From NCBI RefSeq assembly GCF_014201655.1, contig NZ_JACHEX010000003.1, positions 62,001 to 126,000 on the forward strand: 64,000 nt of DNA. The letters are read 5' to 3'. Of this stretch, positions 1 to 64,000 are shown in pieces. The position numbers and the translations under genes were made by a program. Origin of the DNA: Thermosipho japonicus (GTDB lineage Bacteria; Thermotogota; Thermotogae; Thermotogales; Fervidobacteriaceae). The notes beneath the pieces are model-generated. The model ran no database searches and was not told where the DNA came from. It saw nothing but the letters and a program-made list of their open reading frames with translations. Position 1 is the stretch's first letter, and each line of letters begins with the position of its first letter.

Positions 1-286
1 ATTTCGCACCCTACTAATTACTTTTTCTATTTGTTGCATACAGCCAGAAAATGTTGCTTTTGGTAAATGCAATTGGACTGACAAAAAATTGATTTGGAGG
101 ATTATAAAAAGTTGTTGATTAGAAGCAGCTATGTGGATTGTAGAGAGAGAAAAAATATATTCTCTTTCCAAAAGCAGGGTTTGAAAATGAATTATATGGT
201 AAAGTAAAGCAAATAGTAGTTACTTTGTTTATTTGATAATATACAAACTATTTTTTAACAATATATGAAATTTTAGTTATTACAAC
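1..286. other. Gene-free left edge
   Basis: No open reading frame with a ribosome site is visible. Short stretches such as 40-120 look like decayed coding sequence, but I recognise no family. The next supported element is the promoter at 287-316. Confidence 0.4.
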
Positions 287-316
287 TTGACTTTTACAAA
301 AAAAGTATGGTAGTAT
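287..316 (+). promoter_or_regulatory. Sigma-70-type promoter of the truncated metallophosphoesterase/RES unit
   Basis: TTGACT (287-292) and TAGTAT (311-316) are separated by 18 bases, about 40 bases upstream of the ATG at 356. The same pair of hexamers with the same spacing precedes the second metallophosphoesterase copy on the minus strand (48951-48922), although the spacer sequences differ. That conservation supports a real promoter. Confidence 0.6.
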
Positions 317-349
317 TTTGTTAGGTTGATTTCTTTATTTTTAGGGAGG

Positions 350-661
350 ATAGGGATGAGTAAATCGGTTATTGTGAGTGATTTACACATCGGTGACATG
401 TCTGATGCTGATGATTTTTATACCTCCGGTAATTTTGAAAAATTTATAGCCTTTCTTGAATATATTGAAAAAGATGAGGAAATAGAAAAAATAATTATAG
501 CAGGCGATTTATTTGAACTATGGCAATGTAAAGTTGAAAAAATTCTACAAATGTATGTTGATTTATGGAAAGTTTTACTTAAATTAAAAGAAACAGGAAA
601 AAAGATAATTTATATCCCCGGCAATCATGATTCCCTTCCTTTTGCAAAGTTAGTTTACAAA
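350..661 (+). repeat. Left arm of a long inverted duplication (metallophosphoesterase 5' region)
   Basis: This segment matches 48894-48583 on the opposite strand with only about four differences in the roughly 305 coding bases. It runs from just before the start codon to codon 102, where the two copies diverge abruptly. The arms are about 48 kb apart in inverted orientation. Confidence 0.9.
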
Positions 662-736
662 TATTTTTATTCCTACCTTTTGATTTCGCTTATACTTAAA
701 TTATTTAATACTTCGAAAAGATTGGAGAGATTTTGA
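356..736 (+). pseudogene. Truncated metallophosphoesterase
   Basis: The ATG at 356 follows the ribosome site AGGGAGGA, so I prefer it to an upstream in-frame start. The first 102 residues are those of a calcineurin-like (LpxH-type) metallophosphoesterase, with SDLHIGD, AGDLFE and PGNHD metal-binding motifs. After Lys102 the frame enters an unrelated 24-residue hydrophobic tail and stops. The C-terminal GH metal motif seen in the second copy (48403-48888) is missing, so activity is unlikely. The stop overlaps the ATG of the next gene (TGATG), so translation is probably coupled. This looks like a recombination product in which the 5' part of one gene replaced the 5' part of the gene ahead of the RES gene. 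Confidence 0.8.
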
Positions 737-1956
737 TGAAAAATGATGAAAATTATTGTTGTACAAAGTGTTTTGAAGATAACCATATAAAAGATTACAT
801 AAAAAGCAAAGGAACAATAGGAAAATGTAGTATATGCCAAAAGGAGAACGTTCATATTTCAAAATTTTCTGATGTTGCTAATTTTATTATAGAAGGTTTG
901 AGAAAAGCATACGATATCGTTGAAAATGAAGGATTCTGGGATCCAGAGGCAAAATGCTTTAAAAACCCTGTAAATGATAACAATATAGGGAAATCAATAT
1001 TTAAAATACTCTTTTCTGAAGAAAAGATCTTTTCTAACGATTTTGATGAAAAAGCTGCAAAAGAATTTTTGCAAAAGTTAATGAATTCTATTAAACCAAC
1101 TAAAAGAGATATAGCAAAAGGTGATAACGATTTGTACTCTGATATAGAAAGTCCAAATTGGATGTTTATAGGTGAGTTTTATTATTCTGAGGATGAGGAA
1201 AAAAAGAAAAAATTATTTTATTCTTGGAATGAGTTCAAAAAAGTTACAAAATATAATTTTAGATTCTTTGACGTATCCAAATGTAAAAAAAGAATAGAAT
1301 TACTTAGGGAACTTAAAAACATATTTAATAAAATGGAAAAAGAACTTCCAGAAGGTAAAACACTTTATCGATCAAGGATTTACAACAATCCTCTCGAAAA
1401 TTTAAAAATACCTTGTGATATAGGACCAGCACCGATTAATAATACAAAAAATAATAGGTTTAGCCCAGCTGGTATATCTTACATGTATTTATCAGAAGAT
1501 ATGGAAACTTGTATTAATGAAGTAAACCCACAAATAAAAGATAATGTACTCGTCGGGGAATTTAAATTGAAAAAGAAAATAAATATATTAAATTTAACAG
1601 ATAGTCCAGTTAAAAGTATATTTTGTAATGATTATGACCACAAAGTAAGAATGATTTTCAAAAATTTTATAATTAAATTTGCTGAAGAAGTCAGTAAACC
1701 AATGAAAATAAGCGATAACAAAGAAATTGAATATGTACCTACGCAAGTTTTATCAGAATATGTTAGAAAGCTTGGATATAAAGGAATAATGTATAAAAGC
1801 TCATTGAATAAAGATAGTTATAATTATGTTCTCTTCTTTGGACCAGAAGATGATAATAACGAATATATTGAGTACTTTGAAAACTATTTAGAACTTAAAA
1901 ATTTATTCAATGTTGAAATAACTAAGATTAAAATAACTTATAAAAAGAAAAACTAA
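736..1956 (+). CDS. HEPN/RES-type RES-domain protein (putative NAD+-consuming toxin)
   Basis: The start at 736 follows GGAGAG at 724-729. About 406 residues. The N-terminus has a four-cysteine zinc-ribbon-like segment (CTKC near residue 10, CSIC near 35), followed by a helical region typical of the N-terminal domain fused to RES proteins. The C-terminal half is a RES domain: YRSR near residue 215, then NRFSPAG, YLSED and INEV, and finally YKSS followed by YVLFFGPED. These supply the R, E and S for which the family is named. Characterised RES toxins degrade NAD+ and normally pair with an Xre-type antitoxin; none is visible here. The neighbours are a metallophosphoesterase fragment and a broken DUF3800-like gene. 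Family assignment is firm; the toxin role is inferred. Confidence 0.8.
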   Translation: MKNDENYCCTKCFEDNHIKDYIKSKGTIGKCSICQKENVHISKFSDVANFIIEGLRKAYDIVENEGFWDPEAKCFKNPVNDNNIGKSIFKILFSEEKIFSNDFDEKAAKEFLQKLMNSIKPTKRDIAKGDNDLYSDIESPNWMFIGEFYYSEDEEKKKKLFYSWNEFKKVTKYNFRFFDVSKCKKRIELLRELKNIFNKMEKELPEGKTLYRSRIYNNPLENLKIPCDIGPAPINNTKNNRFSPAGISYMYLSEDMETCINEVNPQIKDNVLVGEFKLKKKINILNLTDSPVKSIFCNDYDHKVRMIFKNFIIKFAEEVSKPMKISDNKEIEYVPTQVLSEYVRKLGYKGIMYKSSLNKDSYNYVLFFGPEDDNNEYIEYFENYLELKNLFNVEITKIKITYKKKN

Positions 1957-1974
1957 ATTATGGAGAGTGATTTT

Positions 1975-2868
1975 ATGCTTTTTGACTTAGATGATATTAA
2001 TATCAATATATTTGTAGATGAAAAAAAGAAGGTAAATAATAAATGGAATTATATTGGAATGTTGCTTGTGAAAGAACCATTCGAAAAAGAAATTATAAGT
2101 TTTCTGAAGAAAACGCAAGAAGAGGAAAAAATAAATGAAATGAAATATAAAGATATAAAAATTAAAAGCGGAAGATACAAAGTAGCAATGAAGTGGCTTG
2201 ATCTTATTCAAGAAAATTTTTTGCCACATCCAGAATGTAAGTTTTTTATAAATATTTTTAGGAATAGACAGCCAAAAACTTAATTATTCATTTTTTGGAG
2301 CAGAAAGTGAAAGTGAAAAGTATTATCATTCTTACAACCGTTTTTTCAGAACAGTAATAAAAAGTTCTTGGAGTCACTTTTTAAAAAATCAAAATACTAA
2401 TTATGTGATAAAACAAGTATTTCATGATGCGGAAGGAGTTCTTGAAACACAACAACCACATTTTAAAAGACAATTAAAAAAAGCATTTGAAGAAGATAAT
2501 ACTTTGAAAATATTAGATAAAGAAATAAAATTTGTAAACTCTAATCCAAATAAGGAAAAAGATTATAAAAACTATTCATATTTTATAGAATTAATTGATT
2601 TGATTTTGGGAGTAGTTTCTTTTTCATATGATTGTAAGCACGATTTTAATAAAGTAAACTCTCAGAAGATAGAAGCTAGAAAAAATATGGCTTCAAAAAT
2701 AAATATAATATTATGGCAGATTTTTAACAAAAAAGCTTATTTTAAAAATTTTGATGTATCTTTTTTCCTAAAAATACATATGATGAAAATGTACCTGCTG
2801 AAAATTCTTTTTTTAAAAGACAACCAATCATTTTAGAACAACAAAATTTTGAAGAAATATATAAATAA
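1975..2868 (+). pseudogene. DUF3800-like gene broken by two frameshifts
   Basis: The ATG at 1975 has GGAG at 1962-1965; an upstream in-frame ATG at 1960 has no site. The product reads FVDEKK, EMKYKDI, then stops at 2283. A shift of one frame near the A-run at about 2274 restores a continuous protein (YNRFFRTVIKSSW, VFHDAEG, IKFVNSNPN, YFIELIDLILG). A second shift in the T-run at about 2765 gives an end at 2868. This order resembles the RNase H-like DUF3800 family: an N-terminal Asp-Glu strand and a late segment of the 'DSK...ADLIAG' kind. Both breaks lie in homopolymers, so sequencing error or slippage is possible. Otherwise the gene is dead. Confidence 0.55.
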
Positions 2869-3035
2869 ATTAGAAAGCTTTTGTTCGCACACTTTTTTAA
2901 CAAAAAAATCCAACTATCTTCTTCAAGCAGATAATTTTTAAAAGGCTTTTTTTGAACTTTTCTTGAATATTCAAAAAAATCAAATCAAAAAATATTAATA
3001 TAACTGGAATGTTTGGTAATTTTAATGTTTTTTGT

Positions 3036-3078
3036 TATAATACTAATTATAATTAGTATATTTATGATTAGTATAATT
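3036..3078 (+). promoter_or_regulatory. Promoter and perfect 20-bp palindrome ahead of the first ATPase
   Basis: TATAAT at 3036-3041 overlaps a perfect palindrome at 3040-3059 (half-site ATACTAATTA). A partial copy, ATGATTAGTATAAT, follows at 3065-3078. The palindrome would cover the -10 box and transcription start, so it is a likely operator. The element is specific to this gene within the window. Confidence 0.6.
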
Positions 3079-3095
3079 GTATTTAGTTATATTAA

Positions 3096-4478
3096 ATGGG
3101 TGGTGATATTATTTTTATAAATCGATTTGAAGAAAAGAAATTACTCGATGAAATACTTACCTCTTCCAAAAAAGAAGTTTTTATATTATACGGAAGAAGG
3201 CGTGTCGGAAAAAGTGCTTTGTTAAAAGAAGTTTCTAAAAATAAAAAAACTCTATTTTATACCGCTAGAAAAATATCAAAAACTGAACAATTAAATAGTT
3301 TTTCTAAAAGTGTTGGAAATTTTTTAAATATGGGAAATATAAGATTTGAAAATTGGGAAGATGCTTTTAGAACCTTATTTAATTATTCAAAAAGAGAAAA
3401 TATAGTTATCATTCTTGATGAATTTCAATATCTTGCAGAAAAAAATGAAGAGATAATTTCTATTCTTCAAATCTTACTAGATGAGTTTGATGACTCTAAA
3501 ATTAAACTCATTCTTTGCGGTTCAAGTATAAGTTTTATGGAAGGTATATTAGCTTATAAAAATCCATTATACGGAAGAAAAACTGGGAGTTTAAAATTAA
3601 ATCCTATTTCTTTTGAAAATTTAAAGCTTTTCATACCAGAGTATAATTATCACCAATTAATTGAAACCTATTCAATAATTGGAGGTATTCCATATTATCT
3701 AACTTTATGGAATGGAAAAACAGATTTGTTTTCAAACATTGAAAATTTATTTTTAAAACTTGGTGCACCGTTAAAAGAAGAACCATATTTTATTTTGTAT
3801 CAAGAGTTAAGAGAGCCTGCAATCTATCAATCTATACTTGAAGCCCTTGCAAGTGGTAGAAATAAAATCAATGAAATTACATCATTTATTGGAGAAAATG
3901 ATTCTCGAAAAATACAACCGTATTTGAAATCACTCATTAACTTAAAACTGATAAAAAGAATTACTCCCGCGCTTTTAAAAAATCCACACAGAACCAAAAA
4001 TTTCTTGTACGTTATTGACGATCAGCTGTTTAGATTCTGGTATAGATATATTTTCCCATACAAAGAAAGCGTAGATTTAAATGAATATGGAAATGTTTTG
4101 GATTTAATTGAAAATGATTTTTCACAATATGTTTCATTTGAATTTGAAAAGCAAAGTGTAAATTACTTAAAAAGGCGTTTTAATTTAATTGAAGCGGGAA
4201 ATTTCTGGAAAAAAGACGTTGAGATAGATATGTTAGGGAAAGACAAAGAAGGGAAAATATATGCTGCTGAAATAAAATGGAGAAATAAAAAGATGAATAT
4301 GAAGGATTTTTATAATTTGAAAAACAAAGTCGAGAAAATAGAATTGAATGTAGACTATTTTATTTTAGTTTCAAAAAGTGGTTTTGAAGAAAATCTTTCT
4401 GAAATAGATGATAATATATACTTTATTGAATTTAGCAAAGAAAAAGGTTGGCAAGATTGGCACGGTGTAAAAAGATAA
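3096..4478 (+). CDS. P-loop ATPase with C-terminal PD-(D/E)XK domain (ATPase_2 + DUF234)
   Basis: 460 residues from the ATG at 3096. Walker A is GRRRVGKS (Lys39), Walker B is IILDEF (Asp108-Glu109), followed by a CGSS sensor segment and YGRKTG. A DUF234-type C-terminus has FRFWYRYI and the nuclease-like motif VEID...AAEIKW. This archaeal-type family is often expanded in thermophiles and its function is largely unknown. The ATG at 3096 has no ribosome site. The only good one (GGTGGTGAT, 3099-3107) lies inside the reading frame and points to an ATT at 3111, exactly where the paralog at 8493 has its ATG. The real product may therefore begin IFINRFEE. It stands alone, downstream of its own palindromic promoter. 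Confidence 0.85.
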   Translation: MGGDIIFINRFEEKKLLDEILTSSKKEVFILYGRRRVGKSALLKEVSKNKKTLFYTARKISKTEQLNSFSKSVGNFLNMGNIRFENWEDAFRTLFNYSKRENIVIILDEFQYLAEKNEEIISILQILLDEFDDSKIKLILCGSSISFMEGILAYKNPLYGRKTGSLKLNPISFENLKLFIPEYNYHQLIETYSIIGGIPYYLTLWNGKTDLFSNIENLFLKLGAPLKEEPYFILYQELREPAIYQSILEALASGRNKINEITSFIGENDSRKIQPYLKSLINLKLIKRITPALLKNPHRTKNFLYVIDDQLFRFWYRYIFPYKESVDLNEYGNVLDLIENDFSQYVSFEFEKQSVNYLKRRFNLIEAGNFWKKDVEIDMLGKDKEGKIYAAEIKWRNKKMNMKDFYNLKNKVEKIELNVDYFILVSKSGFEENLSEIDDNIYFIEFSKEKGWQDWHGVKR

Positions 4479-4503
4479 CAAATTCTTGTTTTACCAGGAG
4501 CAT

Positions 4504-4792
4504 CTAATAGCTGTAATTTAGATTTTCTAAATGCTCTCTTATTTTCCTCAAGTAAGTACTTTTTATTTGCACTTGGTATAATTTCAAAAAGTCATTAGGA
4601 GTATAAATTATTAAATCTTTACTTTTCTCTCAACAACACATTTCTATACTCGCTAATTATCCTACTGTCAGCACATATTAATAGTTTTTCTGAAAGAACT
4701 AAATTCAAAATTTTAGCAAGGGGGCTTTCAGGTTTTAATATTCCAGAAACTATTACATTAGTATCAACAACTACCTTCACCTCGCTCCTCAT
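4504..4792 (-). pseudogene. Broken PIN-domain toxin
   Basis: On the minus strand an ATG at 4792 (or GTG at 4780) starts KVVVDTNVIVSGILKPESP, the N-terminus of a PIN-family (COG1569/VapC-like) ribonuclease. The frame stops at 4619 after about 57 residues. Another frame continues with KDLIIYTPNDFLKLY, resembling the last strand and helix of such toxins, to 4504. The central part with further catalytic acidic residues is deleted. The start overlaps the end of the antitoxin-like reading frame, the usual operon arrangement. Confidence 0.6.
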
Positions 4793-5053
4793 CAATTACT
4801 TTGTCTATTTCCTCGTCACTGATTTTATCTAACCCTTTTTGTTTTGAAATAAGTTTCATTTTTTCAACGGCTCTCATAGCTTTTACCTGTCTAAATGCTG
4901 CTAAAGTACTTTCAATATCTTCAATATCATTTTCGATACGGATAACAATTGCTTTTGGCTTCCCATTTGAAGTAATAATTGTTTCATTTTCTTTCCATAA
5001 AATAGCGGGTTAGAACGTATTTCTTTGCTTCTTACATAGCGTATTTTACTCAT
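4764..5053 (-). pseudogene. Frameshifted Phd/YefM-like antitoxin
   Basis: The ATG at 5053 has an excellent ribosome site (GGAGGTGAT). The first 16 codons (MSKIRYVRSKEIRSNP) lead into a different frame, where ETIITSNGKPKAIVIRIE, the hallmark of Phd/YefM antitoxins, continues to the stop at 4764. One base gained or lost near 5005 explains the break. It precedes the PIN toxin remnant in the standard antitoxin-toxin order. With both partners broken, the module is dead. Confidence 0.6.
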
Positions 5054-5437
5054 AATATCACCTCCAATATCTTACTTTAGGTCATACCATATTTTATATT
5101 TTAATCAAAATATGAGTAATTTCTTGTTTTTTTAAAGTTCAAAATAAATTTTGCATAAAATAAAATTTAATCAACTAATAGAAAATAAAATGCATTTATT
5201 AACAATTTTGTGCAATGAAAAACGCACGTGTATCAATCTTAAGTTATAAAAATAGTTTTTTAAAGATTATACAAAAACTATATATGATTTTACTTTTTGA
5301 AAATCATGAAAGAGAATTGAATAAGATTTAGGCGTAAGAAGATGAATATTAGTTTTAAATGCATGAAAATGTAAATATTGATCTTTGAAGATACAAATCT
5401 TAAGATTTATCATATACTTAAATTAAAATGATTAATC
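5054..5437. other. Gene-free interval
   Basis: AT-rich sequence between the decayed toxin-antitoxin pair and the end of the next ATPase gene. I see no ORF, hairpin terminator or repeat that I would defend. Confidence 0.5.
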
Positions 5438-6607
5438 TTACCACAAAAAACCAAGTACCCACAATGGAATTTTATTTTTGATTGGAATGTCAAGATCATC
5501 TCTTATCACAAAATCTGAATTTTTTATCTTTTTGTTTTTACCTCCAACTTCTATTTTATAACTATCAAACACAAAATCCCCATCTTTTTCATTTTTAATT
5601 GAATATACTTTTCCAATTTCTTTCAAAGCAAAAACCACAAATGCTTCTCTGAAATTACCAATTTCACCATCAAAAATATGGTAAAATGATGGATCAGAAA
5701 GAAATATTTTATCACCTTTTGTATTAACTTTAAAGTTCTCTTTTTTGTTCACTATATTTATTAGTCCTGATTCTTGTAACACATATAGTATTTCGTATAA
5801 TTTTTGCTTTCCAACGTTCCATTCTCTGCACATTGATTCAACATTAACAGTTGGAATTTTTGAATAAATTAAATAGCTAACAATAGCCCATATTAATCTT
5901 AAATGGTTATCTCTAATAGTTTCTAGAAAATATGGAATATCACTATAAATTGTCTTTTCAAGAACATTTTTCATTTTTTCTGAAAAATTTCCTTCAATAT
6001 AAAAAGGACGAGTTCCTGAAATTGAATAATTTTTAAAATATTTCAAAATATCTACATCCTTTGTTATCGAAATAATATATTCTCTGTCAAAATCAAATGG
6101 TGAAGAAATTTTATTAAATTTTTTTCCAGTTTCAAAGTATAAATACTCTCTAAAAGATAATAACGGTAGTTTTACTTTAACAAATCTTCTTGAAAGGTCA
6201 GAAATTCCTTTCCTTAAAATAATGCTACTGCTATCACTTATCCAGATTTTTTTATTTGGGAAAGAATCATACAACGATTTTATTTGAATGCTCCAGTTGT
6301 TCAAATAATGGACTTCATCAACAATTAATCCATTAAAACCTTCTTGAAAAACACTTTCTCCAAGATCATAAAGTGAAATTTGTGAAAACAGTGGATCGTC
6401 TCCTGAAACATAAAATAGATTATTCTTTTTTGCACTCATTAACAAATAAGTTGTCTTACCTACTCCCCTTGGACCATATATTAACAAACCTCTTTCATTT
6501 TCAAATTTTTCAATATTTTCAAAATAAAGTCTTTTTTTATTAGGAAGAAAATTAATCATTCTTTCTTTTTTCTCTTCAAATTTTTCAAGTATTTCTACTT
6601 TTTTCAT
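5438..6607 (-). CDS. P-loop ATPase with C-terminal nuclease-like domain (AAA_14 + DUF4143-like)
   Basis: 389 residues from the ATG at 6607, chosen because GGGGGT lies just upstream; an in-frame ATG at 6637 lies inside the promoter. Walker A is GPRGVGKTT (Lys51), Walker B is LIVDEVHYL, the sensor segment is SDSSS, and SRRF...LSFREYL is typical of AAA_14/DUF4143 proteins. A winged-helix-like region precedes a C-terminal domain with GDFVFD...IEVGGKNK, the PD-(D/E)XK-like signature of this archaeal-type subfamily. It differs clearly from the neighbouring ATPases. Its promoter carries two copies of a palindrome (6657-6720). The role is unknown; nucleic-acid maintenance or a selfish or defense function is possible. 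Confidence 0.85.
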   Translation of the reverse strand: MKKVEILEKFEEKKERMINFLPNKKRLYFENIEKFENERGLLIYGPRGVGKTTYLLMSAKKNNLFYVSGDDPLFSQISLYDLGESVFQEGFNGLIVDEVHYLNNWSIQIKSLYDSFPNKKIWISDSSSIILRKGISDLSRRFVKVKLPLLSFREYLYFETGKKFNKISSPFDFDREYIISITKDVDILKYFKNYSISGTRPFYIEGNFSEKMKNVLEKTIYSDIPYFLETIRDNHLRLIWAIVSYLIYSKIPTVNVESMCREWNVGKQKLYEILYVLQESGLINIVNKKENFKVNTKGDKIFLSDPSFYHIFDGEIGNFREAFVVFALKEIGKVYSIKNEKDGDFVFDSYKIEVGGKNKKIKNSDFVIRDDLDIPIKNKIPLWVLGFLW

Positions 6608-6642
6608 ATTTTTACCCCCATTAATTCGTTCTATCACAAAAC

Positions 6643-6720
6643 TATTATACCATATTATCGTTTTATAATAAAACGTTATATAGGTTTAATATTAAATATC
6701 GCTTTATAATAAAACGATAT
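6643..6720 (-). promoter_or_regulatory. Promoter with two palindromic operators
   Basis: On the minus strand an extended -10 (TGGTATAAT, box at 6648-6643) lies downstream of two palindromes of the form CGTTTTAT-A-ATAAAACG. One is perfect at 6659-6675. The other, at 6697-6719, has arms TATCGCTTTAT and ATAAAACGATA with one mismatch. Their centres are 41 bp apart, about four helical turns. The proximal copy covers the -35 position, so negative autoregulation or looping is plausible. Confidence 0.6.
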
Positions 6721-6930
6721 TAGGCAAAAAATGTTTTAAAACAGAACGATCATTTATTTATAAACAAAACTTTTGAAAATTGTATAAAAGAGTGTTGTAT
6801 TGTCAAAGAGTAATAAAATAGCAATTTTCACACCGATCCAAGAATTTATTTCTTGAAGCTTTCCCTCTATGTTTTTTTATCATCATATTAATCCATTAAA
6901 TTAGAGAATAACAACTAACTTTTCATTTTT

Positions 6931-6990
6931 AGTCAATACACTGACTAAATTAGGCCCAATTTGGTCAGTGTAATGACTATATGTTATAAT
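6931..6990 (+). promoter_or_regulatory. Promoter with a 21-bp inverted repeat
   Basis: Arms 6931-6951 and 6958-6978 pair at 19 of 21 positions around a 6-base loop (core ACTGAC/GTCAGT). TATAAT follows at 6985-6990 in the context ATGTTATAAT. The right arm spans the -35 position. The repeat resembles none of the neighbouring operators. Confidence 0.6.
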
Positions 6991-7014
6991 ATAACTTATC
7001 CAGGAGGTGAAAAT

Positions 7015-8391
7015 ATGGATTTTTCATATGTCTATAGCCAAAATCCATGGTGGGAAGATAGCAAATCAATATATCTTGATATGCATATAAGAAAATTTGA
7101 AAAAAGTAAATTTAAGTACATACCTTGTTTTATGAAAAATTTAAAAAATTACAAGAATGGTATTTACATATTAAAAGGTCCAAGGCAGATTGGAAAAACA
7201 ACAGTATTAAAACTTCTCATCAAAGATCTTATTGAAAAAAATGTTAATCCATCAAATATCCTTTATGTAACCCTTGATTTAATAAGCAACGAGAACGACC
7301 TTACGCAAATTCTAATTGATTATTTTTCCATTAAAAACAACATAAAAGAAAAAAAGTATTTGTTCCTTGATGAAATTTCAAGTGTAAATAATTGGCAGAA
7401 ATCTATTAAATATCTATATGATACAGGAAGACTAGAAAATGCATTTGTAGTATTAACTGGCTCTTCTTCATATGATTTAAAAAAATCTTCTGAAAGACTT
7501 CCTGGAAGAAGGGAATTTGGGAAAGATATAGTGTATTTACCAGTTTCTTTTAAAGAGTATATTACTCAAAATCACAAGATCGACTTTCAGTACAAATTGG
7601 AAGATTTATTCGAAATTAGTGAAAAAGAGTTAAAAACATTAAATCTAAAACTTACAAGGTTTAAAGAAGATTTTAAAACATACATTAATACTGGAGGGTT
7701 TCCAAAAGTAATTAACGATTTCTTTGAAAATAACTCTATATCTGAAGAAACTTTAAATACATATACAAACTACTTGTATGGTGATATTGAACGGTTTAAT
7801 CGTTCAAGGTTAATATTAAATCAATTACTTTTTAAGATTCCAGATTTAATAGGTCAACGTTTTTCCTGGAATTCTCTTTATAATGAAATTGAAGGAACTG
7901 GTTCGAAAAATACAATTGAGGATTACTTTACCTTATTAAGCATGAATTTTCTTTTTGGAATTTTATTTTTCTATGACTTTCCTAAAAAAACAATTAAACC
8001 TAAAAAGCAAAAAAAGATTTACCCAATAGATTTAATTATAACATTTGTTATAGAAAAAATTACTAACACCCAAATTAAATTACCTGTAAAAATTGAGCAA
8101 ATTGTCTTTACCCACCTTTTAAAATACTCAAAAGATTTACCTGAGGGATTAATGTTATATAACGGACCATATTTTTGGTACTCTCAGAAAGGAAAGGAAA
8201 TTGATTTCTTAATTAATCTAAAAAGTGACATTATTCCAATAGAAGTTAAATTTCAAAACAACATTTCTCCTTCTGATTACTTAACAATGAAAAAAGTATT
8301 TCAAAAAGGTATTTTAATAACAAAAAATAGTGTATTTAAAAAGGATAATATAGTAGCACTTCCAATTGAATCATTTTTACTTATTACGTAA
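7015..8391 (+). CDS. P-loop ATPase with PD-(D/E)XK domain (AAA_14 + DUF4143), paralog 1
   Basis: 459 residues from the ATG at 7015, directly after GGAGGTGA; upstream in-frame starts lie before the -10 box at 6985 and cannot be used. The N-terminus MDFSYVYSQNPWW is shared with the gene at 10570. Walker A GPRQIGKTT (Lys61), Walker B LFLDEIS, sensor LTGSSSYDL and ERLPGRR match AAA_14. The C-terminus has YNGPYFWYS and EIDFLI...IPIEVKF, the DUF4143 nuclease-like motif with D, E and K all present. It is a clear paralog of 10570-11958 along its whole length, yet the two promoters carry unrelated palindromes. Function unknown. Confidence 0.9.
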   Translation: MDFSYVYSQNPWWEDSKSIYLDMHIRKFEKSKFKYIPCFMKNLKNYKNGIYILKGPRQIGKTTVLKLLIKDLIEKNVNPSNILYVTLDLISNENDLTQILIDYFSIKNNIKEKKYLFLDEISSVNNWQKSIKYLYDTGRLENAFVVLTGSSSYDLKKSSERLPGRREFGKDIVYLPVSFKEYITQNHKIDFQYKLEDLFEISEKELKTLNLKLTRFKEDFKTYINTGGFPKVINDFFENNSISEETLNTYTNYLYGDIERFNRSRLILNQLLFKIPDLIGQRFSWNSLYNEIEGTGSKNTIEDYFTLLSMNFLFGILFFYDFPKKTIKPKKQKKIYPIDLIITFVIEKITNTQIKLPVKIEQIVFTHLLKYSKDLPEGLMLYNGPYFWYSQKGKEIDFLINLKSDIIPIEVKFQNNISPSDYLTMKKVFQKGILITKNSVFKKDNIVALPIESFLLIT

Positions 8392-8415
8392 AATTTCAAA
8401 ACCGGATTTTTTATA

Positions 8416-8475
8416 ATTATAGTTTAAACTATTATAGTTCAAACTATAATATTTTTGACAATAATATGGTATAAT
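8416..8475 (+). promoter_or_regulatory. Promoter with tandem palindromes
   Basis: A nearly perfect 35-base palindrome (8416-8450) contains two 14-base palindromes, ATAGTTTAAACTAT (8419-8432) and ATAGTTCAAACTAT (8435-8448), spaced 16 bp centre to centre. An extended -10 (TGGTATAAT, box at 8470-8475) lies just downstream, and the second palindrome reaches the -35 position. TTGACA at 8455-8460 is too close to the -10 box to be its partner. Confidence 0.6.
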
Positions 8476-8492
8476 CTTTTCGAGGCGATATT

Positions 8493-9896
8493 ATGAAATT
8501 TGTTGATAGAATTGACGAAATAAAATTTTTAGAAAAAGAGTACAATAAAAAAACTTCTTCCTTTATAGTATTGTATGGCAGAAGAAGAGTGGGAAAGACA
8601 AGACTTATAAAAGAATTCATCAAAAACAAAGATAGTGTATATTTTTTGGCAACCGAGGAAAGTGAAACAGAAAATATTAAAACATTCCAAAATATCCTCT
8701 ATTCAAAATATAAAATCCCACTGCTTGATAATAACAAATTATTAAGCTGGAATGACCTTTTTTATATAATTTCAACCTTAAAATTTGAGAAAAAACTAAT
8801 TATAGTGATAGATGAATTCCAATATTTATTAAAGTCTAATAAAGGCTTTTCATCTATTTTGCAAAAAGCATGGGATGAATATTTGAAAGATAAAAATATA
8901 ATGCTAATTATTTCTGGATCGGCACTTTCTATGATAAAAAGAGAAGTTCTTTCATATTCAAGTCCACTATATGGAAGAAGAACTGGTCAAATAAATCTTA
9001 AGCCAATTAAATTTAAATATTTCAAAGAGTTTTTTGAAAATAAAAATATTGACTTAATAAAACTCTATTCTTTAACTGGGGGAATTCCAAAATATATAGA
9101 AATATTAGAATTAAAAGAGAATATATACGACACTATTAAAGAAAATTTTTTAAACGTTAATTCTTATCTATTCGAAGAGCCCTATCTTTTACTGGAAAAA
9201 GAGTTGAAAGATATAGGATCATATTTTTCAATAATAAAGGTCATCGCGAACGGAAATAATAAACTCTCAAAAATTTCAGCAAGCCTTGGCATAAAGCAAA
9301 CATCTCTAAGCTATTATCTAAACAATCTAATCGAGCTTGATATATTGGAAAGAGAAGTTCCGATTTTAGAAAAAAATCCACAAACAAGTAAAAAAGGAAT
9401 ATATAAAATAAAAGATAATTTTTTAAATTTTTGGTTTAAGTTTATATATCCGTATAAAAGTTATATAGAAATTGGAAACATTGATTTTGTTATGAACATA
9501 ATAAAAAAATCCTTTATTGAAAGACATGTAAGCTTTATATTCGAAGATATCAGTAGAGAAGAATTGATAGATTTAAATTTAAATGATAAATTACCAGTGA
9601 AATTATCAAAAATTGGAAGATGGTGGGACAAAAACTTGGAAATTGATATTGTAGGAGTAGACAAAGAAAATAAACCAATTCTTTTTGGAGAGTGTAAATA
9701 TACAAAAAAACCAGTAGATTTAGATGTGTATTATGTTTTGGTAGAGAAATCAAAAAAGCTTTTAAAAGATAACAATCATAATAATTTGTATTTTGTTTTC
9801 TTTTCGTATAATGGATATACAAAAAATTTTATAGATAAAGCAAAAAAGGAAAAAAATATACTTATTTTTGAAGGAGATTTATCCGAAAATTATTAA
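8493..9896 (+). CDS. P-loop ATPase with PD-(D/E)XK domain (ATPase_2 + DUF234)
   Basis: 467 residues; the ATG at 8493 follows GAGGCGAT. Walker A GRRRVGKT (Lys35), Walker B VIDEFQYL, sensor ISGSALS and YGRRTGQ mark the ATPase_2 family. A middle helix-turn-helix-like segment is followed by a DUF234 C-terminus with LNFWFKFIYPYKSY and LEIDIVG...FGECKY. It is a paralog of 3096-4478, with the same domain order and several shared motifs, and its start shows where that gene probably begins. It is followed by a decayed AbiEii gene on the other strand. Role unknown. Confidence 0.9.
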   Translation: MKFVDRIDEIKFLEKEYNKKTSSFIVLYGRRRVGKTRLIKEFIKNKDSVYFLATEESETENIKTFQNILYSKYKIPLLDNNKLLSWNDLFYIISTLKFEKKLIIVIDEFQYLLKSNKGFSSILQKAWDEYLKDKNIMLIISGSALSMIKREVLSYSSPLYGRRTGQINLKPIKFKYFKEFFENKNIDLIKLYSLTGGIPKYIEILELKENIYDTIKENFLNVNSYLFEEPYLLLEKELKDIGSYFSIIKVIANGNNKLSKISASLGIKQTSLSYYLNNLIELDILEREVPILEKNPQTSKKGIYKIKDNFLNFWFKFIYPYKSYIEIGNIDFVMNIIKKSFIERHVSFIFEDISREELIDLNLNDKLPVKLSKIGRWWDKNLEIDIVGVDKENKPILFGECKYTKKPVDLDVYYVLVEKSKKLLKDNNHNNLYFVFFSYNGYTKNFIDKAKKEKNILIFEGDLSENY

Positions 9897-9934
9897 GATT
9901 TAGCAAGGTAAAAAAGCTAGCGATTTTTTGAAAT

Positions 9935-10421
9935 CTAAAACTTAATATATTCTCTAAAAAACCTAACAAAATCATTAAAAAATTTCTTTATAGCACTCCA
10001 CTTTTCTTCAACTTCTCTAAAATCTTTATTTTTTTCTGCATCTTCAAAATAAACTAAAGCTTTAAGAAAAATAAGAGGATTATATCCTTTATATTTAGTC
10101 TCAAGCATCGAAACTAGCTCCTTGATAGTCCATCTATGAATATTAATTAAAAACCAAAGATCCTAGAAATCTTTTTTTAGTCCTCTTTGAGCTATAGCAC
10201 TCATTTTCATACATGCAATATCTTCATCACTTGCCAAATAAAGCTTTCCAACTTTATCAGGTTGCTTTAAAAGCGGGTATTTATATTCAAATAAGGAAAC
10301 CTTAATATCGTCTAACTCAAATATAAGCGCCTGAGGTTCTAACAATTTCTACGTTCAGTTTCCTGTATATTGTATTTTCATATACATTTGAAAAATCTTT
10401 ATCTGGAAATAGTTGAAACAT
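9935..10421 (-). pseudogene. AbiEii-type nucleotidyltransferase toxin remnant
   Basis: The minus strand reads FQLFPDKDFSNVYENTIYRKLN, then after a frame change DDIKVSLFEYKYPLLKQP, then YLASDEDIACMKMSAIAQRG and LKKDF. An in-frame TAG (10165-10163) is followed at once by DLWFLINIHRW and a further 60 residues to a stop at 9935. This is the C-terminal two-thirds of an AbiEii/AbiGii nucleotidyltransferase; the N-terminal catalytic GS segment is gone. The amber codon replaces the residue normally found in KKDF-x-DLWFL. No AbiEi-type antitoxin is visible. Non-functional. Confidence 0.65.
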
Positions 10422-10450
10422 CTAAAAATTTAAAAATATTAAACAAAAGT

Positions 10451-10533
10451 GTCGTTATTTATCGAATAGATTAGACAAAAGCGTGCGCTTTTATCGAATG
10501 TGGTCGAAAAAAAAGAACAGTTTGTGTTATAAT
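10451..10533 (+). promoter_or_regulatory. Promoter with direct and inverted repeats
   Basis: TTTATCGAAT occurs at 10458-10467 and 10490-10499, 32 bp apart (three helical turns). Between them lies a hairpin-like AAAAGCG-TG-CGCTTTT (10477-10492). TATAAT follows at 10528-10533. The motif set is unlike those of the other ATPase genes. Confidence 0.5.
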
Positions 10534-10569
10534 TTTATTGAAATACAATACAAAAAGGGGATGAATAAA

Positions 10570-11958
10570 ATGAATTTTGATGATTTATACATAATGAACC
10601 CCTGGTGGAAATTTAAAAATGAAGTTTATAACGATAAACACATAGTTTCATTTGAAAATAGTAAATTCAAGTATTATCCAGAAAAATTATTTAGAGAAAT
10701 AGATTTATCAAATCCTGGTATATACACCTTAAGAGGCCCCAGACAAATAGGAAAAACTACATTTCTAAAGCTTTTAACAAAAAAACTCATTAAAAATAAC
10801 GCAAACCCATTAAATATATTCTATCTAACATGTGACGGTTTAAAAGACAGACATGAATTAACAGAAATTCTCAAAGTTTATTTTCAAACATACAACACAC
10901 CAAAAGAAGAAATGAAATATATTTTTCTAGACGAAGTAACTTCAATAGAAGACTGGCAATATTCAATAAAATATTTGGCAGATATTGGACTTTTAGATAA
11001 TTCTTTGCTAATTCTTACAGGTTCATCGGCATACGATTTAAAAAGCTCAAGTGAAAGACTTCCTGGAAGAAAAGGGTATGGAAAAGATTTAGTTTATCTT
11101 CCAATAACTTTCAGAGAATTTTTAAAAAACTTAAAGGTTGAAATTGAGAAAAAAGAAATTGAAGAAATTTTATCTCTGTCTGAAGAAGAATTAAAATCAT
11201 TACAATTTAAATATTCATATATTCAAGAATATTTCTTAAAATATATAAATTGTGGTGGTTTTCCTACAATTATTGATGAATTTCTTAATACTGGAACAAT
11301 CAGTGAATTAACAAGAAAAATTTACAAAGATTTTATCTTGGGAGATGCAGAAAAATACATAAAATCAAGGACGAGTATTATAGAAATCTTCAAAAAGATT
11401 CCAGATATAATAGGCCAGCGATTTTCTTGGAATTCTTTAAAAGAACATTTAAGTGGTGTTTTTGAAAGTGTTGATACCGTACAAAAATACTTTGGATATT
11501 TTGGATACAGCTTTATCTTTTCAACTCTTTTCTTTGTGGACATTTCCAAAAAAACAATAAAGCCAAAAAAACAAAAGAAAATTTATCCAGTGGATAATAT
11601 CGTAAATTTAGTAATTTACGACTTAACTGGAAAAGAAATAGGACTGCCTCAACGCATTGAAATGTTAACCCTTAACCACATTTTAAAAAATGAAGACGTA
11701 GTTGATAATGGTTTAAACTTATACCACGGTCCCTTTTTTTGGTATTCCGATCGCGGTAACGAAATTGATTTTGTTTTTGATTACAAAGGAAAATTAATTC
11801 CCATTGAAGTAAAATACCAAAATAAGATAAATAAATTTGATTATTTTGGCATGAAAAAAGTTTTTAAAAAAGGGATTTTAATAACTAAAGATACAGCTTT
11901 TAAAGATGAAAATATAGTTGGAATTCCTGCATGGTTATTTTTTGCTGTTAAAGAATAA
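10570..11958 (+). CDS. P-loop ATPase with PD-(D/E)XK domain (AAA_14 + DUF4143), paralog 2
   Basis: 462 residues from the ATG at 10570, eight bases after GGGG; an ATG at 10561 has no room for a ribosome site. The N-terminus MNFDDLYIMNPWW, Walker A GPRQIGKTT (Lys62), Walker B IFLDEVT, sensor LTGSSAYDL, ERLPGRKG and the C-terminal EIDFVF...IPIEVKY mirror the gene at 7015, which is clearly a paralog. The two are separated by the ATPase_2/DUF234 gene and the AbiEii remnant, so the cluster is interleaved rather than a simple tandem array. Function unknown; both nucleotide-binding and nuclease-like residues are intact. Confidence 0.9.
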   Translation: MNFDDLYIMNPWWKFKNEVYNDKHIVSFENSKFKYYPEKLFREIDLSNPGIYTLRGPRQIGKTTFLKLLTKKLIKNNANPLNIFYLTCDGLKDRHELTEILKVYFQTYNTPKEEMKYIFLDEVTSIEDWQYSIKYLADIGLLDNSLLILTGSSAYDLKSSSERLPGRKGYGKDLVYLPITFREFLKNLKVEIEKKEIEEILSLSEEELKSLQFKYSYIQEYFLKYINCGGFPTIIDEFLNTGTISELTRKIYKDFILGDAEKYIKSRTSIIEIFKKIPDIIGQRFSWNSLKEHLSGVFESVDTVQKYFGYFGYSFIFSTLFFVDISKKTIKPKKQKKIYPVDNIVNLVIYDLTGKEIGLPQRIEMLTLNHILKNEDVVDNGLNLYHGPFFWYSDRGNEIDFVFDYKGKLIPIEVKYQNKINKFDYFGMKKVFKKGILITKDTAFKDENIVGIPAWLFFAVKE

Positions 11959-12101
11959 AAATAACTTTGGAATTTTTTACATAGTATTTTACAAGGTTGA
12001 CAAGATTAATCTTTGAGCAAGGCATAGCCAGCATAAGTAGCTTTTATTAGCGACTTTTACTTATCTTTAAACCTGAATTTTTCAAAACAATCTTTTCTTT
12101 T

Positions 12102-12159
12102 GTCACATCTATATACATATTTTCTACAATAGTCACATTGTCACAAAATATGTTATAAT
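12102..12159 (+). promoter_or_regulatory. Promoter with GTCACA repeats
   Basis: GTCACA occurs at 12102-12107, 12132-12137 and 12140-12145, followed by TATAAT at 12154-12159. Three further copies lie just after the gene (13347-13352, 13376-13381, 13384-13389). The position of the -10 box shows that an ATG at 12158 cannot be the start and supports the GTG at 12179. Confidence 0.55.
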
Positions 12160-12178
12160 GACTTTAGGGGTGATCAAT

Positions 12179-13342
12179 GTGGAAAATAAAAAGCTTAAAT
12201 ATATAGTTGAAGCCTTATTTGACAAACCGATTGATGACAAAGAGCTTTTAGTAAACAGAAAAAAGCAACTGGAACACTTAAATAAAATTGCATATTTTCA
12301 GCCAATGGGCATCTTTGGGGTATGCGGTGAAACAGGCGTTGGAAAAACAACTACACTAAACTTTATCAATGCAGAAAATGCAAAAAGACTATATATACTA
12401 ATTACTGAAAAAGACTCTAAGGAAGTAATAATAGGTGATTTTCTATACAAACTTTCTCTTTTAGAAATAAATTCAAAAAATAAAAAGGTTAGAAAATTAG
12501 CAACTGAGGCAAGAGATTTTATACTGAACGAAATGAGTTACAATACCTCATACGGTGGTGGAGTTAGTTTTGCTGCAAATGTTTCATATGAAAAATCAAT
12601 AAACAATAAAAAGAGATTTAATATTTATTCAGTTAAAGAATACATCGACAATCTCTTATCTTTGCTAATAGAAGAATATGGCAAAGTATTGATCATAATA
12701 GATGAACTAGATAAGGAAAAAAAAGAAGAAGTTTTAAATATTTTAGATTCTCTAAAAAGTGTTTTGTTTAAAGAAAATATAATAACAATTGTTTCATTAC
12801 CATTTTCTATATATAGAGAATATTCAAATGATAGAATGAGGTGGAATGAAAGCGGTAATTTAGAAAATATATTTAAAGATATGGTCTTTCTTGAACCATT
12901 AACATCAGAAGATATTAAAAAGATGATTCTAAAAAGAATAAAAGAATACCCTGATTACTTTGAAATGGACGCACTAGATGAAATAGCAACTTTCAGCGAT
13001 GGAAATCCAAGAGATGCTCTGTGGATAGCACAGCAAGTAGTACTCTTTAATACCGATAAAAATAAAATTACCAAAGAGTTAGTTAAAAAAGGAATAAGAA
13101 GAATAATCTCTCAAAACCTTAACAATTCACTGTCTTTTACAGATATACAAAAAACAATATTAAAAGAGCTTGCAAAAGAACCGGTAGATAGAACTACACT
13201 TGTCAAAAGGCTCGAAAAAAAGGTAAAACGCCAGACTGTTTATACATACATTAACAGAATGAAAGATGAAGGTATTATACTTGAAAAATCTGGAATACTG
13301 TATTTACCATCAAAGATAAAATATTATGTAGAAATTCTTTAA
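12179..13342 (+). CDS. Orc1/Cdc6-like AAA ATPase with C-terminal winged helix
   Basis: 387 residues from a GTG at 12179, eight bases after GGGG. Walker A is CGETGVGKTTT (Lys56), Walker B is VLIIIDELDK, and GNPRDALW near residue 280 resembles a sensor-2 arginine region. The last 80 residues (RTTLVKRLEKKVKRQTVYTY, then EGIILEK) form a winged-helix DNA-binding domain. This order resembles archaeal Orc1/Cdc6 initiators and related ATPases; unlike the other ATPases here there is no nuclease-like tail. GTCACA repeats on both sides of the gene resemble iterons, so it could be a replication-initiator-like or autoregulated DNA-binding ATPase. That role is inferred. Confidence 0.8.
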   Translation: MENKKLKYIVEALFDKPIDDKELLVNRKKQLEHLNKIAYFQPMGIFGVCGETGVGKTTTLNFINAENAKRLYILITEKDSKEVIIGDFLYKLSLLEINSKNKKVRKLATEARDFILNEMSYNTSYGGGVSFAANVSYEKSINNKKRFNIYSVKEYIDNLLSLLIEEYGKVLIIIDELDKEKKEEVLNILDSLKSVLFKENIITIVSLPFSIYREYSNDRMRWNESGNLENIFKDMVFLEPLTSEDIKKMILKRIKEYPDYFEMDALDEIATFSDGNPRDALWIAQQVVLFNTDKNKITKELVKKGIRRIISQNLNNSLSFTDIQKTILKELAKEPVDRTTLVKRLEKKVKRQTVYTYINRMKDEGIILEKSGILYLPSKIKYYVEIL

Positions 13343-13476
13343 ATTTGTCACAGCTTTAGACAAAATTATTCGATTGTCACACAGTCACAAATAAACTTTA
13401 GAATCCTCTTGCATAAAAGTCATTTAACGCTAAAAATATTAAGTTAGCACATGATAAGGAGAGTTTAAAAAATAAA

Positions 13477-14886
13477 TTATTCATCTTGAATGAAAAAGTC
13501 TCTGGCTTTATTTAATTCATAATAAACTTTTGAGCCTTTACCTTTTCTTTTTAAAATACCTTTATCTACCATATTTTTCAAAATATCTCTTGCTCTTCTT
13601 TCTTTTACATTAAAAAGTTGTTCAACATCAACTCTAGTAATCTTATCATTCTTATAAAGAAAATCCAATATTTTATTTTCATACCCGGCACTATCCGGCA
13701 CTCCCCCGGCACTATCCGGCACTCCCCCGGCACTATCCGGCACTTTGTAAATTATTACTTTAAAAAATGCTCCGTCATCAATAAATTCTGGTTCTTTTAA
13801 ATTTCTTGCCTTACATAATTCCACAATTCTCTTTATTCCCGTTCCCCACTGTTCAACATAACCTATTTCTTTAAAAAATCTTGCAATAACTCTATTTCTA
13901 ATTTCTGAGCGACCTTGCAGAATAAGATCAACACTTAGATTCCCCGGAAGTCCACCCGGAGAAGTTATTTCAACTCTATCATCAAAAATTGCAAGTTTGA
14001 TATCTGATCCTTTAATCGAATAGTCCCTATGAACAACAGCATTCACTAAAGCTTCTCTGATTGCTTCAATTGGAACAATATAACTATCTTCCCTTTTTAA
14101 TCCTTTTATCTCTCCTCTTTTTTCAATGTGTTCCATGGCAAAGTTGAATGCACTTTCAACTTGCTTATAAAGAGGTCCAGAATACTCTTTTTGATCAATA
14201 AATTCTTTTGTGGATAAGCTAATTCCTTTAAATCTTGCACAGCTAATTTTGGCATAATCAAAAAGATTATTTTTACCAATTAACAGTGCCCCACCCACTG
14301 TTAAATAATCTCTTTGCCTTATATTCTTCAATATTTTTAGATTATATAAATCAGACTTTGTCAATTTTTTACCCGTTAAGTTTAGAAAATCTTTTTTTAG
14401 ATTAGAAATTTCCTTTTCATTATAGCTTGCATCATAGATTATATCTTCATCATAAGACATGTTAAATTTTTGCCTCTCAAGCGACCGTATTATCTCTTCA
14501 CTTGCTTTTCTTGTTGTGGCTCCAATTCTAATATATACTTCCTTAGTTTTACTTTTCAAATAATACGGTTTTTGTGGTCCAGGATAAATTTCAACCACAA
14601 GTAGTTTTTTATTCCCAACATTTTCAATATATATTTCAGGTATAATCGTCGGAAAGCATTTATCATGTATCATGTTTGTTATACTATCCATTAAAGAAAA
14701 AATTTCATCTTCCAAAATTCCAACTATCTCTCTTGTTTTATCTTTTATTCCAAAAATTATTTTTCCACCTGAACCATTAGCAAATGCTACAACAGTTTTC
14801 AAAAAAGATTCCTTATTCTTAGCAGAAAGCCTTTCTTTAAATTCTAAATTTTTACCTTCACCTTTTCTAATTTCAGAAAGTATCAT
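13477..14886 (-). CDS. AlbA_2/Schlafen-type putative transcriptional regulator
   Basis: 469 residues; the ATG at 14886 has GAGGTGG upstream. The N-terminus (EGKNLEFKE, FANGSGGKIIFGIKD) is an AlbA_2/Schlafen-AAA-like domain. The middle (REALVNAVVHRDYS, GGLPGNL, EQWGTGI) is the HATPase-like C-terminal domain usual in this 'RecG-like regulator' family. The last 60 residues form a winged helix (RVDVEQLFNVKERRARDIL). A linker of three VPDSAGG repeats is encoded by a 21-base tandem repeat. Such proteins are common next to toxins and mobile elements. The promoter again contains a private palindrome (14925-14967). Confidence 0.85.
   Translation of the reverse strand: MILSEIRKGEGKNLEFKERLSAKNKESFLKTVVAFANGSGGKIIFGIKDKTREIVGILEDEIFSLMDSITNMIHDKCFPTIIPEIYIENVGNKKLLVVEIYPGPQKPYYLKSKTKEVYIRIGATTRKASEEIIRSLERQKFNMSYDEDIIYDASYNEKEISNLKKDFLNLTGKKLTKSDLYNLKILKNIRQRDYLTVGGALLIGKNNLFDYAKISCARFKGISLSTKEFIDQKEYSGPLYKQVESAFNFAMEHIEKRGEIKGLKREDSYIVPIEAIREALVNAVVHRDYSIKGSDIKLAIFDDRVEITSPGGLPGNLSVDLILQGRSEIRNRVIARFFKEIGYVEQWGTGIKRIVELCKARNLKEPEFIDDGAFFKVIIYKVPDSAGGVPDSAGGVPDSAGYENKILDFLYKNDKITRVDVEQLFNVKERRARDILKNMVDKGILKRKGKGSKVYYELNKARDFFIQDE
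13684..13746 (-). repeat. Three 21-bp tandem repeats inside the AlbA_2 gene
   Basis: A CCGGCACT-rich unit repeats at 13684, 13705 and 13726, with the last copy altered at its end. It is far more GC-rich than its surroundings and encodes VPDSAGG three times in a linker. Each unit itself contains CCGGCACT twice. The length keeps the frame open, so copy number could vary without a frameshift. Confidence 0.9.
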
Positions 14887-14924
14887 ACTTCCACCTCAAT
14901 CAAAAAATTAGATAAACCCTTTGA

Positions 14925-14967
14925 TTAACCATATTATATTCAAATACAAATATTACATATGGGTTAA
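14925..14967 (-). promoter_or_regulatory. Promoter/operator of the AlbA_2 gene
   Basis: Arms TTAACC-ATAT (14925-14934) and ATAT-GGGTTAA (14957-14967) pair with one bulged base. A minus-strand TATAAT (14938-14933) lies between them, about 47 bases upstream of the ATG at 14886. The arms would flank or cover both promoter boxes. Confidence 0.5.
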
Positions 14968-15541
14968 TAACACTTTGGAAAAGAAACATCAAAAAACTAG
15001 GATTTTTATTTATTCTTATCTTAAAAACTCTATTATTTGTAATTTGTAATACCATCTGAAATATATCTTAAAGTATTAATCTAACTTTATTAATTAAAAA
15101 CTAAAACTAACAATCAACTAATTTTGCTGGAAAATTTTATATTATAAAAAAGTCACAAATAAAAAAATGTATCTGCTACTTTAACCCATGAAAAATGTTA
15201 AACCTTTTGACTTTAGAATCTAAACTATTGTCCACAAATTTAATTACTCCTTAATATATAATTCCTTAACAAAATGAATTCAAAGTTTGTAGATTTTAAG
15301 CATATTTAGAACTTCACCATATTTTTATCTTAATTAGTTCAACCTATTATTTTCATTATATCAAATAATTTATTAGAAAAATATTACGTGAAAAAAATGC
15401 TCAAAACACCAGAAAAGTTAAATTTCAATTTTTAATTCAAAAAGTAGTTTTTAGTTTATAAAAATTTTGTGCTTTTTATTAGTTTTTAGCTATAAGTTAA
15501 AATGATTTTTATAAAAATATTAATGAACAATGTTAAATGCA
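14968..15541. other. Long gene-free interval
   Basis: About 570 AT-rich bases between the AlbA_2 promoter and the 3' end of the CRISPR effector operon. No ORF with a ribosome site, no tandem repeat and no convincing terminator is seen. Confidence 0.5.
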
Positions 15542-16369
15542 CTAATCTTTAAAATTTTTTAACAATTTTCCTTTTTCTAACTTATAATTTTCAAGCTCCA
15601 CTATTTTTTCCTTATTATTTGTATCCCACAAAAAGAGTAATTTTTCTTCTTTTATTTTCAACGTAGCTCCATTTATCATATTTTCTATATCTACAATTAA
15701 TTCACCCATTTTATCTAAGTTTTCACTATTAAATTCTTCTTCATTAATTTCCAAAAAATTATATTTTTTGAATTTTGAAATTTCTTCACATTCATTTATG
15801 TACTCTAATTTCAAAAGTCCTAAGCCATATTTTATATCCCCACCAACAAATATTTCAAGCCCACTCTTTAAAAAACTTAATAATTTTTGATCTTTAACAT
15901 TTAAAATTCCAACCCAATAAAGTGAAATATTATCATCTAACTCTCTTACAAATTCTTCCCTTGGCCTTGGCAAAATCACATCGATCTCGTGAAGAGATTC
16001 ATCCTTGGCAGATCTAAGTACCGGCGATATTGCCGTTGAAATAATCGTATCAACAAACATTGTTCTAAATTTTTCTTCTGAAAAATTTCCCAAATAAAGT
16101 TTTCCATCCCTTAAACTTAAAAATAAAACATTATTTCCTCTTTTATCAAAAGAAGGCCAAAAACACGAAATTTCTTCAAAAACCTTGTCTATATCTTCAT
16201 AGCTTCCTGTATACAAACCATATATGTTTGTTAAAGCACCCCACATTGTCCATCCAGGAATAAATACTCTTGTCTCATTAATAACCCCATATCTTTTATA
16301 GCCAATATGAATTGGCTGAACTTGTTTAAATACCAATTTATACCAAGTACCTTTACTAGCACTTTCCAT
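15542..16369 (-). CDS. RAMP protein of the Cmr-like effector (Cmr3/Cas5-like)
   Basis: 275 residues from the ATG at 16369, eight bases after GGTGG. The start lies directly after the stop of cmr5 (TAA, one base, ATG). It has a RAMP fold signature: an N-terminal strand with QPIHIGY, then FIPGWTMWGALTNIYG, and a glycine-rich loop VGGDIKYGLGLLKL. The GWTMWGAL segment resembles the Cas5/Cmr3 group, and by elimination the operon still needs a Cmr3, but the similarity is weak and it could be another Cas7-type RAMP. Last gene of the operon. Confidence 0.65.
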   Translation of the reverse strand: MESASKGTWYKLVFKQVQPIHIGYKRYGVINETRVFIPGWTMWGALTNIYGLYTGSYEDIDKVFEEISCFWPSFDKRGNNVLFLSLRDGKLYLGNFSEEKFRTMFVDTIISTAISPVLRSAKDESLHEIDVILPRPREEFVRELDDNISLYWVGILNVKDQKLLSFLKSGLEIFVGGDIKYGLGLLKLEYINECEEISKFKKYNFLEINEEEFNSENLDKMGELIVDIENMINGATLKIKEEKLLFLWDTNNKEKIVELENYKLEKGKLLKNFKD

Positions 16370-16370
16370 A

Positions 16371-16748
16371 TTATTCACCACCATTTTTACCTTTACCCAT
16401 TGCCTTCACATGATATCTTGAATATACAAGAACTTTTTCAAGTACATCCTTGAAAAATAAAAGTTTTTCCAGATCTTCCGACAATTTCTCAAAAAACTTT
16501 TCAGATAAGCCTTTATCATTTTTATCTAAAATTCCAAATGATATTATTAACTCTTTTAAACCATTAAAAATTTTATCCCAAAATTCTTTATTCTTTTCAT
16601 CTTTTAATATGTTTCTTGAAAATATCCAAAGAGCATACACGCCATAATTTGACAAAACTCCAAGCATTTTATTAACATTATTCTCATTTTTTAAATATTT
16701 AACAATTTCAAAACTAGTTTTGTTTATACTTGCTTCAAGATTTTTCAT
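16371..16748 (-). CDS. cmr5: Cmr5-like small subunit
   Basis: 125 residues, nearly all helical, matching the size and composition of Cmr5 (gr11), which stacks along the target RNA in the belly of the Cmr complex. ISKNT-like early helices and the segment MLGVLSNYGVYALWIFSR fit the family. The start overlaps the stop of the preceding cmr4-like gene by 14 bases and is served by GGGGGAG. Assignment rests on size, fold and position. Confidence 0.7.
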   Translation of the reverse strand: MKNLEASINKTSFEIVKYLKNENNVNKMLGVLSNYGVYALWIFSRNILKDEKNKEFWDKIFNGLKELIISFGILDKNDKGLSEKFFEKLSEDLEKLLFFKDVLEKVLVYSRYHVKAMGKGKNGGE

Positions 16749-17835
16749 TGCTATCTCCCCCGTTACTTTTATTAAGTTTTGTTAAAACTTTCATCCTCCC
16801 AAATCCTCTAGTTGTCATGCCTCCTACACCGAGTGTTTCGTAATACTTTTTAGAATCTTCCAACATTTTAAAAACAAATTCTTTTGATGGCAAGTCTTCA
16901 TTTAACTTACTGCGATCAAAAAATCTTATCTCACCATAAAAAATGGTACCTCTTGGAATTGCTTCAGAAGTAAAAAGTGCACCTTCTTTGGCTGCTCCTG
17001 TTATTGGATTAATAGATACCGATGTTCTTACTTCTAAATTAGAGTTTATTATCTGTGAAATAAGATAGTCAGGAACGATTACTATATCACTTAGAGAAAT
17101 GGCTCCTTCCAATAAAGATAGATCTATATTAGTTCCCACTTTTTTGTACGGAAAATATAACCATCCAAGATTGATATGACCTTCCTTATCACCTTCATCA
17201 GTAACTGCATAACAAACAAGTTCGTTAACATTATTTCCCCTGCTTTCATCTAAAATCCCAGCTTCTTTTAACAACTTTTCCGATGTTATCCATTTTGTAC
17301 CTAGCATGGTAAAAACCGGGTAAAATAATATTTTTAAATCCGAAAAGAAAAGTAAGCCTTGCATTGATATATCTTTTTTTGAAAAACCAAATGACTTACA
17401 GACTATACAATGTCCACAATGCCCAGTTTCTTCTTCAATATCATCAATACTCTTATTTGGCAAATCATCCTGACCAGCGCATTTTATTCTTGCAACTTTA
17501 TTTCCTGGATAACTTTCCCAATCCTGTTCACCAAATGGAAAATCATCTTTCCATTTGACGTTTTTTAATTTACTGCTAAAATTTTCTCCATTTACACTTT
17601 TTATATCCTTAAAACTTGGTTGATAGTCTTTTACTCTACTTACTAATTCTAAAGCAGAATAATATCTCCATGTACCTGCTATACTACTTCCCGGGATTTT
17701 TGGTATCTTTGTTATAGGATCTCTAACTATTGTATTATCAACTCTTCCAATGTTATATCCTCCAGTACCTATATAAATAGGATCCATGGCTTGCGTAAAA
17801 ATCCTTTTATTTGTAACAAGCATATGATCTACCAT
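16735..17835 (-). CDS. cmr4: Cmr4-like backbone subunit (Cas7 RNase)
   Basis: 366 residues; the ATG at 17835 follows GGGGGT. The N-terminus DPIYIGTGGYNIGRVDNTIVRD is the Cmr4/Csm3 pattern. Asp33 in RVDN is in the position of the conserved aspartate that cuts target RNA at six-base steps. PGSSIAGTWRYYS is the usual RAMP helix. HCGHCIVCKSFGF is a cysteine cluster like that of Csm3-type proteins and probably binds zinc. GVGGMTTRGFGRM is the C-terminal glycine-rich loop. RNA cleavage therefore seems intact even though the operon's Cas10 looks dead. Confidence 0.85.
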   Translation of the reverse strand: MVDHMLVTNKRIFTQAMDPIYIGTGGYNIGRVDNTIVRDPITKIPKIPGSSIAGTWRYYSALELVSRVKDYQPSFKDIKSVNGENFSSKLKNVKWKDDFPFGEQDWESYPGNKVARIKCAGQDDLPNKSIDDIEEETGHCGHCIVCKSFGFSKKDISMQGLLFFSDLKILFYPVFTMLGTKWITSEKLLKEAGILDESRGNNVNELVCYAVTDEGDKEGHINLGWLYFPYKKVGTNIDLSLLEGAISLSDIVIVPDYLISQIINSNLEVRTSVSINPITGAAKEGALFTSEAIPRGTIFYGEIRFFDRSKLNEDLPSKEFVFKMLEDSKKYYETLGVGGMTTRGFGRMKVLTKLNKSNGGDSNEKS

Positions 17836-17849
17836 TTTTTTACCCCCTT

Positions 17850-20800
17850 TTATACCTTCAAAATCTTATACCAAAATTCAAACATATCGATAAACATATA
17901 TAATTTTTCTTCAAATTTATCTTCTGGCATTTTTTCCAAACTTTCCCAGTTTTCCACTCCGAAAACTTTTGCAAACTCGTCTTTTTTAGTTCCCATTAAC
18001 TCTAAAACATTCACAAAAGAAGAAAGTATGAAGATTTTTAGAGAATATAGATCATCCCAGTCAAGCAATTTTGAATATATAAGTGTAACTAATTTTTGAA
18101 GCTTTGATTCAGAATTAATATCGTTCTTGAAAAACTCATTAAACTTACTAAAATATTGCCAATCTTCTACATCGTATGGTCTATTTTTCTTAATAAATAT
18201 TTTCCTTTTTCCTTTTTCATAATATATTTCATTTCTTCTTGCATTTGAATCTAAAAACTCAAAATCAAATGTATTAGGATAAAACCAAAAAATATCTTTA
18301 TCATTTGAATTTTGTGTTGTATCAATCCATACTTTCGCATCATTGCTAGGATATAGATAAAAAGCATATCCTCTTTGAACAGCATCTGCTCTCTCGAATA
18401 AAGAATAATATTGTTCACTATTATTTTCATCACAGCTGCAGCAACAACCAGCATGCTTTTGTCTACTCTTAAAATCGCCCACAGTAATTTTTTTCTTTAA
18501 ATCCTCCCATTTTTGAAAATCTCTTCTAATTCTTCTTAGCGCTTTTAATCCAACATACAAAGGTTTCTTATAATTTTGAACAACAATGCCAATATGTAAA
18601 GGGAGTTTCCCATAAACCCATTTGAAATACTTATAATATTCATTTTTTACGCTTTCAATCAAATTCGGAACATATTCTGCAGGAATAATAAGCTGCCAAC
18701 TTACTGGTGTTGGAGAAAGTATTGTAAAAAATGGTTCGTACTCTTCTTTATTTGCATCTTTTATATAAAGCTTTTCAACAAAGTGTGTATCATCATCAAT
18801 TTTTTTAATTTCAAATGAATCCTTGTTTCCAACTTTCTCTATCGATGAAATTAAATATACTGTATTTCTTTTAGCCCAGAAAAGAATATCTCCATCAGCA
18901 TACTCGCCATCTGGAATATTTACTCTTTCCCAATACAATCTTTGACATCTACTCTTGGGAAAACCCAATAATTTTGATTTTTTCTTTTCTAAATTCTCAA
19001 AGAAACTTTTTGTTGTTTCCCAAATTCTTCTAAGTCTTGCAGGAGAAGGATTTTTTCTGAGGAGGAATTGTAATATTATTTTGCTCAAAAATTCAATATC
19101 AGTACTTTCATCTAATTTTCTCCAATTTATTTCTCTTTGTTCAAAATTAATCACATCATCCGATAAATTTTTCAATATTAAACTTTCCCATCTAGATCCA
19201 ATAGCTCGTTCCAAAATTAAATTTTTAATTTGTAATATCAAATAGTTAATAGCAAAAATTTTATAAAGATGATCTTTTACATTCTTTTTATTATAATATT
19301 CTTCTATAGGATATTTTTTCTTCTTTTTCGTGTTCGCTATAATTTCGTTAGTCGAACTATCATAAAATGAAAAATGTTCTAGCCATGCTTTTTCTTTGAT
19401 AAGAGTTACAGCAATTTTTCTGTTTTTTTCTTCTACATTATCAAATGATTTATTTTTTTTCAAATTTTCAAAGATGTTCTCATACGGTTTTTTTATTCCT
19501 CCCTCATCAAACAATGAAAGAAATTTTTCTATATTTTTTTCATCAAATTGGTCTAACTGCAATTTTCTTACTTCAGAACTGTTTATCTGATTCTCTATAA
19601 ATATTAATAGTGATTTAATAACATTTTCATATTCAGATTGCCTTTCAACTCTAACAAGTAATGAATTAAAAAAATTACCATTAATCCATTCATTTGGTTC
19701 AAATTTTAAAGTTATAAGTGCTATTCTTCCATTTTTGTCTTGTAGTTCATCCAGCCAAATAGTCTCACCATTTCTATTATCTAACCAGTTTTTCATTCTT
19801 TCCCCTTGCCTTTTTAAGCAGGTATCGCATATTAATTCGTTTAATTTACTTTTCTTTTCAACTGTTCTTACTCCACATATTTGACAAACACCTATTTTCA
19901 AGCTGTTGTTATTGTTATTTTCATTATTTTTATACAACACCTTAGCTTTTAAAAAATTTTCTGGTGCTTTTTCAATTAATTTCCCCAAATTCATTAGCCC
20001 TCTTGATGATTCTGAAAGAAAAATAGCAGGATATATTTCATCATTAAAAACCTCTCTAAATTTTTCAATTATTTTTTCTTCTAGTTTTTTTAGATCTTCT
20101 TTTAATTTATAAAATTCACCTTCTTTTTCACCTTTTAAAAGTTCAGAAACAACAAAATATATTCCCGTTTCATCTCTGTAGATTTCATTCCCAATCGGAC
20201 ATTCTTCTTCTAAAAGTTGTTTTACCTCACTATCTACCTTTTTTATATTTTTTCTATACCATTGTATATTTGATATCTTTAATGCTTTTTCTGAAAGACC
20301 TAATTTATCATATTGAATACCAAGAATACACCATTTTATATTACTAGGCTTATTAATGTACTCATCAACTTTTTCTTTGTATAAGTATAATCCTGATAAA
20401 GCTGCTTTATAAAGAGAAGCCACCATATAAACTTGATCATATAAAGTAACATCGTTAACAGGAAATCTATTATCACTCAATAAATGCGTGTACCATTTTT
20501 TTATTTCTAATAAAATCCAGCTCCGCACTTTTCGCCAATCAGAATTTTCAATACCATTATTATCTTTTAAATAGTTATGTAAATTTTTAAAAAATTGCTT
20601 TCTTTTTTCGTCAAAATTCTTTTCTTCTACACTTTCCACAAAACCTCCAAAAGCATTTGAAATATATAATCTTTTAAGTATTTCTTTAGGAAATCCTTTA
20701 TCTATTCCCGAGTTTAGATTTTCACATCCTCTAAAGAAAATTCCCTCAAAATCTTTATCAAAAACTTTTATCCATTCAACTTCTGATGAATTAGGTAACC

Positions 20801-21038
20801 TAATTTTTTGATTAAAAAAGTTTTTAAATACTTGATCTACTTCGTCAATCTCATCTTTAAATAATTTATCATAATAATCTTCATATCTTCTAATTTTTTG
20901 CTTTGCATTAGGAAAATATTTTATCCAATTATTAAGCCCAATATGAGTTTTTCCAATGTTAAAAAGTAACGCTCCAATTTCAGCCTTTAATATATCTTCT
21001 TTATGGTTCAAAATTTTCTCAATAGCACATGAATCCAT
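17850..21038 (-). CDS. csx11: Csx11-type Cas10 homolog lacking HD and GGDD motifs
   Basis: 1062 residues; ATG at 21038 with GAGGTG, directly after the upstream gene. The size, the central C4 zinc finger (CQICG near residue 385, CDTC about 20 residues later) and the palm-like segment KLPLHIGIVV...KPLYVGLKALRR mark a large Cas10 subunit, best matched to Csx11 of Cmr-like (III-C type) systems. Where active Cas10 has LLHDIGK, this protein has LLFNIGK (Phe26-Asn27). Where the palm should read GGDD before a LAVLPA-like strand, it reads SPTPVSWQLIIPAEYV. Both DNase and cyclic-oligoadenylate synthesis are therefore predicted lost. The protein probably serves as a structural subunit that caps crRNA. 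Confidence 0.8.
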   Translation of the reverse strand: MDSCAIEKILNHKEDILKAEIGALLFNIGKTHIGLNNWIKYFPNAKQKIRRYEDYYDKLFKDEIDEVDQVFKNFFNQKIRLPNSSEVEWIKVFDKDFEGIFFRGCENLNSGIDKGFPKEILKRLYISNAFGGFVESVEEKNFDEKRKQFFKNLHNYLKDNNGIENSDWRKVRSWILLEIKKWYTHLLSDNRFPVNDVTLYDQVYMVASLYKAALSGLYLYKEKVDEYINKPSNIKWCILGIQYDKLGLSEKALKISNIQWYRKNIKKVDSEVKQLLEEECPIGNEIYRDETGIYFVVSELLKGEKEGEFYKLKEDLKKLEEKIIEKFREVFNDEIYPAIFLSESSRGLMNLGKLIEKAPENFLKAKVLYKNNENNNNNSLKIGVCQICGVRTVEKKSKLNELICDTCLKRQGERMKNWLDNRNGETIWLDELQDKNGRIALITLKFEPNEWINGNFFNSLLVRVERQSEYENVIKSLLIFIENQINSSEVRKLQLDQFDEKNIEKFLSLFDEGGIKKPYENIFENLKKNKSFDNVEEKNRKIAVTLIKEKAWLEHFSFYDSSTNEIIANTKKKKKYPIEEYYNKKNVKDHLYKIFAINYLILQIKNLILERAIGSRWESLILKNLSDDVINFEQREINWRKLDESTDIEFLSKIILQFLLRKNPSPARLRRIWETTKSFFENLEKKKSKLLGFPKSRCQRLYWERVNIPDGEYADGDILFWAKRNTVYLISSIEKVGNKDSFEIKKIDDDTHFVEKLYIKDANKEEYEPFFTILSPTPVSWQLIIPAEYVPNLIESVKNEYYKYFKWVYGKLPLHIGIVVQNYKKPLYVGLKALRRIRRDFQKWEDLKKKITVGDFKSRQKHAGCCCSCDENNSEQYYSLFERADAVQRGYAFYLYPSNDAKVWIDTTQNSNDKDIFWFYPNTFDFEFLDSNARRNEIYYEKGKRKIFIKKNRPYDVEDWQYFSKFNEFFKNDINSESKLQKLVTLIYSKLLDWDDLYSLKIFILSSFVNVLELMGTKKDEFAKVFGVENWESLEKMPEDKFEEKLYMFIDMFEFWYKILKV

Positions 21039-21039
21039 A

Positions 21040-22059
21040 TTACTTCACCTCATTACAGCAAATTTCAATTTTTTGTTTTTCTATCGTAAATCTTCCCCAA
21101 CCTAGTTTGCTTTTCGCACCAATTCCTATGTCGGAAATCTTTTTAAAAGATGATTTTATAAATTTCACATCTTTTTCTACTTGATCTTTTAAAACTTCTC
21201 TCTCTAGCCTTATACCATCAAATGGTATATAAACAATTTGAACAATACCTCTTGAATCTTTAGAGACAACTTCAAAAAAAATAGGTCTTTTTCCTTTTCT
21301 TTCTTTTCTGCTGTGAGGATTAATGACTTCCGTTGACAGACTACTTAAAAACGTAGGATAAAATATTGCACGCCCTTTGTGTGTTTTTAAGAAAAAAGGA
21401 AGATTCTTTTTTGACGTTTCTCCATACTTTTCCCATATGTTATTTCTTACCCAATTTTTGAAATTTTCTTTTTTTCTCAAATTGTCTATATCATCTTTTT
21501 TCAATCTCAGACCTAATTCAAATATTAAATACTTAATTATCTCATCCATAGATTTTTCTTTTAATTTATTCTCAAGTAATTCACTCAACATTTTCGTAAA
21601 TTTCGTAAATTCCATAGAACCTGTTCCAAATATTCTTGCAAAAGATTGTATATAATCGATTGCTTTTTCTTCTGTATTTGATGAAAACAATGATTCGTTA
21701 ATTAATATTTTAAAAGCATTAGCAAATGCTCCTTTCCATGCAGAGCCTCTAATCATAGGTATTTTAAAAGCCTTATCCTTTAAACATAAATTTTTCTTAG
21801 TTAAGTTATAATCTTCATCATCCTTTGAAAAATATGGATTAATTAGCTCGATTTCTGCCCAAAAAATAAACGAATAAGGCATTAACCTACTTATATAATT
21901 TTCCAACTCATCCTCTTTTAAAATCCCACTTAGACTTTTTACTTTTTCTATTATATTCAAGGTATTATTACCTATCATTAAACCGTTATATTCAAGCATT
22001 TTATTTTTTTTATCTTTTTCCATATTTATGTATGTTTCAAACTTAAGTGACTTATTCAT
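21040..22059 (-). CDS. RAMP protein of the Cmr-like effector (Cmr6-like)
   Basis: 339 residues from the ATG at 22059; a GTG at 22068 is in frame but badly placed relative to GGAAG. The ATG overlaps the stop of cmr1. It contains the Cas7-type motif IPMIRGSAWKGAFANAF and the C-terminal loop GIGAKSKLGWGRFTI. This is closest to Cmr6 among the standard subunits, and its place between cmr1 and cas10 allows that, but the N-terminal 60 residues are not typical. It probably forms the 3' end of the effector filament. Confidence 0.65.
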   Translation of the reverse strand: MNKSLKFETYINMEKDKKNKMLEYNGLMIGNNTLNIIEKVKSLSGILKEDELENYISRLMPYSFIFWAEIELINPYFSKDDEDYNLTKKNLCLKDKAFKIPMIRGSAWKGAFANAFKILINESLFSSNTEEKAIDYIQSFARIFGTGSMEFTKFTKMLSELLENKLKEKSMDEIIKYLIFELGLRLKKDDIDNLRKKENFKNWVRNNIWEKYGETSKKNLPFFLKTHKGRAIFYPTFLSSLSTEVINPHSRKERKGKRPIFFEVVSKDSRGIVQIVYIPFDGIRLEREVLKDQVEKDVKFIKSSFKKISDIGIGAKSKLGWGRFTIEKQKIEICCNEVK

Positions 22060-23008
22060 TCTTTTCACTTCCTTTCAAAAAATTCACAATTGAGATAAAA
22101 CCAACTTTTAACCCCCCCTCATATTTATCTTTTTGAATTTGATACGTAACTAAAGGAAATATTTTACTTCCCTCTTTCTTACTTCCAAACAAATACTTAC
22201 TAATTTTATATCCATTTCGTTTATTAGATTTAATCTCTTTAAGTTTCTTTATTAATTCACTATATCCTTTGCCGTCAATATTTTCCAAAAATAAAACGTT
22301 AATCTTTTTATTTTTAGATAATAAAGTTTCAAAATCTTCTTCTTCGCCCTCTTCAACTTTAACAATGTCACTTTTTTCACTATTTTCTGAAAAAAATTTA
22401 TTCTCATCTTCAAATAATTTAAATTTAAACTCATTTTCTCTCCATTGCCATTTGTTCAATACCTTTCCGTCCATTTTTATATTCACAACTTGTAACCTTC
22501 CATATCCTAATGACCATTTTCCTCCCCAAAAACCATATAATTCCATAAAGTACAACAAGGGATAAAATATTGGATTAATTATCTTTTCTTCTATTTCAAA
22601 AGCAACTTCAAACGTTCCCCAAAAATAAGGGTTTCTATAACTATTATCTAAATTTAAATAGTTACCAAAACAATATTTCCCGACTGGTTTTATTTTTTTT
22701 ATCCTAATCCATCCTTTCCAATCATTACAACCAAAAATTTTGGAAGATAAGCTCAGTTTAAATTCAGAAAAAATTTTATTCAAAGATTCAAAATCAATCC
22801 CCTCTTTTAAAATAAAGTTTTGAAAATTTTTTGAATCAAAATTCCCCAAATCATTGATTTGTAAACCTGAAAAATAACAAACAACATCCAACCAAAACCT
22901 TAAAGAGCCAATTAAGCTTGAAGGTCTTATTTCATTAGTTATTCCTTTATAGTTTCCTGTCCACAAAGGACTGAGAGTTTTAAATTTAATCTTTAGCTCT
23001 TTATTCAT
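22052..23008 (-). CDS. cmr1: Cmr1-like subunit
   Basis: 318 residues; ATG at 23008 after GGGGGAC. The opening KIKFKTLSPLWTGNYKGI...EIRPSSLIGSLRFWLDVV is the Cmr1 pattern, and WGGKWSLGYGRLQV is its glycine-rich loop. Cmr1 sits at the head of the Cmr effector and is needed for complete assembly on target RNA. It is the first gene of the operon, with the CRISPR array ending about 95 bases upstream in the same direction. All six genes are spaced tightly or overlap, so they form a single transcript. Confidence 0.85.
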   Translation of the reverse strand: MNKELKIKFKTLSPLWTGNYKGITNEIRPSSLIGSLRFWLDVVCYFSGLQINDLGNFDSKNFQNFILKEGIDFESLNKIFSEFKLSLSSKIFGCNDWKGWIRIKKIKPVGKYCFGNYLNLDNSYRNPYFWGTFEVAFEIEEKIINPIFYPLLYFMELYGFWGGKWSLGYGRLQVVNIKMDGKVLNKWQWRENEFKFKLFEDENKFFSENSEKSDIVKVEEGEEEDFETLLSKNKKINVLFLENIDGKGYSELIKKLKEIKSNKRNGYKISKYLFGSKKEGSKIFPLVTYQIQKDKYEGGLKVGFISIVNFLKGSEKNE

Positions 23009-23102
23009 GAAGCGTCCCCCGTTCTTTATTTATATATAATTTTAAACTCTTTGAAATAAATCTAAATTTACGAACATAAACTGGCTATGATTGTAAAATA
23101 GA

Positions 23103-23672
23103 ATTTCAATTCTTATAAGGTAAGGTACAAACGATCCTTCGCTTCGCGTTCACTGCGCGAAGGAGATAAAAGTTTCAATTCCTACAAGGTAAGGTACAAA
23201 CAAGTAAAACAACTAAAGGTTAGAAAAAATGGAAGACTGTTTTAATTCCTACAAGGTAAGGTACAAACGTTCTATTACTGTTCCTTTTTGTGCCTCAGGA
23301 TATATATAGTTTCAATTCCTACAAGGTAAGGTACAAACAAAAATTAGATTTTTTAGAACAAAATGGAATAACATTGTTTCAATTCCTACAAGGTAAGGTA
23401 CAAACGATAAATATGGAATAATTGTCAATACGTTTGACAAGTTTCAATTCCTACAAGGTAAGGTACAAACTACAAGCCGAACTAGCTGAAATAAATTTAC
23501 AGTCGCAAGTTTCAATTCCTACAAGGTAAGGTACAAACAATAATTGATAAGCTTGGGGAAAAAGCTAATTGGAGGTTTCAATTCCTACAAGGTAAGGTAC
23601 AAACGCAAGATATTCATCAGACAGACAAAGTGATACTTCTATGTTTCAATTCCTACAAGGTAAGGTACAAAC
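23103..23672 (-). CRISPR. CRISPR array, 9 repeats and 8 spacers
   Basis: A 30-base repeat, reading GTTTCAATTCC...GGTACAAAC on the plus strand, occurs at 23103, 23172, 23239, 23309, 23376, 23441, 23509, 23575 and 23643. Spacers are 35-40 bases. On the minus strand the repeat ends in ATTGAAAC, the usual 5' handle of type III crRNAs, so transcription is leftward. The copy at 23103 has three mismatches and the one at 23239 has one. Degeneracy at the leftmost copy fits the trailer end. A minus-strand promoter lies just right of the array. No cas1, cas2 or cas6 is in the window, so adaptation and processing must come from elsewhere. Confidence 0.97.
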
Positions 23673-23688
23673 CATAGATTACATTGTA

Positions 23689-23717
23689 ATTATATTACAT
23701 TTTATTACTTTGTGCAA
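23689..23717 (-). promoter_or_regulatory. Leader promoter of the CRISPR array
   Basis: On the minus strand TTGCAC (23717-23712) and TATAAT (23694-23689) are separated by exactly 17 bases. Transcription would start near 23682, about ten bases before the first repeat. This agrees with the orientation deduced from the ATTGAAAC handle. Confidence 0.65.
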
Positions 23718-23795
23718 CCTTGTTGAAAAAATCATAACAAAAAATAAACAATATTAACATGAAATATTTTGAAGTTACATAGTTTTTTTATTTTT

Positions 23796-23841
23796 TTCAG
23801 TCGATCTCCAGGACTTTTTACACTACTGCACATCGACTGAA
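23796..23841. other. Perfect 10-bp inverted repeat upstream of the leader
   Basis: TTCAGTCGAT (23796-23805) and ATCGACTGAA (23832-23841) pair perfectly around 26 bases that are more GC-rich than their surroundings (CTCCAGGAC and CACTACTGCAC). No clean run of T follows, so a terminator is not obvious. It may be a protein-binding site, a structured RNA or the end of a lost element. Confidence 0.5.
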
Positions 23842-23942
23842 TTTAACTATAAAAATTTTGTTTCTTCTTTTTTATCTTTTTTCTAAAATTTATCCATTAA
23901 AACTTGCCCCTGGTTAAAGCAAAGTTAAATTTGGATATAAGA

Positions 23943-24436
23943 AAAGGACTACACCTGCTAAAATTATTTTTGTAACAAAAACAATCCCTAACAAGGAGAT
24001 GTAGCCCATCAATATTCATCTCAATATTATTTTACTACAAAAATTACTCAATAAAATACCTATTCTTGTCTTTGACAAATCTAAAAGAATGTATCTAAGA
24101 AAGTATCCTGATCATATACTTGTTTTAATTTTAACCCTTTTTATACGAATCAAAGGTAAAAGTGTTATTAGATTTTGAGATAGGGAATAATAAAGAGGTA
24201 GACCATGCAGAAGTTATGCTAGAGGATACTGGCAATGGGAGTTTATTGAAAAAAATGAAAGAAAATGGGGAAATAGAATGGTATATAGAAAGGCTGAAGC
24301 AGTGGATAAAGATGAAGGGAATGAATGAAAGAACACTAAAGGCACAAATTACATAAATGGTACTAGGGCAGCAGTTAACAATGTTAATAGACATACTTTT
24401 TGATCATCCTAAGATGATTAGATTGATTGAAAAATA
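23943..24436 (+). mobile_element. Decayed insertion sequence, copy A
   Basis: Starts with CTACACCTG and an inverse match GATGTAG some 50 bases later. A degraded reading frame follows (24008-24178: NIHLNIILLQKLLN, then FDKSKRMYLRKYP) that looks like a transposase N-terminus without a proper start codon. Another frame holds 24162-24436 with internal stops. The same left end (CTACACCTG, GGTGTAACCC, then TATTTTACTACAAAAAT) recurs at 42501-42590. I do not recognise the IS family. No complete transposase remains. Confidence 0.5.
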
Positions 24437-24510
24437 ATTTTTACATTGACCAGGGTTTCTATTTATCTTTAACTTAATGCTCTCAATCTGTTCAAAACAT
24501 CATTTTTACT

Positions 24511-24554
24511 AAAAATAAAAAATCCCACCTTTACACTTGTTAAAAGGCGGGAAA
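24511..24554 (-). terminator. Rho-independent terminator of polysaccharide cluster 1
   Basis: On the minus strand TCCCGCCTTT and AAAGGTGGGA form a 10-bp stem with one G-U pair and a roughly ten-base loop, followed by TTTTTTATTTTT. It lies about 55 bases after the stop of the acetyltransferase gene, the last gene of the cluster. It is the clearest terminator in the window. Confidence 0.85.
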
Positions 24555-24609
24555 TGTTTTTGAATGACTAATTTATAAACTTTATATCATTTAAACTATA
24601 TAACTAATC

Positions 24610-25362
24610 TCATTCTTTATAATACTTTTGATTTTTCAAAAGCTGCTCTTCTGGTACATCTCTAAATTCTTTTGCGGGAACTCCCGCAAATATTTTTTTA
24701 GGTGGCACATTTTTTGTAACAACAGCGCCTGCAGCAATTAATGCATCTTCCCCTATTTCAATCCCAGGTAAAATAGTTGCATTTGCACCTATTCTTGCAC
24801 CTTTCCTCAAAGTTGGCCCCTTAAAGTATTTCTTTCTTTCTTCTGTCCTCCCAAGAAAGTTATCGTTAGTAAATGTAACTTCTGGTGCTACAAAACAGTA
24901 ATCTTCTATGGTAGAAATTGCCGTTATATATGCTTCTGTCTCTATTTTTACATACTTTCCAATCCTTGTTTTATTTTCAACAGTAACACCCCTACCAATA
25001 ATTGTATATTCATCTATTTCTACATCTTCTCTAATACTTGCAAGGTCCCCAACAAAAACAAAGTCTTTCAAAATCGCTCCTCTATATATAACACAGTTAG
25101 CACCTATTGTTACATATTCCCCTAAAACAAGAGGTGGTAAAGTTTTCTCTTCTGTTGTAGCTGAAGCACTTGCCTTAAAAGGCTTTTTACCTAAAACAGT
25201 ATTATCTGCTATAACACAGCCTTTCCCAATAACTGTGCCTTCTTTAACTACTACATTGTGTCCTATAACCACTTCATCGTCTATTATTACATTATCTTCA
25301 ATAACAACGTTATGTCCAAATTTTACATTTTTACCTACTTTTGCTGTTTCAGAAATATACAT
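24610..25362 (-). CDS. Hexapeptide-repeat acyl/acetyltransferase (left-handed beta-helix)
   Basis: 250 residues from the ATG at 25362, following GAGGGGTGAT. Repeated isoleucine-rich hexads (VIEDNVIIDDEVVIGHNVV, VIGKGCVI, TIGRGVTV, RIGANATILPGIEIG) form a left-handed beta-helix, and PPKKIFAGVPAKEF is the usual C-terminal end. Such enzymes move acetyl or acyl groups to amino sugars; WbpD/WlbB-type sugar-nucleotide N-acetyltransferases are the closest kind in polysaccharide loci. The substrate cannot be read from the sequence. Last gene of cluster 1, ahead of a strong terminator. Confidence 0.85.
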   Translation of the reverse strand: MYISETAKVGKNVKFGHNVVIEDNVIIDDEVVIGHNVVVKEGTVIGKGCVIADNTVLGKKPFKASASATTEEKTLPPLVLGEYVTIGANCVIYRGAILKDFVFVGDLASIREDVEIDEYTIIGRGVTVENKTRIGKYVKIETEAYITAISTIEDYCFVAPEVTFTNDNFLGRTEERKKYFKGPTLRKGARIGANATILPGIEIGEDALIAAGAVVTKNVPPKKIFAGVPAKEFRDVPEEQLLKNQKYYKE

Positions 25363-25407
25363 GTAAATCACCCCTCTGTTAAACCAATTTACTTTAATAT
25401 TTAAAAT

Positions 25408-26631
25408 TCATTTCTTCAACATGCTAATCAAAATATCTTCAAATTCTTCTACTAATACATCCCATTTTCTATATTTTTCTATATATTCTTTATTTTTTTT
25501 ACCCATTTTTAAGACATCATCTAAGTTATTAAAAATATAAAAAATTGCTTTTTCAAATGATCCTTCTTTTTTTGGAATATAAAAAATTGCGTCTTCTGTT
25601 TCAGATAGTAGTAAGCCAGGATGATAAATACTCAAGATAGGTTTACCAGATGCCATATAATCCATTAATTTGAAAGAGCTATATGCTGGATATTTTGTAT
25701 TGTTAAAGTCACTAAGAGAAAACAACAATATATCACTTTTTTCCTTAATTAAATATGGAATATACTTTTTAGGTATTGGATCAAAAAAATACACATTTTT
25801 TTCACTTTGAGCTATCTTTTTTAATTCATCTTTTTTCGAACCAGCACCTATAAAAACAAATGAAAATTTATTTTTTAAATTATCAGGTAATTTTTTTATT
25901 TCTTTAACTATATAATCCAACCCGTTAGAAGGGCCTAGTGAACCCGTATATACAATCTTAATTGTATTTTCTGGAATCTTATTAAATAACTCATCAACAA
26001 TATCTTCTCTCATAACATTGTTAAATATTTTGGTATCAATACCATTAGGTATAAAATATATTGGTTTTTCAAAAATAATCTTTAATCTTTTTAAATGTTC
26101 TGAAATATCTGGCACAAGACTTATTATACCAGAAGATTTAGAATAATACTTTTTGCACATATAATCAAAAACCTTAACAACTATATGTTTTACTGGTAAT
26201 ATTCCAGCTTCAATTAAATCATCTGGCCATATATCTCTAATTTCCACTACATACGGTACTTTATACTTTTTAGAATAATAACTTCCAAGCTTCCAAGCAA
26301 AAGGATGAGGTGAAGATGCTACAATTATATCTGGTTTTTTTAATAGCAGTTTTTTCCCATTTTTATAATAATCATACGAAGAGAAAAATCTACTTACCCC
26401 GTTACTTTTATACTCCCTTGTATCTACAACAAAATATTCCACACCATTTTCTACAAAATAATTATCTTTTAATTCTGTCCATCTTCTTTGTAATAAATGC
26501 GAATAATTACCTACAACAATAGAAACTTCATGCCCTTTTTCAACTAATCTTTTTCCTATTTCATAATGCCTGGTTTCTGCTGAGCCAAAAGAAGGTATAC
26601 TTGCATAATGATTTAGAATTACTACTTTCAA
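25408..26631 (-). CDS. Glycosyltransferase family 4 (WbuB-like)
   Basis: 407 residues, starting at TTG (26631-26629) after GGAGTTG; the TTG overlaps the stop of wecB. The N-terminal Rossmann half (ILNHYASIPSFGSAETRHYE, EIRDIWPDDLIEAG) is typical of WbuB-type transferases. The C-terminal half has YTGSLGPSNGLDY and FKLMDYMASGKPIL, where the GT4 family places its nucleotide-sugar-binding acidic motif. It likely adds an N-acetylated amino sugar to a lipid-linked unit; placement next to wecB suggests a ManNAc or related donor, but this is inference. Confidence 0.85.
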   Translation of the reverse strand: MKVVILNHYASIPSFGSAETRHYEIGKRLVEKGHEVSIVVGNYSHLLQRRWTELKDNYFVENGVEYFVVDTREYKSNGVSRFFSSYDYYKNGKKLLLKKPDIIVASSPHPFAWKLGSYYSKKYKVPYVVEIRDIWPDDLIEAGILPVKHIVVKVFDYMCKKYYSKSSGIISLVPDISEHLKRLKIIFEKPIYFIPNGIDTKIFNNVMREDIVDELFNKIPENTIKIVYTGSLGPSNGLDYIVKEIKKLPDNLKNKFSFVFIGAGSKKDELKKIAQSEKNVYFFDPIPKKYIPYLIKEKSDILLFSLSDFNNTKYPAYSSFKLMDYMASGKPILSIYHPGLLLSETEDAIFYIPKKEGSFEKAIFYIFNNLDDVLKMGKKNKEYIEKYRKWDVLVEEFEDILISMLKK

Positions 26632-27698
26632 AATTTCAACTCCTGATTATTTAAGATAATCTTAATAATTTTTTTGTTAGCTTCACCATTCCCATATACA
26701 TTATTTGGATAGTCTGAATTGTTATCTTCAAATATTTTTTCATAAATATTGTTTTCATTTGCTAATTTATTCCATTTTAATTCTATTAATTCCCTCCAAC
26801 CAGTATCTGGCATAATTACTATTGCCTGTTTTTTAGAAAAATACGCTTCTTTTTGTAAACCGCCACTATCTGTTATTATTTTCCAACATCTTTTAACTAA
26901 TCCCATTAAATTCAAATAATCTATCGGTTCTAATACTATAACTTTTTCTAAATACTTTTCTAAATTAAATTCTTTTATTCTTTTTTTAGTTCTTGGATGC
27001 ACTGTAAATACTATTGTTGTTTCTTTAGATATTTTTTCTACTTGCTGAAGTATTTTTTCTAATTTTTCATTATTATCAACATTAAAGTCTCTGTGTAATG
27101 TCATAACTATATATTCATTTTCCTTTAATTTTAAATCGTTAAAGACATCATAGTTAAATTTAGGCTCCATTATTTTATATAAGTCATACATCACATCTCC
27201 AACAAAGTAGACACCTTTTGTAATTCCTTCAGCTTTTAAATTTTTTACTGCAAGCTCACTTGGGCAAAAAAGATACTTCGAAATTCTATCTGTTAATACT
27301 CTATTTATTTCTTCTGGCATATCCTTTGGCTCTTGCCTAATACCAGCCTCAATATGAGCTACAGGTATTTTCAGTTTACTTGCTACCAGTGCCCCCGCAA
27401 GTGTTGTATTTGTATCCCCATACACTAAAATTACATCTGGCTTTTCCTTTATTACTACCTTTTCAAACTCTATCATTATTTTACCAGTCATTTCACCATG
27501 ATTCCCTGACCCAACATTTAAATAATAATCTGGCACTTTTATTTTTAATGTTTCAAAGAATATACCAGACATATTCTTATCATAATGTTGACCTGAGTGA
27601 ACTAAAATTTCTTTTATCCCATTTCTTTCGAATTCTTTATGTATGACTGCCTCTTTTATAAACTGTGGTCTTGCACCTACCAAACTTAATACTTTCAT
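26628..27698 (-). CDS. wecB: UDP-N-acetylglucosamine 2-epimerase (non-hydrolysing)
   Basis: 356 residues from the ATG at 27698, which has GAGGTG upstream; an earlier in-frame start lacks one. Hallmarks are VGARPQFIKEA at the N-terminus, HSGQHYDKNMSG, YGDTNTTLAGALVASK, HIEAGIR and SGGLQKEAYF. The enzyme interconverts UDP-GlcNAc and UDP-ManNAc in the cytoplasm, supplying ManNAc for surface polysaccharide. It overlaps the downstream glycosyltransferase by four bases, so the two are co-translated. It seems to be the first gene of a short unit that starts in the divergent gap at 27699-27903. Confidence 0.93.
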   Translation of the reverse strand: MKVLSLVGARPQFIKEAVIHKEFERNGIKEILVHSGQHYDKNMSGIFFETLKIKVPDYYLNVGSGNHGEMTGKIMIEFEKVVIKEKPDVILVYGDTNTTLAGALVASKLKIPVAHIEAGIRQEPKDMPEEINRVLTDRISKYLFCPSELAVKNLKAEGITKGVYFVGDVMYDLYKIMEPKFNYDVFNDLKLKENEYIVMTLHRDFNVDNNEKLEKILQQVEKISKETTIVFTVHPRTKKRIKEFNLEKYLEKVIVLEPIDYLNLMGLVKRCWKIITDSGGLQKEAYFSKKQAIVIMPDTGWRELIELKWNKLANENNIYEKIFEDNNSDYPNNVYGNGEANKKIIKIILNNQELKF

Positions 27699-27903
27699 AT
27701 TTTCACCTCGCAAAATCAATCATTTTAATAATCTTCAATAAAATTATAGCACTATTACTAAAAATAGACCTTAACAGATTTAAATCATCAAAAACATTAT
27801 ACCCTTTCTTTTTACTATTATGATAAAATACTTATAGAAATTTGCATAAAGTATTAATTATTTCTAATCAATAAGTAATAAAACACCAATCGTGGAGGAT
27901 GAA
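27699..27903. promoter_or_regulatory. Divergent promoter region
   Basis: Separates wecB (minus) from a plus-strand glycosyltransferase. A minus-strand TATAAT lies at 27748-27743, suitably placed for wecB. For the plus strand, a TATGATAAAATAC stretch (about 27819-27831) could be a -10 region. No -35 match is convincing on either side. Confidence 0.4.
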
Positions 27904-29100
27904 ATGGAAGGTAGAAATATATACATTATTACAAATTCTTACCCTGAAAAATTTGAAACTTTTAATTCCCAAGAAATGGAATTCGCAATTAAAAATTTTA
28001 ATAATGTAAAAATTTTAAGCTTTTCTAGGCACAAGCCTTGCAATAACAGCAACAGCAAAGTTAGTCATTTTAATTTGTTCCAAGGTATTCTAGAACTTTT
28101 ATTTCCCAAAAATAAATCTAATTATCTTAAATATTTAAAAGTTCTAAAATTTGTTTTTGTAAAAAATCCTAAAGAATTCATTAGAAACATATACTCATAT
28201 CTTCTAGCTCTTGCAATTCTAAGGAAAATAAAACTTAAGCCTAATGATATCATATTTTCCTATTGGTTATCAAGAGCTACCATCATTGCTTACTATATCA
28301 GTATAATAACTAATACTGAATTTGTTTGCCAAGGTCACGGTTCAGATATATATATACATCCCCCGAAAAACTTGAATAAAATACTTAAAAAAGCTAAAGC
28401 AGTTATTACAATATCTCAAACAAACAAAAATTACCTTGCTAAAAAATATCAAATACCTCCTGAGAAAATAAAAGTGTTTAGGTTAGGAGTTTCTCTAGAG
28501 TTTTACAATAAATTAAAAGCTAAAAAATCCTTGGTTAATAACAAAAAAGAAAGTTTTATAAGATTCTTAAGTGTATCTAGATACATTCCAGTGAAAGGTG
28601 TTGACATTCTTCTAAAAGCTGTTTATGATCTTGTATACAACAAAAACATTAAAAATATCCGCTTTGAAATTTTCGGCGGTGGAAAGCTATATAGAAAATA
28701 TATGTCTTTTGTAAAAAAACATAAGTTAAATAACTATGTTAAGTTGAATCAGTGGATTGAAAAAGACAAGCTAATCGTAGAACTATTAAAAAGTGATTGT
28801 TTTGTTCTTTCAAGTAGAAGTGAAGGCCTACCAGTAGTTCTAATGGAAGCAACTGCAGCTTCTCTTCCAATTGTCGCAACAAACGTCGGCGGGGTCAGCG
28901 AAATTGCTATTGAAAATTTCAACGCAATTTTAGCGAAAGAGCTTTCTCCAAAAAGTTTAAGTAAAGCTATTGAAGAGTTTTTGAAGCTCGATGAAAACAA
29001 AATCAAGGAAATGAAAGAAAATTCAGAAAATTTGTATCTCAACAATTATATACTCGAAAAAAACATCACTGAAAAATACGAGTTTTTACAAAGACTATAA
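27904..29100 (+). CDS. Glycosyltransferase family 4
   Basis: 398 residues from the ATG at 27904, just after GGAGG; a GTG at 27892 would sit on that site. GT4 features: CQGHGSDIYIHPP in the N-terminal domain, VSRYIPVKGVDILLKA, FEIFGGG, and SRSEGLPVVLMEATAASLP with the EX7E-type acidic motif. It is the only plus-strand gene of the polysaccharide region. Its stop lies one base from the stop of the convergent gene at 29102, leaving no room for a terminator, so opposing transcripts must overlap. It transfers an unknown sugar. Confidence 0.88.
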   Translation: MEGRNIYIITNSYPEKFETFNSQEMEFAIKNFNNVKILSFSRHKPCNNSNSKVSHFNLFQGILELLFPKNKSNYLKYLKVLKFVFVKNPKEFIRNIYSYLLALAILRKIKLKPNDIIFSYWLSRATIIAYYISIITNTEFVCQGHGSDIYIHPPKNLNKILKKAKAVITISQTNKNYLAKKYQIPPEKIKVFRLGVSLEFYNKLKAKKSLVNNKKESFIRFLSVSRYIPVKGVDILLKAVYDLVYNKNIKNIRFEIFGGGKLYRKYMSFVKKHKLNNYVKLNQWIEKDKLIVELLKSDCFVLSSRSEGLPVVLMEATAASLPIVATNVGGVSEIAIENFNAILAKELSPKSLSKAIEEFLKLDENKIKEMKENSENLYLNNYILEKNITEKYEFLQRL

Positions 29101-29101
29101 A

Positions 29102-30268
29102 CTAGTTCATATTATCCAATACTTTTTTGAGCTCATCCACAATCTTTTTCATTTTATTATTCCAGCTTAATTTTCTTTCTGCATAACTTCTCATCAGAGA
29201 AGGATAATTTTTATTTTTTATATGTTTGTAAAAATTTAATATTTCTTTTATGTTTATTGGGCTTTCATCGGAAGGAACCCTAAACATAAATTCAAAACTT
29301 TCTTCAAAATCTTCATCAGTGGAAGAAAATATAAATGGTATACCTCTTGCACAATATTCTCTTAACTTTAAGGTGCTTGATTTTAAAAGACCTATTCTAT
29401 GCAAACCAAGTGAGCCAATCGCAATATTGCTAATATCAAATATCTCGTCTAATCTTTCACCAGTTTTATATCCATGAAATATAACATATTCTGTAAGGCC
29501 TAGATTTTTAGTTAAAGCTTTTAAATTATTAAGTCCCCTCCCTTCTCCAACTATATGAAAGAATACTTTTACATTAGGACTATCTTTGTAATATTCCTTA
29601 AGCCCTCTAATTACCCTATCATACCCGTGCCAGGGAGATACATTGGCAACACCTATTAAATTAATTTCATCTTCTTTTTCTATTTTTCGTTTAAGCTTAT
29701 ATCTTTTAACATCAATGCCATTTGTAATTTTTATAGCTTTTATTCCATAGATTTTACTTTCATCGGAAGTGGTAACAATAAAATCAATTTTCCCTTTTAG
29801 ATGTTTATTATAAAAACTATCTAAAATTAAATTAATTTTAGATAGTTCTTTATCGTATGGGTATGTAGGTACATCTAAAATCACAACTTTTTCTATTTTT
29901 CTCAATTTTTTAATAAATTTTACAGCAAAATAATTCCAAGGTAGTAAATTTCTAACATAAGCAGTTTCAATTTTTTCACTTTTTATATAATCTATCAAAA
30001 TGTCAAAAATCTCTTTCATTCTGCGTAAAATTTTCAATTTTCTCAAAAATATACTTTCATTTCCTTCAATAACACTTTTATTTTTAAAATCATAAATTTT
30101 TTTTATTTCTTCTCCATTTCTAATATATATAGCCTTATTTTTCACTATAAGCTCATATACATTAATTCCATTAAATTCTAAGGCTTCACACTGCTGTTTT
30201 ATTTTTAAAGAAGGCCCTATTGAAGTTGGATCATCGCGATTATCAAGAGCTACAAAAATTAAATTCAT
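29102..30268 (-). CDS. Glycosyltransferase, GT4-like
   Basis: 388 residues; the ATG at 30268 has GGAGGTAA upstream. The N-terminal part (FVALDNRDDPTSIGPSLK, ILDVPTYPYD) and C-terminal part (IGVANVSPWHGYDRVIRGL, HIVGEGRGL, FHGYKTGERL, LKLREYCARGIPFIFSS) show the two-domain GT-B fold. A glutamate in LREY sits where the family binds the donor phosphate. It is in the minus-strand operon that starts with the SLBB gene and is the last gene of that run before the convergent neighbour. Donor and acceptor unknown. Confidence 0.82.
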   Translation of the reverse strand: MNLIFVALDNRDDPTSIGPSLKIKQQCEALEFNGINVYELIVKNKAIYIRNGEEIKKIYDFKNKSVIEGNESIFLRKLKILRRMKEIFDILIDYIKSEKIETAYVRNLLPWNYFAVKFIKKLRKIEKVVILDVPTYPYDKELSKINLILDSFYNKHLKGKIDFIVTTSDESKIYGIKAIKITNGIDVKRYKLKRKIEKEDEINLIGVANVSPWHGYDRVIRGLKEYYKDSPNVKVFFHIVGEGRGLNNLKALTKNLGLTEYVIFHGYKTGERLDEIFDISNIAIGSLGLHRIGLLKSSTLKLREYCARGIPFIFSSTDEDFEESFEFMFRVPSDESPINIKEILNFYKHIKNKNYPSLMRSYAERKLSWNNKMKKIVDELKKVLDNMN

Positions 30269-30285
30269 CTTTACCTCCTAAAAAG

Positions 30286-31395
30286 TTAATTTAATATAAA
30301 ATTTATAAATGCTTTTTCTTTTTCTTTGTCCCATACATACAAATTTTTGAATTTTTCAATATTCTCCAAAATACTGCTGTAATTTTCATATGCTTTCATT
30401 ACTTGCTGAACAGAACCATTAACATCTTTTGGATCTATTACAACCCCAATATTGTGTTTTTTTACCTCATTTGCCATTGAAATAAAATTCTTATTAATAA
30501 TAACAGGTGTCCCAGCAGCAATCGAGTCAAAAAATTTATGCGGAAAAGAATAAAAATAATTTTTTTGTTCATTTCCAAATGATTCATATGAAACAAGTGA
30601 AAATGAAGCTTTTGATAATTCTTTCATCATTTCCTCATACGGTAAAAATGAAGTAAACTCATGAGGAATATCTTTGAAATATTCTGAATCCATACCAATA
30701 ATCTTAAATTTGAAACCAAACAAAATTAATTTATTTATAATCTCCTTTTCATAATCAATATTTCTTGGGGTTTTTCCTACAAATACAATTTCCTTTTCTT
30801 TTTTACTAGTTTTCAAAGTGACATTAGCATAATTTGGAACTATTAAATAAGGCTTTTTTATTTTTAATATCTTATACATATCCTCTTTCATTTCTTTAGA
30901 AACAAAAATCAATTTATCTGACATAATAAACTGTTTTTTTAAGATATACCACATTATTTTCTCTTTTAAAGCTTTTTTTATTCCACTTAAGTGCTTATAG
31001 TAATTCTCAGGATGGTATTCATGAATATCATAAATTATTTTTTTATTCCTTTTTTTGGCTATTTTAAATGATTTTAAAGGAAATCTAGTTAAAAAATAAT
31101 GAAAGTATAAAATGTCATAATCCATTTCTTTAATTAACATTAATATTTTTTCTTCTATTTTTGCCAAATTTTTTATATTTTTTAATTTCACTTTAAAATT
31201 TATTTTATTTGGCAAAGAAATGGGATCTGAATATCTCAAAGGAATATATGTTATATTACCTTCTTGATAACTTTTATGTTCTTCTGTTGAATAGTATTGA
31301 TAAATAACTTTATGTTCTCTAGAAAGCATTTCTACCGTTTTAAAAACTCTTTTATCTCTTTTTGTATGCATATGACCAATTATAAGAATTTTCAT
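30286..31395 (-). CDS. Glycosyltransferase, GT4-like
   Basis: 369 residues; ATG at 31395 after GAGGTGC. MKILIIGHMHTKRDKRVFK opens the N-terminal Rossmann domain, DIHEYHPENYY follows, and the C-terminal domain has VFVGKTPRNIDYE and YSFPHKFFDSIAAGTPVI. Members with this pattern act on lipid-linked saccharides at the inner membrane face. It lies 17 bases from the next gene, within one operon with the flippase and acyltransferase. Substrate unknown. Confidence 0.82.
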   Translation of the reverse strand: MKILIIGHMHTKRDKRVFKTVEMLSREHKVIYQYYSTEEHKSYQEGNITYIPLRYSDPISLPNKINFKVKLKNIKNLAKIEEKILMLIKEMDYDILYFHYFLTRFPLKSFKIAKKRNKKIIYDIHEYHPENYYKHLSGIKKALKEKIMWYILKKQFIMSDKLIFVSKEMKEDMYKILKIKKPYLIVPNYANVTLKTSKKEKEIVFVGKTPRNIDYEKEIINKLILFGFKFKIIGMDSEYFKDIPHEFTSFLPYEEMMKELSKASFSLVSYESFGNEQKNYFYSFPHKFFDSIAAGTPVIINKNFISMANEVKKHNIGVVIDPKDVNGSVQQVMKAYENYSSILENIEKFKNLYVWDKEKEKAFINFILN

Positions 31396-31413
31396 AAAAG
31401 CACCTCACAGAAT

Positions 31414-32859
31414 CTATTTCTTTAAATTAATTATTTTTAAAACGGAAAAAACGTATTTTAAAATTTCATTATTCACCAATTTTGACAAAACAAGAAATGA
31501 AACAACAAAAGATAAAAACATAAATAACAATCCCAATAAATTACTAGAAAACAAGCTATAAAAAATATAAAATCCAGAGTTAATACCGACAGTAACAACA
31601 ATTGATTTAAACCAATTTATCCATGGAAAGGTTTCAGAAAATTTTATATTCAAAATATTTTTTATATTAAACAATTGTAAAAATACTAAAAATACTGTAG
31701 TTAAAACAGTAGCAATAACTGCTCCAATAGGACCTAATTTTATCACTAAAAGAATGTCCAAAATTAGATTAAATATTAAAGAATAGACTGCATTAATTAA
31801 GAAAAGCCTGTTGTTTTTTGTTGCCACAAATATGGAGCCATAAACATAAATTCTAAAGTACAACATGATTTGATAAATTCTAAAATAAGGGATCGATGCT
31901 AAATATTTTTCTGAGAAAATAAAGACTATAAATGGCTTTGCAAAAAATATTAGTGAACTAGCAATTGGAATCATTAATGTAACCATTATATTTCCAGAAC
32001 GAATCCACAATTCCTTTAATTTTTGAACATTATCTAAGTCTTTTAACTTTTTCAATTCGGGAATTAAAACTGTAAAAAGAGAAGATGTTAAAAGAGAAAG
32101 AAATGGTATTTCATATGCTCCATTTGAAAAAATTGCAAAATCAACACTGTCAACAAAATATCCAACTACCAACTTATCCACATTTTTATTCAACATTCCT
32201 AAAATCGTTGATAAACCTATTGGAACACCAAAAATAACAATTTCTCTTACCATTTTTAAATTAAGATATCTAAAATTAATATCTTTACGAGTAAAGCTAA
32301 TCAAAAGTAAAATTCCAATAATATATCTTAAAATTAATAGAACCAAAATATTCAATATAGTATATTTTTCGAAAATTAAATAAAACAACAGTCCTAAAAA
32401 CCAAAAAAAAGTGGGAATTAACGTATAAGAAATTAGTTTTTTTGTTCTATTTAAAGCAACTAAAATATTTTCTGTTGCAGAGGAAAAAATACCTAGTGAA
32501 TATATCAGAGAAATTATAAGAACATTGTTCTTAAAAAAATTTACTTTAAAATTTGCATCAAACAAATCTGCCAAAAACGGTGAAATAATCAATACCAAAA
32601 CTGAAAAAGAAGTCAGACTAACATATAAATTTGTCAAATACTCTTTTTTTCTTTCAGTAGACAAATAAAATAATGCTGAATTTGGTATTCCCAAAGTCAG
32701 TATACTTATTACCAATTGTTGAGATATCAAAACTTGTCTATATATACCATAGTCAGATATAAACAAAAATCTTGATAAAAGCATTATGGATGCTATATCA
32801 AATATAGTTTTTATAACTTTTGAAGCAAATAAAATAGAACCCGATTTTTTTATTGACAC
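31414..32859 (-). CDS. Wzx-type polysaccharide flippase
   Basis: 481 residues with about 12-14 hydrophobic segments and short charged loops, the profile of MATE/MOP-superfamily flippases. Starts at GTG (32859), immediately after the stop of the acyltransferase gene, with GGAGGCGA inside that gene's end, so translation is coupled. N-terminal SGSILFASKVIKTIFDIASI and the LSRFLFISDYGIYRQ loop are typical. It would move lipid-linked repeat units across the inner membrane. Cluster 2 has a second, different flippase (49286-50701), so two polysaccharides may be made. Confidence 0.88.
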   Translation of the reverse strand: MSIKKSGSILFASKVIKTIFDIASIMLLSRFLFISDYGIYRQVLISQQLVISILTLGIPNSALFYLSTERKKEYLTNLYVSLTSFSVLVLIISPFLADLFDANFKVNFFKNNVLIISLIYSLGIFSSATENILVALNRTKKLISYTLIPTFFWFLGLLFYLIFEKYTILNILVLLILRYIIGILLLISFTRKDINFRYLNLKMVREIVIFGVPIGLSTILGMLNKNVDKLVVGYFVDSVDFAIFSNGAYEIPFLSLLTSSLFTVLIPELKKLKDLDNVQKLKELWIRSGNIMVTLMIPIASSLIFFAKPFIVFIFSEKYLASIPYFRIYQIMLYFRIYVYGSIFVATKNNRLFLINAVYSLIFNLILDILLVIKLGPIGAVIATVLTTVFLVFLQLFNIKNILNIKFSETFPWINWFKSIVVTVGINSGFYIFYSLFSSNLLGLLFMFLSFVVSFLVLSKLVNNEILKYVFSVLKIINLKK

Positions 32860-33444
32860 TTATTCGCCTCCAAGGTTATTATCTTTACATTCTAATTTTT
32901 TTATAATCCTTGCAGGATTACCTGCAATTATACAATTCCCTTCGGGAAAACTATGTGTTACAACACTTCCAGCACCTATAATAGTTCTAGGACCTAAAAT
33001 CACGCCTGGAAGTATTACTACATTCATACCTATCCAGCAATTTTCACCTATTATTACATCTTTACCGGGCAAATGTTCTTCCAATTTACAAGGATTATGA
33101 TTGCCAGTAATTATTCCTACATTTGAAGCTATTAACGTCCCTTTACCAATAACTATTTTTCCATAACCAGATTGAAAATATTTACCAAATCCTTGAAAAT
33201 TATTTAAATCGTCCACATCAAAAATAATATCATTAGGATTCCCAACAATTATTTGATGAGACACCGGCCAAGGAACTCTTCTATTAAATCCTAATATTTT
33301 CTGAAACCAAACACTTCTCCAGGCCCAAAACCATCCATCTATTTTATCTTCAAACCATTTCCCTTTTAAATATTTCCTATCGAAAAAAAGAGAAAGTATA
33401 GCTTTTGAAAACAAAACAAAAAGCTTTTTTAATATCTTTTTCAT
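32860..33444 (-). CDS. Hexapeptide acetyltransferase (WbbJ/LacA-like)
   Basis: 194 residues from the ATG at 33444, after GGAGGGG; an in-frame TTG at 33492 has no site. A basic, hydrophobic N-terminal stretch is followed by left-handed beta-helix repeats (KIVIGKGTLIASNVGIITGNH, ENCWIGMNVVILPGVILG) and AGNPARIIKKL. The ITGNH histidine is in the position of the catalytic base of xenobiotic/LacA-type acetyltransferases. It probably O-acetylates a sugar of the repeat unit. Confidence 0.82.
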   Translation of the reverse strand: MKKILKKLFVLFSKAILSLFFDRKYLKGKWFEDKIDGWFWAWRSVWFQKILGFNRRVPWPVSHQIIVGNPNDIIFDVDDLNNFQGFGKYFQSGYGKIVIGKGTLIASNVGIITGNHNPCKLEEHLPGKDVIIGENCWIGMNVVILPGVILGPRTIIGAGSVVTHSFPEGNCIIAGNPARIIKKLECKDNNLGGE

Positions 33445-33536
33445 AACCCCTCCAATACCCTTATTCAACAATTTCTTTAAAAAGAAAATCAATAAATTGT
33501 CCCAATTATATTTTGTACCAAATTAAATACACAATA

Positions 33537-35501
33537 CTACTCTTTCAAAACTACAACCGAATCAACTAATTCAGTATATGCCTTTAAGAAACTTTCTTTT
33601 TCGCTAACATCTTTTTTTGCAATCAAAACGAACTTTTCACAGTATTTTACAAATGCCAAAACATCAGGATTTTCATAGTTTGGCAAGTTAAAGATTATAT
33701 AGTCATAATTTTGCATAATATTCTCAAAATCTTTTTCAAAATTACTAATCAATTTCAAAAATTCAGATGTTTCAGATGTTTTAGCAATAGAAAAAACATA
33801 TAAATTTTCCTTAAAATTATAGATATTACCTTTATCTGTTCCCTTCAAGCCTCGTGAAATATATTTCCCCTCAAAATCAATCAAAATAGTTCTTCCTGTT
33901 GAAGAGAAAAATTCTGCAAGCCTTAAAGTAATATCATCTTTTTCTTCAACTTTTCCAACACTTGTAACACCAATAGTTTTTGGTGTTTCATTTTTAAGTA
34001 AGTTCAACGCAATAGTTTTAATTTCGTTTAAAAATTCCAAGTTTGTAAAATCACTATTGCCTGTAAGAACTATTGGTTCTTTTTCAACAAGTTTTTCTAT
34101 ATCAAATGAGTCTCTAATCTTTTTATCACTAGCTTCTGACAAAAATACAGCCAAAATTCCAAGGAAAATTCCAAGAACTCCACCAATTGCCAAAGTAAGT
34201 TTTTTGTTAGGCTTTGCAGGCTTTTCAGGAATAAATGGCTCATCAACAATTATAGGAACATTTAAATTAAGACCAGCCTTGGTAAGTTTTGCCTCTTCAA
34301 GCTTTGATTTTAAAAGAATATACGCATTCTGTTTTAACTGATAATCTCTCTGTAAAGACAAATATTCTTGTTCTAGCTCTGGTAAATTCTTTATCTGTTT
34401 TTCCAAGTTTTCTCTTACACTTAAAAGAGCATTTAGGTATGATTTATAAATTTCAACAGACGATTGAGTAGAAACAAGGTCAGATGAAATAGAACTCAAA
34501 ATAGGGTCATCTGTGTTTAATTGACTTAAAAGAATATTTTTTATTTCTTCCTGTATCTTTTTTTGAGTCTCCTCTATTCTTGCTTTATACTCAGCAACTT
34601 CCGGTGAATCTTCTGAGTATTTTTGAAGAAGCGCATTATACTCTATCTGATAATCAGTTAATTTACTTCTAAGAGTTGAAATTATAGGACTGTTTGGAAT
34701 ATACTCAAGTTTTTCTATAAGACCTTTTACATAGCTGACATTATTTTTTAATTCTTCAAGTTTTGCTTTTAATTGCTTGTATTCTATCTGAGCAGATAAA
34801 TATTGTTTATCAATATCAGAAAATCTGTCCAGTAAAATCTCTGCTTCTTTTGAAGGAAGAACTGATTTTGTCTTTTTAAAATTAGTTATCTTTTCTTCTA
34901 TCTCAGTTAGTTCTTTTTCTGTTATAGGGAGTTGTTTTTGAATAAACTCTATCATATAGGAATTTTCGTCTTTATTTAACTCTTTTGAAACTTGAGTATA
35001 TGCGTCTATAAGTGCTTTGGAAATTTTGTAAGCAAGTTCTTTATCATCCATACTAACTTTTATCTCAATGAATGATGTATCTTTTAATGGTTGAACTGAT
35101 ATTATCTTTTCCTGAAGAGTTGAAATAACAGAATTTATGGTTATATTTTTCCTTGCTTCTTCATCCTTTGCTTTATTTTTAAAATAATCAAGTAAATTTA
35201 ATTGCTCAATAACCTTGGTAAGAGTCTTTCTACTCTTTATAATCTCTATCTCATCTGAAAGTCCTGGCTGACTTGTTCCTCCCAATATTAATGAAGCCGC
35301 TCCTGAAAGTGATGGCGCATTGCTTTTGGCAGGTATTTTAACTTTAGTAGATACCTCGTATATAGGAGTTGCAAAAAAGAATAAATAAACTCCTGTTGCA
35401 AGAACTGTTAGTATAAAGATACTCCAGAACCAGAATTTTCTCTTTTTAAAAATTTTTAGAATATCTGATAATGTTAATTCGTCTATTTGGTTGTTATCCA
35501 T
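33537..35501 (-). CDS. Wzz/GumC-type chain-length protein with degenerate kinase domain
   Basis: 654 residues; ATG at 35501 with GGAGGAC. Two membrane segments (about residues 31-51 and 430-450) enclose a long, largely coiled-coil periplasmic part, the Wzz arrangement. The C-terminal cytoplasmic domain follows the BY-kinase plan. However, the P-loop region reads TSVGKVEEKDDITLRLA instead of a GxGKT/S loop, the Walker A' strand is ILIDFEGK, and there is no terminal tyrosine cluster. It probably sets chain length with the SLBB protein upstream but does not phosphorylate. The two genes are 23 bases apart. Confidence 0.85.
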   Translation of the reverse strand: MDNNQIDELTLSDILKIFKKRKFWFWSIFILTVLATGVYLFFFATPIYEVSTKVKIPAKSNAPSLSGAASLILGGTSQPGLSDEIEIIKSRKTLTKVIEQLNLLDYFKNKAKDEEARKNITINSVISTLQEKIISVQPLKDTSFIEIKVSMDDKELAYKISKALIDAYTQVSKELNKDENSYMIEFIQKQLPITEKELTEIEEKITNFKKTKSVLPSKEAEILLDRFSDIDKQYLSAQIEYKQLKAKLEELKNNVSYVKGLIEKLEYIPNSPIISTLRSKLTDYQIEYNALLQKYSEDSPEVAEYKARIEETQKKIQEEIKNILLSQLNTDDPILSSISSDLVSTQSSVEIYKSYLNALLSVRENLEKQIKNLPELEQEYLSLQRDYQLKQNAYILLKSKLEEAKLTKAGLNLNVPIIVDEPFIPEKPAKPNKKLTLAIGGVLGIFLGILAVFLSEASDKKIRDSFDIEKLVEKEPIVLTGNSDFTNLEFLNEIKTIALNLLKNETPKTIGVTSVGKVEEKDDITLRLAEFFSSTGRTILIDFEGKYISRGLKGTDKGNIYNFKENLYVFSIAKTSETSEFLKLISNFEKDFENIMQNYDYIIFNLPNYENPDVLAFVKYCEKFVLIAKKDVSEKESFLKAYTELVDSVVVLKE

Positions 35502-35524
35502 ATTTTTGTCCTCCTTTAACTTTA

Positions 35525-38035
35525 TTATTTACCTATTTGATAAATGTTATTATAAAGTGTTACTAAATTATTTATTATAGGTATCCAGTCAAGTGCTGTT
35601 TTAAATGCATCGGCTGGTACATAAACTATGTCTCCTGGTTCAACTCTTGGATTTTCTTCAATATTTCCACCTTTAATTGCTCCACTCAGGTTAACCTTTA
35701 TTGCTTCTCCATCAATTCCACCCTTGTACAGGTAAACTGCTGAAGGTGCTGCTTTTTCGCTAAAGTATCCAGCAGAAATTATCGCTTCAAGAACGGTTGT
35801 CCCATCATTGACTGAAATAACTCCAGGATTATTAACCTCGCCAAGTACATATGCTATATTTTGTGGAGCATCAATCACTTTAATAATATCTCCAGGTTTT
35901 ACATTAAAAGATAGGGTGTACTCGATATTTGAAATATCAATTATTTTTTCCGTTGCATCTCTTGTAAGTTTCACAAATTTATACCCTTTGTCAATCTCTG
36001 TTTTACTGATAATTTCATAAAGTGTTGTGTTTTCTTTATCAAGATAAAACATATTAGCTTTTCCTGTTTCATCTACTACAAACACATAGTTTTCCGTATC
36101 AACATTAAATATAATGGTGCTACCATTTTCAAGTTTAATATTTGAATGCTCATCCCAGGTAAATGTCGTCTTTGTAGAACCATTTAAAATCGTAACAGTT
36201 TTGCTTATTCCTTCCTGTATTCCACCAATTTTTGAAATAAGTGTTTTAAAATCAAATGGTTCAGAATTTGTAAATTCAACCATTGAATTTGGCATACCTT
36301 TTCCAAATACATAAACGTAATTTGGATTCTTTTCAGTCACAAATACAAAGTCGTTATTTTCAAGCTTTGCATTTTCTTTTCCTTCATACACCTTTTTTGC
36401 ATCCAATGTGTTTACAATCTGGCCGTTTCTTATAACATATACCTTATCAGAAGTATAATATAAATCTGGACCAATAATTAATCCTCCAAGTTTTCCAAAG
36501 AGCGTTTTAAGGTCAGTGCTTTCATCATAATCAAATTCGACTGTTCCAGTGTTTTTTATATAACCCATTGCAGTTACATAAATGGGTTTTTTTAAAGTTA
36601 CATTAAGTATTGATCCTTTTTCTATTTCCATATCTTTATTAAAATCTAATATTTTTCCGTTTAATGTAATGCTATCAATTTTTCTATAGTCTGAAAGTCC
36701 AACTTTTGCTAGTATTCTTTGAAGTGTTATTTTTTCATTCAAAGAAAAACTCACATATGAAGCAACATCTCCTGTTAAATAAACTGCATTTTCTTCAGAG
36801 TTTTTAATTACAACTGTGTCATACTTTTCAAGCGATATAGAAGGATTTTCATATATAAGGCTGTCTATATCAAAATCTTGTATCTTCCCATTTCTTACTA
36901 TTTGAACAGATTCAATTGATTCAGGCTGACTTATTCCTATCTTCTTAATCAAATATGATAAAGTCCTTGGTTCATTATGAAGCAAAGTAACACTTCCGCC
37001 GTTTAAACCAACTACATTTACAATGAATGGTTCGTATAATACCTGAACAATATCTCCTTTATTTAGATCGTAATCTTGGCTTCCAAAGATTACATCTTTA
37101 ACATTTAATTTTGTCTCATTGTTAATTACTACTATACCTTCATTTTCAACTTCTTCATCCAAAAGACCCGCTTTAGCAAGTAACGTTTTTAAAGTCTTTT
37201 TCTCATCAGGTAAAAACTTTATCTCTCCCTTATTTTTTACATATCCTTGAATGTATACATAGAATTCTGGGAACTTTGGAATGTAAATCCTTGAACCAGC
37301 AGAAAGTTCTATATCTTTTTTGTTTGAAATAACTTCTTTTAGATTGATTTCAACAACTTTTCCATCTACAAATACTTTTGCATTTTCAATATCTGCATAT
37401 TTTTCATCTAGTGGTCCAAGTTTTAAAAGGACATTACTCAATTTAATATCAGGTTCATATGGAATTTCAAGAGTATATGCACCCATTACCTTTATTGTTT
37501 TACTATCTAGAAGTGGTGGAATATAAATTATGTCTCCCTCTTTTAAAACTATATCTTTATCAAATTTTCCTTGATAAAAATATGGCAAAAGATTAACTGA
37601 AATTATATTATTCCCACGTTTTATTTGAATACTTTCAAAGTCAACGTTTGAATCTTTTGAAATACCAACAAAAGAAAATAACTTCGTTAAAGTTATGCTC
37701 GGATAAACAGAAATATCAAATACTTTGTTAACCGCGCCCTGTATAAAGACTAACATTGGTGCATATTCAACGACATAAACTGTAATTTGGGGATCTTTTA
37801 CAACTTTCTCTGCGTATGGTTTTAGTATTTGGGCTATTTCTTCAACTGTTTTTCCAACAACCATTATATTCCCAGCATATGGATAAGGAATAGTTCCATC
37901 AAATGCTACTTTAACTGTTCTTGAAAGCTGTGGTTGATTTAAAACCTCAATTGTTAAAGTATCTCCTACTCTTACAGTGTATGAAAATAGACTTACAGCT
38001 AAGATAACCAAGAATAAAAGAATAACTTTTTTCAT
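35525..38035 (-). CDS. SLBB-domain polysaccharide export protein, unusually long
   Basis: 836 residues; ATG at 38035 after GGGAGG. A signal peptide (KKVILLFLVILAVSLFSY) precedes a polysaccharide-export (Wza-type) domain: VRVGDTLTIEVLNQPQLS, then DGTIPYPYAG. A series of about eight to nine SLBB units of 80-90 residues follows, each with a VYVxGxV..pG-like strand and a later GDIVxVP-like strand. The last is GEVNNPGVISVNDG...PGDIVYVPAD. Ordinary Wza-type proteins are about 360-400 residues. No lipobox cysteine is seen. It is the first gene of cluster 1 and would form or reach a conduit across the outer layer. Confidence 0.88.
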   Translation of the reverse strand: MKKVILLFLVILAVSLFSYTVRVGDTLTIEVLNQPQLSRTVKVAFDGTIPYPYAGNIMVVGKTVEEIAQILKPYAEKVVKDPQITVYVVEYAPMLVFIQGAVNKVFDISVYPSITLTKLFSFVGISKDSNVDFESIQIKRGNNIISVNLLPYFYQGKFDKDIVLKEGDIIYIPPLLDSKTIKVMGAYTLEIPYEPDIKLSNVLLKLGPLDEKYADIENAKVFVDGKVVEINLKEVISNKKDIELSAGSRIYIPKFPEFYVYIQGYVKNKGEIKFLPDEKKTLKTLLAKAGLLDEEVENEGIVVINNETKLNVKDVIFGSQDYDLNKGDIVQVLYEPFIVNVVGLNGGSVTLLHNEPRTLSYLIKKIGISQPESIESVQIVRNGKIQDFDIDSLIYENPSISLEKYDTVVIKNSEENAVYLTGDVASYVSFSLNEKITLQRILAKVGLSDYRKIDSITLNGKILDFNKDMEIEKGSILNVTLKKPIYVTAMGYIKNTGTVEFDYDESTDLKTLFGKLGGLIIGPDLYYTSDKVYVIRNGQIVNTLDAKKVYEGKENAKLENNDFVFVTEKNPNYVYVFGKGMPNSMVEFTNSEPFDFKTLISKIGGIQEGISKTVTILNGSTKTTFTWDEHSNIKLENGSTIIFNVDTENYVFVVDETGKANMFYLDKENTTLYEIISKTEIDKGYKFVKLTRDATEKIIDISNIEYTLSFNVKPGDIIKVIDAPQNIAYVLGEVNNPGVISVNDGTTVLEAIISAGYFSEKAAPSAVYLYKGGIDGEAIKVNLSGAIKGGNIEENPRVEPGDIVYVPADAFKTALDWIPIINNLVTLYNNIYQIGK

Positions 38036-38098
38036 TCTAAAAACCTCCCAGTTCTATACTATTTTTCATTATTTTAAAACTTACTTAAACCAACTTTT

Positions 38099-38123
38099 AT
38101 TATAGCATATGGCATGCTATAAT
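38099..38123 (-). promoter_or_regulatory. Palindrome at the head of polysaccharide cluster 1
   Basis: ATTATAGCAT (38099-38108) and ATGCTATAAT (38114-38123) pair perfectly around five bases, with one more base pair outside. On the minus strand TATAAT at 38104-38099 is a plausible -10 box, about 65 bases before the SLBB start. With no T-run after either arm, an operator is more likely than a terminator. Confidence 0.5.
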
Positions 38124-38314
38124 AGAAGATATTTGCTTTTTTGCAAAAAATTCATTTTTGAATAATTCACACTAGTATGTATATCAATCCACATGATCCA
38201 AAATAATAACTTTTTATCAATTCCAATTTTTCATTTTTTAAAAAAATAGTATAGGATTTTAATATTTTATATTAAAAAGTAAAAAAACTCATTGATCAAA
38301 GTAAACTAAAAACA

Positions 38315-41300
38315 TTAAATTTCTCTATATTCATATCCCGGAGGAAAAGCTTTGAATTTTCTATCATTAGGCTCTTCGCCCATTTTTGAAATTTCTTTTC
38401 TGTAATTTTGCAAATGTTTTATTGGAATATCTACTACTTGTGCACCAAATATCCTATTTCCTTCAAGTGTTAATGCTTCTCTTTTGTGAATATCATAATA
38501 TGGAATTCTAACAACTGAACCACCATACACCCCAGTGTTGGCAATAACAAAGTTACAAAATACTAATTTACTCATAGCATCCGCTAATCCTATGTATGTA
38601 TTTACATCTTTGTTATAAGCAGGGACAAATATAGTATCGACATAACCTTTTAAGAATGAAAGGGTTTCTAATGAAAGGGCATCATAACATATCAAAATTG
38701 AAAATACACCAATGTTTTCAGACGAGTAAATAACAATTTTATCATCTTCAACTATTGTTATATTTCTTTCTTTGAAGTACTTTCTTTCTACATTATTGAA
38801 ATATTTTTTTAAACCATGAACTTTTAAAAGATATATGTCATTGTAAGGCCAAAGTAAAACATATCTATTACTAACTTCATCATTATTTAAATAATATTCC
38901 GTACCATATATGGCAATTTTACCAGTTTTTTTAGACCATTCTATTATATCCTTTTCAATATCTTTTGGAATAGAAAGCTCTGGTGCAATTAATAGATCTA
39001 TATCTTTTTCTTGAAAAACCTTTAATGCTACTATAATTTCTTTTCTCAACATACTTACAATTGGTTCTTTGTAAGACATATCATTATTAATATATTTGTA
39101 ATTACCTGCAAAATAATTTATAGTAGGTTGGAAAATTCCTATACGTAAAAAAGGTTTTAAAGAAGCCTTCCCATAAATTATTAATGGTAATCTAATATTC
39201 ATAGTATATTGCTTTTGAGAAATTATGTTTTCCAATTCTAAACGTATTATTTCTTTTAATTCTTTCTTCGAACTTTCATAAGGTTTGAGATCAACATAGC
39301 TATATTTACCTATAGCATCTGACAATTTGTTTATTATAGAACTGCTAGCAATAAGATTTTCTGTAAGTTCCTTCCATACATCCCTGAAAAGATTTCTTTT
39401 TTCAAGTTCAATTTGAGAAGAAAAACTTTCTAATAAAAATTCTTGTTTTAAAATTTGAATTATAATCCAATATAGTCCACGTTTTTTATCTTTTTTAGTT
39501 AAACTATCTTCGTGAGAAGTAACTTTAATAACTTTTTTAATATCTTCTTCTCTCTCTTTTTCATCTTTTTCCTTTTCTTCTTCTTTTTTATCTAATTTAT
39601 CTAATTCTTTTTTACCACCTAAAATTTCTTGGCTTAGTTTGTTGAAAGATTTTGTATCAATTTTTATTTTAAAGATACCATCCAAATCATCTTCTAAAAA
39701 ATCTTGAATTTCAAAAAGTAAATATATTAATAGTAATTTTTGAAAATAGGATAACTTAGCAATTTTCACAAAATTTGTCAAAGATATTTCTCCCATGTCA
39801 GACTTATCTCTTTGACATTTTACCTGCAGATATTCGTTAATATTATTTAAAATTAATTCACGATTTGGTTCCTCCTTCGTTTTATCAATTAAATCTTTAA
39901 GCGTCTTCTTGACACTGGCTGTGTCGGGAAGAATATTGTCATATGTTCCTTTTACTAATAATTGGACTAATTTATTAATGCCATCATTATCTTTTATTTC
40001 TTCAAGCACTTTTAAAGATTTTATTAAAATTTCTTCTTTTAGTTTTTTATTTTCTAAAGATGAATACATTCTAAAAAACATGTAAGCCTTTAATTTTTCT
40101 GAAATATTTTTATTATTTTCTACACTTTCAAGAATAAGCTTAGAAGATTCCAAATCATCTCGTTTTGCTCGAAACATGTTAATCAGTAATTTGTAACATA
40201 GACTTTCATCATCTTTAGTTTCAGTTGACAAATTATAGACAGAAACTTTTGAATTAATTATCTTTTTATATTCATTTTCGTTGCTGATACGTTCTGCTCC
40301 TTTCAGAATTTTCTCCTTGAACTTCTTATTTTTAAAATCCAATAGTGTTATTAAATCTAATAATTCAGATACTAGCATAGGATTGTTTTCAAACAAACTC
40401 ATTTTTTTTCCATCTAAAATTTTTTTAATTACATTATTAATATCCCTTATAAATTCTTCAGGAATATAAACGTTTTCGTACAAATTTTTTCTTAATACTT
40501 GATTTATATACTTTAAAAATTCCAAGTAAAGATATGCCTTCCCATCATTTTCTATCATTACCTTTTCCTCAATAAAATCTAAAATTTTGACTAGGTAATT
40601 TTTTTTAATTTTATTTTTACAAGGATCTGAAAATTTATCTCCATTAGAATATATTAGAAATATAAGTTCTATATATCTTTTATAAAGTTTCGTTTTAGAA
40701 GGAGTATTGATAATAGCATATTCTAGGTCTAAAAGTGCGTTCTCTATTAAAGTTCTAATTTTTACTTTGTTTTCTCTTTCTTCATTTAATTTTATAACAT
40801 TTGAGAAACCTTCCAATTTTAATTCTTTTTCTAAATTACACCATTGTTCTGACTTAAAGATTAAAGGGTGTTTTAATGCATTTTCAACAATTTTTGTAAT
40901 TAAATGCGCAGAAAATGATCTACGGGTTTGTGGTGCGATTTTATCTTCATCAAAATATGATCTAATCAAATTTCTTGTACGATCAAAACTTTCTAAAAGC
41001 TCTTTCATTGTAGATAAACCAAATATTTTTTCGGACAGAATAGACATTTCGTTAAAAACTGTTGTTTGAAAGTCTTGATAATTTTCTCTAGTTAAAGTAA
41101 AATTTTCTAAAAACATTTTTCTTAAACTATCTATTTCTACTAAATCATCTTCATTAAAAATTATTCTTAAGAAGTTTTCGTTAAATTTTTCCTCATCATC
41201 ATTAATTTTATTTGAATCATTTAATTTTAGTAAGTTTAATACTCGATTAAAAAAGGAATTATTATCATTTGTATTCTTATCCAAAAAAGCTTTGCAATAT

Positions 41301-42439
41301 TTGTAGTAATCGTTCAAAATACTAGGCTTTAGTTTATCTAAATTTATACTAAGCCCTAGCTCTTTCAAGTCTTTTTCAATATCTTTTGCAGTATTAATTA
41401 AGGTTTGAAAATTACTTGAAATAAGCACAATATCGTCTACATATCTAAAATAGCCAAATATTTCTCTATTATCGAATTTCTCATTGATCAATTCATCCAT
41501 CTTAACATCGAGATTGAAAAGATAGATATTGGACATAAAGCCAGATGCCAACAATCCAACTGGGAGACCTACGTTTGTTGGACTGTCGTGGTTTCCAAAA
41601 GCTCCTTTTATTTGAAAATTCAATAGTTTTTCTAAGTAATTCTTAATTTTATTTTTGTCTTCACTCAAACTAGTAAACTCAAGTATTTTTTTAACATTGT
41701 TCAATAAATTTTTGATATTTATGGAAGGAAAAAATCTTTTAATATCAATTTTCATATAGAATAATTTATCTATTTTAGAAGTACAATTATCAATATTTTT
41801 GTAGCAAAATAGTGGAAATTTACTCTTCCATACATCAAAGTCCTTCTCTTTGTTTTTAATCTTTTTATGAACCCAAATAGCTTCTCCATCCAAATTTTCT
41901 TCCATATTCAGTAATTCTTTTTCAATATCTGTAAGTTCTAGTCTAAGAATATTTCCTAAAAAAATCTTTTGGTATCTTCTAAATGGTTTATATGACATAT
42001 TAAATGATCTATATATTTCTTTGCTTGGCACATTGTAATCACTATATTCCCATTTTCCAGTCTTTAAATTTTTCCCTAAAAATCTCCACATTCTATTTCC
42101 AAAAGAATATCTTGGCATAATTTTGTCTATTGGAGGTCCAAAAATGTTCAAAAAGCTTATCCAAAGGACTTGAAAATCAAATGGTATGTAATAATAATCT
42201 CTAGTTTTCCCAGATGATTTTGGTATTTTATAGTAATAGAGTGGAATAAAAAAATCTTCTTTAGAATCAGTAGCCGCAATAATATCAATCATGCTTTTAA
42301 TTTCTTTAATTTTTCCTTCTAAATTCCATTCCCATTCAAATGCTTCACTTTCAACCAAACTTCCGTTAAGTGCATTCCTTACCTTTAAATATGCTCTTAG
42401 TATGTTTGAATCATTTTTCCAATCTTCTAAGAAACCCAC
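38315..42439 (-). CDS. drt1: Reverse transcriptase-nitrilase, DRT type 1 (UG1) antiphage protein
   Basis: 1374 residues, starting at GTG (42439) seven bases after GGAGGGG. The N-terminal third is a reverse transcriptase of the 'unknown group': KIDIKRFFPSI (Asp232), GLPVGLLASGFMSN (291-304) and RYVDDIVL (YVDD at 333-336). A helical region of some 700 residues follows, with a highly charged Lys/Glu stretch near 950. The C-terminus is a nitrilase fold: APELSIP (Glu1154), KVHGLKK (Lys near 1206-1212) and LICYDAL (Cys1251), giving the Glu-Lys-Cys triad. This fusion defines DRT1, shown in other bacteria to protect against phage. Both active sites look intact. It stands alone, next to other defense genes. 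Confidence 0.9.
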   Translation of the reverse strand: MGFLEDWKNDSNILRAYLKVRNALNGSLVESEAFEWEWNLEGKIKEIKSMIDIIAATDSKEDFFIPLYYYKIPKSSGKTRDYYYIPFDFQVLWISFLNIFGPPIDKIMPRYSFGNRMWRFLGKNLKTGKWEYSDYNVPSKEIYRSFNMSYKPFRRYQKIFLGNILRLELTDIEKELLNMEENLDGEAIWVHKKIKNKEKDFDVWKSKFPLFCYKNIDNCTSKIDKLFYMKIDIKRFFPSINIKNLLNNVKKILEFTSLSEDKNKIKNYLEKLLNFQIKGAFGNHDSPTNVGLPVGLLASGFMSNIYLFNLDVKMDELINEKFDNREIFGYFRYVDDIVLISSNFQTLINTAKDIEKDLKELGLSINLDKLKPSILNDYYKYCKAFLDKNTNDNNSFFNRVLNLLKLNDSNKINDDEEKFNENFLRIIFNEDDLVEIDSLRKMFLENFTLTRENYQDFQTTVFNEMSILSEKIFGLSTMKELLESFDRTRNLIRSYFDEDKIAPQTRRSFSAHLITKIVENALKHPLIFKSEQWCNLEKELKLEGFSNVIKLNEERENKVKIRTLIENALLDLEYAIINTPSKTKLYKRYIELIFLIYSNGDKFSDPCKNKIKKNYLVKILDFIEEKVMIENDGKAYLYLEFLKYINQVLRKNLYENVYIPEEFIRDINNVIKKILDGKKMSLFENNPMLVSELLDLITLLDFKNKKFKEKILKGAERISNENEYKKIINSKVSVYNLSTETKDDESLCYKLLINMFRAKRDDLESSKLILESVENNKNISEKLKAYMFFRMYSSLENKKLKEEILIKSLKVLEEIKDNDGINKLVQLLVKGTYDNILPDTASVKKTLKDLIDKTKEEPNRELILNNINEYLQVKCQRDKSDMGEISLTNFVKIAKLSYFQKLLLIYLLFEIQDFLEDDLDGIFKIKIDTKSFNKLSQEILGGKKELDKLDKKEEEKEKDEKEREEDIKKVIKVTSHEDSLTKKDKKRGLYWIIIQILKQEFLLESFSSQIELEKRNLFRDVWKELTENLIASSSIINKLSDAIGKYSYVDLKPYESSKKELKEIIRLELENIISQKQYTMNIRLPLIIYGKASLKPFLRIGIFQPTINYFAGNYKYINNDMSYKEPIVSMLRKEIIVALKVFQEKDIDLLIAPELSIPKDIEKDIIEWSKKTGKIAIYGTEYYLNNDEVSNRYVLLWPYNDIYLLKVHGLKKYFNNVERKYFKERNITIVEDDKIVIYSSENIGVFSILICYDALSLETLSFLKGYVDTIFVPAYNKDVNTYIGLADAMSKLVFCNFVIANTGVYGGSVVRIPYYDIHKREALTLEGNRIFGAQVVDIPIKHLQNYRKEISKMGEEPNDRKFKAFPPGYEYREI

Positions 42440-42500
42440 TTTTCAACCCCTCCAATTAAAAGTATCATCAATAACTTTCAATAGGAAAATAATAAAAAAG

Positions 42501-42600
42501 GCTACACCTGTTACATATATAAAACATCAATATGAAGGTGTAACCCATGAAAGTGTTCTCTTCAATTTTATTTTACTACAAAAATACTCTTCAAACTATT
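42501..42600 (+). mobile_element. Decayed insertion sequence end, copy B
   Basis: GGCTACACCTG, then GAAGGTGTAACCC and TATTTTACTACAAAAATACTC match copy A (23943-24060) in order and spacing. The reading frame LFNFILLQKYSSN resembles LNIILLQKLLN of copy A in a shifted frame. Nothing beyond the first 30 or so codons of a transposase is recognisable. Confidence 0.45.
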
Positions 42601-43222
42601 TAATACTGTATAGATTGGAAAGATCGTCAAAAAAGAAAATGAAGAATTTTACAACAAAAAATATCCACACAGCGCGTTGAAACACAGAAGTCTCCGGGAG
42701 GTATACAAAAAATATCTAAGTTATACAAAAATTTCTTGATTTTTGTCTAATTTCTTGGGAGACATTACAATACGGATATATTCTCTCTTTCTTTTATAAA
42801 GTTCATTTAAAGTAGTGATTTTAAACAATTCAACCCTTTCAAATCTCAAGATAAAAAAAGCTTTCAAATCAACTTTTCACCTCTTTTTAAAGCTTGAGAA
42901 AAAGACAACAATTTTGATATAAATAAATTCTACTTCTGCATACTTAGGAAACATTATTACATTCCAAAAAAGATCCTATTATAATTAGAATTACTAATAA
43001 TAAAATCTTTCTATTTTTTGCAAAATATTTACTCTCCCCAATTAACATTAACAGAATTATTTCAAAAACAACTTTATGTTTTCTTCCTAAAAGGAGTTTT
43101 TACCACTTTAATTAGTCTTTTTGAAAATCCAGAGTATTTAGATTTCTCTTTATTTATCTTTCAGTCATTACTTTAAATAAAACTTAATTGACAACATATT
43201 ACTTTCGAAATTTACCTACTAA
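42601..43222. other. Gene-free interval upstream of the reverse transcriptase gene
   Basis: About 620 AT-rich bases. GTCTCC at 42691-42696 and GGAGAC at 42760-42765 could pair over a long loop, but the stem is only six bases. No ORF with a ribosome site is found. A noncoding RNA for the adjacent reverse transcriptase is not excluded. Confidence 0.4.
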
Positions 43223-43942
43223 CTATTCATTCGAACTTACTTCAATAAATTTATTCCCTAAATATCTTAAATTTAATTCCGTTTGTTTAAAGAATGAATC
43301 CCAATTTTTATAAATTCTAAAACTTAAATCTTTGTCAGAATACTCTTTTCCAATATACTTTTTTATTAATTCTCTCAAACCTGGCACAATCCGTGTAAAT
43401 TCATACCTTTTCTTGTAGCAGGGACATGCTGGTATTTTATAAATATCTATGAAACCTCTTTTTATATTTTTTGGGACACATTTAGCATTTTTCTTCCAAT
43501 ATGTCTTTTCTCGATAGTTTTTGGGAATACATTTTTTATTTTCAAAATCATCTTTCCACCCCCAAAAATCTTTACATAACTTTTTAAAAAGATTATCATC
43601 AACTATAGTAAAATCAATATCAGAATTCTTGCCAAAATTTTTTGGAAAACAATTAGGGTCTAACGAATAACCTATTCTCGCACTTCCTATAATAAACATG
43701 TTTTTAGGAAAAATACCTAGCTTGCTTGCTAAATAACTCCTTATTCTCTCATACAAGTATGGTACATCTTTAAAAACATAAGGGACTCCTTCAGTCAGCC
43801 ACAAGCGTATAAACTCTTTCAATTTATACGGCTTTATACTTTCATCTTTTAATATACACACAAAAGTATTTTTTAAAGATTTATGCTCTGGATATGGATG
43901 TTTTAAATCCAATAACTCTCTTTCAATTTCATAAAAATTCAT
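43223..43942 (-). CDS. Nucleotidyltransferase-like protein
   Basis: 239 residues. The sequence GSARIGYSL (Gly86-Ser87) followed by SDIDFTIVD (Asp108, Asp110) is the active-site pattern of the pol-beta/MNT nucleotidyltransferase superfamily, which transfers AMP or other nucleotides to proteins or RNA. A cluster of cysteines (PACPCYKKRYEF) follows. Its ATG overlaps the end of the GT51 gene by 14 bases, with GGGGGG serving as ribosome site inside that gene, so the two are co-translated. It ends an operon that also holds HEPN-type genes; MNT nucleotidyltransferases commonly act as antitoxins to HEPN RNases. That pairing here is inference. Confidence 0.7.
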   Translation of the reverse strand: MNFYEIERELLDLKHPYPEHKSLKNTFVCILKDESIKPYKLKEFIRLWLTEGVPYVFKDVPYLYERIRSYLASKLGIFPKNMFIIGSARIGYSLDPNCFPKNFGKNSDIDFTIVDDNLFKKLCKDFWGWKDDFENKKCIPKNYREKTYWKKNAKCVPKNIKRGFIDIYKIPACPCYKKRYEFTRIVPGLRELIKKYIGKEYSDKDLSFRIYKNWDSFFKQTELNLRYLGNKFIEVSSNE

Positions 43943-44561
43943 AGACCCTTCCCCCCATAACTTGAATTTTCACTCTAAAAAACATCTTATATATACTATA
44001 TAGTTCTTCTAAATCTTCTTGAGTAAGTAGTTTTTTTATTTCAGGTCGCTTTAATATTCTCTGTATTCTATCAATCCTAACTTTATTTGGTAACGCAATT
44101 CTTTCTACTAAGAAGAAACTTTGAGCTTTACTAAGAGTTATGGGTTGTTTATTAAAATATCCTAATGCAGCTTCATAAACGCCAAAATATGATTTTCCAA
44201 AATATACTTTATTTAAATACCTATACATAATTTCTTCTTTTGAATATTTTTTCTCAAATACAATAGCACCATAAACTTTTTTTAACTTGTCTATCACTTT
44301 TCCAAAGCATAAATTTAAATTACTATTCTCAAGTACAAATAATTGCTGCGAAATAGTACTTGCTCCTTGTTTTATACTCAAATATCTAGCATTAACGAGA
44401 AAAGCTCTTATAAACCCTAAATAGTCAATTCCTTTATGACTCAAAAATCTCTTATCTTCGATAAGAAAAACAAATCTTAGAAAATCACTACTTATTTGAT
44501 ATTTTTTTGAAAAATTTTCTATCCATAAATTACATATATTCAAATATTTATTCTCCAGCAT
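43929..44561 (-). CDS. Soluble stand-alone GT51 peptidoglycan glycosyltransferase
   Basis: 210 residues from the ATG at 44561, which follows AGAGGTAAT; an upstream ATG at 44603 has no site. It carries the GT51 motifs in order: IEDKRFLSHKGID (catalytic Glu35), QGASTISQQL, SKEEIMYRYLNKVYFG and GVYEAALGYF, so it looks like a complete transglycosylase catalytic core. Normal enzymes of this family polymerise lipid II outside the membrane and have an N-terminal membrane anchor. Here the first 25 residues are not hydrophobic, there is no signal peptide, and no transpeptidase domain follows. Its place in a HEPN-nucleotidyltransferase operon is unlike a cell-wall gene. Confidence 0.8.
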   Translation of the reverse strand: MLENKYLNICNLWIENFSKKYQISSDFLRFVFLIEDKRFLSHKGIDYLGFIRAFLVNARYLSIKQGASTISQQLFVLENSNLNLCFGKVIDKLKKVYGAIVFEKKYSKEEIMYRYLNKVYFGKSYFGVYEAALGYFNKQPITLSKAQSFFLVERIALPNKVRIDRIQRILKRPEIKKLLTQEDLEELYSIYKMFFRVKIQVMGGRVYEFL

Positions 44562-44620
44562 AAAAATTACCTCTTTAATTTTTGTTTTTGCATTTTTTAA
44601 CACCTATACAAACAACTTTT

Positions 44621-45358
44621 TTATTCTCCAGAATAATAAACTGCTTTATCCAATTGTCTAAATAAAAATGATATAAGACTTAAAATCTCAAGACATTCTT
44701 GTTTATCTATAGGCCAATCCAAAGCTGGTTCATGAGCAGTTGGATTCCTAATAGCTCTCATTAACCCACTAGATAAAAACTTCACTCCATCCTGAACGTT
44801 TTCATCGGTATCAGTTTCACAACGAGTTATTTTGAGTACTCCTTTACAACCCCAAACTTCCATCATTAGACTAGCCCCTTCTTTATTACTACATGCTTTT
44901 TCTTTAACTGCTTTATTGTATGCCTTACTTGCTTCAAAAACCGCATGAAAATAATTTTTTTGTAAAAAAAGTTTTCTAGCATGTTTTACCACTTCTGAAT
45001 GAAAATTTCTTGCATTAAACTCGTTTAAATCTTGCTCTTTTAAAGAAAAATCACTAATACCATTTTCTTTCAATATACTTATTACTCCTTCTTTAAGTTG
45101 TTCATTGGAAACTAATTTCATACAAAAATCAACCAATAATTTGTTTTTTGCATCTATAGACAATCCACTTTGCTTTCCTAAAGTCATAATCCAATCATAA
45201 ATAAGTTTTGCTCTTGATGAAGTAATATTTTCATTAGGAAATTCTTCACGTTCAAAGTTAAAAATAGCTTCGGCTATTCTGTTTATTTCATTTATAGTTG
45301 TATCATACTTTAATAAGTCACCAACTTCTACAGCAATAATCTTGTAATTTAATTTCAA
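44621..45358 (-). CDS. Ymh/TIGR02391-family HEPN protein
   Basis: 245 residues starting at TTG (45358), after GAGGTGAAAAT. The C-terminal half matches the Hypoth_Ymh (TIGR02391) family: HARKLFLQKNYFHAVFEASKA, then GVKFLSSGLMRAIRNPTAHEP. RNPTAH is an Rx4H motif, the catalytic signature of HEPN ribonucleases. Such proteins are frequent in defense islands and are suspected toxins or abortive-infection effectors. It lies 35 bases after a broken DUF3644 gene (also HEPN) and 59 bases before the GT51 gene, in one minus-strand operon. Confidence 0.8.
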   Translation of the reverse strand: MKLNYKIIAVEVGDLLKYDTTINEINRIAEAIFNFEREEFPNENITSSRAKLIYDWIMTLGKQSGLSIDAKNKLLVDFCMKLVSNEQLKEGVISILKENGISDFSLKEQDLNEFNARNFHSEVVKHARKLFLQKNYFHAVFEASKAYNKAVKEKACSNKEGASLMMEVWGCKGVLKITRCETDTDENVQDGVKFLSSGLMRAIRNPTAHEPALDWPIDKQECLEILSLISFLFRQLDKAVYYSGE

Positions 45359-45393
45359 ATTTTCACCTCACTTTCCATAAATTCAGGAAACAT

Positions 45394-46442
45394 TTATAGA
45401 TTTTTACCAAAAATCTTTTTATATTCCTCTTTGTTAGCTAATTTGTCTATTAAAAAATCTATCCATTCTTGTGTATAAACATACTGCCCGAAAGCTTCAT
45501 CATAGTAGCAATATTTTTCATTGGTTCTAAATGGGTCCTTTGCTCCATTTTTAGGCCTTATCTTGTAATATTTCCAACATTTTGAATGATGATAGCTTGC
45601 TGTAAATTTCCAATCTTTTGGCATTTTATTTTTAAGTGCTTCATAGACTTTTTTAGCAACTTTACTGGGCCTAAATTCACCATTACTTCTTTTTTCTTTA
45701 ATTGCTATCAAGAATTTCTTGTACAGTTTCATTTCTTTAGGTTTGGATGGATCGTATTTAATAAATTCTATAGCTACATCTGATGTTTTTTCTCTATTTC
45801 CAACTTTAGGTATTAAAAAAACTCTAAAACTAAATTTTGGATCTGAAAATATATTCGATGGCAAAGCGCTATGGTATTTATCAATATATTTTTTTACACC
45901 TTCATATTCCTTTGCCACTTTTTTTCTCTCAAGGCCTGTTTTTGCTTTTCTTTGTAATATGATGAAAATTGTAAAGCAAATACCAGATTTTCTTTTAAGG
46001 CATATTTTTCTCCAAATTCTTTTTCTATGAGATTTTCGTAATTAATTAACATAGCTTGACATTCACCGAAAATATCCATATCAAGCTCTGGTAGAAAGCG
46101 ATGTTCTATTTTGTTTCTTAATTTTACAAAAAACTATAAATTCTTGCGTTCAGGTGGATTGTTATTTTTAAAATATTTATTTAAACATTTTTTTAATTCC
46201 CATGCTTTTTTCTCACTATCAACTCTTATATACCTTCCACCTTTGTTTTTGTAAAAATACTTTACTTTTTGTCTTTCAAAAATTGCATGAAAAAGAGAAG
46301 TCCAGGCAATAATCATTAAAACTATGTACCCACCAGAACGAAAAGTCATATTCGGTTTATTGTATATTTCTACTGCCAAAAGTGCTGATTCTCTCGACTT
46401 TTGAAGTAAGAATTTTACTTTTTTTGATAACCTTTTTCCCAA
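45394..46442 (-). pseudogene. DUF3644 HEPN gene broken by an amber codon and a frameshift
   Basis: The minus strand from 46442 reads KSRESALLAVEIYNKPN, FRSGGYIVLMIIAW and PPERKNL. After an in-frame TAG (46136-46134) it continues FFVKLRNKIEHRFLPELD and ends at 45894. RNKIEH is an HEPN Rx4H motif. A one-base shift in an A-run near 45920 leads into VAKEYEGVKKYIDKYHSALPS, continuing to 45394. Read through, the three pieces form one DUF3644-like protein of about 348 residues. The TAG replaces a codon just before the HEPN motif. Probably a pseudogene; recoding or sequencing error are the alternatives. Confidence 0.75.
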
Positions 46443-46618
46443 TTTTAGACACCTTCTTTCTATAAATTAACTTATAACCATTTCATATGTTTTTCAAAAA
46501 CCAAAACATCTAAAAATTTTGCTCTATTCAATTTATTAGTATTGATTTACTAGTAAACAATGAAATATCTCTGTATAAGACTTTCTTATTTTTTAATTAC
46601 TGAAGATATAGAAGGATT

Positions 46619-48376
46619 TTATCTTCCATAATCGTCTTGCTTATTTAATAACTTTTCTATAATATCGCGTAACTTATTTATTTTATCCCCATTTATCATT
46701 TTTTCCGAATATTTAACCATTATATTCAAAGGTTTTTGCCTATTTTCATTAGGTTTTTCAATGCTTAAGTATCCCTCTATATCAGGATCAAAATAATATA
46801 TCTCATTGGTAAATTCATTTTTACTCTTTTCTATAAAAGAATTGATCAATTCATGAATTTCAGAATCTCTGTCTTTGTCCATTATTATAGAATGTTCTAT
46901 TCCTAATAATTTAAATAAATTCATATATCTATGAATGTTATATTTTCCCATTGAATCCAAAAAATATATGTGTTTTTGCTTTAAATCAATCCATTTTGTA
47001 TTTAGTAAAAAATCAAAAAATACTTTCTCGGTTGCGCCTTCACAAATAATCACGTGTTTAGCAAAAAACAATTTTGCTCTTTCACTGTCAATCCACAAAA
47101 AATATTTAAAGGATTCTTCTTTTAGCTTATATTCCATATCATCATCTTTCTGGGCAAGTTTTCTACTTTCTATTTTTCTTTTCAGAGATTCAGGTGTCTT
47201 ATCATCATGCAATATCTTAGAAAAGAATTTGAACATCGATGTGTTCTCACCTAACAAGGTTTCTATTTTAGATTCATTGATTTGATAAACTTTTGTTTCT
47301 TTATCTTTCTTAACTCTTATAAGAGTAGATAATTTATTTATATTTTTGCTAACAAATATTGGAGAATGTGTTGTTATTATAACCTGGGTATCTTCCAATT
47401 CGGAAAGTTTATCCAATTCTACATTCAATCTCTCTTGTTGTGAAGGATGCAAAAATACTTCTGGCTCTTCAAAAAGGAGCAAAGTAAAATCTGGAGAAAA
47501 ATCTTTTTTATTTGTTTTTTCAAATGTTTTTGAAGTATATTTTGATGATAATTTTATTATTGTATAAATTAAATGCCTTTGTAATCCTTGACCAAATAAA
47601 TTAATACTAAGTTCTTCACCTAAATTTTCGTCTTCCATATAGTGCGAAATTAAAGTTTTGACAATTTCGTCTATTTCTATAGGTTTAACATTTATTCCAA
47701 ATTTTACTCCCCATCCATCAATTTCTTTATTAATTTCCTCAATTAATTTTGAAATAGAAATTCCATCAACAGTCTCATTTTTAAAGTTTTTATTAAACTT
47801 TTCAAAAGCTTCTCCTAAGGTATCATAGCTACGACTTTTTTGAATTATTTTATTAATAACAAAATTCAAAACTTTTCTAAAAGGAGAAGGTCCACTTGTT
47901 TTAAGAGATTCATCTATCTTGCTAATCGCTGGAATATAAATAACTGTACCCAATTTTGCCTGAGAAATATTTCTCGCTCCATAGAAAAAATTAGATGATA
48001 ACATTCCATTTTCATAAGCGAAAATATTACTTTGATTAGTTTTTATTTTTGAACTAAACTTATTATCTTTAGTTTTTAAAATCTTTCTTACTTTTAAAAT
48101 TCTATCATCACTTTGGTATTCCTCTTTCAACATGGACTGTTCTTCTTTCGTAGTTAAATATTCTATCTCTATCCAACTTTCTTGATCATCTGTGTCAAAT
48201 TTAGGAAAATCCCTGTTTGGATCATATTTAAAATCATCATAAAATATTCTTAACGCACTAATAATGTTTGTTTTTCCAACATTGTTTTCTCCTATAAGCA
48301 ATGAATAATTCTTCAATTCTATACTTACATCTTTTATTGAACGAAAGTTATGAATATGGATCCTTCTTATTTTCAT
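46619..48376 (-). CDS. OLD-family ATP-dependent nuclease (AAA + TOPRIM)
   Basis: 585 residues from the ATG at 48376, six bases after GGGG. The N-terminal ABC-type ATPase has HNFRSIKD, Walker A GENNVGKT (Lys35), a signature region near SINLFGQGLQR, Walker B LLFEEPEVFLHP and an H-loop ITTHSP. The C-terminal TOPRIM domain has VIICEGATEKVFF and IIMDKDRD, the metal-binding acidic residues. OLD nucleases act in phage exclusion, and the related GajA works with a UvrD-like helicase; no helicase is present, so this is not a complete Gabija system. It follows a metallophosphoesterase gene by 26 bases and shares its promoter. Confidence 0.85.
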   Translation of the reverse strand: MKIRRIHIHNFRSIKDVSIELKNYSLLIGENNVGKTNIISALRIFYDDFKYDPNRDFPKFDTDDQESWIEIEYLTTKEEQSMLKEEYQSDDRILKVRKILKTKDNKFSSKIKTNQSNIFAYENGMLSSNFFYGARNISQAKLGTVIYIPAISKIDESLKTSGPSPFRKVLNFVINKIIQKSRSYDTLGEAFEKFNKNFKNETVDGISISKLIEEINKEIDGWGVKFGINVKPIEIDEIVKTLISHYMEDENLGEELSINLFGQGLQRHLIYTIIKLSSKYTSKTFEKTNKKDFSPDFTLLLFEEPEVFLHPSQQERLNVELDKLSELEDTQVIITTHSPIFVSKNINKLSTLIRVKKDKETKVYQINESKIETLLGENTSMFKFFSKILHDDKTPESLKRKIESRKLAQKDDDMEYKLKEESFKYFLWIDSERAKLFFAKHVIICEGATEKVFFDFLLNTKWIDLKQKHIYFLDSMGKYNIHRYMNLFKLLGIEHSIIMDKDRDSEIHELINSFIEKSKNEFTNEIYYFDPDIEGYLSIEKPNENRQKPLNIMVKYSEKMINGDKINKLRDIIEKLLNKQDDYGR

Positions 48377-48402
48377 ATTCAACCCCTTTTCCTATTAATT
48401 AC

Positions 48403-48888
48403 CTAATGCACACCTTTTGAACCTCCCGCAAGTGTGGAAACATCTCTGTTATATATATCAAATCTATGACCATGTTCAACCCATAGATTACCCTCACAAT
48501 AATAGGGAAATATTAATTTTCTTTTTTCATCAATGTCGTATTTATCTGTTAATTGGATTGGGCCAAAAGGAAATGGAGCAGCTTTGTAGACTAACTTTGC
48601 AAAAGGAAGGGAATCATGATTGCCGGGGATATAAATTATCTTTTTTCCTGTTTCTTTTAATTTAAGTAAAACTTTCCATAAATCAACATACATTTGTAGA
48701 ATTTTTTCAACTTTACATTGCCATAGTTCAAATAAATCGCCTGCTATAATTATCTTTTCCATTTCCTCATCTTTTTCAATATATTCAAGAAAGGCTATAA
48801 ATTTTTCAAAATTACCGGAGGTATAAAAATCATCAGCATCAGACATGTCACCGATGTGTAAATCGCTCACAATAACCGATTTACTCAT
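48403..48888 (-). CDS. Metallophosphoesterase (LpxH-like), short form
   Basis: 161 residues; the ATG at 48888 is preceded by a G-rich site (GGGGGGATAGGG). Metal-binding motifs SDLHIGD, AGDLFE, PGNHD and HGHRFD are all present, so the calcineurin-like site could be complete, although relatives such as LpxH are about 240 residues and the end (AGGSKGVH) is abrupt. The first 102 codons are nearly identical to the truncated copy at 356-661. It is the first gene of a unit with the OLD nuclease. Natural short form or C-terminal truncation cannot be decided from the sequence. Confidence 0.75.
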   Translation of the reverse strand: MSKSVIVSDLHIGDMSDADDFYTSGNFEKFIAFLEYIEKDEEMEKIIIAGDLFELWQCKVEKILQMYVDLWKVLLKLKETGKKIIYIPGNHDSLPFAKLVYKAAPFPFGPIQLTDKYDIDEKRKLIFPYYCEGNLWVEHGHRFDIYNRDVSTLAGGSKGVH

Positions 48889-48894
48889 CCCTAT
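48583..48894 (-). repeat. Right arm of the long inverted duplication
   Basis: Partner of 350-661 on the opposite strand, with about four differences in the coding part. Identity ends at the codon for Lys102 on one side and about six bases before the start codon on the other, while the promoter hexamers beyond are conserved in position only. Confidence 0.9.
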
Positions 48895-48921
48895 CCCCCC
48901 ATAAAAAATAACCTCAGCTTA

Positions 48922-48951
48922 ATACTATCACAAATACGTTTTGAAAGTCAA
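48922..48951 (-). promoter_or_regulatory. Promoter of the metallophosphoesterase-OLD unit
   Basis: Minus-strand TTGACT (48951-48946) and TAGTAT (48927-48922), spacer 18 bases. Hexamers and spacing are identical to those at 287-316, with a different spacer sequence. Confidence 0.65.
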
Positions 48952-49285
48952 GTTCTCATAACCTTAATTTCACACATTATTAACTAATATTTTCTTAAGA
49001 TTATTCATATTTGCTTATATACAAAAATTAAAAAGAAAAAGTATTAATTTTCTATAAAAGAGTAACCTTTGCAAATACTAACAAGGAAAAATTTACAAGA
49101 GAAGAGTCATGGAAGAATATAAAATATTAGAAAGACGACAAATTTTACAAGTTACAATAATACAAAAGGTAATACAATTACAGAAAAAATACTTCAGAAT
49201 ATACAAAAAAATAGGGTAACAAAGAAATAACATATTCAAAACTTGTGATAAAAATAGAAAAATACAAGCTATTTCATATCGGAGG
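48952..49285. other. Gene-free interval
   Basis: AT-rich gap between the defense unit and cluster 2. A possible 36-codon frame (49109-49219, plus strand) has no ribosome site and no recognisable family. No clear terminator for the cluster 2 operon was found. Confidence 0.4.
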
Positions 49286-50701
49286 TTATCTAAGTCCCAC
49301 ATTTTTTAAATAATTAAAAATCATTCTAAATATGCTTTTAATGTAGTCAATATTAAAAAGTATAAACAATATTATTGACAAAACTTGGATATAAATTCCA
49401 TAGCTCTCAATATAATTTGAAAAAAGACTTACTACAACCAACAATATGTTGATATTCAAAACTTTCCAATTAACTTTTATTTTAAAATACCTTCTTGTTT
49501 GCCTCAATCTTAAAACCCACATTACAAAAAATGCTACCATCGTTGAAATTGCCGCTGCTTGTGCACCTATCATTGGTATAAAAGCTATGTTAATTCCAAT
49601 ATTTGTAAGTGCTCCATATACGGATGTTGTAAATGCTCCTTTTGATTCTTTGCTTGCAATATATCCAACCCCATAAAATGATGAAAATGATGAAAATAAT
49701 GCTCCAAGCATCAAAAATGGTAAAAACATCCATGCTTTTTCAAATTCATTTCCTACCATTATTTTTACAAAAGGTCTCATAATTATTGAAAATAGCAATA
49801 ATACTATTATCAAACTCGAACTTAAATAATAAAAGACTGTAGAATAAAATTTATCTCTATCATCTTTGTCATACTGCTTTACTGCAGATACCTGCCAGGC
49901 TTGATAAAATATTCCATTTAAAACACTTAACAATGCCATAAATTTGTACGATACTGCATACAACCCAGATGCAGCAAAACCTAGAAAATAAATTAGCAAA
50001 TATCTGTCTGAAACATTCATTATCCACCATGATAAATCGTTTGGTACAAATGGCAAAGAATATTTTATCATTTCTTTCAGCATACTTTTTGATACATATT
50101 TAAAAGAAATTTCTTTGTATAAATTCCCGGCTATTATCAAATAAATGTTTGTAATTAATTGGGCCAATAGATAAGCTTGTATATATCCTATTACATCTTT
50201 TTTATAAACTGCAACCAAAAGTATTCCAAATGTTGCAAAACTAAAAGTATTTATTATATCACTTGTTGCATATACAAGCATTTTTTCTTTTGCTCTTAAG
50301 TAATTTTTATTAATTACACTTAATATTGAAAAAACTATTGAAAAAAATAGGTAATATTTTGTTTGTTGAAAAAAGCTGTTTATTCTTTCAAGCAGTGGAA
50401 ATAGTAAAAGAAAAAATATGGCTGAAAAAAATACCACCGAATAAGCGGAGGTAAGTATTTTTTTATTCTTTTCTAAATTAGATTCTGCAGCAAATCTAAA
50501 AACTGCTGCTGCGATTTCAAATGAAAGAAATATCGTTAGCAAGCTAATCGTAGTAGAAAAAAAATCTATCTTTCCATACGAAGTTTTATTTAAAACTCTT
50601 GTAAAGATTGGAAGCAAAAAAAATGATATTGTTTTTGAACCAAATGTACCTAATGATATCCATAACGTGTTTTTGGCAAGATGTTTGTATTTATTATTCA
50701 T
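49286..50701 (-). CDS. Wzx-type polysaccharide flippase
   Basis: 471 residues with about 14 hydrophobic segments. The N-terminus HLAKNTLWISLGTFGSKTIS and LLPIFTRVLNKTSYGKID are typical of the polysaccharide-synthesis flippase family. It would flip the lipid-linked repeat unit for the Wzy-like polymerase at 61543. Last gene of cluster 2 in this window, four bases after the stop of the upstream gene. Distinct from the flippase of cluster 1. Confidence 0.9.
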   Translation of the reverse strand: MNNKYKHLAKNTLWISLGTFGSKTISFFLLPIFTRVLNKTSYGKIDFFSTTISLLTIFLSFEIAAAVFRFAAESNLEKNKKILTSAYSVVFFSAIFFLLLFPLLERINSFFQQTKYYLFFSIVFSILSVINKNYLRAKEKMLVYATSDIINTFSFATFGILLVAVYKKDVIGYIQAYLLAQLITNIYLIIAGNLYKEISFKYVSKSMLKEMIKYSLPFVPNDLSWWIMNVSDRYLLIYFLGFAASGLYAVSYKFMALLSVLNGIFYQAWQVSAVKQYDKDDRDKFYSTVFYYLSSSLIIVLLLFSIIMRPFVKIMVGNEFEKAWMFLPFLMLGALFSSFSSFYGVGYIASKESKGAFTTSVYGALTNIGINIAFIPMIGAQAAAISTMVAFFVMWVLRLRQTRRYFKIKVNWKVLNINILLVVVSLFSNYIESYGIYIQVLSIILFILFNIDYIKSIFRMIFNYLKNVGLR

Positions 50702-50705
50702 TCAA

Positions 50706-51836
50706 TCACCTTTTATTAGACAAATAAATATAGAAAATAAATCCTCTTATTTTTATTAATAGCTTTTTTATAAACTTATTTTTAGGCAACATTCTATAGA
50801 AAAACTTTAATAATCTTATTCTTTTATTAAAAATTTCTCGATTAGAATACTTTAAGCCATATCCTATAGGTTGTGATTTAACTAAATCTTCTATTTTTGC
50901 TTCTTTAAAAAGAATATCTTTTTTAATATCACTAAACATTTCTAATCCTTTTTGTGAATTAATAGAAACTATAGCAATTTTATTTTCAGATTTTACTCCC
51001 CAATTGTCCCCAACTGAAATATCAGAATACTCAATTCCAAATAGTTTTTTACAATTTAAACATCCTTCTGGAACAAAAAAATAATCATTTTCGAAAAAAA
51101 AGTTGTTTGCATCTAACTCTATACTCTCAACATTATTTTTAATTTTGATAACGCCAGGCCTTTTTTCCCCGTATCTAGATCTATAACTTACAATATTATC
51201 AATTACAAAGTGTGGATATTTTCTATTTATAAAATCTATTAAACCATTTTTCATTCTTCCAATAGTACAAACTAGAGAAATTGATAAATATATATTTTCC
51301 AAGTTATATTTTTTTATAAATTTTTTCAAAGCAACATTATGACATGGAAGTCCAACAAAAGCAACAGATTTAAACTTTTTTATTCTATCAATATTTACAA
51401 GCATTCTAGAAGTTTGGTAATAAGAACCAGAATGAAGTAGAATTTCATTCTTAGATGTTATAAAATCACCATAAACATTCAAGTTTTTATCAAAATGAGC
51501 TACTAGCGCGGCGTCAATTTTAGAATTTTCAAATAAACTATAGAGAATTGTTGATACAATTCCTCCACTAGAAGAGTTCATTAATATATTTTTATTTTTT
51601 GATGAAGCAATTATGACTTTTTTTACTAAATTTAAATTCTCACTCTTAGCGATTTCATTAGTTGGACATGTATCCAAGCAAGCACCACAATTGACACAAA
51701 GCTTTTCATCAACCTTTGGAATTATACCAATATTTGATTTTTCAGTAATATTTATGCATTTCTTAGGACACACATTTTCGCATAAGCCACAACCAATACA
51801 ATTTATTCCTATTTTATCCATAACATTATTTTTCAT
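50706..51836 (-). CDS. Ferredoxin-type F420 hydrogenase/dehydrogenase beta-subunit-like protein
   Basis: 376 residues from the ATG at 51836, with GAGGGTG upstream. Two 4Fe-4S motifs open the protein (CIGCGLCENVCPKKC and CVNCGACLDTCP). The FrhB-type domain follows (SSSGGIVSTILYSLF, VGLPCHNVALKKF, PEGCLNCKKLFG, SDISVGDNWG). In polysaccharide loci this family regularly accompanies polysaccharide pyruvyl transferases, and here it overlaps such a gene by 11 bases. It may carry out a redox step on a sugar or its substituent; the exact reaction is not known. Confidence 0.85.
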   Translation of the reverse strand: MKNNVMDKIGINCIGCGLCENVCPKKCINITEKSNIGIIPKVDEKLCVNCGACLDTCPTNEIAKSENLNLVKKVIIASSKNKNILMNSSSGGIVSTILYSLFENSKIDAALVAHFDKNLNVYGDFITSKNEILLHSGSYYQTSRMLVNIDRIKKFKSVAFVGLPCHNVALKKFIKKYNLENIYLSISLVCTIGRMKNGLIDFINRKYPHFVIDNIVSYRSRYGEKRPGVIKIKNNVESIELDANNFFFENDYFFVPEGCLNCKKLFGIEYSDISVGDNWGVKSENKIAIVSINSQKGLEMFSDIKKDILFKEAKIEDLVKSQPIGYGLKYSNREIFNKRIRLLKFFYRMLPKNKFIKKLLIKIRGFIFYIYLSNKR

Positions 51837-52968
51837 CTTTTGCACCCTCTTTGTTAATCGCATTTAATATAAAGCTTTTTGAACGACCAATCAAAGTTTC
51901 GATCTTTTTGCTATTTCCAGTTATATTCATCTGAATTTTGTTCAATTTAAAGTATTCATGATATTTATCATAAATAATGTTATTTTCTAAATTATAAAAT
52001 TTTAGAATATTTTCAATTCTCAAATTGTATTTTGAATGTGCAAAAGTCAAAAAGGGTCTTTCAAAAATTAAAGAAAAAGAAGTTCCATGAAAAGAATTCG
52101 TTAAAACATATGAAGCATTCGAAAATAATTTAACAAAATCTTCAGGACCAGCATTATTAATATTAATGAATTTGTTTTTATCTTTATAAACTCTAAAAAA
52201 AGGAATTTCAATAGAATAAACCGGAAGTTTTGTTCGCTTTGATAAATTTAAAGCAAATTGAACTAGATTTTCATTATATTCTAACATGTAAATCAAAATA
52301 TAGTTTTTATGTTTTGTTTCAAACTTAGATTGATCTGCAACTTCTAACCATTCATTTTTTGAAAGTAAAAAAACCGGATCTAAAACAACATAAATATCAT
52401 TCCTTTTGGAAATATTGCTTAAGAGTTCTTTACTTTTCTCTTCTCTTAAAGAAATTGCATCAAACTTTGGTACTGCATTTTCGAATAAATTAATTACTTC
52501 TCCTGGAACTTCGTTTTTCCCCAAACTAGCAGCATAAGATATTTTTATCAAATTTGGAATATCAAAATTTAATAAATAATCATTCAAATATTCACCTACT
52601 ATATAATAATTCCAAACTTGATCACTCCCAACAATAACAATATCAAAATTATAGAGTTCTTTTATTAATTCAGATGTATTTTTTAATTCTTTTGTTAATT
52701 TAAAATTGTTGTTTATAAAATCACTAAATTTCAACACAACTTCTTTTTTAGATATTAAAGTGAGAAAATTTCTTATAATGGATTTAGGATGAAGAGAACC
52801 TTTAAAAATTTTTAATTCATAAATTTTTTTTAACTTATCAGGTACATAATTAATAATACTTACATCAGAATTAGAATGTTTTTTTATAAATGTGTATTCT
52901 GCAAACATTTGAAGTATAGCTCCATAATTAACAGCCCAATTAAAAGTTAAAATCCCAATTTTTTTCAT
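51826..52968 (-). CDS. Polysaccharide pyruvyl transferase family protein
   Basis: 380 residues from the ATG at 52968, after GGAGGT; an earlier in-frame ATG lies inside the preceding gene. Family motifs: GILTFNWAVNYGAILQ at the N-terminus, VGSDQVWNYY, ISYAASLG, ISLREEKS and TNSFHGTSFSLIF. These enzymes add pyruvate ketals from phosphoenolpyruvate to sugars of the exopolysaccharide. Overlap with the ferredoxin-type gene downstream suggests coupled expression and function. Confidence 0.88.
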   Translation of the reverse strand: MKKIGILTFNWAVNYGAILQMFAEYTFIKKHSNSDVSIINYVPDKLKKIYELKIFKGSLHPKSIIRNFLTLISKKEVVLKFSDFINNNFKLTKELKNTSELIKELYNFDIVIVGSDQVWNYYIVGEYLNDYLLNFDIPNLIKISYAASLGKNEVPGEVINLFENAVPKFDAISLREEKSKELLSNISKRNDIYVVLDPVFLLSKNEWLEVADQSKFETKHKNYILIYMLEYNENLVQFALNLSKRTKLPVYSIEIPFFRVYKDKNKFININNAGPEDFVKLFSNASYVLTNSFHGTSFSLIFERPFLTFAHSKYNLRIENILKFYNLENNIIYDKYHEYFKLNKIQMNITGNSKKIETLIGRSKSFILNAINKEGAKDEK

Positions 52969-52972
52969 AAAA

Positions 52973-54379
52973 TTATACCTCCAAAAGCTTTTTATAAACA
53001 TTAAGTATTCTATCTACATGTGTTGCCATATCAAAATTAAAATTCATCTTTAAAATATTATTATGAATATTTTCTAAAATATTTGGATTTTCCAAAATCC
53101 TAATTATTTGATCTTTTAAGTATTTATCATCTTTAGTATCTTTCACAATAAATCCATTATAATTATGTATTATAATATCTTTTAACCCAACCTTGTCAGA
53201 TATTAATACTGGAATTCCGTAAGAAATACCTTCTAATCCAACAAAGCCAAACGTTTCGTGAGATTTGCTTGGTAATAATACAATGCTGGAGTTCAACATA
53301 ATATTCATTAAATCCTCATGAGTATACGTACCTTTAAACTTAATATTTTCATTATTAATTTCTAATTTTTCATTAGTTCCATAAACGTGTAGTTCCCAAT
53401 TATTATACTTTTTTCTAATTTCATTAAAAACGTTAATTAAACTATAAAAACCTTTTATTTTGCTCTTTCCACCTAAAAAGGAAAATATCACTTTCCCATT
53501 AATTAACGGTCTATAATTAAATAAATTTCTGTTGTCTTTAATAGAATTATTTGAAACATTAATAACTTCATAGCTTTTAAATTTTAAATCAATAAATTTA
53601 GAATATACTTCTTTAGTATTATTACTATTAAATATTATATAATCAAATTCTTCAATAATATCTTTTTCATAATTTTGCCAGTCAACATATTTGGCTATGT
53701 TACGGTCAAATTTTGATGTATCAAGTATACTAACAAAAACATCCCTAACACTATTTTCGTAAGATTTTTTAAAAAACATTTTTACCTTTTTGATTGGATA
53801 ATAAAGAGATTTTAAGACATTTATATATTTAAAATGCAAAAAATTTCTAAAAAAAATTTTTTTGATTACCGAACTAGTTTGAGAATTACAAAAAATACAG
53901 TTTTTTATTGAATAATCTTCAAGACAATCTACACCATCTATTCTGTAAAAATTAATTTTTGGGCATAAGCCATAATAGTCATGAGTAGTATAAATTACTT
54001 TGATTCCGGCTTTTTTAGCATTTTCAACTATTTCGTATGGTAACCCTATTAGACTATGAATATGTAAAATATCAATATTAATATTTTTGAAAAAATCAAA
54101 ATAATTATTCTTTACTCTCTTTTCCATAAAATATTCTGGTTCTTTAAAACCATTAAAAGAAACAGGTAAGGGGTTTTTAATATAATAAACTGGAATACCA
54201 TTAACTTGCTTATATAGATTAACATAGCTTCTCTTGCTATATAAACTATATTTACCCGGCATTAATAGAGAAATATCAATTCCTTTTTCTTTAAGATTGA
54301 ATGATAAATCTTTAACATAAACCATTAGGCCTCCTCTATGCAAAGGAGGAAATCCTAAAAAATAGTGCATAACTTTCAT
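52973..54379 (-). CDS. Glycosyltransferase family 4
   Basis: 468 residues from the ATG at 54379 after GAGGGG; 20 upstream in-frame codons have no site. N-terminal part: FLGFPPLHRGGLMVYVKDL and THDYYGLCPKINFYR, with a cysteine pair in IKNCIFCNS. C-terminal part: FSFLGGKSKIKGFYSL, HVYGTNEKL and ETFGFVGLEGISYG with the EX7E motif. A longer than usual linker separates the two Rossmann domains. Donor sugar unknown. It follows rmlB by about 100 bases in the same direction. Confidence 0.87.
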   Translation of the reverse strand: MKVMHYFLGFPPLHRGGLMVYVKDLSFNLKEKGIDISLLMPGKYSLYSKRSYVNLYKQVNGIPVYYIKNPLPVSFNGFKEPEYFMEKRVKNNYFDFFKNINIDILHIHSLIGLPYEIVENAKKAGIKVIYTTHDYYGLCPKINFYRIDGVDCLEDYSIKNCIFCNSQTSSVIKKIFFRNFLHFKYINVLKSLYYPIKKVKMFFKKSYENSVRDVFVSILDTSKFDRNIAKYVDWQNYEKDIIEEFDYIIFNSNNTKEVYSKFIDLKFKSYEVINVSNNSIKDNRNLFNYRPLINGKVIFSFLGGKSKIKGFYSLINVFNEIRKKYNNWELHVYGTNEKLEINNENIKFKGTYTHEDLMNIMLNSSIVLLPSKSHETFGFVGLEGISYGIPVLISDKVGLKDIIIHNYNGFIVKDTKDDKYLKDQIIRILENPNILENIHNNILKMNFNFDMATHVDRILNVYKKLLEV

Positions 54380-54485
54380 AAATTCCCCTCTTTCTGTTTC
54401 TTTATACTTAATAATTCTTCCGTTCTTTGATTTTTTCAATAAAATACAGATATGACAATCTTTTCTAATTATCTGATTTTAAATC

Positions 54486-55547
54486 TTATCTTTTGATATA
54501 ATTTCTCTCATACCACTTCAAATACTCACCACTTTTTACAGATTCTAACCAATCTTTATTTTCTAAATACCACTTTATTGTCTTTCTTATCCCTTCTTCA
54601 AATTCAACTTCTGGTTCCCATCCTAATTCTTTCTTTATCTTGCTTGCATCTATTGCATACCTTCTATCATGTCCAGGTCTGTCTTTAACATGTTTTATCA
54701 AATTTTCATTTATTTGTTCATCACCTGTTATTTCTCTTAGTACTTCAATTATCTTTCTTACAATAAATATGTTTTCTCTTTCATTATTTCCGCCTATATT
54801 GTAAACTTCTCCTATCTTTCCATTTTCAAACACCATATCTATAGCTCTACAATGATCTTCTACATACAACCAATCTCTTATTTGTTTCCCATCACCATAC
54901 ACTGGAAGTTCTTTGTGCTCTAATGCATTTGTTATCATTAATGGTATTAATTTCTCTGGAAACTGATATGGTCCATAGTTATTAGAACATCTTGTAATAT
55001 TAATAGGCATTTTGTATGTATCATGGTAAGCTTTTACTAACAAATCAGCCGAAGCTTTACTTGCTGAATATGGACTGTGTGGATCAAGTGGTGTTTCTTC
55101 TGTAAAATACCCAGTTGGACCTAATGAACCATATACCTCATCTGTTGATACTTGTAAAAATTTCTTTCCTTCTTTCCATCTCTTTCCATCAAACCAATGT
55201 TTTCTAGCAACATTAAGTAAAACTTGTGTACCAAGAATGTTTGTTTTAACAAATATCTGTGGATCAAGTATTGATCTATCCACATGACTTTCTGCTGCAA
55301 AATTTATTACTCCATCTATATCATATTCTTCAAATATGTATTCTACCAATTCTGAATTATTTATATCACCTTTAATGAATTTAAACCTTTGTTTTTGCTC
55401 ATCTGTTAATTTTTCAAGATTTTTTAAATTTCCAGCATATGTCAATTTATCTAATCCTATTATTTCCCTATCTTTGTATTTCTCCAAGTAATAATATACA
55501 AAATTACTTCCTATAAATCCTGCACATCCTGTAACAAGAATTCTCAT
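54486..55547 (-). CDS. rmlB: dTDP-glucose 4,6-dehydratase
   Basis: 353 residues from the ATG at 55547, one base after the stop of rmlD, with GAGGGG about 11 bases upstream; a GTG at 55559 is too close to that site. Short-chain dehydrogenase features: VTGCAGFIGSNF (NAD-binding), STDEVYGSLGPTG with the conserved Asp-Glu, YSASKASADLLV (YxxxK) and RCSNNYGPYQFPEKLIPLM, all diagnostic of RmlB. It makes dTDP-4-keto-6-deoxyglucose for dTDP-L-rhamnose synthesis. Last gene of the rml run. Confidence 0.96.
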   Translation of the reverse strand: MRILVTGCAGFIGSNFVYYYLEKYKDREIIGLDKLTYAGNLKNLEKLTDEQKQRFKFIKGDINNSELVEYIFEEYDIDGVINFAAESHVDRSILDPQIFVKTNILGTQVLLNVARKHWFDGKRWKEGKKFLQVSTDEVYGSLGPTGYFTEETPLDPHSPYSASKASADLLVKAYHDTYKMPINITRCSNNYGPYQFPEKLIPLMITNALEHKELPVYGDGKQIRDWLYVEDHCRAIDMVFENGKIGEVYNIGGNNERENIFIVRKIIEVLREITGDEQINENLIKHVKDRPGHDRRYAIDASKIKKELGWEPEVEFEEGIRKTIKWYLENKDWLESVKSGEYLKWYERNYIKR

Positions 55548-55548
55548 T

Positions 55549-56406
55549 TTATATTTCACCCCTCATTTTAAGGAATTTTATATATTCTCTTGTTGCTTCT
55601 TTCCAATCACGCATTGTTTTTCCTACTGTTTCATAATATCCAAAGTTATCAAGCACTGAATAGGTAGGTCTTTTTGCTGGCAGGCTAAAATCTTCTTGCT
55701 TTGCTTTCAATAATTTACCATTCCATCCAATTTCTTTAAGAATAAATTCAGCCCATTCATATCTTGAGCAAGATGTATTTGTTATATGATACAACCCATA
55801 TGCTTTAAGCTTAATTAGTTCATATGTTGCTTTTGCAAGGTCTGGAGCGTACGTTGGAGCACTTACTTCGTCATCTACTATTCTTAATTCATTTGTTTTT
55901 TTACTCCATTCAATGACTTTCTTTACAAAATTAACTGGTCCATCCCCGAATACCCAACTTGTTCTAATTAGATACCACTTCTCAGCTATTGTAGTAAGAA
56001 ATCTTTCGCCTAAAACTTTGCTTTGACCATATTTATTTATTGGGTCTGGAGTATCATATATAGTATATGGCTCCCCTTTATTTCCTGAAAAAACATAATC
56101 AGTTGAATAATGAACTATTTCAGCATTTATTTCATTTGCAGCTATTGCAAGATTTCTTACAGCTAGACCATTAACTAGGTATGCACTTTTCCAATCTTGT
56201 TCAGCTTTATCAACCTGATTATATGCTGCACAATTGATTATATGAGTAATATCTTTAAATTGCTTTACAAACAACAAAACTTGTTCTAAATTTGTTATAT
56301 CTAATTCTTTTACATCAGTTGCTATATATTTTACATTTTCATTTTTAAATAACTCTTGAAAAGCTTTTCCAAGCTGACCACTTGCACCTGTCAATAAAAT
56401 TTTCAT
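55549..56406 (-). CDS. rmlD: dTDP-4-dehydrorhamnose reductase
   Basis: 285 residues. NADPH-binding LLTGASGQLGKAF, INCAAYNQVDKAE, HYSTDYVFSGNKGEPY and INKYGQSKVLGE (YxxxK) identify RmlD, which carries out the last step to dTDP-L-rhamnose. It stands between rmlC and rmlB in one transcript; its stop codon is separated by a single base from the rmlB start. Confidence 0.96.
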   Translation of the reverse strand: MKILLTGASGQLGKAFQELFKNENVKYIATDVKELDITNLEQVLLFVKQFKDITHIINCAAYNQVDKAEQDWKSAYLVNGLAVRNLAIAANEINAEIVHYSTDYVFSGNKGEPYTIYDTPDPINKYGQSKVLGERFLTTIAEKWYLIRTSWVFGDGPVNFVKKVIEWSKKTNELRIVDDEVSAPTYAPDLAKATYELIKLKAYGLYHITNTSCSRYEWAEFILKEIGWNGKLLKAKQEDFSLPAKRPTYSVLDNFGYYETVGKTMRDWKEATREYIKFLKMRGEI

Positions 56407-56436
56407 ATTTTTATCCCACCTGTTATTAAAAATTCA

Positions 56437-57018
56437 TTATATATACCAGATATTTGAATTAACAAATTCCTTAAATGTTTTCAACTTTCTATCTTTTTCA
56501 GAAATTATTAATTTGTTTTCATTAAGTCCGTATGTTTCTAATTGCCAATTTATATTTAATGTTTCATCATTCCAAATTATTCCACTATCTGATTTTGGAT
56601 CATAGTATTCATCTACTTTGTACATTACTTCCGCTTCTTCTGAAACCACTAAAAAGCCATGTGCAAAATATTTTGGAATAAAGAACATTAATTTGTTTTC
56701 TTCGGATAGCTCTATTAAAAAATACTTTCCAAATGTCGGAGAATTTCTTCTTAAATCAACAGCTACATCAAGTATTTTTCCACGAATACATCTAACAAGC
56801 TTTGATTGTACATGTTCAATTTGAAAATGAAGACCTCTTAAAACTCCTTTCTTACTTTTCGAATGATTATCTTGTACAAAATTACAATGTATTCCTATTT
56901 CTTCAAAGTCTTTTTTATTCCAACTTTCCATGAAAAATCCTCTTGAATCTCCAAACACTGTTGGTTCTATTATATATAATCCTTGAATTGGTGTATCTAT
57001 TCTTTTGAATTTTCCCAT
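56437..57018 (-). CDS. rmlC: dTDP-4-dehydrorhamnose 3,5-epimerase
   Basis: 193 residues from the ATG at 57018, after AGGAGTGAT that overlaps the rmlA stop. Cupin fold with PTVFGDSRGFFMESWN, FVQDNHSKSKKGVLRGLHFQ (catalytic His in GLHFQ), AVDLRRNSPTFGKY and YFAHGFLVVSEEAEVMYK. It epimerises the 4-keto-6-deoxy sugar at C3 and C5. Length and motifs are typical. Confidence 0.96.
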   Translation of the reverse strand: MGKFKRIDTPIQGLYIIEPTVFGDSRGFFMESWNKKDFEEIGIHCNFVQDNHSKSKKGVLRGLHFQIEHVQSKLVRCIRGKILDVAVDLRRNSPTFGKYFLIELSEENKLMFFIPKYFAHGFLVVSEEAEVMYKVDEYYDPKSDSGIIWNDETLNINWQLETYGLNENKLIISEKDRKLKTFKEFVNSNIWYI

Positions 57019-57023
57019 ATTTA

Positions 57024-57920
57024 TCACTCCTGGTTCCTTGAATAAATAATTTTTCCCTCAGCAACCTTTCTTAAATATTGTCCATATTGAGATTTTCCAT
57101 ACTTATCTATCGCCTTATAAAGTTGATCAGTTGTTATCCAACCATTTAAATATGCTACTTCTTCAGGCGAAGCAATTATTATTCCCTGCCTTCTTTCTAT
57201 CGCCCTTACAAATTCTGTTGCTTCAAAAAGTGACTCAATTGTTCCAGTGTCAAACCAAGCATATCCTCTTCCCATTACCTTAACATCCAACAAACCTTTT
57301 TCAAGGTATATTTTATTTAAATCCGTAATTTCAAGCTCATTTCTCCAGGAAGGTCTCAATGATTTTGCATATTCTGAAACTCCTGCAGGATAAAAATATA
57401 AACCAGTTACTGCATAATTAGATTTCGGAGTCTTTGGTTTTTCCTCTAATGAAACTGCTCTAAAATTTTTATCAAATTCCACAACTCCATACCTTTCAGG
57501 ATCATCAACATAATATGCAAAAACAGTCGCATGTTCTGTATTTTCATTTGCATCTTTGAGAAGCTTAGTTAAATTGTGACCGTAGAATATATTATCACCA
57601 AGTATCATAGCAGATGGAACTGTGCCTATAAATTTTTCTCCAATAATAAAGGCTTCGGCAAGACCATTTGGTTGGGATTGCTCTGCATACTCAAAAGATA
57701 CACCAAATTGAGAACCATTTCCAAGTAGTTCTTTGAACTTTGGTAAATCATGAGGGGTAGAGATTATAAGAATTTCTCGGATTCCAGCAAGCATAAGTAT
57801 ACTTAGTGGATAAAATATCATAGGTTTATCGTATACAGGTAATAATTGTTTGCTTGTCACAAGTGTCATTGGATAAAGCCTTGTTCCCGAACCACCTGCA
57901 AGAATTATTCCTTTGCGCAT
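57024..57920 (-). CDS. rmlA: Glucose-1-phosphate thymidylyltransferase
   Basis: 298 residues from the ATG at 57920, seven bases after GGAGGGTG. The signature [39 protein letters not shown] and TGLYFYP are those of RmlA, which makes dTDP-glucose from glucose-1-phosphate and dTTP. First gene of the rmlACDB run; the order A-C-D-B is used here. Confidence 0.97.
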
Positions 57921-57940
57921 AGTCAACACCCTCCAAGTTT

Positions 57941-58876
57941 TTAATAATTATTATCTATTTCTTCAAGAAAATCTTTCCTTTCTTCAAAATAGTTATCTAC
58001 AAGCTTCTTATAAGCTTTAAGAGACTTTATAACATTTTTTAAAATAAATCTTCTTTTTTTGAAACTTTTTTTTATAACAAAATCTGTACTTCTATCTTCT
58101 TTATGTAAAACCTTTATTTTTGGACTATAAAATGATAAAAGTCCTTCTTTTTTCAATATATAAAATAAAATATCTTCTTCTAAATACAAAAACGTTTTGC
58201 TATACAATCCTTTGAATCTCTTAATAAATGTTGGTGAAAAAATTAGACATGAACCATGCAATTTTATATTTTGAAACTCTTTACGATAATTGTAATTCTC
58301 TGGTAACGACTTATCATACCTTTTAATTTTTAAAAAATTTTTTAATCTCCTATAAAAAAATCTTACAGTATCCTCTAAAAAAATATAATTTAAAAATAAT
58401 GTCAAATAATTCTTTAACAACATAAAATAATATGTTTCATCCCTTTCAAGAGTAACAAATATTTTTTGAGGGTTCTGATGCTCATTAGACAAATTAATTA
58501 TATCAGGACCTAATACTGCAAAATTAACTTTATTGTATAATTCTACAATTTTTGACAAAAAATCTTTCTGCTCAATAACGACATCATTATTAAGTAAAAT
58601 TATAAAATCACTTTTCAATTTGCTTTTAGCAAACTCATAACCTAAATTCATTCCTCTAGCAAATCCCAAATTTCTTTCCGAACGCAAAAAGTAAATATTT
58701 TTAAACATTTTAAAAGATTCTATTAAATTTTTAAAAGAATCATTTGTTGAGCCATTATCAACAAGTACTATGTTAAAATTATCATACTCTATGTTTTTTA
58801 TTATTGACTCAATACATTCATATGTATCATCAAAAGTCATATAGTGCAATATAACAAAAGCAAATTTATAACTCAT
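57941..58876 (-). CDS. Glycosyltransferase family 2
   Basis: 311 residues; ATG at 58876 after GGAGGATAT. GT-A fold: [43 protein letters not shown] and ILLNNDVVI (DXD-like metal site NND), then HGSCLIFSP and [10 protein letters not shown]. It resembles rhamnosyltransferase-like members, which fits its place 20 bases ahead of rmlA, but the donor is not proven. The basic C-terminal tail may contact the membrane. Confidence 0.87.
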
Positions 58877-58959
58877 CTTATATCCTCCAAAAAATATGAT
58901 AAACTATAAAACAAATCATTGTGCACAAAAAATTAACACTTAATTATTATTCAAATTTT

Positions 58960-60132
58960 CTAATCTCTCTCAAACAAATCTCTCGTATATACTTTATTTT
59001 TAATATTTTTTAGCTCACTATATAATCTATTTGCAACTATTAAATCACTTTCATTTATAAATCTATCAAAATCCTTTTCTACTTTTATACCTTTAAAACT
59101 ATCTTCTTTTATTATGGGTTCATATATTATCATATTCATTCCTCTTTCTTTCAAATAATCAATAATATCCAATATCGATGAATGCCTGAAATTATCCGAA
59201 TCTTTTTTCATAGCTAATCTATATATTCCAACTAGCTTTGGATTCTTTCTTTCAATCATTTCTGCAATGTGTCTTTTTCTTATTGTATTTGATTCGACTA
59301 TTGCTCTTATTAAAATATGAGGAACTCCATTCCCTAAGTAATCTGCTAATATCTGTTTTGTATCTTTTGGCAAACAATAACCTCCATAACCAAATGATGG
59401 ATTATTATAGAAATCACCAATTCTTGGATCAGCACATACTCCTTTTATTATCTCAAGTGTGTTTAACCCTTTTATTTCAGCAAATGTATCTAATTCATTA
59501 AAAAATGCTACTCTCATAGCTAGATATGTATTTGCAAACAATTTAACAGCTTCTGCTTCTGTAGCCCCCATTAAAAAGACAGGTACATCTTTCTTTATAG
59601 CTCCTTCAAGTAAAAGTTTTGCTATTTTTTCTCCTTTTTCCGTTTTATCTCCAACAACTATTCTTGAAGGATATAAATTATCATATAATGCTTTTCCTTC
59701 TCTTAAAAATTCTGGAGAAAATATTACTCTATCTGTATTAAATTCTTTTCTTTTTCTTTCTGTATAACCTATTGGTATTGTTGATTTAATCACAATTAAA
59801 GCTTTTTTATTTATTTTCAAAACATCTTTTATCACTTCATCAACCGAAGAAGTATCAAAATAATTCGTTTCAGGATTATAATCCGTAGGTGTTGCTACAA
59901 AAACTATTTCCGCGTTTTTATAAGCTTTTTCTTTGTCAGTTGTGGCCATAAGATTTAAGTTTTTATGTTTTAAATAATCTATTATTTCATTATCTTTTAT
60001 TGGAGAAATCTTGTTGTTTATTTTTTCAACTTTATCTTTTGATATATCCAAACCTATTACTTCGTGATTTTGAGATAATAAAACTGCTATTGATAAACCT
60101 ACGTATCCCAACCCAACTATTGTTATTCTCAT
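58960..60132 (-). CDS. ugd: UDP-glucose 6-dehydrogenase-like nucleotide sugar dehydrogenase
   Basis: 390 residues from the ATG at 60132, after GGAGGG. N-terminal NAD-binding motif VGLGYVGLSIAVLLS, PTDYNPETNYFDTSSV, PEFLREGKALYDNLYPSRIVVG, FFNELDTFAE and the catalytic cysteine in FGYGGYCLPKDT. The size and ALIVIKSTIPIGYTE fit the short bacterial Ugd type that makes UDP-glucuronate. GDP-mannose or UDP-ManNAc as substrate cannot be excluded, particularly as wecB is in cluster 1. Confidence 0.9.
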   Translation of the reverse strand: MRITIVGLGYVGLSIAVLLSQNHEVIGLDISKDKVEKINNKISPIKDNEIIDYLKHKNLNLMATTDKEKAYKNAEIVFVATPTDYNPETNYFDTSSVDEVIKDVLKINKKALIVIKSTIPIGYTERKRKEFNTDRVIFSPEFLREGKALYDNLYPSRIVVGDKTEKGEKIAKLLLEGAIKKDVPVFLMGATEAEAVKLFANTYLAMRVAFFNELDTFAEIKGLNTLEIIKGVCADPRIGDFYNNPSFGYGGYCLPKDTKQILADYLGNGVPHILIRAIVESNTIRKRHIAEMIERKNPKLVGIYRLAMKKDSDNFRHSSILDIIDYLKERGMNMIIYEPIIKEDSFKGIKVEKDFDRFINESDLIVANRLYSELKNIKNKVYTRDLFERD

Positions 60133-60212
60133 ATAAACCCTCCTCAAATTTTTATAAATACTCCTTTTTCATTATCAAAATAATATTTAATAACAATTTT
60201 TCTTGGACCATC

Positions 60213-61403
60213 TTATCTTTTATATATAACCAATTTATATAGCTCTTCCCATTGATTTATCCATTTTTTATAATCTAAGAATTTTTTAGCACTTTGCTTT
60301 ATAGATTCATATTTGCTTCTCCATTCTAAAATTCTTTTTTCAAAAATCAACATTTTTTCTTCTAAATCTCCTTCTTTAAAAGGATCAAAAATCATTCCAT
60401 TTACATCTGCGGTAATCATTTCTGGAATTCCACCAATGTTACTACCTATTACAGGAGTTCCAAAAGCAAAAGACTCTACAACAACCATTCCTAAAGGTTC
60501 ATACCAAACACTAGGAACAATTGTAACATCCACTCTGCTAAAAAATTTTTTTGGATCCACTCGCCCCATGAAAACTATTGAATCATCTTTATATCTTGAA
60601 TGAAGATATTGAACATAATCTTTTTTTCCTGACCCAGCTACAAACAATTTGTAATGTTTCTTCTTGACTTTATGGAAAGACTTTAAAAGAAGCTCAATCC
60701 CTTTACTTGGCGACAATGTTCCTATAAATCCAAAATTTATATATTTGGGATCTACTTTTTTCTCTAAACTAATATTTTCAATATTCCTAGAATTATAAAT
60801 TACTTTTTTTATAGGAACACCTTTGAAATATCCAAGACTAATATATTTATTAAGAATAAAATTACTTACACCAACTACAGCTTCTAGTTTCCTTGATTTT
60901 AATTTCCAAGGAAATCTCGCTACTTTACAAGTAAAGCATTGTCTATCACAAACTTCTCCATTCTTAAACATATTTCGAGGACATAAAATATATAAGTCAT
61001 GAAGTACTTGAACTGCTGGAATATCAAACTCATCTACAACTTCCCAAACAGAACTAGACCAACCATAAAGATTATGAAACGAAATAATGTCAGGATTAAA
61101 TTTTTTCACTTGTTCTGATACAATCTTCTTCGATTTAGGATTATAAATATCAAAAAAGTGCCATAAAAGCTTTTTTTTAAATGAAATTTCAAATTCTCCA
61201 TAAGGCAAATAAAGATTAGGAATTTTGGCCCTATATAACGAAATTTTGTTGATTAAATCTTCACTATCTTTTTTATCCCAAAAACTTAAAACTTTTACTT
61301 CATGCCCTAAATCACGAATACCTGTAACCAAATGTTTTATAGTAATTTCTGCTCCACCACCTATAAATGGTTCATACAAAGTATTAATGTATAGTATCTT
61401 CAT
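60213..61403 (-). CDS. Glycosyltransferase family 4
   Basis: 396 residues; ATG at 61403 after GGGGAGATAT. NTLYEPFIGGGAEITIKHL opens the N-terminal domain, and HNLYGWSSSVWEVVDEF and LHDLYILCPRNM follow. A cysteine group (CDRQCFTCKV) is typical of one GT4 branch. GFIGTLSPSKGIELLLKSF, FMGRVDPKKFF and EPLGMVVVESFAFG (EX7E) form the donor-binding half. Donor unknown. Confidence 0.88.
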   Translation of the reverse strand: MKILYINTLYEPFIGGGAEITIKHLVTGIRDLGHEVKVLSFWDKKDSEDLINKISLYRAKIPNLYLPYGEFEISFKKKLLWHFFDIYNPKSKKIVSEQVKKFNPDIISFHNLYGWSSSVWEVVDEFDIPAVQVLHDLYILCPRNMFKNGEVCDRQCFTCKVARFPWKLKSRKLEAVVGVSNFILNKYISLGYFKGVPIKKVIYNSRNIENISLEKKVDPKYINFGFIGTLSPSKGIELLLKSFHKVKKKHYKLFVAGSGKKDYVQYLHSRYKDDSIVFMGRVDPKKFFSRVDVTIVPSVWYEPLGMVVVESFAFGTPVIGSNIGGIPEMITADVNGMIFDPFKEGDLEEKMLIFEKRILEWRSKYESIKQSAKKFLDYKKWINQWEELYKLVIYKR

Positions 61404-61542
61404 TCTAATATCTCCCCTTCTTTATTATAAAAGTCACGACTTTACTCCTGTAGATTATTTATTAAAATTAAATAAGCTTTATCTTATTTTTAATTATCTT
61501 TTGAAAACATTACAAATTTTTCAAATTAGTTCTTGTTAAGAA

Positions 61543-62907
61543 TTATATATCTCCAACTATCAAAGATACTAAAAATGATAAATATATGAACTGCCACAAT
61601 GTAGGATTTGTTATATCTGGATAAGCTACCAATTGAGCTACTAATGCTGCTGGAATAAAAAAGAAATATGAAAAATACTCTGTACCCCGTAATGATCTAT
61701 AACAAAAAATAAGTATTTTTGTAATAAAAATCCCAAATAGAATTGTACCTATGATTCCGAGTTGAGATAATAAATATGGAAGAAAACTCGAACTTCTATT
61801 ACTTCCCAAACCAACTCCCAGTCCAAATGTTTTAGCAAAAATTTCCAAGGCATGTAAATCAGATGCTATTCGAATCTTAAAACTTCCACTTTCAGGTTTA
61901 TTGAGAAAATACAAATTAATTAAGGTTAAAAAATTCTGAAAGCCTATAATAAAGTATACTACAATAATAAACGAAAAAAACACCACAAAAATACCTATTG
62001 ATAATGAAAAAAAATTTTTTTTATTTAATTTCATATTATAAGTAGATAATTTTATAGAGCTTAAATTCATTACTACTAAAAAAGTCATAATCATCAAAGA
62101 AATATATGCTGTAGTGCTTGCAGACAATATTATGAAAATAAAAATAACCAAAGTTAAAAAAATATCTATAAAATTATTTTTTCTCAATGAATTGTACAAA
62201 TAAAACGAATAAAATCCTGTCAAGAATGGTGCTAAATTAGATGGCTCAACAAATGTCCCTTGTATTCTAGGTATAGGGAGAAATCCACCAATACTTACAT
62301 ACTTGAATTTTCTAACTACTATAGTCCAAAAATATTTTGTAATATCTAATGTTCCAAAAATAGGACTTAAAATTTGGGAAAATGACGTAACAATAACTAA
62401 CAACAAAGATATAAATATAATTTTCTTTATTAATTTATATTCTTTTTTGGTCCACGTAAATATTGATATGTAAATTAAAGTAAAAAAATATAAAATAATA
62501 AAAATATTAAAGATTATATTATAAACTGAAAAATGCAGAAAACTTATACCAACTTCGAGAGCTCGGGAACTCGGATGATATACAGGATAATTATCAAATA
62601 AATTTGGAGCTATAATAGACCATGAAAATGAAAATAAAATAAACAACATACCATATATAAAAATCTCTTTTAAATATGCATTTTTAAATTTCAAAGTACC
62701 CCCTGAAACCATATAAAGTATAAATCTAAGTGCTATAAGCAAAATCAAAAATTTATAAATTTGGATAGAATTTTCCCAAATATTAATTAAAGAAGTAATT
62801 TGTAAAGTCAGGGATATAATTAAAAAGTAAATCAAAACACGGGGTCTCAAAAAAAATAAGATCATAAATATTGGAATAAGAGCATAAGCATAAATTGTTA
62901 ATTCCAT
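61543..62907 (-). CDS. Wzy/O-antigen ligase-like polysaccharide polymerase
   Basis: 454 residues; ATG at 62907 after GGAGGACT. About 11-12 hydrophobic helices and one larger extracytoplasmic loop between the last helices, containing GLGVGLGSNRSSSFLPYLLSQLG. The loop resembles the conserved loop of the O-antigen ligase/polymerase family. It would join flipped repeat units at the outer face of the membrane, matching the flippase at 49286. Polymerase versus ligase cannot be told from sequence, but there is no other polymerase in the cluster. Confidence 0.8.
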   Translation of the reverse strand: MELTIYAYALIPIFMILFFLRPRVLIYFLIISLTLQITSLINIWENSIQIYKFLILLIALRFILYMVSGGTLKFKNAYLKEIFIYGMLFILFSFSWSIIAPNLFDNYPVYHPSSRALEVGISFLHFSVYNIIFNIFIILYFFTLIYISIFTWTKKEYKLIKKIIFISLLLVIVTSFSQILSPIFGTLDITKYFWTIVVRKFKYVSIGGFLPIPRIQGTFVEPSNLAPFLTGFYSFYLYNSLRKNNFIDIFLTLVIFIFIILSASTTAYISLMIMTFLVVMNLSSIKLSTYNMKLNKKNFFSLSIGIFVVFFSFIIVVYFIIGFQNFLTLINLYFLNKPESGSFKIRIASDLHALEIFAKTFGLGVGLGSNRSSSFLPYLLSQLGIIGTILFGIFITKILIFCYRSLRGTEYFSYFFFIPAALVAQLVAYPDITNPTLWQFIYLSFLVSLIVGDI

Positions 62908-62971
62908 GTTTAGTCCTCCAAAAGGGAAATTATTAAAAAATATATTTTTATAGTTATTAAATCTATTAATT

Positions 62972-63826
62972 CTATCTAAATATTTTGATTCTTTTATATC
63001 CTAGCTTGGCAAGTATATGGTTGTTAACATAATCCCTCTCCTTATCAAAAAACCAGCCCCATTTATTAAAATACTTTATAGCGCTATCAATATGATAGCG
63101 AAGAAGTTTAAAGTTTTTATATGATCCTTTTTTATATTCATGATAAACATAAACATAAGGGAAATAAATAGTTCTAGCAACTTTGTGAATCCTTCTTGAT
63201 AAATCAGTATCTTCAAGGTACATAAAAAATCTCTCATCAAATAACCCTGTTTTCTTTAAATATTTCACATTTAAAAACATACAGCATCCTGATAAATTAG
63301 GAACTTCCATCACTTTATCATAATTTGTAAACCTTAGTTCATAAATTTCATTTCTTTTTTCAACAATCTTTTTGAATGGATCAAAATTAAAAAATCTTCT
63401 ACCAATCAAATCTATAGGCGTTGGAAGAAGTTTACACAAATACTGTATTTTCCCATCTGGATATAAAACTTTCGGCATTATTAATCCAATATCATCATTT
63501 TTTTTCATAAAAGTGTATAACTCTTCTAGCACAAATTCTTCAAAAAACACATCAGGATTTAAAACTAAATGATATGGAACACTTTCTTCAATAGACTTTT
63601 TTAAAGCTACATTATGAGCTCTTCCAAAGCCAAAATTAGCATTGTTAAATATATATTCAATTCTCCTATTATCTATACTAATTAAATTTCTTAAATTATC
63701 ATGACAAGAATTATCAATTAGAATAACCTTTAAATCTAATTTGGATTTAAGAATACTGAAAATTGTTCTTTTTACCTGTTCTTCGCTATTATTATACAAC
63801 ACTATTGATATTACAACATCAACCAT
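62972..63826 (-). CDS. Glycosyltransferase family 2 (rhamnosyltransferase-like)
   Basis: 284 residues; the ATG at 63826 overlaps the end of the upstream transferase gene. VISIVLYNNSEEQVKRT, LIDNSCHDN, FNNANFGFGRAHNVALKKS and LVLNPDVFF (metal-binding NPD) give the GT-A core, with LSGCCMFLNVKYL and FMYLEDTDLSRRI as the C-terminal acceptor segment. This pattern is common among rhamnosyltransferases, consistent with the rml genes. Donor inferred only. Confidence 0.87.
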   Translation of the reverse strand: MVDVVISIVLYNNSEEQVKRTIFSILKSKLDLKVILIDNSCHDNLRNLISIDNRRIEYIFNNANFGFGRAHNVALKKSIEESVPYHLVLNPDVFFEEFVLEELYTFMKKNDDIGLIMPKVLYPDGKIQYLCKLLPTPIDLIGRRFFNFDPFKKIVEKRNEIYELRFTNYDKVMEVPNLSGCCMFLNVKYLKKTGLFDERFFMYLEDTDLSRRIHKVARTIYFPYVYVYHEYKKGSYKNFKLLRYHIDSAIKYFNKWGWFFDKERDYVNNHILAKLGYKRIKIFR

Positions 63827-64000
63827 CCTGTACCACCTTATCTAGTACATTTAAAAATTTCTTCGCAGAATTAATCCATTTATACTTCTTTACATTTTCT
63901 CTACCTTTTTGAATAAGTATTTCTCTTAAATCCTCATTATATAATATCTCCTCAATTTTACTTGCAATATCATCTGGGTTTAAAGGATCAAAATATAGAG
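63819..64000 (-). CDS. Glycosyltransferase family 4, C-terminal part (cut by window edge)
   Basis: The minus strand from the window edge reads LYFDPLNPDDIASKIEEIL, NEDLREILIQKGRENVKKYK, then a terminal helix ending in LDKVVQDG. The stop lies inside the next gene's start (ATGGTTGA, overlap eight bases). FDPLNPDDIA with a following helix is the usual C-terminal end of GT4 enzymes. The 5' part lies outside, so the operon continues to the right. Confidence 0.75.
   Translation of the reverse strand, partial: LYFDPLNPDDIASKIEEILYNEDLREILIQKGRENVKKYKWINSAKKFLNVLDKVVQDG

Follow-up and report, generated by a model that had tools for sequence, protein, structure and literature searches.

Csx11 of a type III-C CRISPR locus in Thermosipho japonicus: a Cas10 homolog with both catalytic sites replaced, beside an array with the repeat and leader of a type I-B system

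The window, by which we mean the whole 64,000-nucleotide stretch analysed, holds a tight minus-strand operon of cmr genes, identified by PADLOC and NCBIfam, in which csx11 is the third gene. A CRISPR array lies immediately upstream of the operon in the same orientation, and no cas6, cas1 or cas2 is found within the locus. The features are as follows.

23673..23850, minus strand: leader of the array, identical at 169 of 185 aligned positions to the leader of a type I-B array on contig C6 of the same genome
23103..23672, minus strand: CRISPR array with 8 spacers between 9 copies of the 30-nt repeat GTTTGTACCTTACCTTGTAGGAATTGAAAC, whose 3' handle ATTGAAAC is of I-B type
22052..23008, minus strand: cmr1 (PADLOC Cmr1, E 2.5e-89)
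21040..22068, minus strand: cmr6 (PADLOC Cmr6, E 2.3e-77)
17850..21038, minus strand: csx11, type III-C Cas10, 1062 aa from an ATG start, HD and cyclase sites both replaced
20943..20969, minus strand: codons of Csx11 residues 24-32 (LLFNIGKTH), at the position of HD motif 1, with F26/N27 for H/D
18690..18710, minus strand: codons of Csx11 residues 777-783 (TPVSWQL), where the GGDD loop would be expected, TPVS corresponding to GGDD
16735..17835, minus strand: cmr4 (Cas7), 366 aa, above the TIGR02580 cut-off, cleavage Asp33 kept
16371..16748, minus strand: cmr5 (Cas11 small subunit; PADLOC Cmr5, CAS-III-C, E 3.5e-29)
15542..16384, minus strand: cmr3 (Cas5; PADLOC Cmr3, E 1.1e-65)

The protein encoded at 17850-21038 is Csx11, the Cas10 of type III-C: it scores 519 bits against TIGR02682, for which the curated family cut-off is 248.95, and PADLOC assigns it to Cas10c / CAS-III-C (E 1.6e-126), bearing out its placement in the III-C/Csx11 group by the initial annotation, a first reading of this DNA. 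More general searches recovered little, with no convincing domain in Pfam and no PDB relative by phmmer, and a profile of 60 Csx11 proteins was required to reach the solved Cmr2 structures. The structure prediction that the initial annotation had proposed gave a model of high confidence (AlphaFold, pLDDT 91, pTM 0.91). Foldseek places this model in the Cas10/Csm1 fold (best E 9.7e-07), and a VIA alignment with Csm1/Cas10 (Z 19.6, rmsd 4.2, 575 residues aligned) extends over residues 13/14-1062. The predicted fold is thus that of a full-length Cas10, with the HD, palm1, Zn, palm2 and helical parts of the superfamily all present in the model. The Zn cysteines C385, C388, C404 and C407 are invariant in 11 relatives and nearly invariant in the 60 proteins. 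Compared with the same-genus protein at locus L009, residues ~451-660 (window ~19059-19688) form an insert with 30% identity inside it and ~90% in either flank; by eye the L009 insert looks like that of L006, as if recombination had swapped the segment.

Both catalytic centres of the window protein prove to be replaced when 68 full-length Csx11 proteins, drawn from genomes of many phyla, are aligned, a check that the initial annotation had suggested. The LLFNIGK that had been noted in place of LLHDIGK occupies residues 24-30, and the columns of F26 and N27 hold H and D in all 31 HD-positive relatives. The HH of motif 2 is missing, and motif 3 reads E106-x-x-N109, where 23-24 of the 31 HD-positive relatives have D-x-x-D. 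If the first helix is aligned without gaps, the superposition of model residue 13/14 on Csm1 residue 1/2, taken from the printed ranges, would set F26/N27 against the Csm1 HD pair. At the second site, solved Cmr2 structures align with the 60-protein Csx11 profile (E about 0.001) from directly past the known GGDD position, and TPVS (777-780) therefore falls in register with that motif, in agreement with the earlier claim that SPTPVS stands in place of the GGDD loop. At these columns a GGDD-like motif is missing from all 68 full-length proteins. An intact HD or GGDD at another place in the chain would have refuted the initial annotation; a scan of all 1062 residues found no HD, HH, GGD or GDD.

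The locus thus combines a Csx11-family large subunit above the curated cut-off, an inactivated cyclase (TPVS for GGDD) and Cmr-like effector genes (cmr1, cmr6, cmr4, cmr5 and cmr3) in a single operon, as in type III-C. The motifs of an active HD nuclease, sometimes assumed for III-C though not defining, are absent (HD to FN, no HH, D to E). This leaves III-C membership standing, since half of III-C systems are without a recognizable HD domain (Hoikkala and colleagues, PMC11229360), and the window protein belongs to that half. The same survey finds cyclase sites absent in III-C, which is also listed as cyclase-inactivated by Makarova and colleagues (PMC12669027) and in PMC8730458; according to a review, variants of III-C or III-D sometimes lack the cyclase and HD domains or carry them in inactivated form (PMC7694759). 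The published III-C counts (PMC11229360) therefore already imply the double loss.

Our alignment gives the same picture. The HD dipeptide is kept in 31 of the 68 proteins and absent in 37, while all three HD motifs are kept in 24, so that HD loss is not exceptional in III-C and the earlier understanding that its members usually retain the HD site fails against both these counts and the literature. Loss of both sites is common within the family. In a tree from which the columns of the HD domain were left out, the HD label changes at least six times, and HD has therefore been lost more than once. The window protein falls in a 24-member HD-less clade (SH-aLRT 100) spanning about ten phyla: Thermotogota, Aquificota, Bacillota, Cloacimonadota, Campylobacterota, Fidelibacterota, Aminicenantes, WOR-3, Gracilibacteria and Paceibacterota, as labelled in the record titles, several members being metagenome-assembled genomes. 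Separate HD-less groups, independent of this clade, occur at L007, L021, L095, L099, L003 and relatives, reading LHM or LHL, with H for D in the third motif. Three Thermotogota genomes (G063, G064 and G019; loci L003/L017, L004/L029 and L007/L019) have two csx11 genes each, one HD-intact and one HD-less, which suggests a division of labour.

The clade conserves its replacement residues. E106, N109 and S110 are invariant (24/24), T777, S780, W781 and Q782 are each found in 22 of the 24 members, and the motif PTP[IV]SWQ is near-universal; within the clade the replaced sites are not drifting. Relative to L010 (68% identical), dN/dS is ~0.19 over the whole of csx11 and ~0.23 within what was the HD domain, and the gene is thus under purifying selection.

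The gene order cmr1-cmr6-csx11-cmr4-cmr5-cmr3 recurs in almost every clade locus with enough flanking sequence. Asp33 of Cmr4, the cleavage aspartate that the initial annotation had described as retained, aligns with Asp in all 32 Cmr4 ORFs of the window and L031-L063 set (one of which comes from a second cmr cluster of L058), and likewise in 36 of 36 Cmr4 proteins outside that set. We sought a clade-specific accessory nuclease near the clade operons and found none that recurs; only adaptation, cas6 or type I genes do.

Targeted searches of the window's own genome connect the array with a type I-B system. Contig C6 carries cas6-cas8b-cas7-cas5-cas3-cas4-cas1-cas2 of type I-B (PADLOC), and directly beside them lies a 19-repeat array with the window's repeat. 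The alignment of the two leaders scores 153, against 31 for the best shuffled alignment. A third array, on contig C1, has a repeat that differs from the window's by one base. The genome also contains a complete type III-B system on contig C8 (L124:70-18087), whose Cmr2 has LHDP and GGDD and which has its own cas6, cas1 and cas2 and a different repeat. Given the shared repeat and leader, and the separate repeat and cas6 of the III-B system, the III-C module most likely draws on I-B-type crRNAs and the III-B module on its own. A type III complex is able to use type I-F crRNAs in Marinomonas III-B (PMC5576922); there the repeats of the two systems differ, whereas here the III-C operon adjoins an array whose own repeats and leader are of I-B type.

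Both the window's genome and G079 pair csx11 with a I-B system of this Cas8b, while G084 and G085, relatives with an HD-less Csx11, have no match to the window genome's Cas8b, and the pairing is therefore not universal. In G079 the I-B cas3 (G079:C8:10972-11870) appears split in two frames, whether really or by a draft error. Across Thermotogota, whose genomes are related, cas3 is not significantly commoner where csx11 is present (12/15 versus 52/88; P = 0.16, Fisher's exact test), and there is no significant association between csx11 and cyclase-type Cas10. Searches for protospacers gave chance-level matches for the window and C6 arrays against phage records, none for all spacers against the fetched loci, and none for three trimmed spacers against viral contigs. 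The leader-distal spacer of the window array (23133-23171) contains the inverted repeat CTTCGCG...CGCGAAG, and a spacer of the C1 array contains AGCACTC...GAGTGCT; their targets could possibly lie in terminators or hairpins.

Beside the III-B genes on contig C8 are a CARF-HEPN Csx1 and a SAVED-Lon (CalpL-like) protease, the latter followed by ORFs of 254 and 224 aa. The earlier statement that no Csm6/Csx1 is present accordingly holds for the III-C locus but not for the genome, in which Csx1 accompanies the intact-looking III-B system. Csx11 could not feed cyclic oligoadenylate to either this Csx1 or the SAVED-Lon protein.

Type III-B and the window system have the same subunit set and Cas10 fold, but the window's Csx11 is without the GGDD cyclase of Cmr2. 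Type III-E (gRAMP/Cas7-11) resembles the outcome expected here, guided RNA cutting without Cas10 catalysis, yet it is one fused protein with no Cas10, whereas the window encodes separate Cmr subunits and a full-length pseudoenzyme Cas10. Types III-G and III-H likewise have an inactivated Cas10 cyclase and no cyclic-oligoadenylate effectors; they keep HD, have lost the Cas7 aspartate and are predicted DNA cutters (PMC12669027). The window system is the reverse, having lost HD and kept Asp33 of Cmr4.

Together, the lost motifs, the retained fold, the conserved Cmr4 aspartate and the shared repeat and leader favour RNA slicing with shared crRNAs. Csx11 is probably a double-pseudoenzyme Cas10 in a complete III-C effector that slices RNA through Cmr4 alone and is supplied with crRNAs by the I-B system. 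The three same-repeat arrays would all get their spacers from Cas1/2/4 of the I-B system and be processed by its Cas6; the III-C complex would load the I-B-type crRNAs, and Cmr4 alone would cut matching transcripts. Csx11 would form the structural head of the complex, capping the 5' end of the crRNA and sensing the target. The expected outcome would be PAM-independent RNA silencing alongside DNA attack by I-B, with neither collateral DNase nor a cyclic-oligoadenylate alarm. As far as sequence can indicate, the complex most likely acts purely by cutting target RNA, as the initial annotation had proposed, with its alternative of an RNA-binding platform the less probable of the two.

In Pyrococcus furiosus III-B, an HD/Palm double mutant of Cmr2 gave no anti-plasmid immunity despite intact Cmr4 (PMC7192623), and slicing alone may therefore be too weak to protect. 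No other argument weighs as heavily against the idea that slicing by itself protects. In the Csx11 lineage slicing may nevertheless be sufficient under the conditions in which it acts, as it might be when directed at early transcripts or at PAM escapers; otherwise the complex would have a regulatory function or a partner. A regulatory complex would bind RNA, perhaps cutting it slowly, and mainly silence or sequester transcripts; it might dampen the alarm of the III-B system in the same genome, or control genes of the host or of prophages, instead of itself clearing invaders. We regard this as unlikely, though the Pyrococcus result speaks for it, as do the disappearance of both destructive outputs of Csx11 and the availability for damping of an intact-looking III-B system with Csx1 and SAVED-Lon; the cleavage aspartate in 32 of 32 Cmr4 proteins argues that cutting is in use, and the array has eight ordinary-looking spacers and an acquisition-type leader. 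A partner triggered in trans, with Csx11 signalling target binding by shape instead of catalysis, seems less likely again. The type III-E protein Cas7-11, which triggers a protease, offers a model, and the invariant E106/N109/S110 and near-invariant PTP[IV]SWQ look like a kept surface or pocket, but conservation of these residues may be purely structural, and beside the clade operons nothing recurs except adaptation, cas6 or type I genes.

Residual activity, in which the HD pocket would still be a nuclease through other ligands or the palm would still bind or process nucleotides, we consider very improbable. The HD and palm folds are kept in the model, and two residues, H32 and E106, are located within or next to the old motifs; however, all three motif positions are changed, H32 is itself missing in 10 of the 24 clade members, and the protein has nine histidines among 1062 residues, with no HD or HH pair. 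Least credible of all is that the III-C module is a decaying remnant heading for loss. The same-genus csx11 at L009 (genome G079) does have no in-frame ATG, GTG or TTG ahead of the first conserved residues, whether really or by a draft error, but dN/dS of ~0.2, an intact six-gene operon and a deep clade of fixed gene order across about ten phyla run against decay, which we rejected on dN/dS and synteny.

Slicing by Cmr4 with I-B-type crRNAs also admits a bolder formulation, that a distinct and ancient III-C branch replaced both sites with conserved non-catalytic motifs and protects by a slicing-only route that is closed to the Pyrococcus III-B double mutants; this is a possibility somewhat short of probable. 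Neither the description of this clade, nor its replacement motifs, nor the sharing of a I-B repeat and leader was found in the literature searched, which also yielded no experimental study of Csx11, and the HD-less branch thus appears under-described. The novelty lies in the repeat and most of the leader that the window array has in common with the type I-B array of this genome, which argues concretely for type I and type III systems working as partners from a single store of spacers. Explanations of type III immunity usually rest on the DNase of Cas10 or on signalling by cyclic oligoadenylate. A lineage of Cas10 that is without either, yet has stayed intact across about ten phyla, brings directly within reach of experiment the question whether guided RNA cutting by a complex of several subunits can suffice for defence, and it offers engineered RNA knock-down a natural point of comparison that is free of signalling.

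Two further genes of the window are recorded here. Beside the III-C operon, 13477-14886 encodes a Schlafen AlbA_2 / HATPase_c_4 protein with tandem PDSAGGV repeats near its C-terminus, and 8493-9896 encodes an ATPase with DUF234 that PADLOC matches to the candidate defence family PDC-S27 (E 5e-53).

What the first reader, a model, noticed from the sequence alone, without database searches (positions are those of the whole stretch)
38315..42439. Intact DRT1-type reverse transcriptase-nitrilase in a probable thermophile
YVDD and the Glu-Lys-Cys triad are all present, with some 700 residues of helical protein between. The mechanism of DRT1, including the role of the nitrilase, is not settled, and a heat-stable version would suit structural work. 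A 620-base gene-free region lies directly upstream and might hold a template RNA.
Basis: partly seen in the sequence, partly recalled or inferred. Interest (0 to 1): 0.55.

Follow-up and report, generated by a model that had tools for sequence, protein, structure and literature searches.

The report
Fused UG6-like reverse transcriptase-nitrilase
A heat-loving bacterium carries one intact giant gene that joins a DNA-making enzyme to a nitrilase, probably an anti-virus self-destruct protein; it is a cousin of the recently solved DRT1 system rather than DRT1 itself, so it is a useful but not startling find.

Summary
38315-42439(-) is one open 1374-codon gene with a good ribosome site, an intact RT centre (D232, YVDD 333-336) and an intact nitrilase tetrad (E1154, K1211, E1218, C1251). 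A 57%-identical full-length relative in a Thermosipho MAG shows purifying selection. The type is wrong: it is not DRT1. By profile scores, BLAST and trees it lies on the UG6 side of the class 3 RTs. In both UG6 loci I found, the nitrilase is a separate gene 3 bases downstream; here it is fused to the RT. [quoted passage not shown] And the gene-free upstream region is mostly insertion-sequence debris, including its main hairpin, unlike the Thermosipho relative's upstream region. Most likely mechanism: DNA primed on the protein's own residue (T459 and S466 are best candidates) builds a quiescent assembly, and phage infection releases the nitrilase to kill the cell. All of that is inferred from DRT1. 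Novelty: new variant of a known kind. Its value is as a one-chain, probably heat-stable handle on untested UG6 systems.

The parts
38315..42439 (-). RT-nitrilase fusion gene, 1374 aa, GTG start
   Evidence: intact; 57% identical to a full-length Thermosipho MAG protein
42449..42453 (-). Shine-Dalgarno GGAGG
   Evidence: sequence
41240..41842 (-). RT fingers-palm, residues about 200-400
   Evidence: RVT_1 217-371; UG6 profile 107-385
41744..41746 (-). RT motif A Asp D232
   Evidence: alignment
41432..41443 (-). RT YVDD, residues 333-336
41006..41101 (-). conserved block 447-478 after the palm; holds T459 and S466, candidate priming residues
   Evidence: 92% identity to the MAG in residues 451-475; T459 and S466 invariant in 4 of 4 UG6-side proteins; lies where DRT1 has its unresolved priming segment 382-478
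39170..40882 (-). middle region, residues about 520-1090, probably helical
   Evidence: 481-1090 matches 0 of 5027 PADLOC models; helical only in a low-confidence model
38318..39157 (-). nitrilase domain, residues 1095-1374
   Evidence: RTasNitrilase 179 bits; hhalign to DRT1 98.6%, E 1e-15
38978..38980 (-). nitrilase E1154
38807..38809 (-). nitrilase K1211
   Evidence: the seven-residue spacing to E1218 is shared with UG6 and DRT1 (the larger alignment put K1212 here instead)
38786..38788 (-). nitrilase E1218
38687..38689 (-). nitrilase nucleophile C1251
   Evidence: aligns with the ICYD cysteine of DRT1
38336..38353 (-). C-terminal KxxPxG lid motif, residues 1363-1368 (KAFPPG)
   Evidence: aligns with DRT1 K1219-G1224, K1219 and A1223 being essential in DRT1
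42500..42545 (-). leader hairpin, also present at ends of insertion-sequence copies elsewhere
42517..42638 (.). debris of a DDE_Tnp_1 insertion-sequence end, internally deleted
42629..42780 (.). debris of the 3' end of an rve-type (IS3-like) insertion sequence
   Evidence: 75-82% identical copies in 3 of 4 genomes of the genus; transposase identified

Best explanation
The gene encodes an anti-phage RT-nitrilase of class 3 (UG/Abi RTs), on the UG6 side of that class, with the nitrilase that UG6 makes as a second protein in the two loci seen here fused to the RT's C-terminus. Most likely the RT adds untemplated DNA to one of its own hydroxyl residues in the segment after the palm (T459 or S466 best). 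The DNA adduct drives nitrilase-cored oligomers that are held inactive by the C-terminal KxxPxG lid. Phage replication releases them, and the nitrilase then destroys an essential amide- or amine-bearing metabolite, ending in abortive infection. Shown here: intact motifs, domain order, selection, UG6-side placement, fusion, defence-island setting. Inferred from DRT1/DRT5: priming, oligomerisation, trigger and toxicity.
For: Intact catalytic residues in both domains. dN/dS about 0.2 against the MAG. RT region scores best with UG6 (92 bits; UG36 80; DRT1 73), nitrilase region with RTasNitrilase (179), a profile that the two UG6 partner nitrilases match at 317 and 301 bits. BLAST bits to the two UG6 systems 97-129, to DRT1 at most 80, to UG5 at most 62. 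The concatenated tree supports {window, MAG, two UG6} at 96.7/89. C-terminal lid motif kept in both intact members and both UG6 nitrilases. Order DRT - metallophosphoesterase (81% id) - wzx-like (71% id) shared with the MAG. Neighbours include OLD-like, DUF3644, Hypoth_ymh and, in the MAG, an OLD-TOPRIM plus UvrD pair. Template-free protein priming shown for DRT1, DRT5S and DRT5L (PMC13275509).
Against: No UG6 protein has been tested in any passage I saw, so the mechanism is carried over from cousins at 20-27% identity per domain. The UG6 profile matches only within its first 263 of 925 positions. In the RT-only tree the Leptospira protein falls beside UG6 with weak support (42.8/58), so the UG6 grouping rests mainly on the concatenated data. 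Only two UG6 loci were available. The DRT1 primer S402 has no certain counterpart. Both structure predictions failed (pLDDT 36 and 34). Both relatives have a leader hairpin that I cannot fully dismiss.
Confidence: 0.62

Rival explanations
1. It is a member of DRT1 (UG1) proper, with S402-type serine priming.
For: Same domain order and similar chain length; DRT1 is the only solved-structure match covering both domains (E 6e-25); ICYDA and NTGxYGGS motifs resemble DRT1.
Against: Drt1a profile 135 bits against 1278-1441 for four real DRT1s; DRT1 clade excludes it with 100/100 in the concatenated tree; closer to UG6 in both domains; no clear S402 counterpart, 'LSE' at S469 being the nearest motif by eye.
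Confidence: 0.06
2. It is an RNA-templated RT (like DRT2, DRT9 or DRT10) whose template RNA lies in 42440-43222.
For: 783 bases without a gene; a hairpin 60 bases before the start folds better than most shuffles (z -2.7, 2 of 200 as good), and the MAG has a hairpin 58 bases before its start (z -3.0, 0 of 200 as good), with no full second copy in five genomes.
Against: Pieces of the region are copies of two insertion sequences and the hairpin recurs at ends of insertion-sequence copies; no similarity to the MAG's upstream region; no Rfam match at threshold; class 3 cousins work in the presence of RNase A.
Confidence: 0.06
3. The gene is an inactive relic, or has a role other than defence, and its nitrilase is metabolic.
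For: The same-genus genome G001 keeps only a broken 3' remnant at the same site; neighbouring DUF3644 and metallophosphoesterase genes here are damaged or shortened.
Against: 1374 intact codons, dN/dS about 0.2, motifs in both domains kept, defence-island setting in both genomes.
Confidence: 0.15

Closest known systems
UG6 class 3 RT with separate nitrilase (loci G755/L085 and G843/L087)
   Same: Both domains most similar (RT 28-29%, nitrilase 30-32% identity), same long N-terminal region, T459 and S466 invariant, FKAxPPGY C-terminus
   Different: Nitrilase is a separate gene 3 bases downstream in 2 of 2 UG6 loci, fused here; the UG6 profile score is 93 bits against 688 and 392
DRT1 (UG1), PDB 9YFD, PMC13275509
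   Same: One chain, RT then a long middle region then nitrilase; catalytic residues and KxxPxG lid
   Different: 20-27% identity per domain; separate clade; S402 primer not clearly conserved; 145 residues longer than the 1229-residue solved chain
DRT5 (UG5-nitrilase, and UG5 RT with separate nitrilase)
   Same: Class 3 RT plus nitrilase, occurring fused (L010, L011) and split (L062)
   Different: 19-22% identity; separate clade, 99.8/100 in the concatenated tree
Thermosipho sp. MAG GB_MAG9_058 protein (L019/L002)
   Same: Same fused family, 57% identity over full length, same island order
   Different: 1419 aa; different neighbours directly on either side

Membership tests
Class 3 UG/Abi RT | RT joined to, or encoded with, a nitrilase (or phosphohydrolase) | tested here: met
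   class definition from PMC13275509
DRT1 (UG1) | Full-length match to the Drt1a profile | tested here: not met
   135 bits in two pieces; four real DRT1s 1278-1441 bits over the whole profile
DRT1 (UG1) | Falls inside the DRT1 clade | tested here: not met
   outside it in nitrilase, RT and concatenated trees
DRT1 (UG1) | Serine priming site equivalent to S402 | tested here: inconclusive
   segment not alignable with certainty
DRT1 (UG1) | Template-free protein-primed synthesis, filaments, abortive infection | not testable with these tools
   needs purified protein and phage assays
UG5 (DRT5) | Full-length match to the UG5-nitrilase profile or UG5 clade | tested here: not met
   130 bits against 1017-1034 for two real fused members; separate clade
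UG6 | RT region matches UG6 best | tested here: met
   92 bits, ahead of UG36 80 and DRT1 73
UG6 | Match over the whole UG6 profile | tested here: not met
   only profile 2-263 of 925; G843 matches 2-916
UG6 | Groups with UG6 in trees | tested here: met
   96.7/89 concatenated, 84.7/82 nitrilase; RT alone includes the Leptospira protein. Trees are unrooted, so this is UG6-side rather than UG6 proper
UG6 | Nitrilase as a separate downstream gene | tested here: not met
   fused here; separate in 2 of 2 UG6 loci. Whether this defines UG6 is not known to me

The most novel reading that the evidence does not exclude
A UG6-type system reduced to one polypeptide: the RT and the normally separate nitrilase effector are fused in a thermophile, so that DNA priming (on T459 or S466, not at the DRT1 site), assembly and effector are in one chain with a long middle region not detectably like that of DRT1. 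It would be a third class 3 architecture and would show the class 3 principle reaching beyond DRT1 and DRT5.
Probability: 0.4. Interest if true: 0.55.

Novelty: new variant of a known kind. Interest (0 to 1): 0.4.

Why it matters
In the papers I saw, the class 3 mechanism has been shown only for DRT1 and DRT5 proteins, and what the nitrilase acts on is still unknown. A single-chain, probably heat-stable UG6 relative would let one test whether protein-primed, template-free synthesis is general to class 3, find the UG6 priming residue, and look for the nitrilase substrate. The natural split and fused UG6 forms also give a ready comparison of whether covalent linkage matters.

Tried and rejected
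Template RNA upstream: Rfam at threshold and relaxed (only matches far below threshold), comparison with the MAG leader and copy searches led to insertion-sequence debris. The leader hairpin looked interesting because the MAG has one too at the same distance; the window one is explained by insertion-sequence ends, the MAG one stays unexplained.

Structure: AlphaFold2 on residues 175-1374 (pLDDT 36) and on the nitrilase (pLDDT 34), two sequences each; too poor, so no fold search was run. Profile-profile comparison aligned only the nitrilase in all three pairings, so homology of the middle region to DRT1 was not shown.

Relatives: no match in phages or viral contigs; weak class 3 cousins in 14 plasmid records. 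The one scan of genome contigs found only the Thermosipho MAG, its two peptide patterns being narrow. My first reading, a third lineage apart from DRT1 and UG5, was replaced when UG6 loci were found.
Full report
What is there. The window is G000:C3:62001-126000 of a 1.92-Mb genome. The gene 38315-42439(-) is a single open frame of 1374 codons from a GTG with GGAGG at 42449-42453. Two hundred mononucleotide shuffles of the gene gave no stop-free run above 150 codons. Pfam finds RVT_1 (residues 217-371, E 7.5e-15) and PADLOC finds a nitrilase of the RT-associated kind (residues 1133-1370, E 4e-52). RT residues D232 and YVDD 333-336 and nitrilase residues E1154, K1211, E1218 and C1251 are all present. 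The lysine is assigned by the four-protein alignment and by its seven-residue spacing to E1218, which DRT1 and UG6 share; the broader alignment had shifted it by one.

Relatives and selection. Of 103 genomes of the phylum, 3 carry this family by the A1 profile: the window's own, a full-length copy in G010, and a remnant in G001; two further hits, G080 and G101, matched only a stretch of the RT at E about 1e-4 and are not counted. G010 is the Thermosipho sp. MAG GB_MAG9_058; its protein is 1419 aa, 57% identical, dN 0.31 and dS 1.55. G001, of the same genus as the window, keeps only the 3' end with stops, 88-93% identical, beside the same SLBB/polysaccharide-export gene, with transposon-like sequence on its 5' side. 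G002 and G003 have unrelated genes at that place, and G012 has no DRT trace in the sequence left on its contig. Thus the gene was at this site before the split of the window's species and G001, and decayed in one of them. In the MAG the order DRT, metallophosphoesterase (81%), wzx-like gene (71%) matches the window, inside a defence island with an OLD-TOPRIM ATPase and a UvrD helicase.

Which family. Against PADLOC the window protein scores RTasNitrilase 175, Drt1a 135, UG5-nitrilase 130 and UG6 93 bits. Four real DRT1 proteins score 1278-1441 bits on the main Drt1a profile (PDLC03745) and two real UG5-nitrilases score 1017-1034, so it is neither. Split into pieces, the RT end is best with UG6 (92 bits) and the nitrilase with RTasNitrilase (179); the 610-residue middle matches nothing. 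UG6 loci are rare: with E <= 1e-15, 2 of 390 relatives of the window matched, both being this family; with E <= 1e-20, 1 of 398 relatives of G163 and 2 of 399 relatives of G755, one being G755 itself. Both UG6 loci, in G755 and G843, have the RT gene followed 3 bases later by a separate nitrilase gene, which match RTasNitrilase at 301 and 317 bits. An aligned set of 13 systems (two of this family, two UG6, five DRT1, three UG5, one Leptospira) gave a concatenated RT plus nitrilase tree in which {window, MAG, UG6, UG6} is separated from the rest with SH-aLRT 96.7 and UFBoot 89; the nitrilase alone gave 84.7/82; in the RT alone the Leptospira protein joined UG6 weakly (42.8/58), the wider split having 94.5/73. 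DRT1 and UG5 are each monophyletic in the concatenated tree (100/100 and 99.8/100). BLAST agrees: 129 and 97 bits, and 113 and 103 bits, to the two UG6 systems, against at most 80 to DRT1, 62 to UG5 and 69 to Leptospira. One hundred and twenty-five residues are invariant in the four UG6-side proteins. The trees are unrooted, so I call it UG6-side, fused.

Mechanism. PMC13275509 (I read parts 1-3 of the text, that is abstract to the end of the results, and the discussion, plus searched passages; not the methods) shows that DRT1, DRT5S and DRT5L make DNA from dNTPs without added template and with RNase A, covalently joined to protein. DRT1 primes on S402, forms nitrilase-cored tetramers and quiescent filaments, and needs both RT and nitrilase activity for phage defence; the nitrilase substrate is unknown. 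The same text says S402 is not conserved in other class 3 DRTs. The words UG6 and thermophil do not occur in its main text. In the window protein the stretch between palm and the RRSFSA motif, which corresponds to the unresolved DRT1 segment 382-478, holds a block that is 92% identical to the MAG (residues 451-475) after poorly conserved stretches. Of its hydroxyl residues T459 and S466 are invariant in 4 of 4 UG6-side proteins; Y378, near the start of the stretch, is also invariant. I therefore name T459 and S466 as the likeliest primers; this is inference. The C-terminal lid motif KxxPxG is kept in both family members and both UG6 nitrilases; it aligns with DRT1 K1219 to G1224, where K1219A and A1223F reduced defence to the level of C-terminal deletions. 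The alanine is a proline (P1367) here.

Upstream region. Bases 42629-42780 are a copy of the 3' end of an rve-type insertion sequence found at 75-82% identity in 3 of 4 genomes of the genus, the own genome included. Bases 42517-42638 match the end of a DDE_Tnp_1 insertion sequence with its middle deleted. The hairpin at 42500-42545 has the same stem at two other places in this genome and, nearly, at an insertion-sequence end in G001. No part of the region is similar to the MAG's stretch directly upstream of its gene. Rfam gives nothing at threshold. Against this, the MAG has its own strong hairpin 58 bases before the start (z -3.0, 0 of 200 shuffles as good), and the window's is 60 bases before (z -2.7, 2 of 200 as good); the MAG one has no full second copy in five genomes. 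I judge a template RNA unlikely but not excluded.

What is in print. Searches for DRT1 with nitrilase, defence-associated RT with nitrilase, UG1/UG5 with nitrilase, class 3 terms, Thermosipho with RT and defence, UG6 with nitrilase and DRT5 listed no paper that names a fused UG6 RT-nitrilase or a Thermosipho one in title or abstract start. [quoted passage not shown] The UG/Abi classification paper of Mestre et al. is not held, so a fused UG6 could be described there.

Verdict. A real, intact, conserved gene; a new variant (fused, UG6-side, thermophile) of a known kind of system; the DRT1 label and the template RNA are not supported, and the statement that the mechanism is unsettled is only half true now.

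Noticed in passing
window 45394-46442 (-): DUF3644 / PDC-S19 gene broken into three ORFs by an in-frame stop and a frameshift; probably a pseudogene.
   Followed up: partly
window 48403-48888 (-): Metallophosphoesterase of 161 aa, 81% identical to a 312-aa gene near the DRT of the Thermosipho MAG; shortened here, with another related fragment at window 314-733.
   Followed up: partly
window 43223-44603 (-): Stand-alone peptidoglycan transglycosylase domain (224 aa) overlapping the start of a 239-aa protein with no Pfam match and a GS...SDID motif reminiscent of nucleotidyltransferases (motif recalled); an odd pair in a defence island.
   Followed up: no
window 16735-23672: Type III-B-like CRISPR module (Cmr4, Csx11, weak Cmr6 and Cmr1 matches) next to a CRISPR-DR2 array with seven matched repeats at 23172-23672.
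   Followed up: no
L019 8875-8942: Strong hairpin 58 bases before the MAG RT-nitrilase start, no full second copy in five genomes searched; function unknown.
   Followed up: partly
L009 2337-5840 (Leptospira plasmid): RT-nitrilase that scores only 136 bits with its best PADLOC profile and branches apart from DRT1 and UG5; possibly another undescribed class 3 lineage.
   Followed up: partly
L085 6042-10022 and L087 5287-9477: UG6 RT and nitrilase as separate genes 3 bases apart in both loci, giving a natural split/fused comparison.
   Followed up: yes
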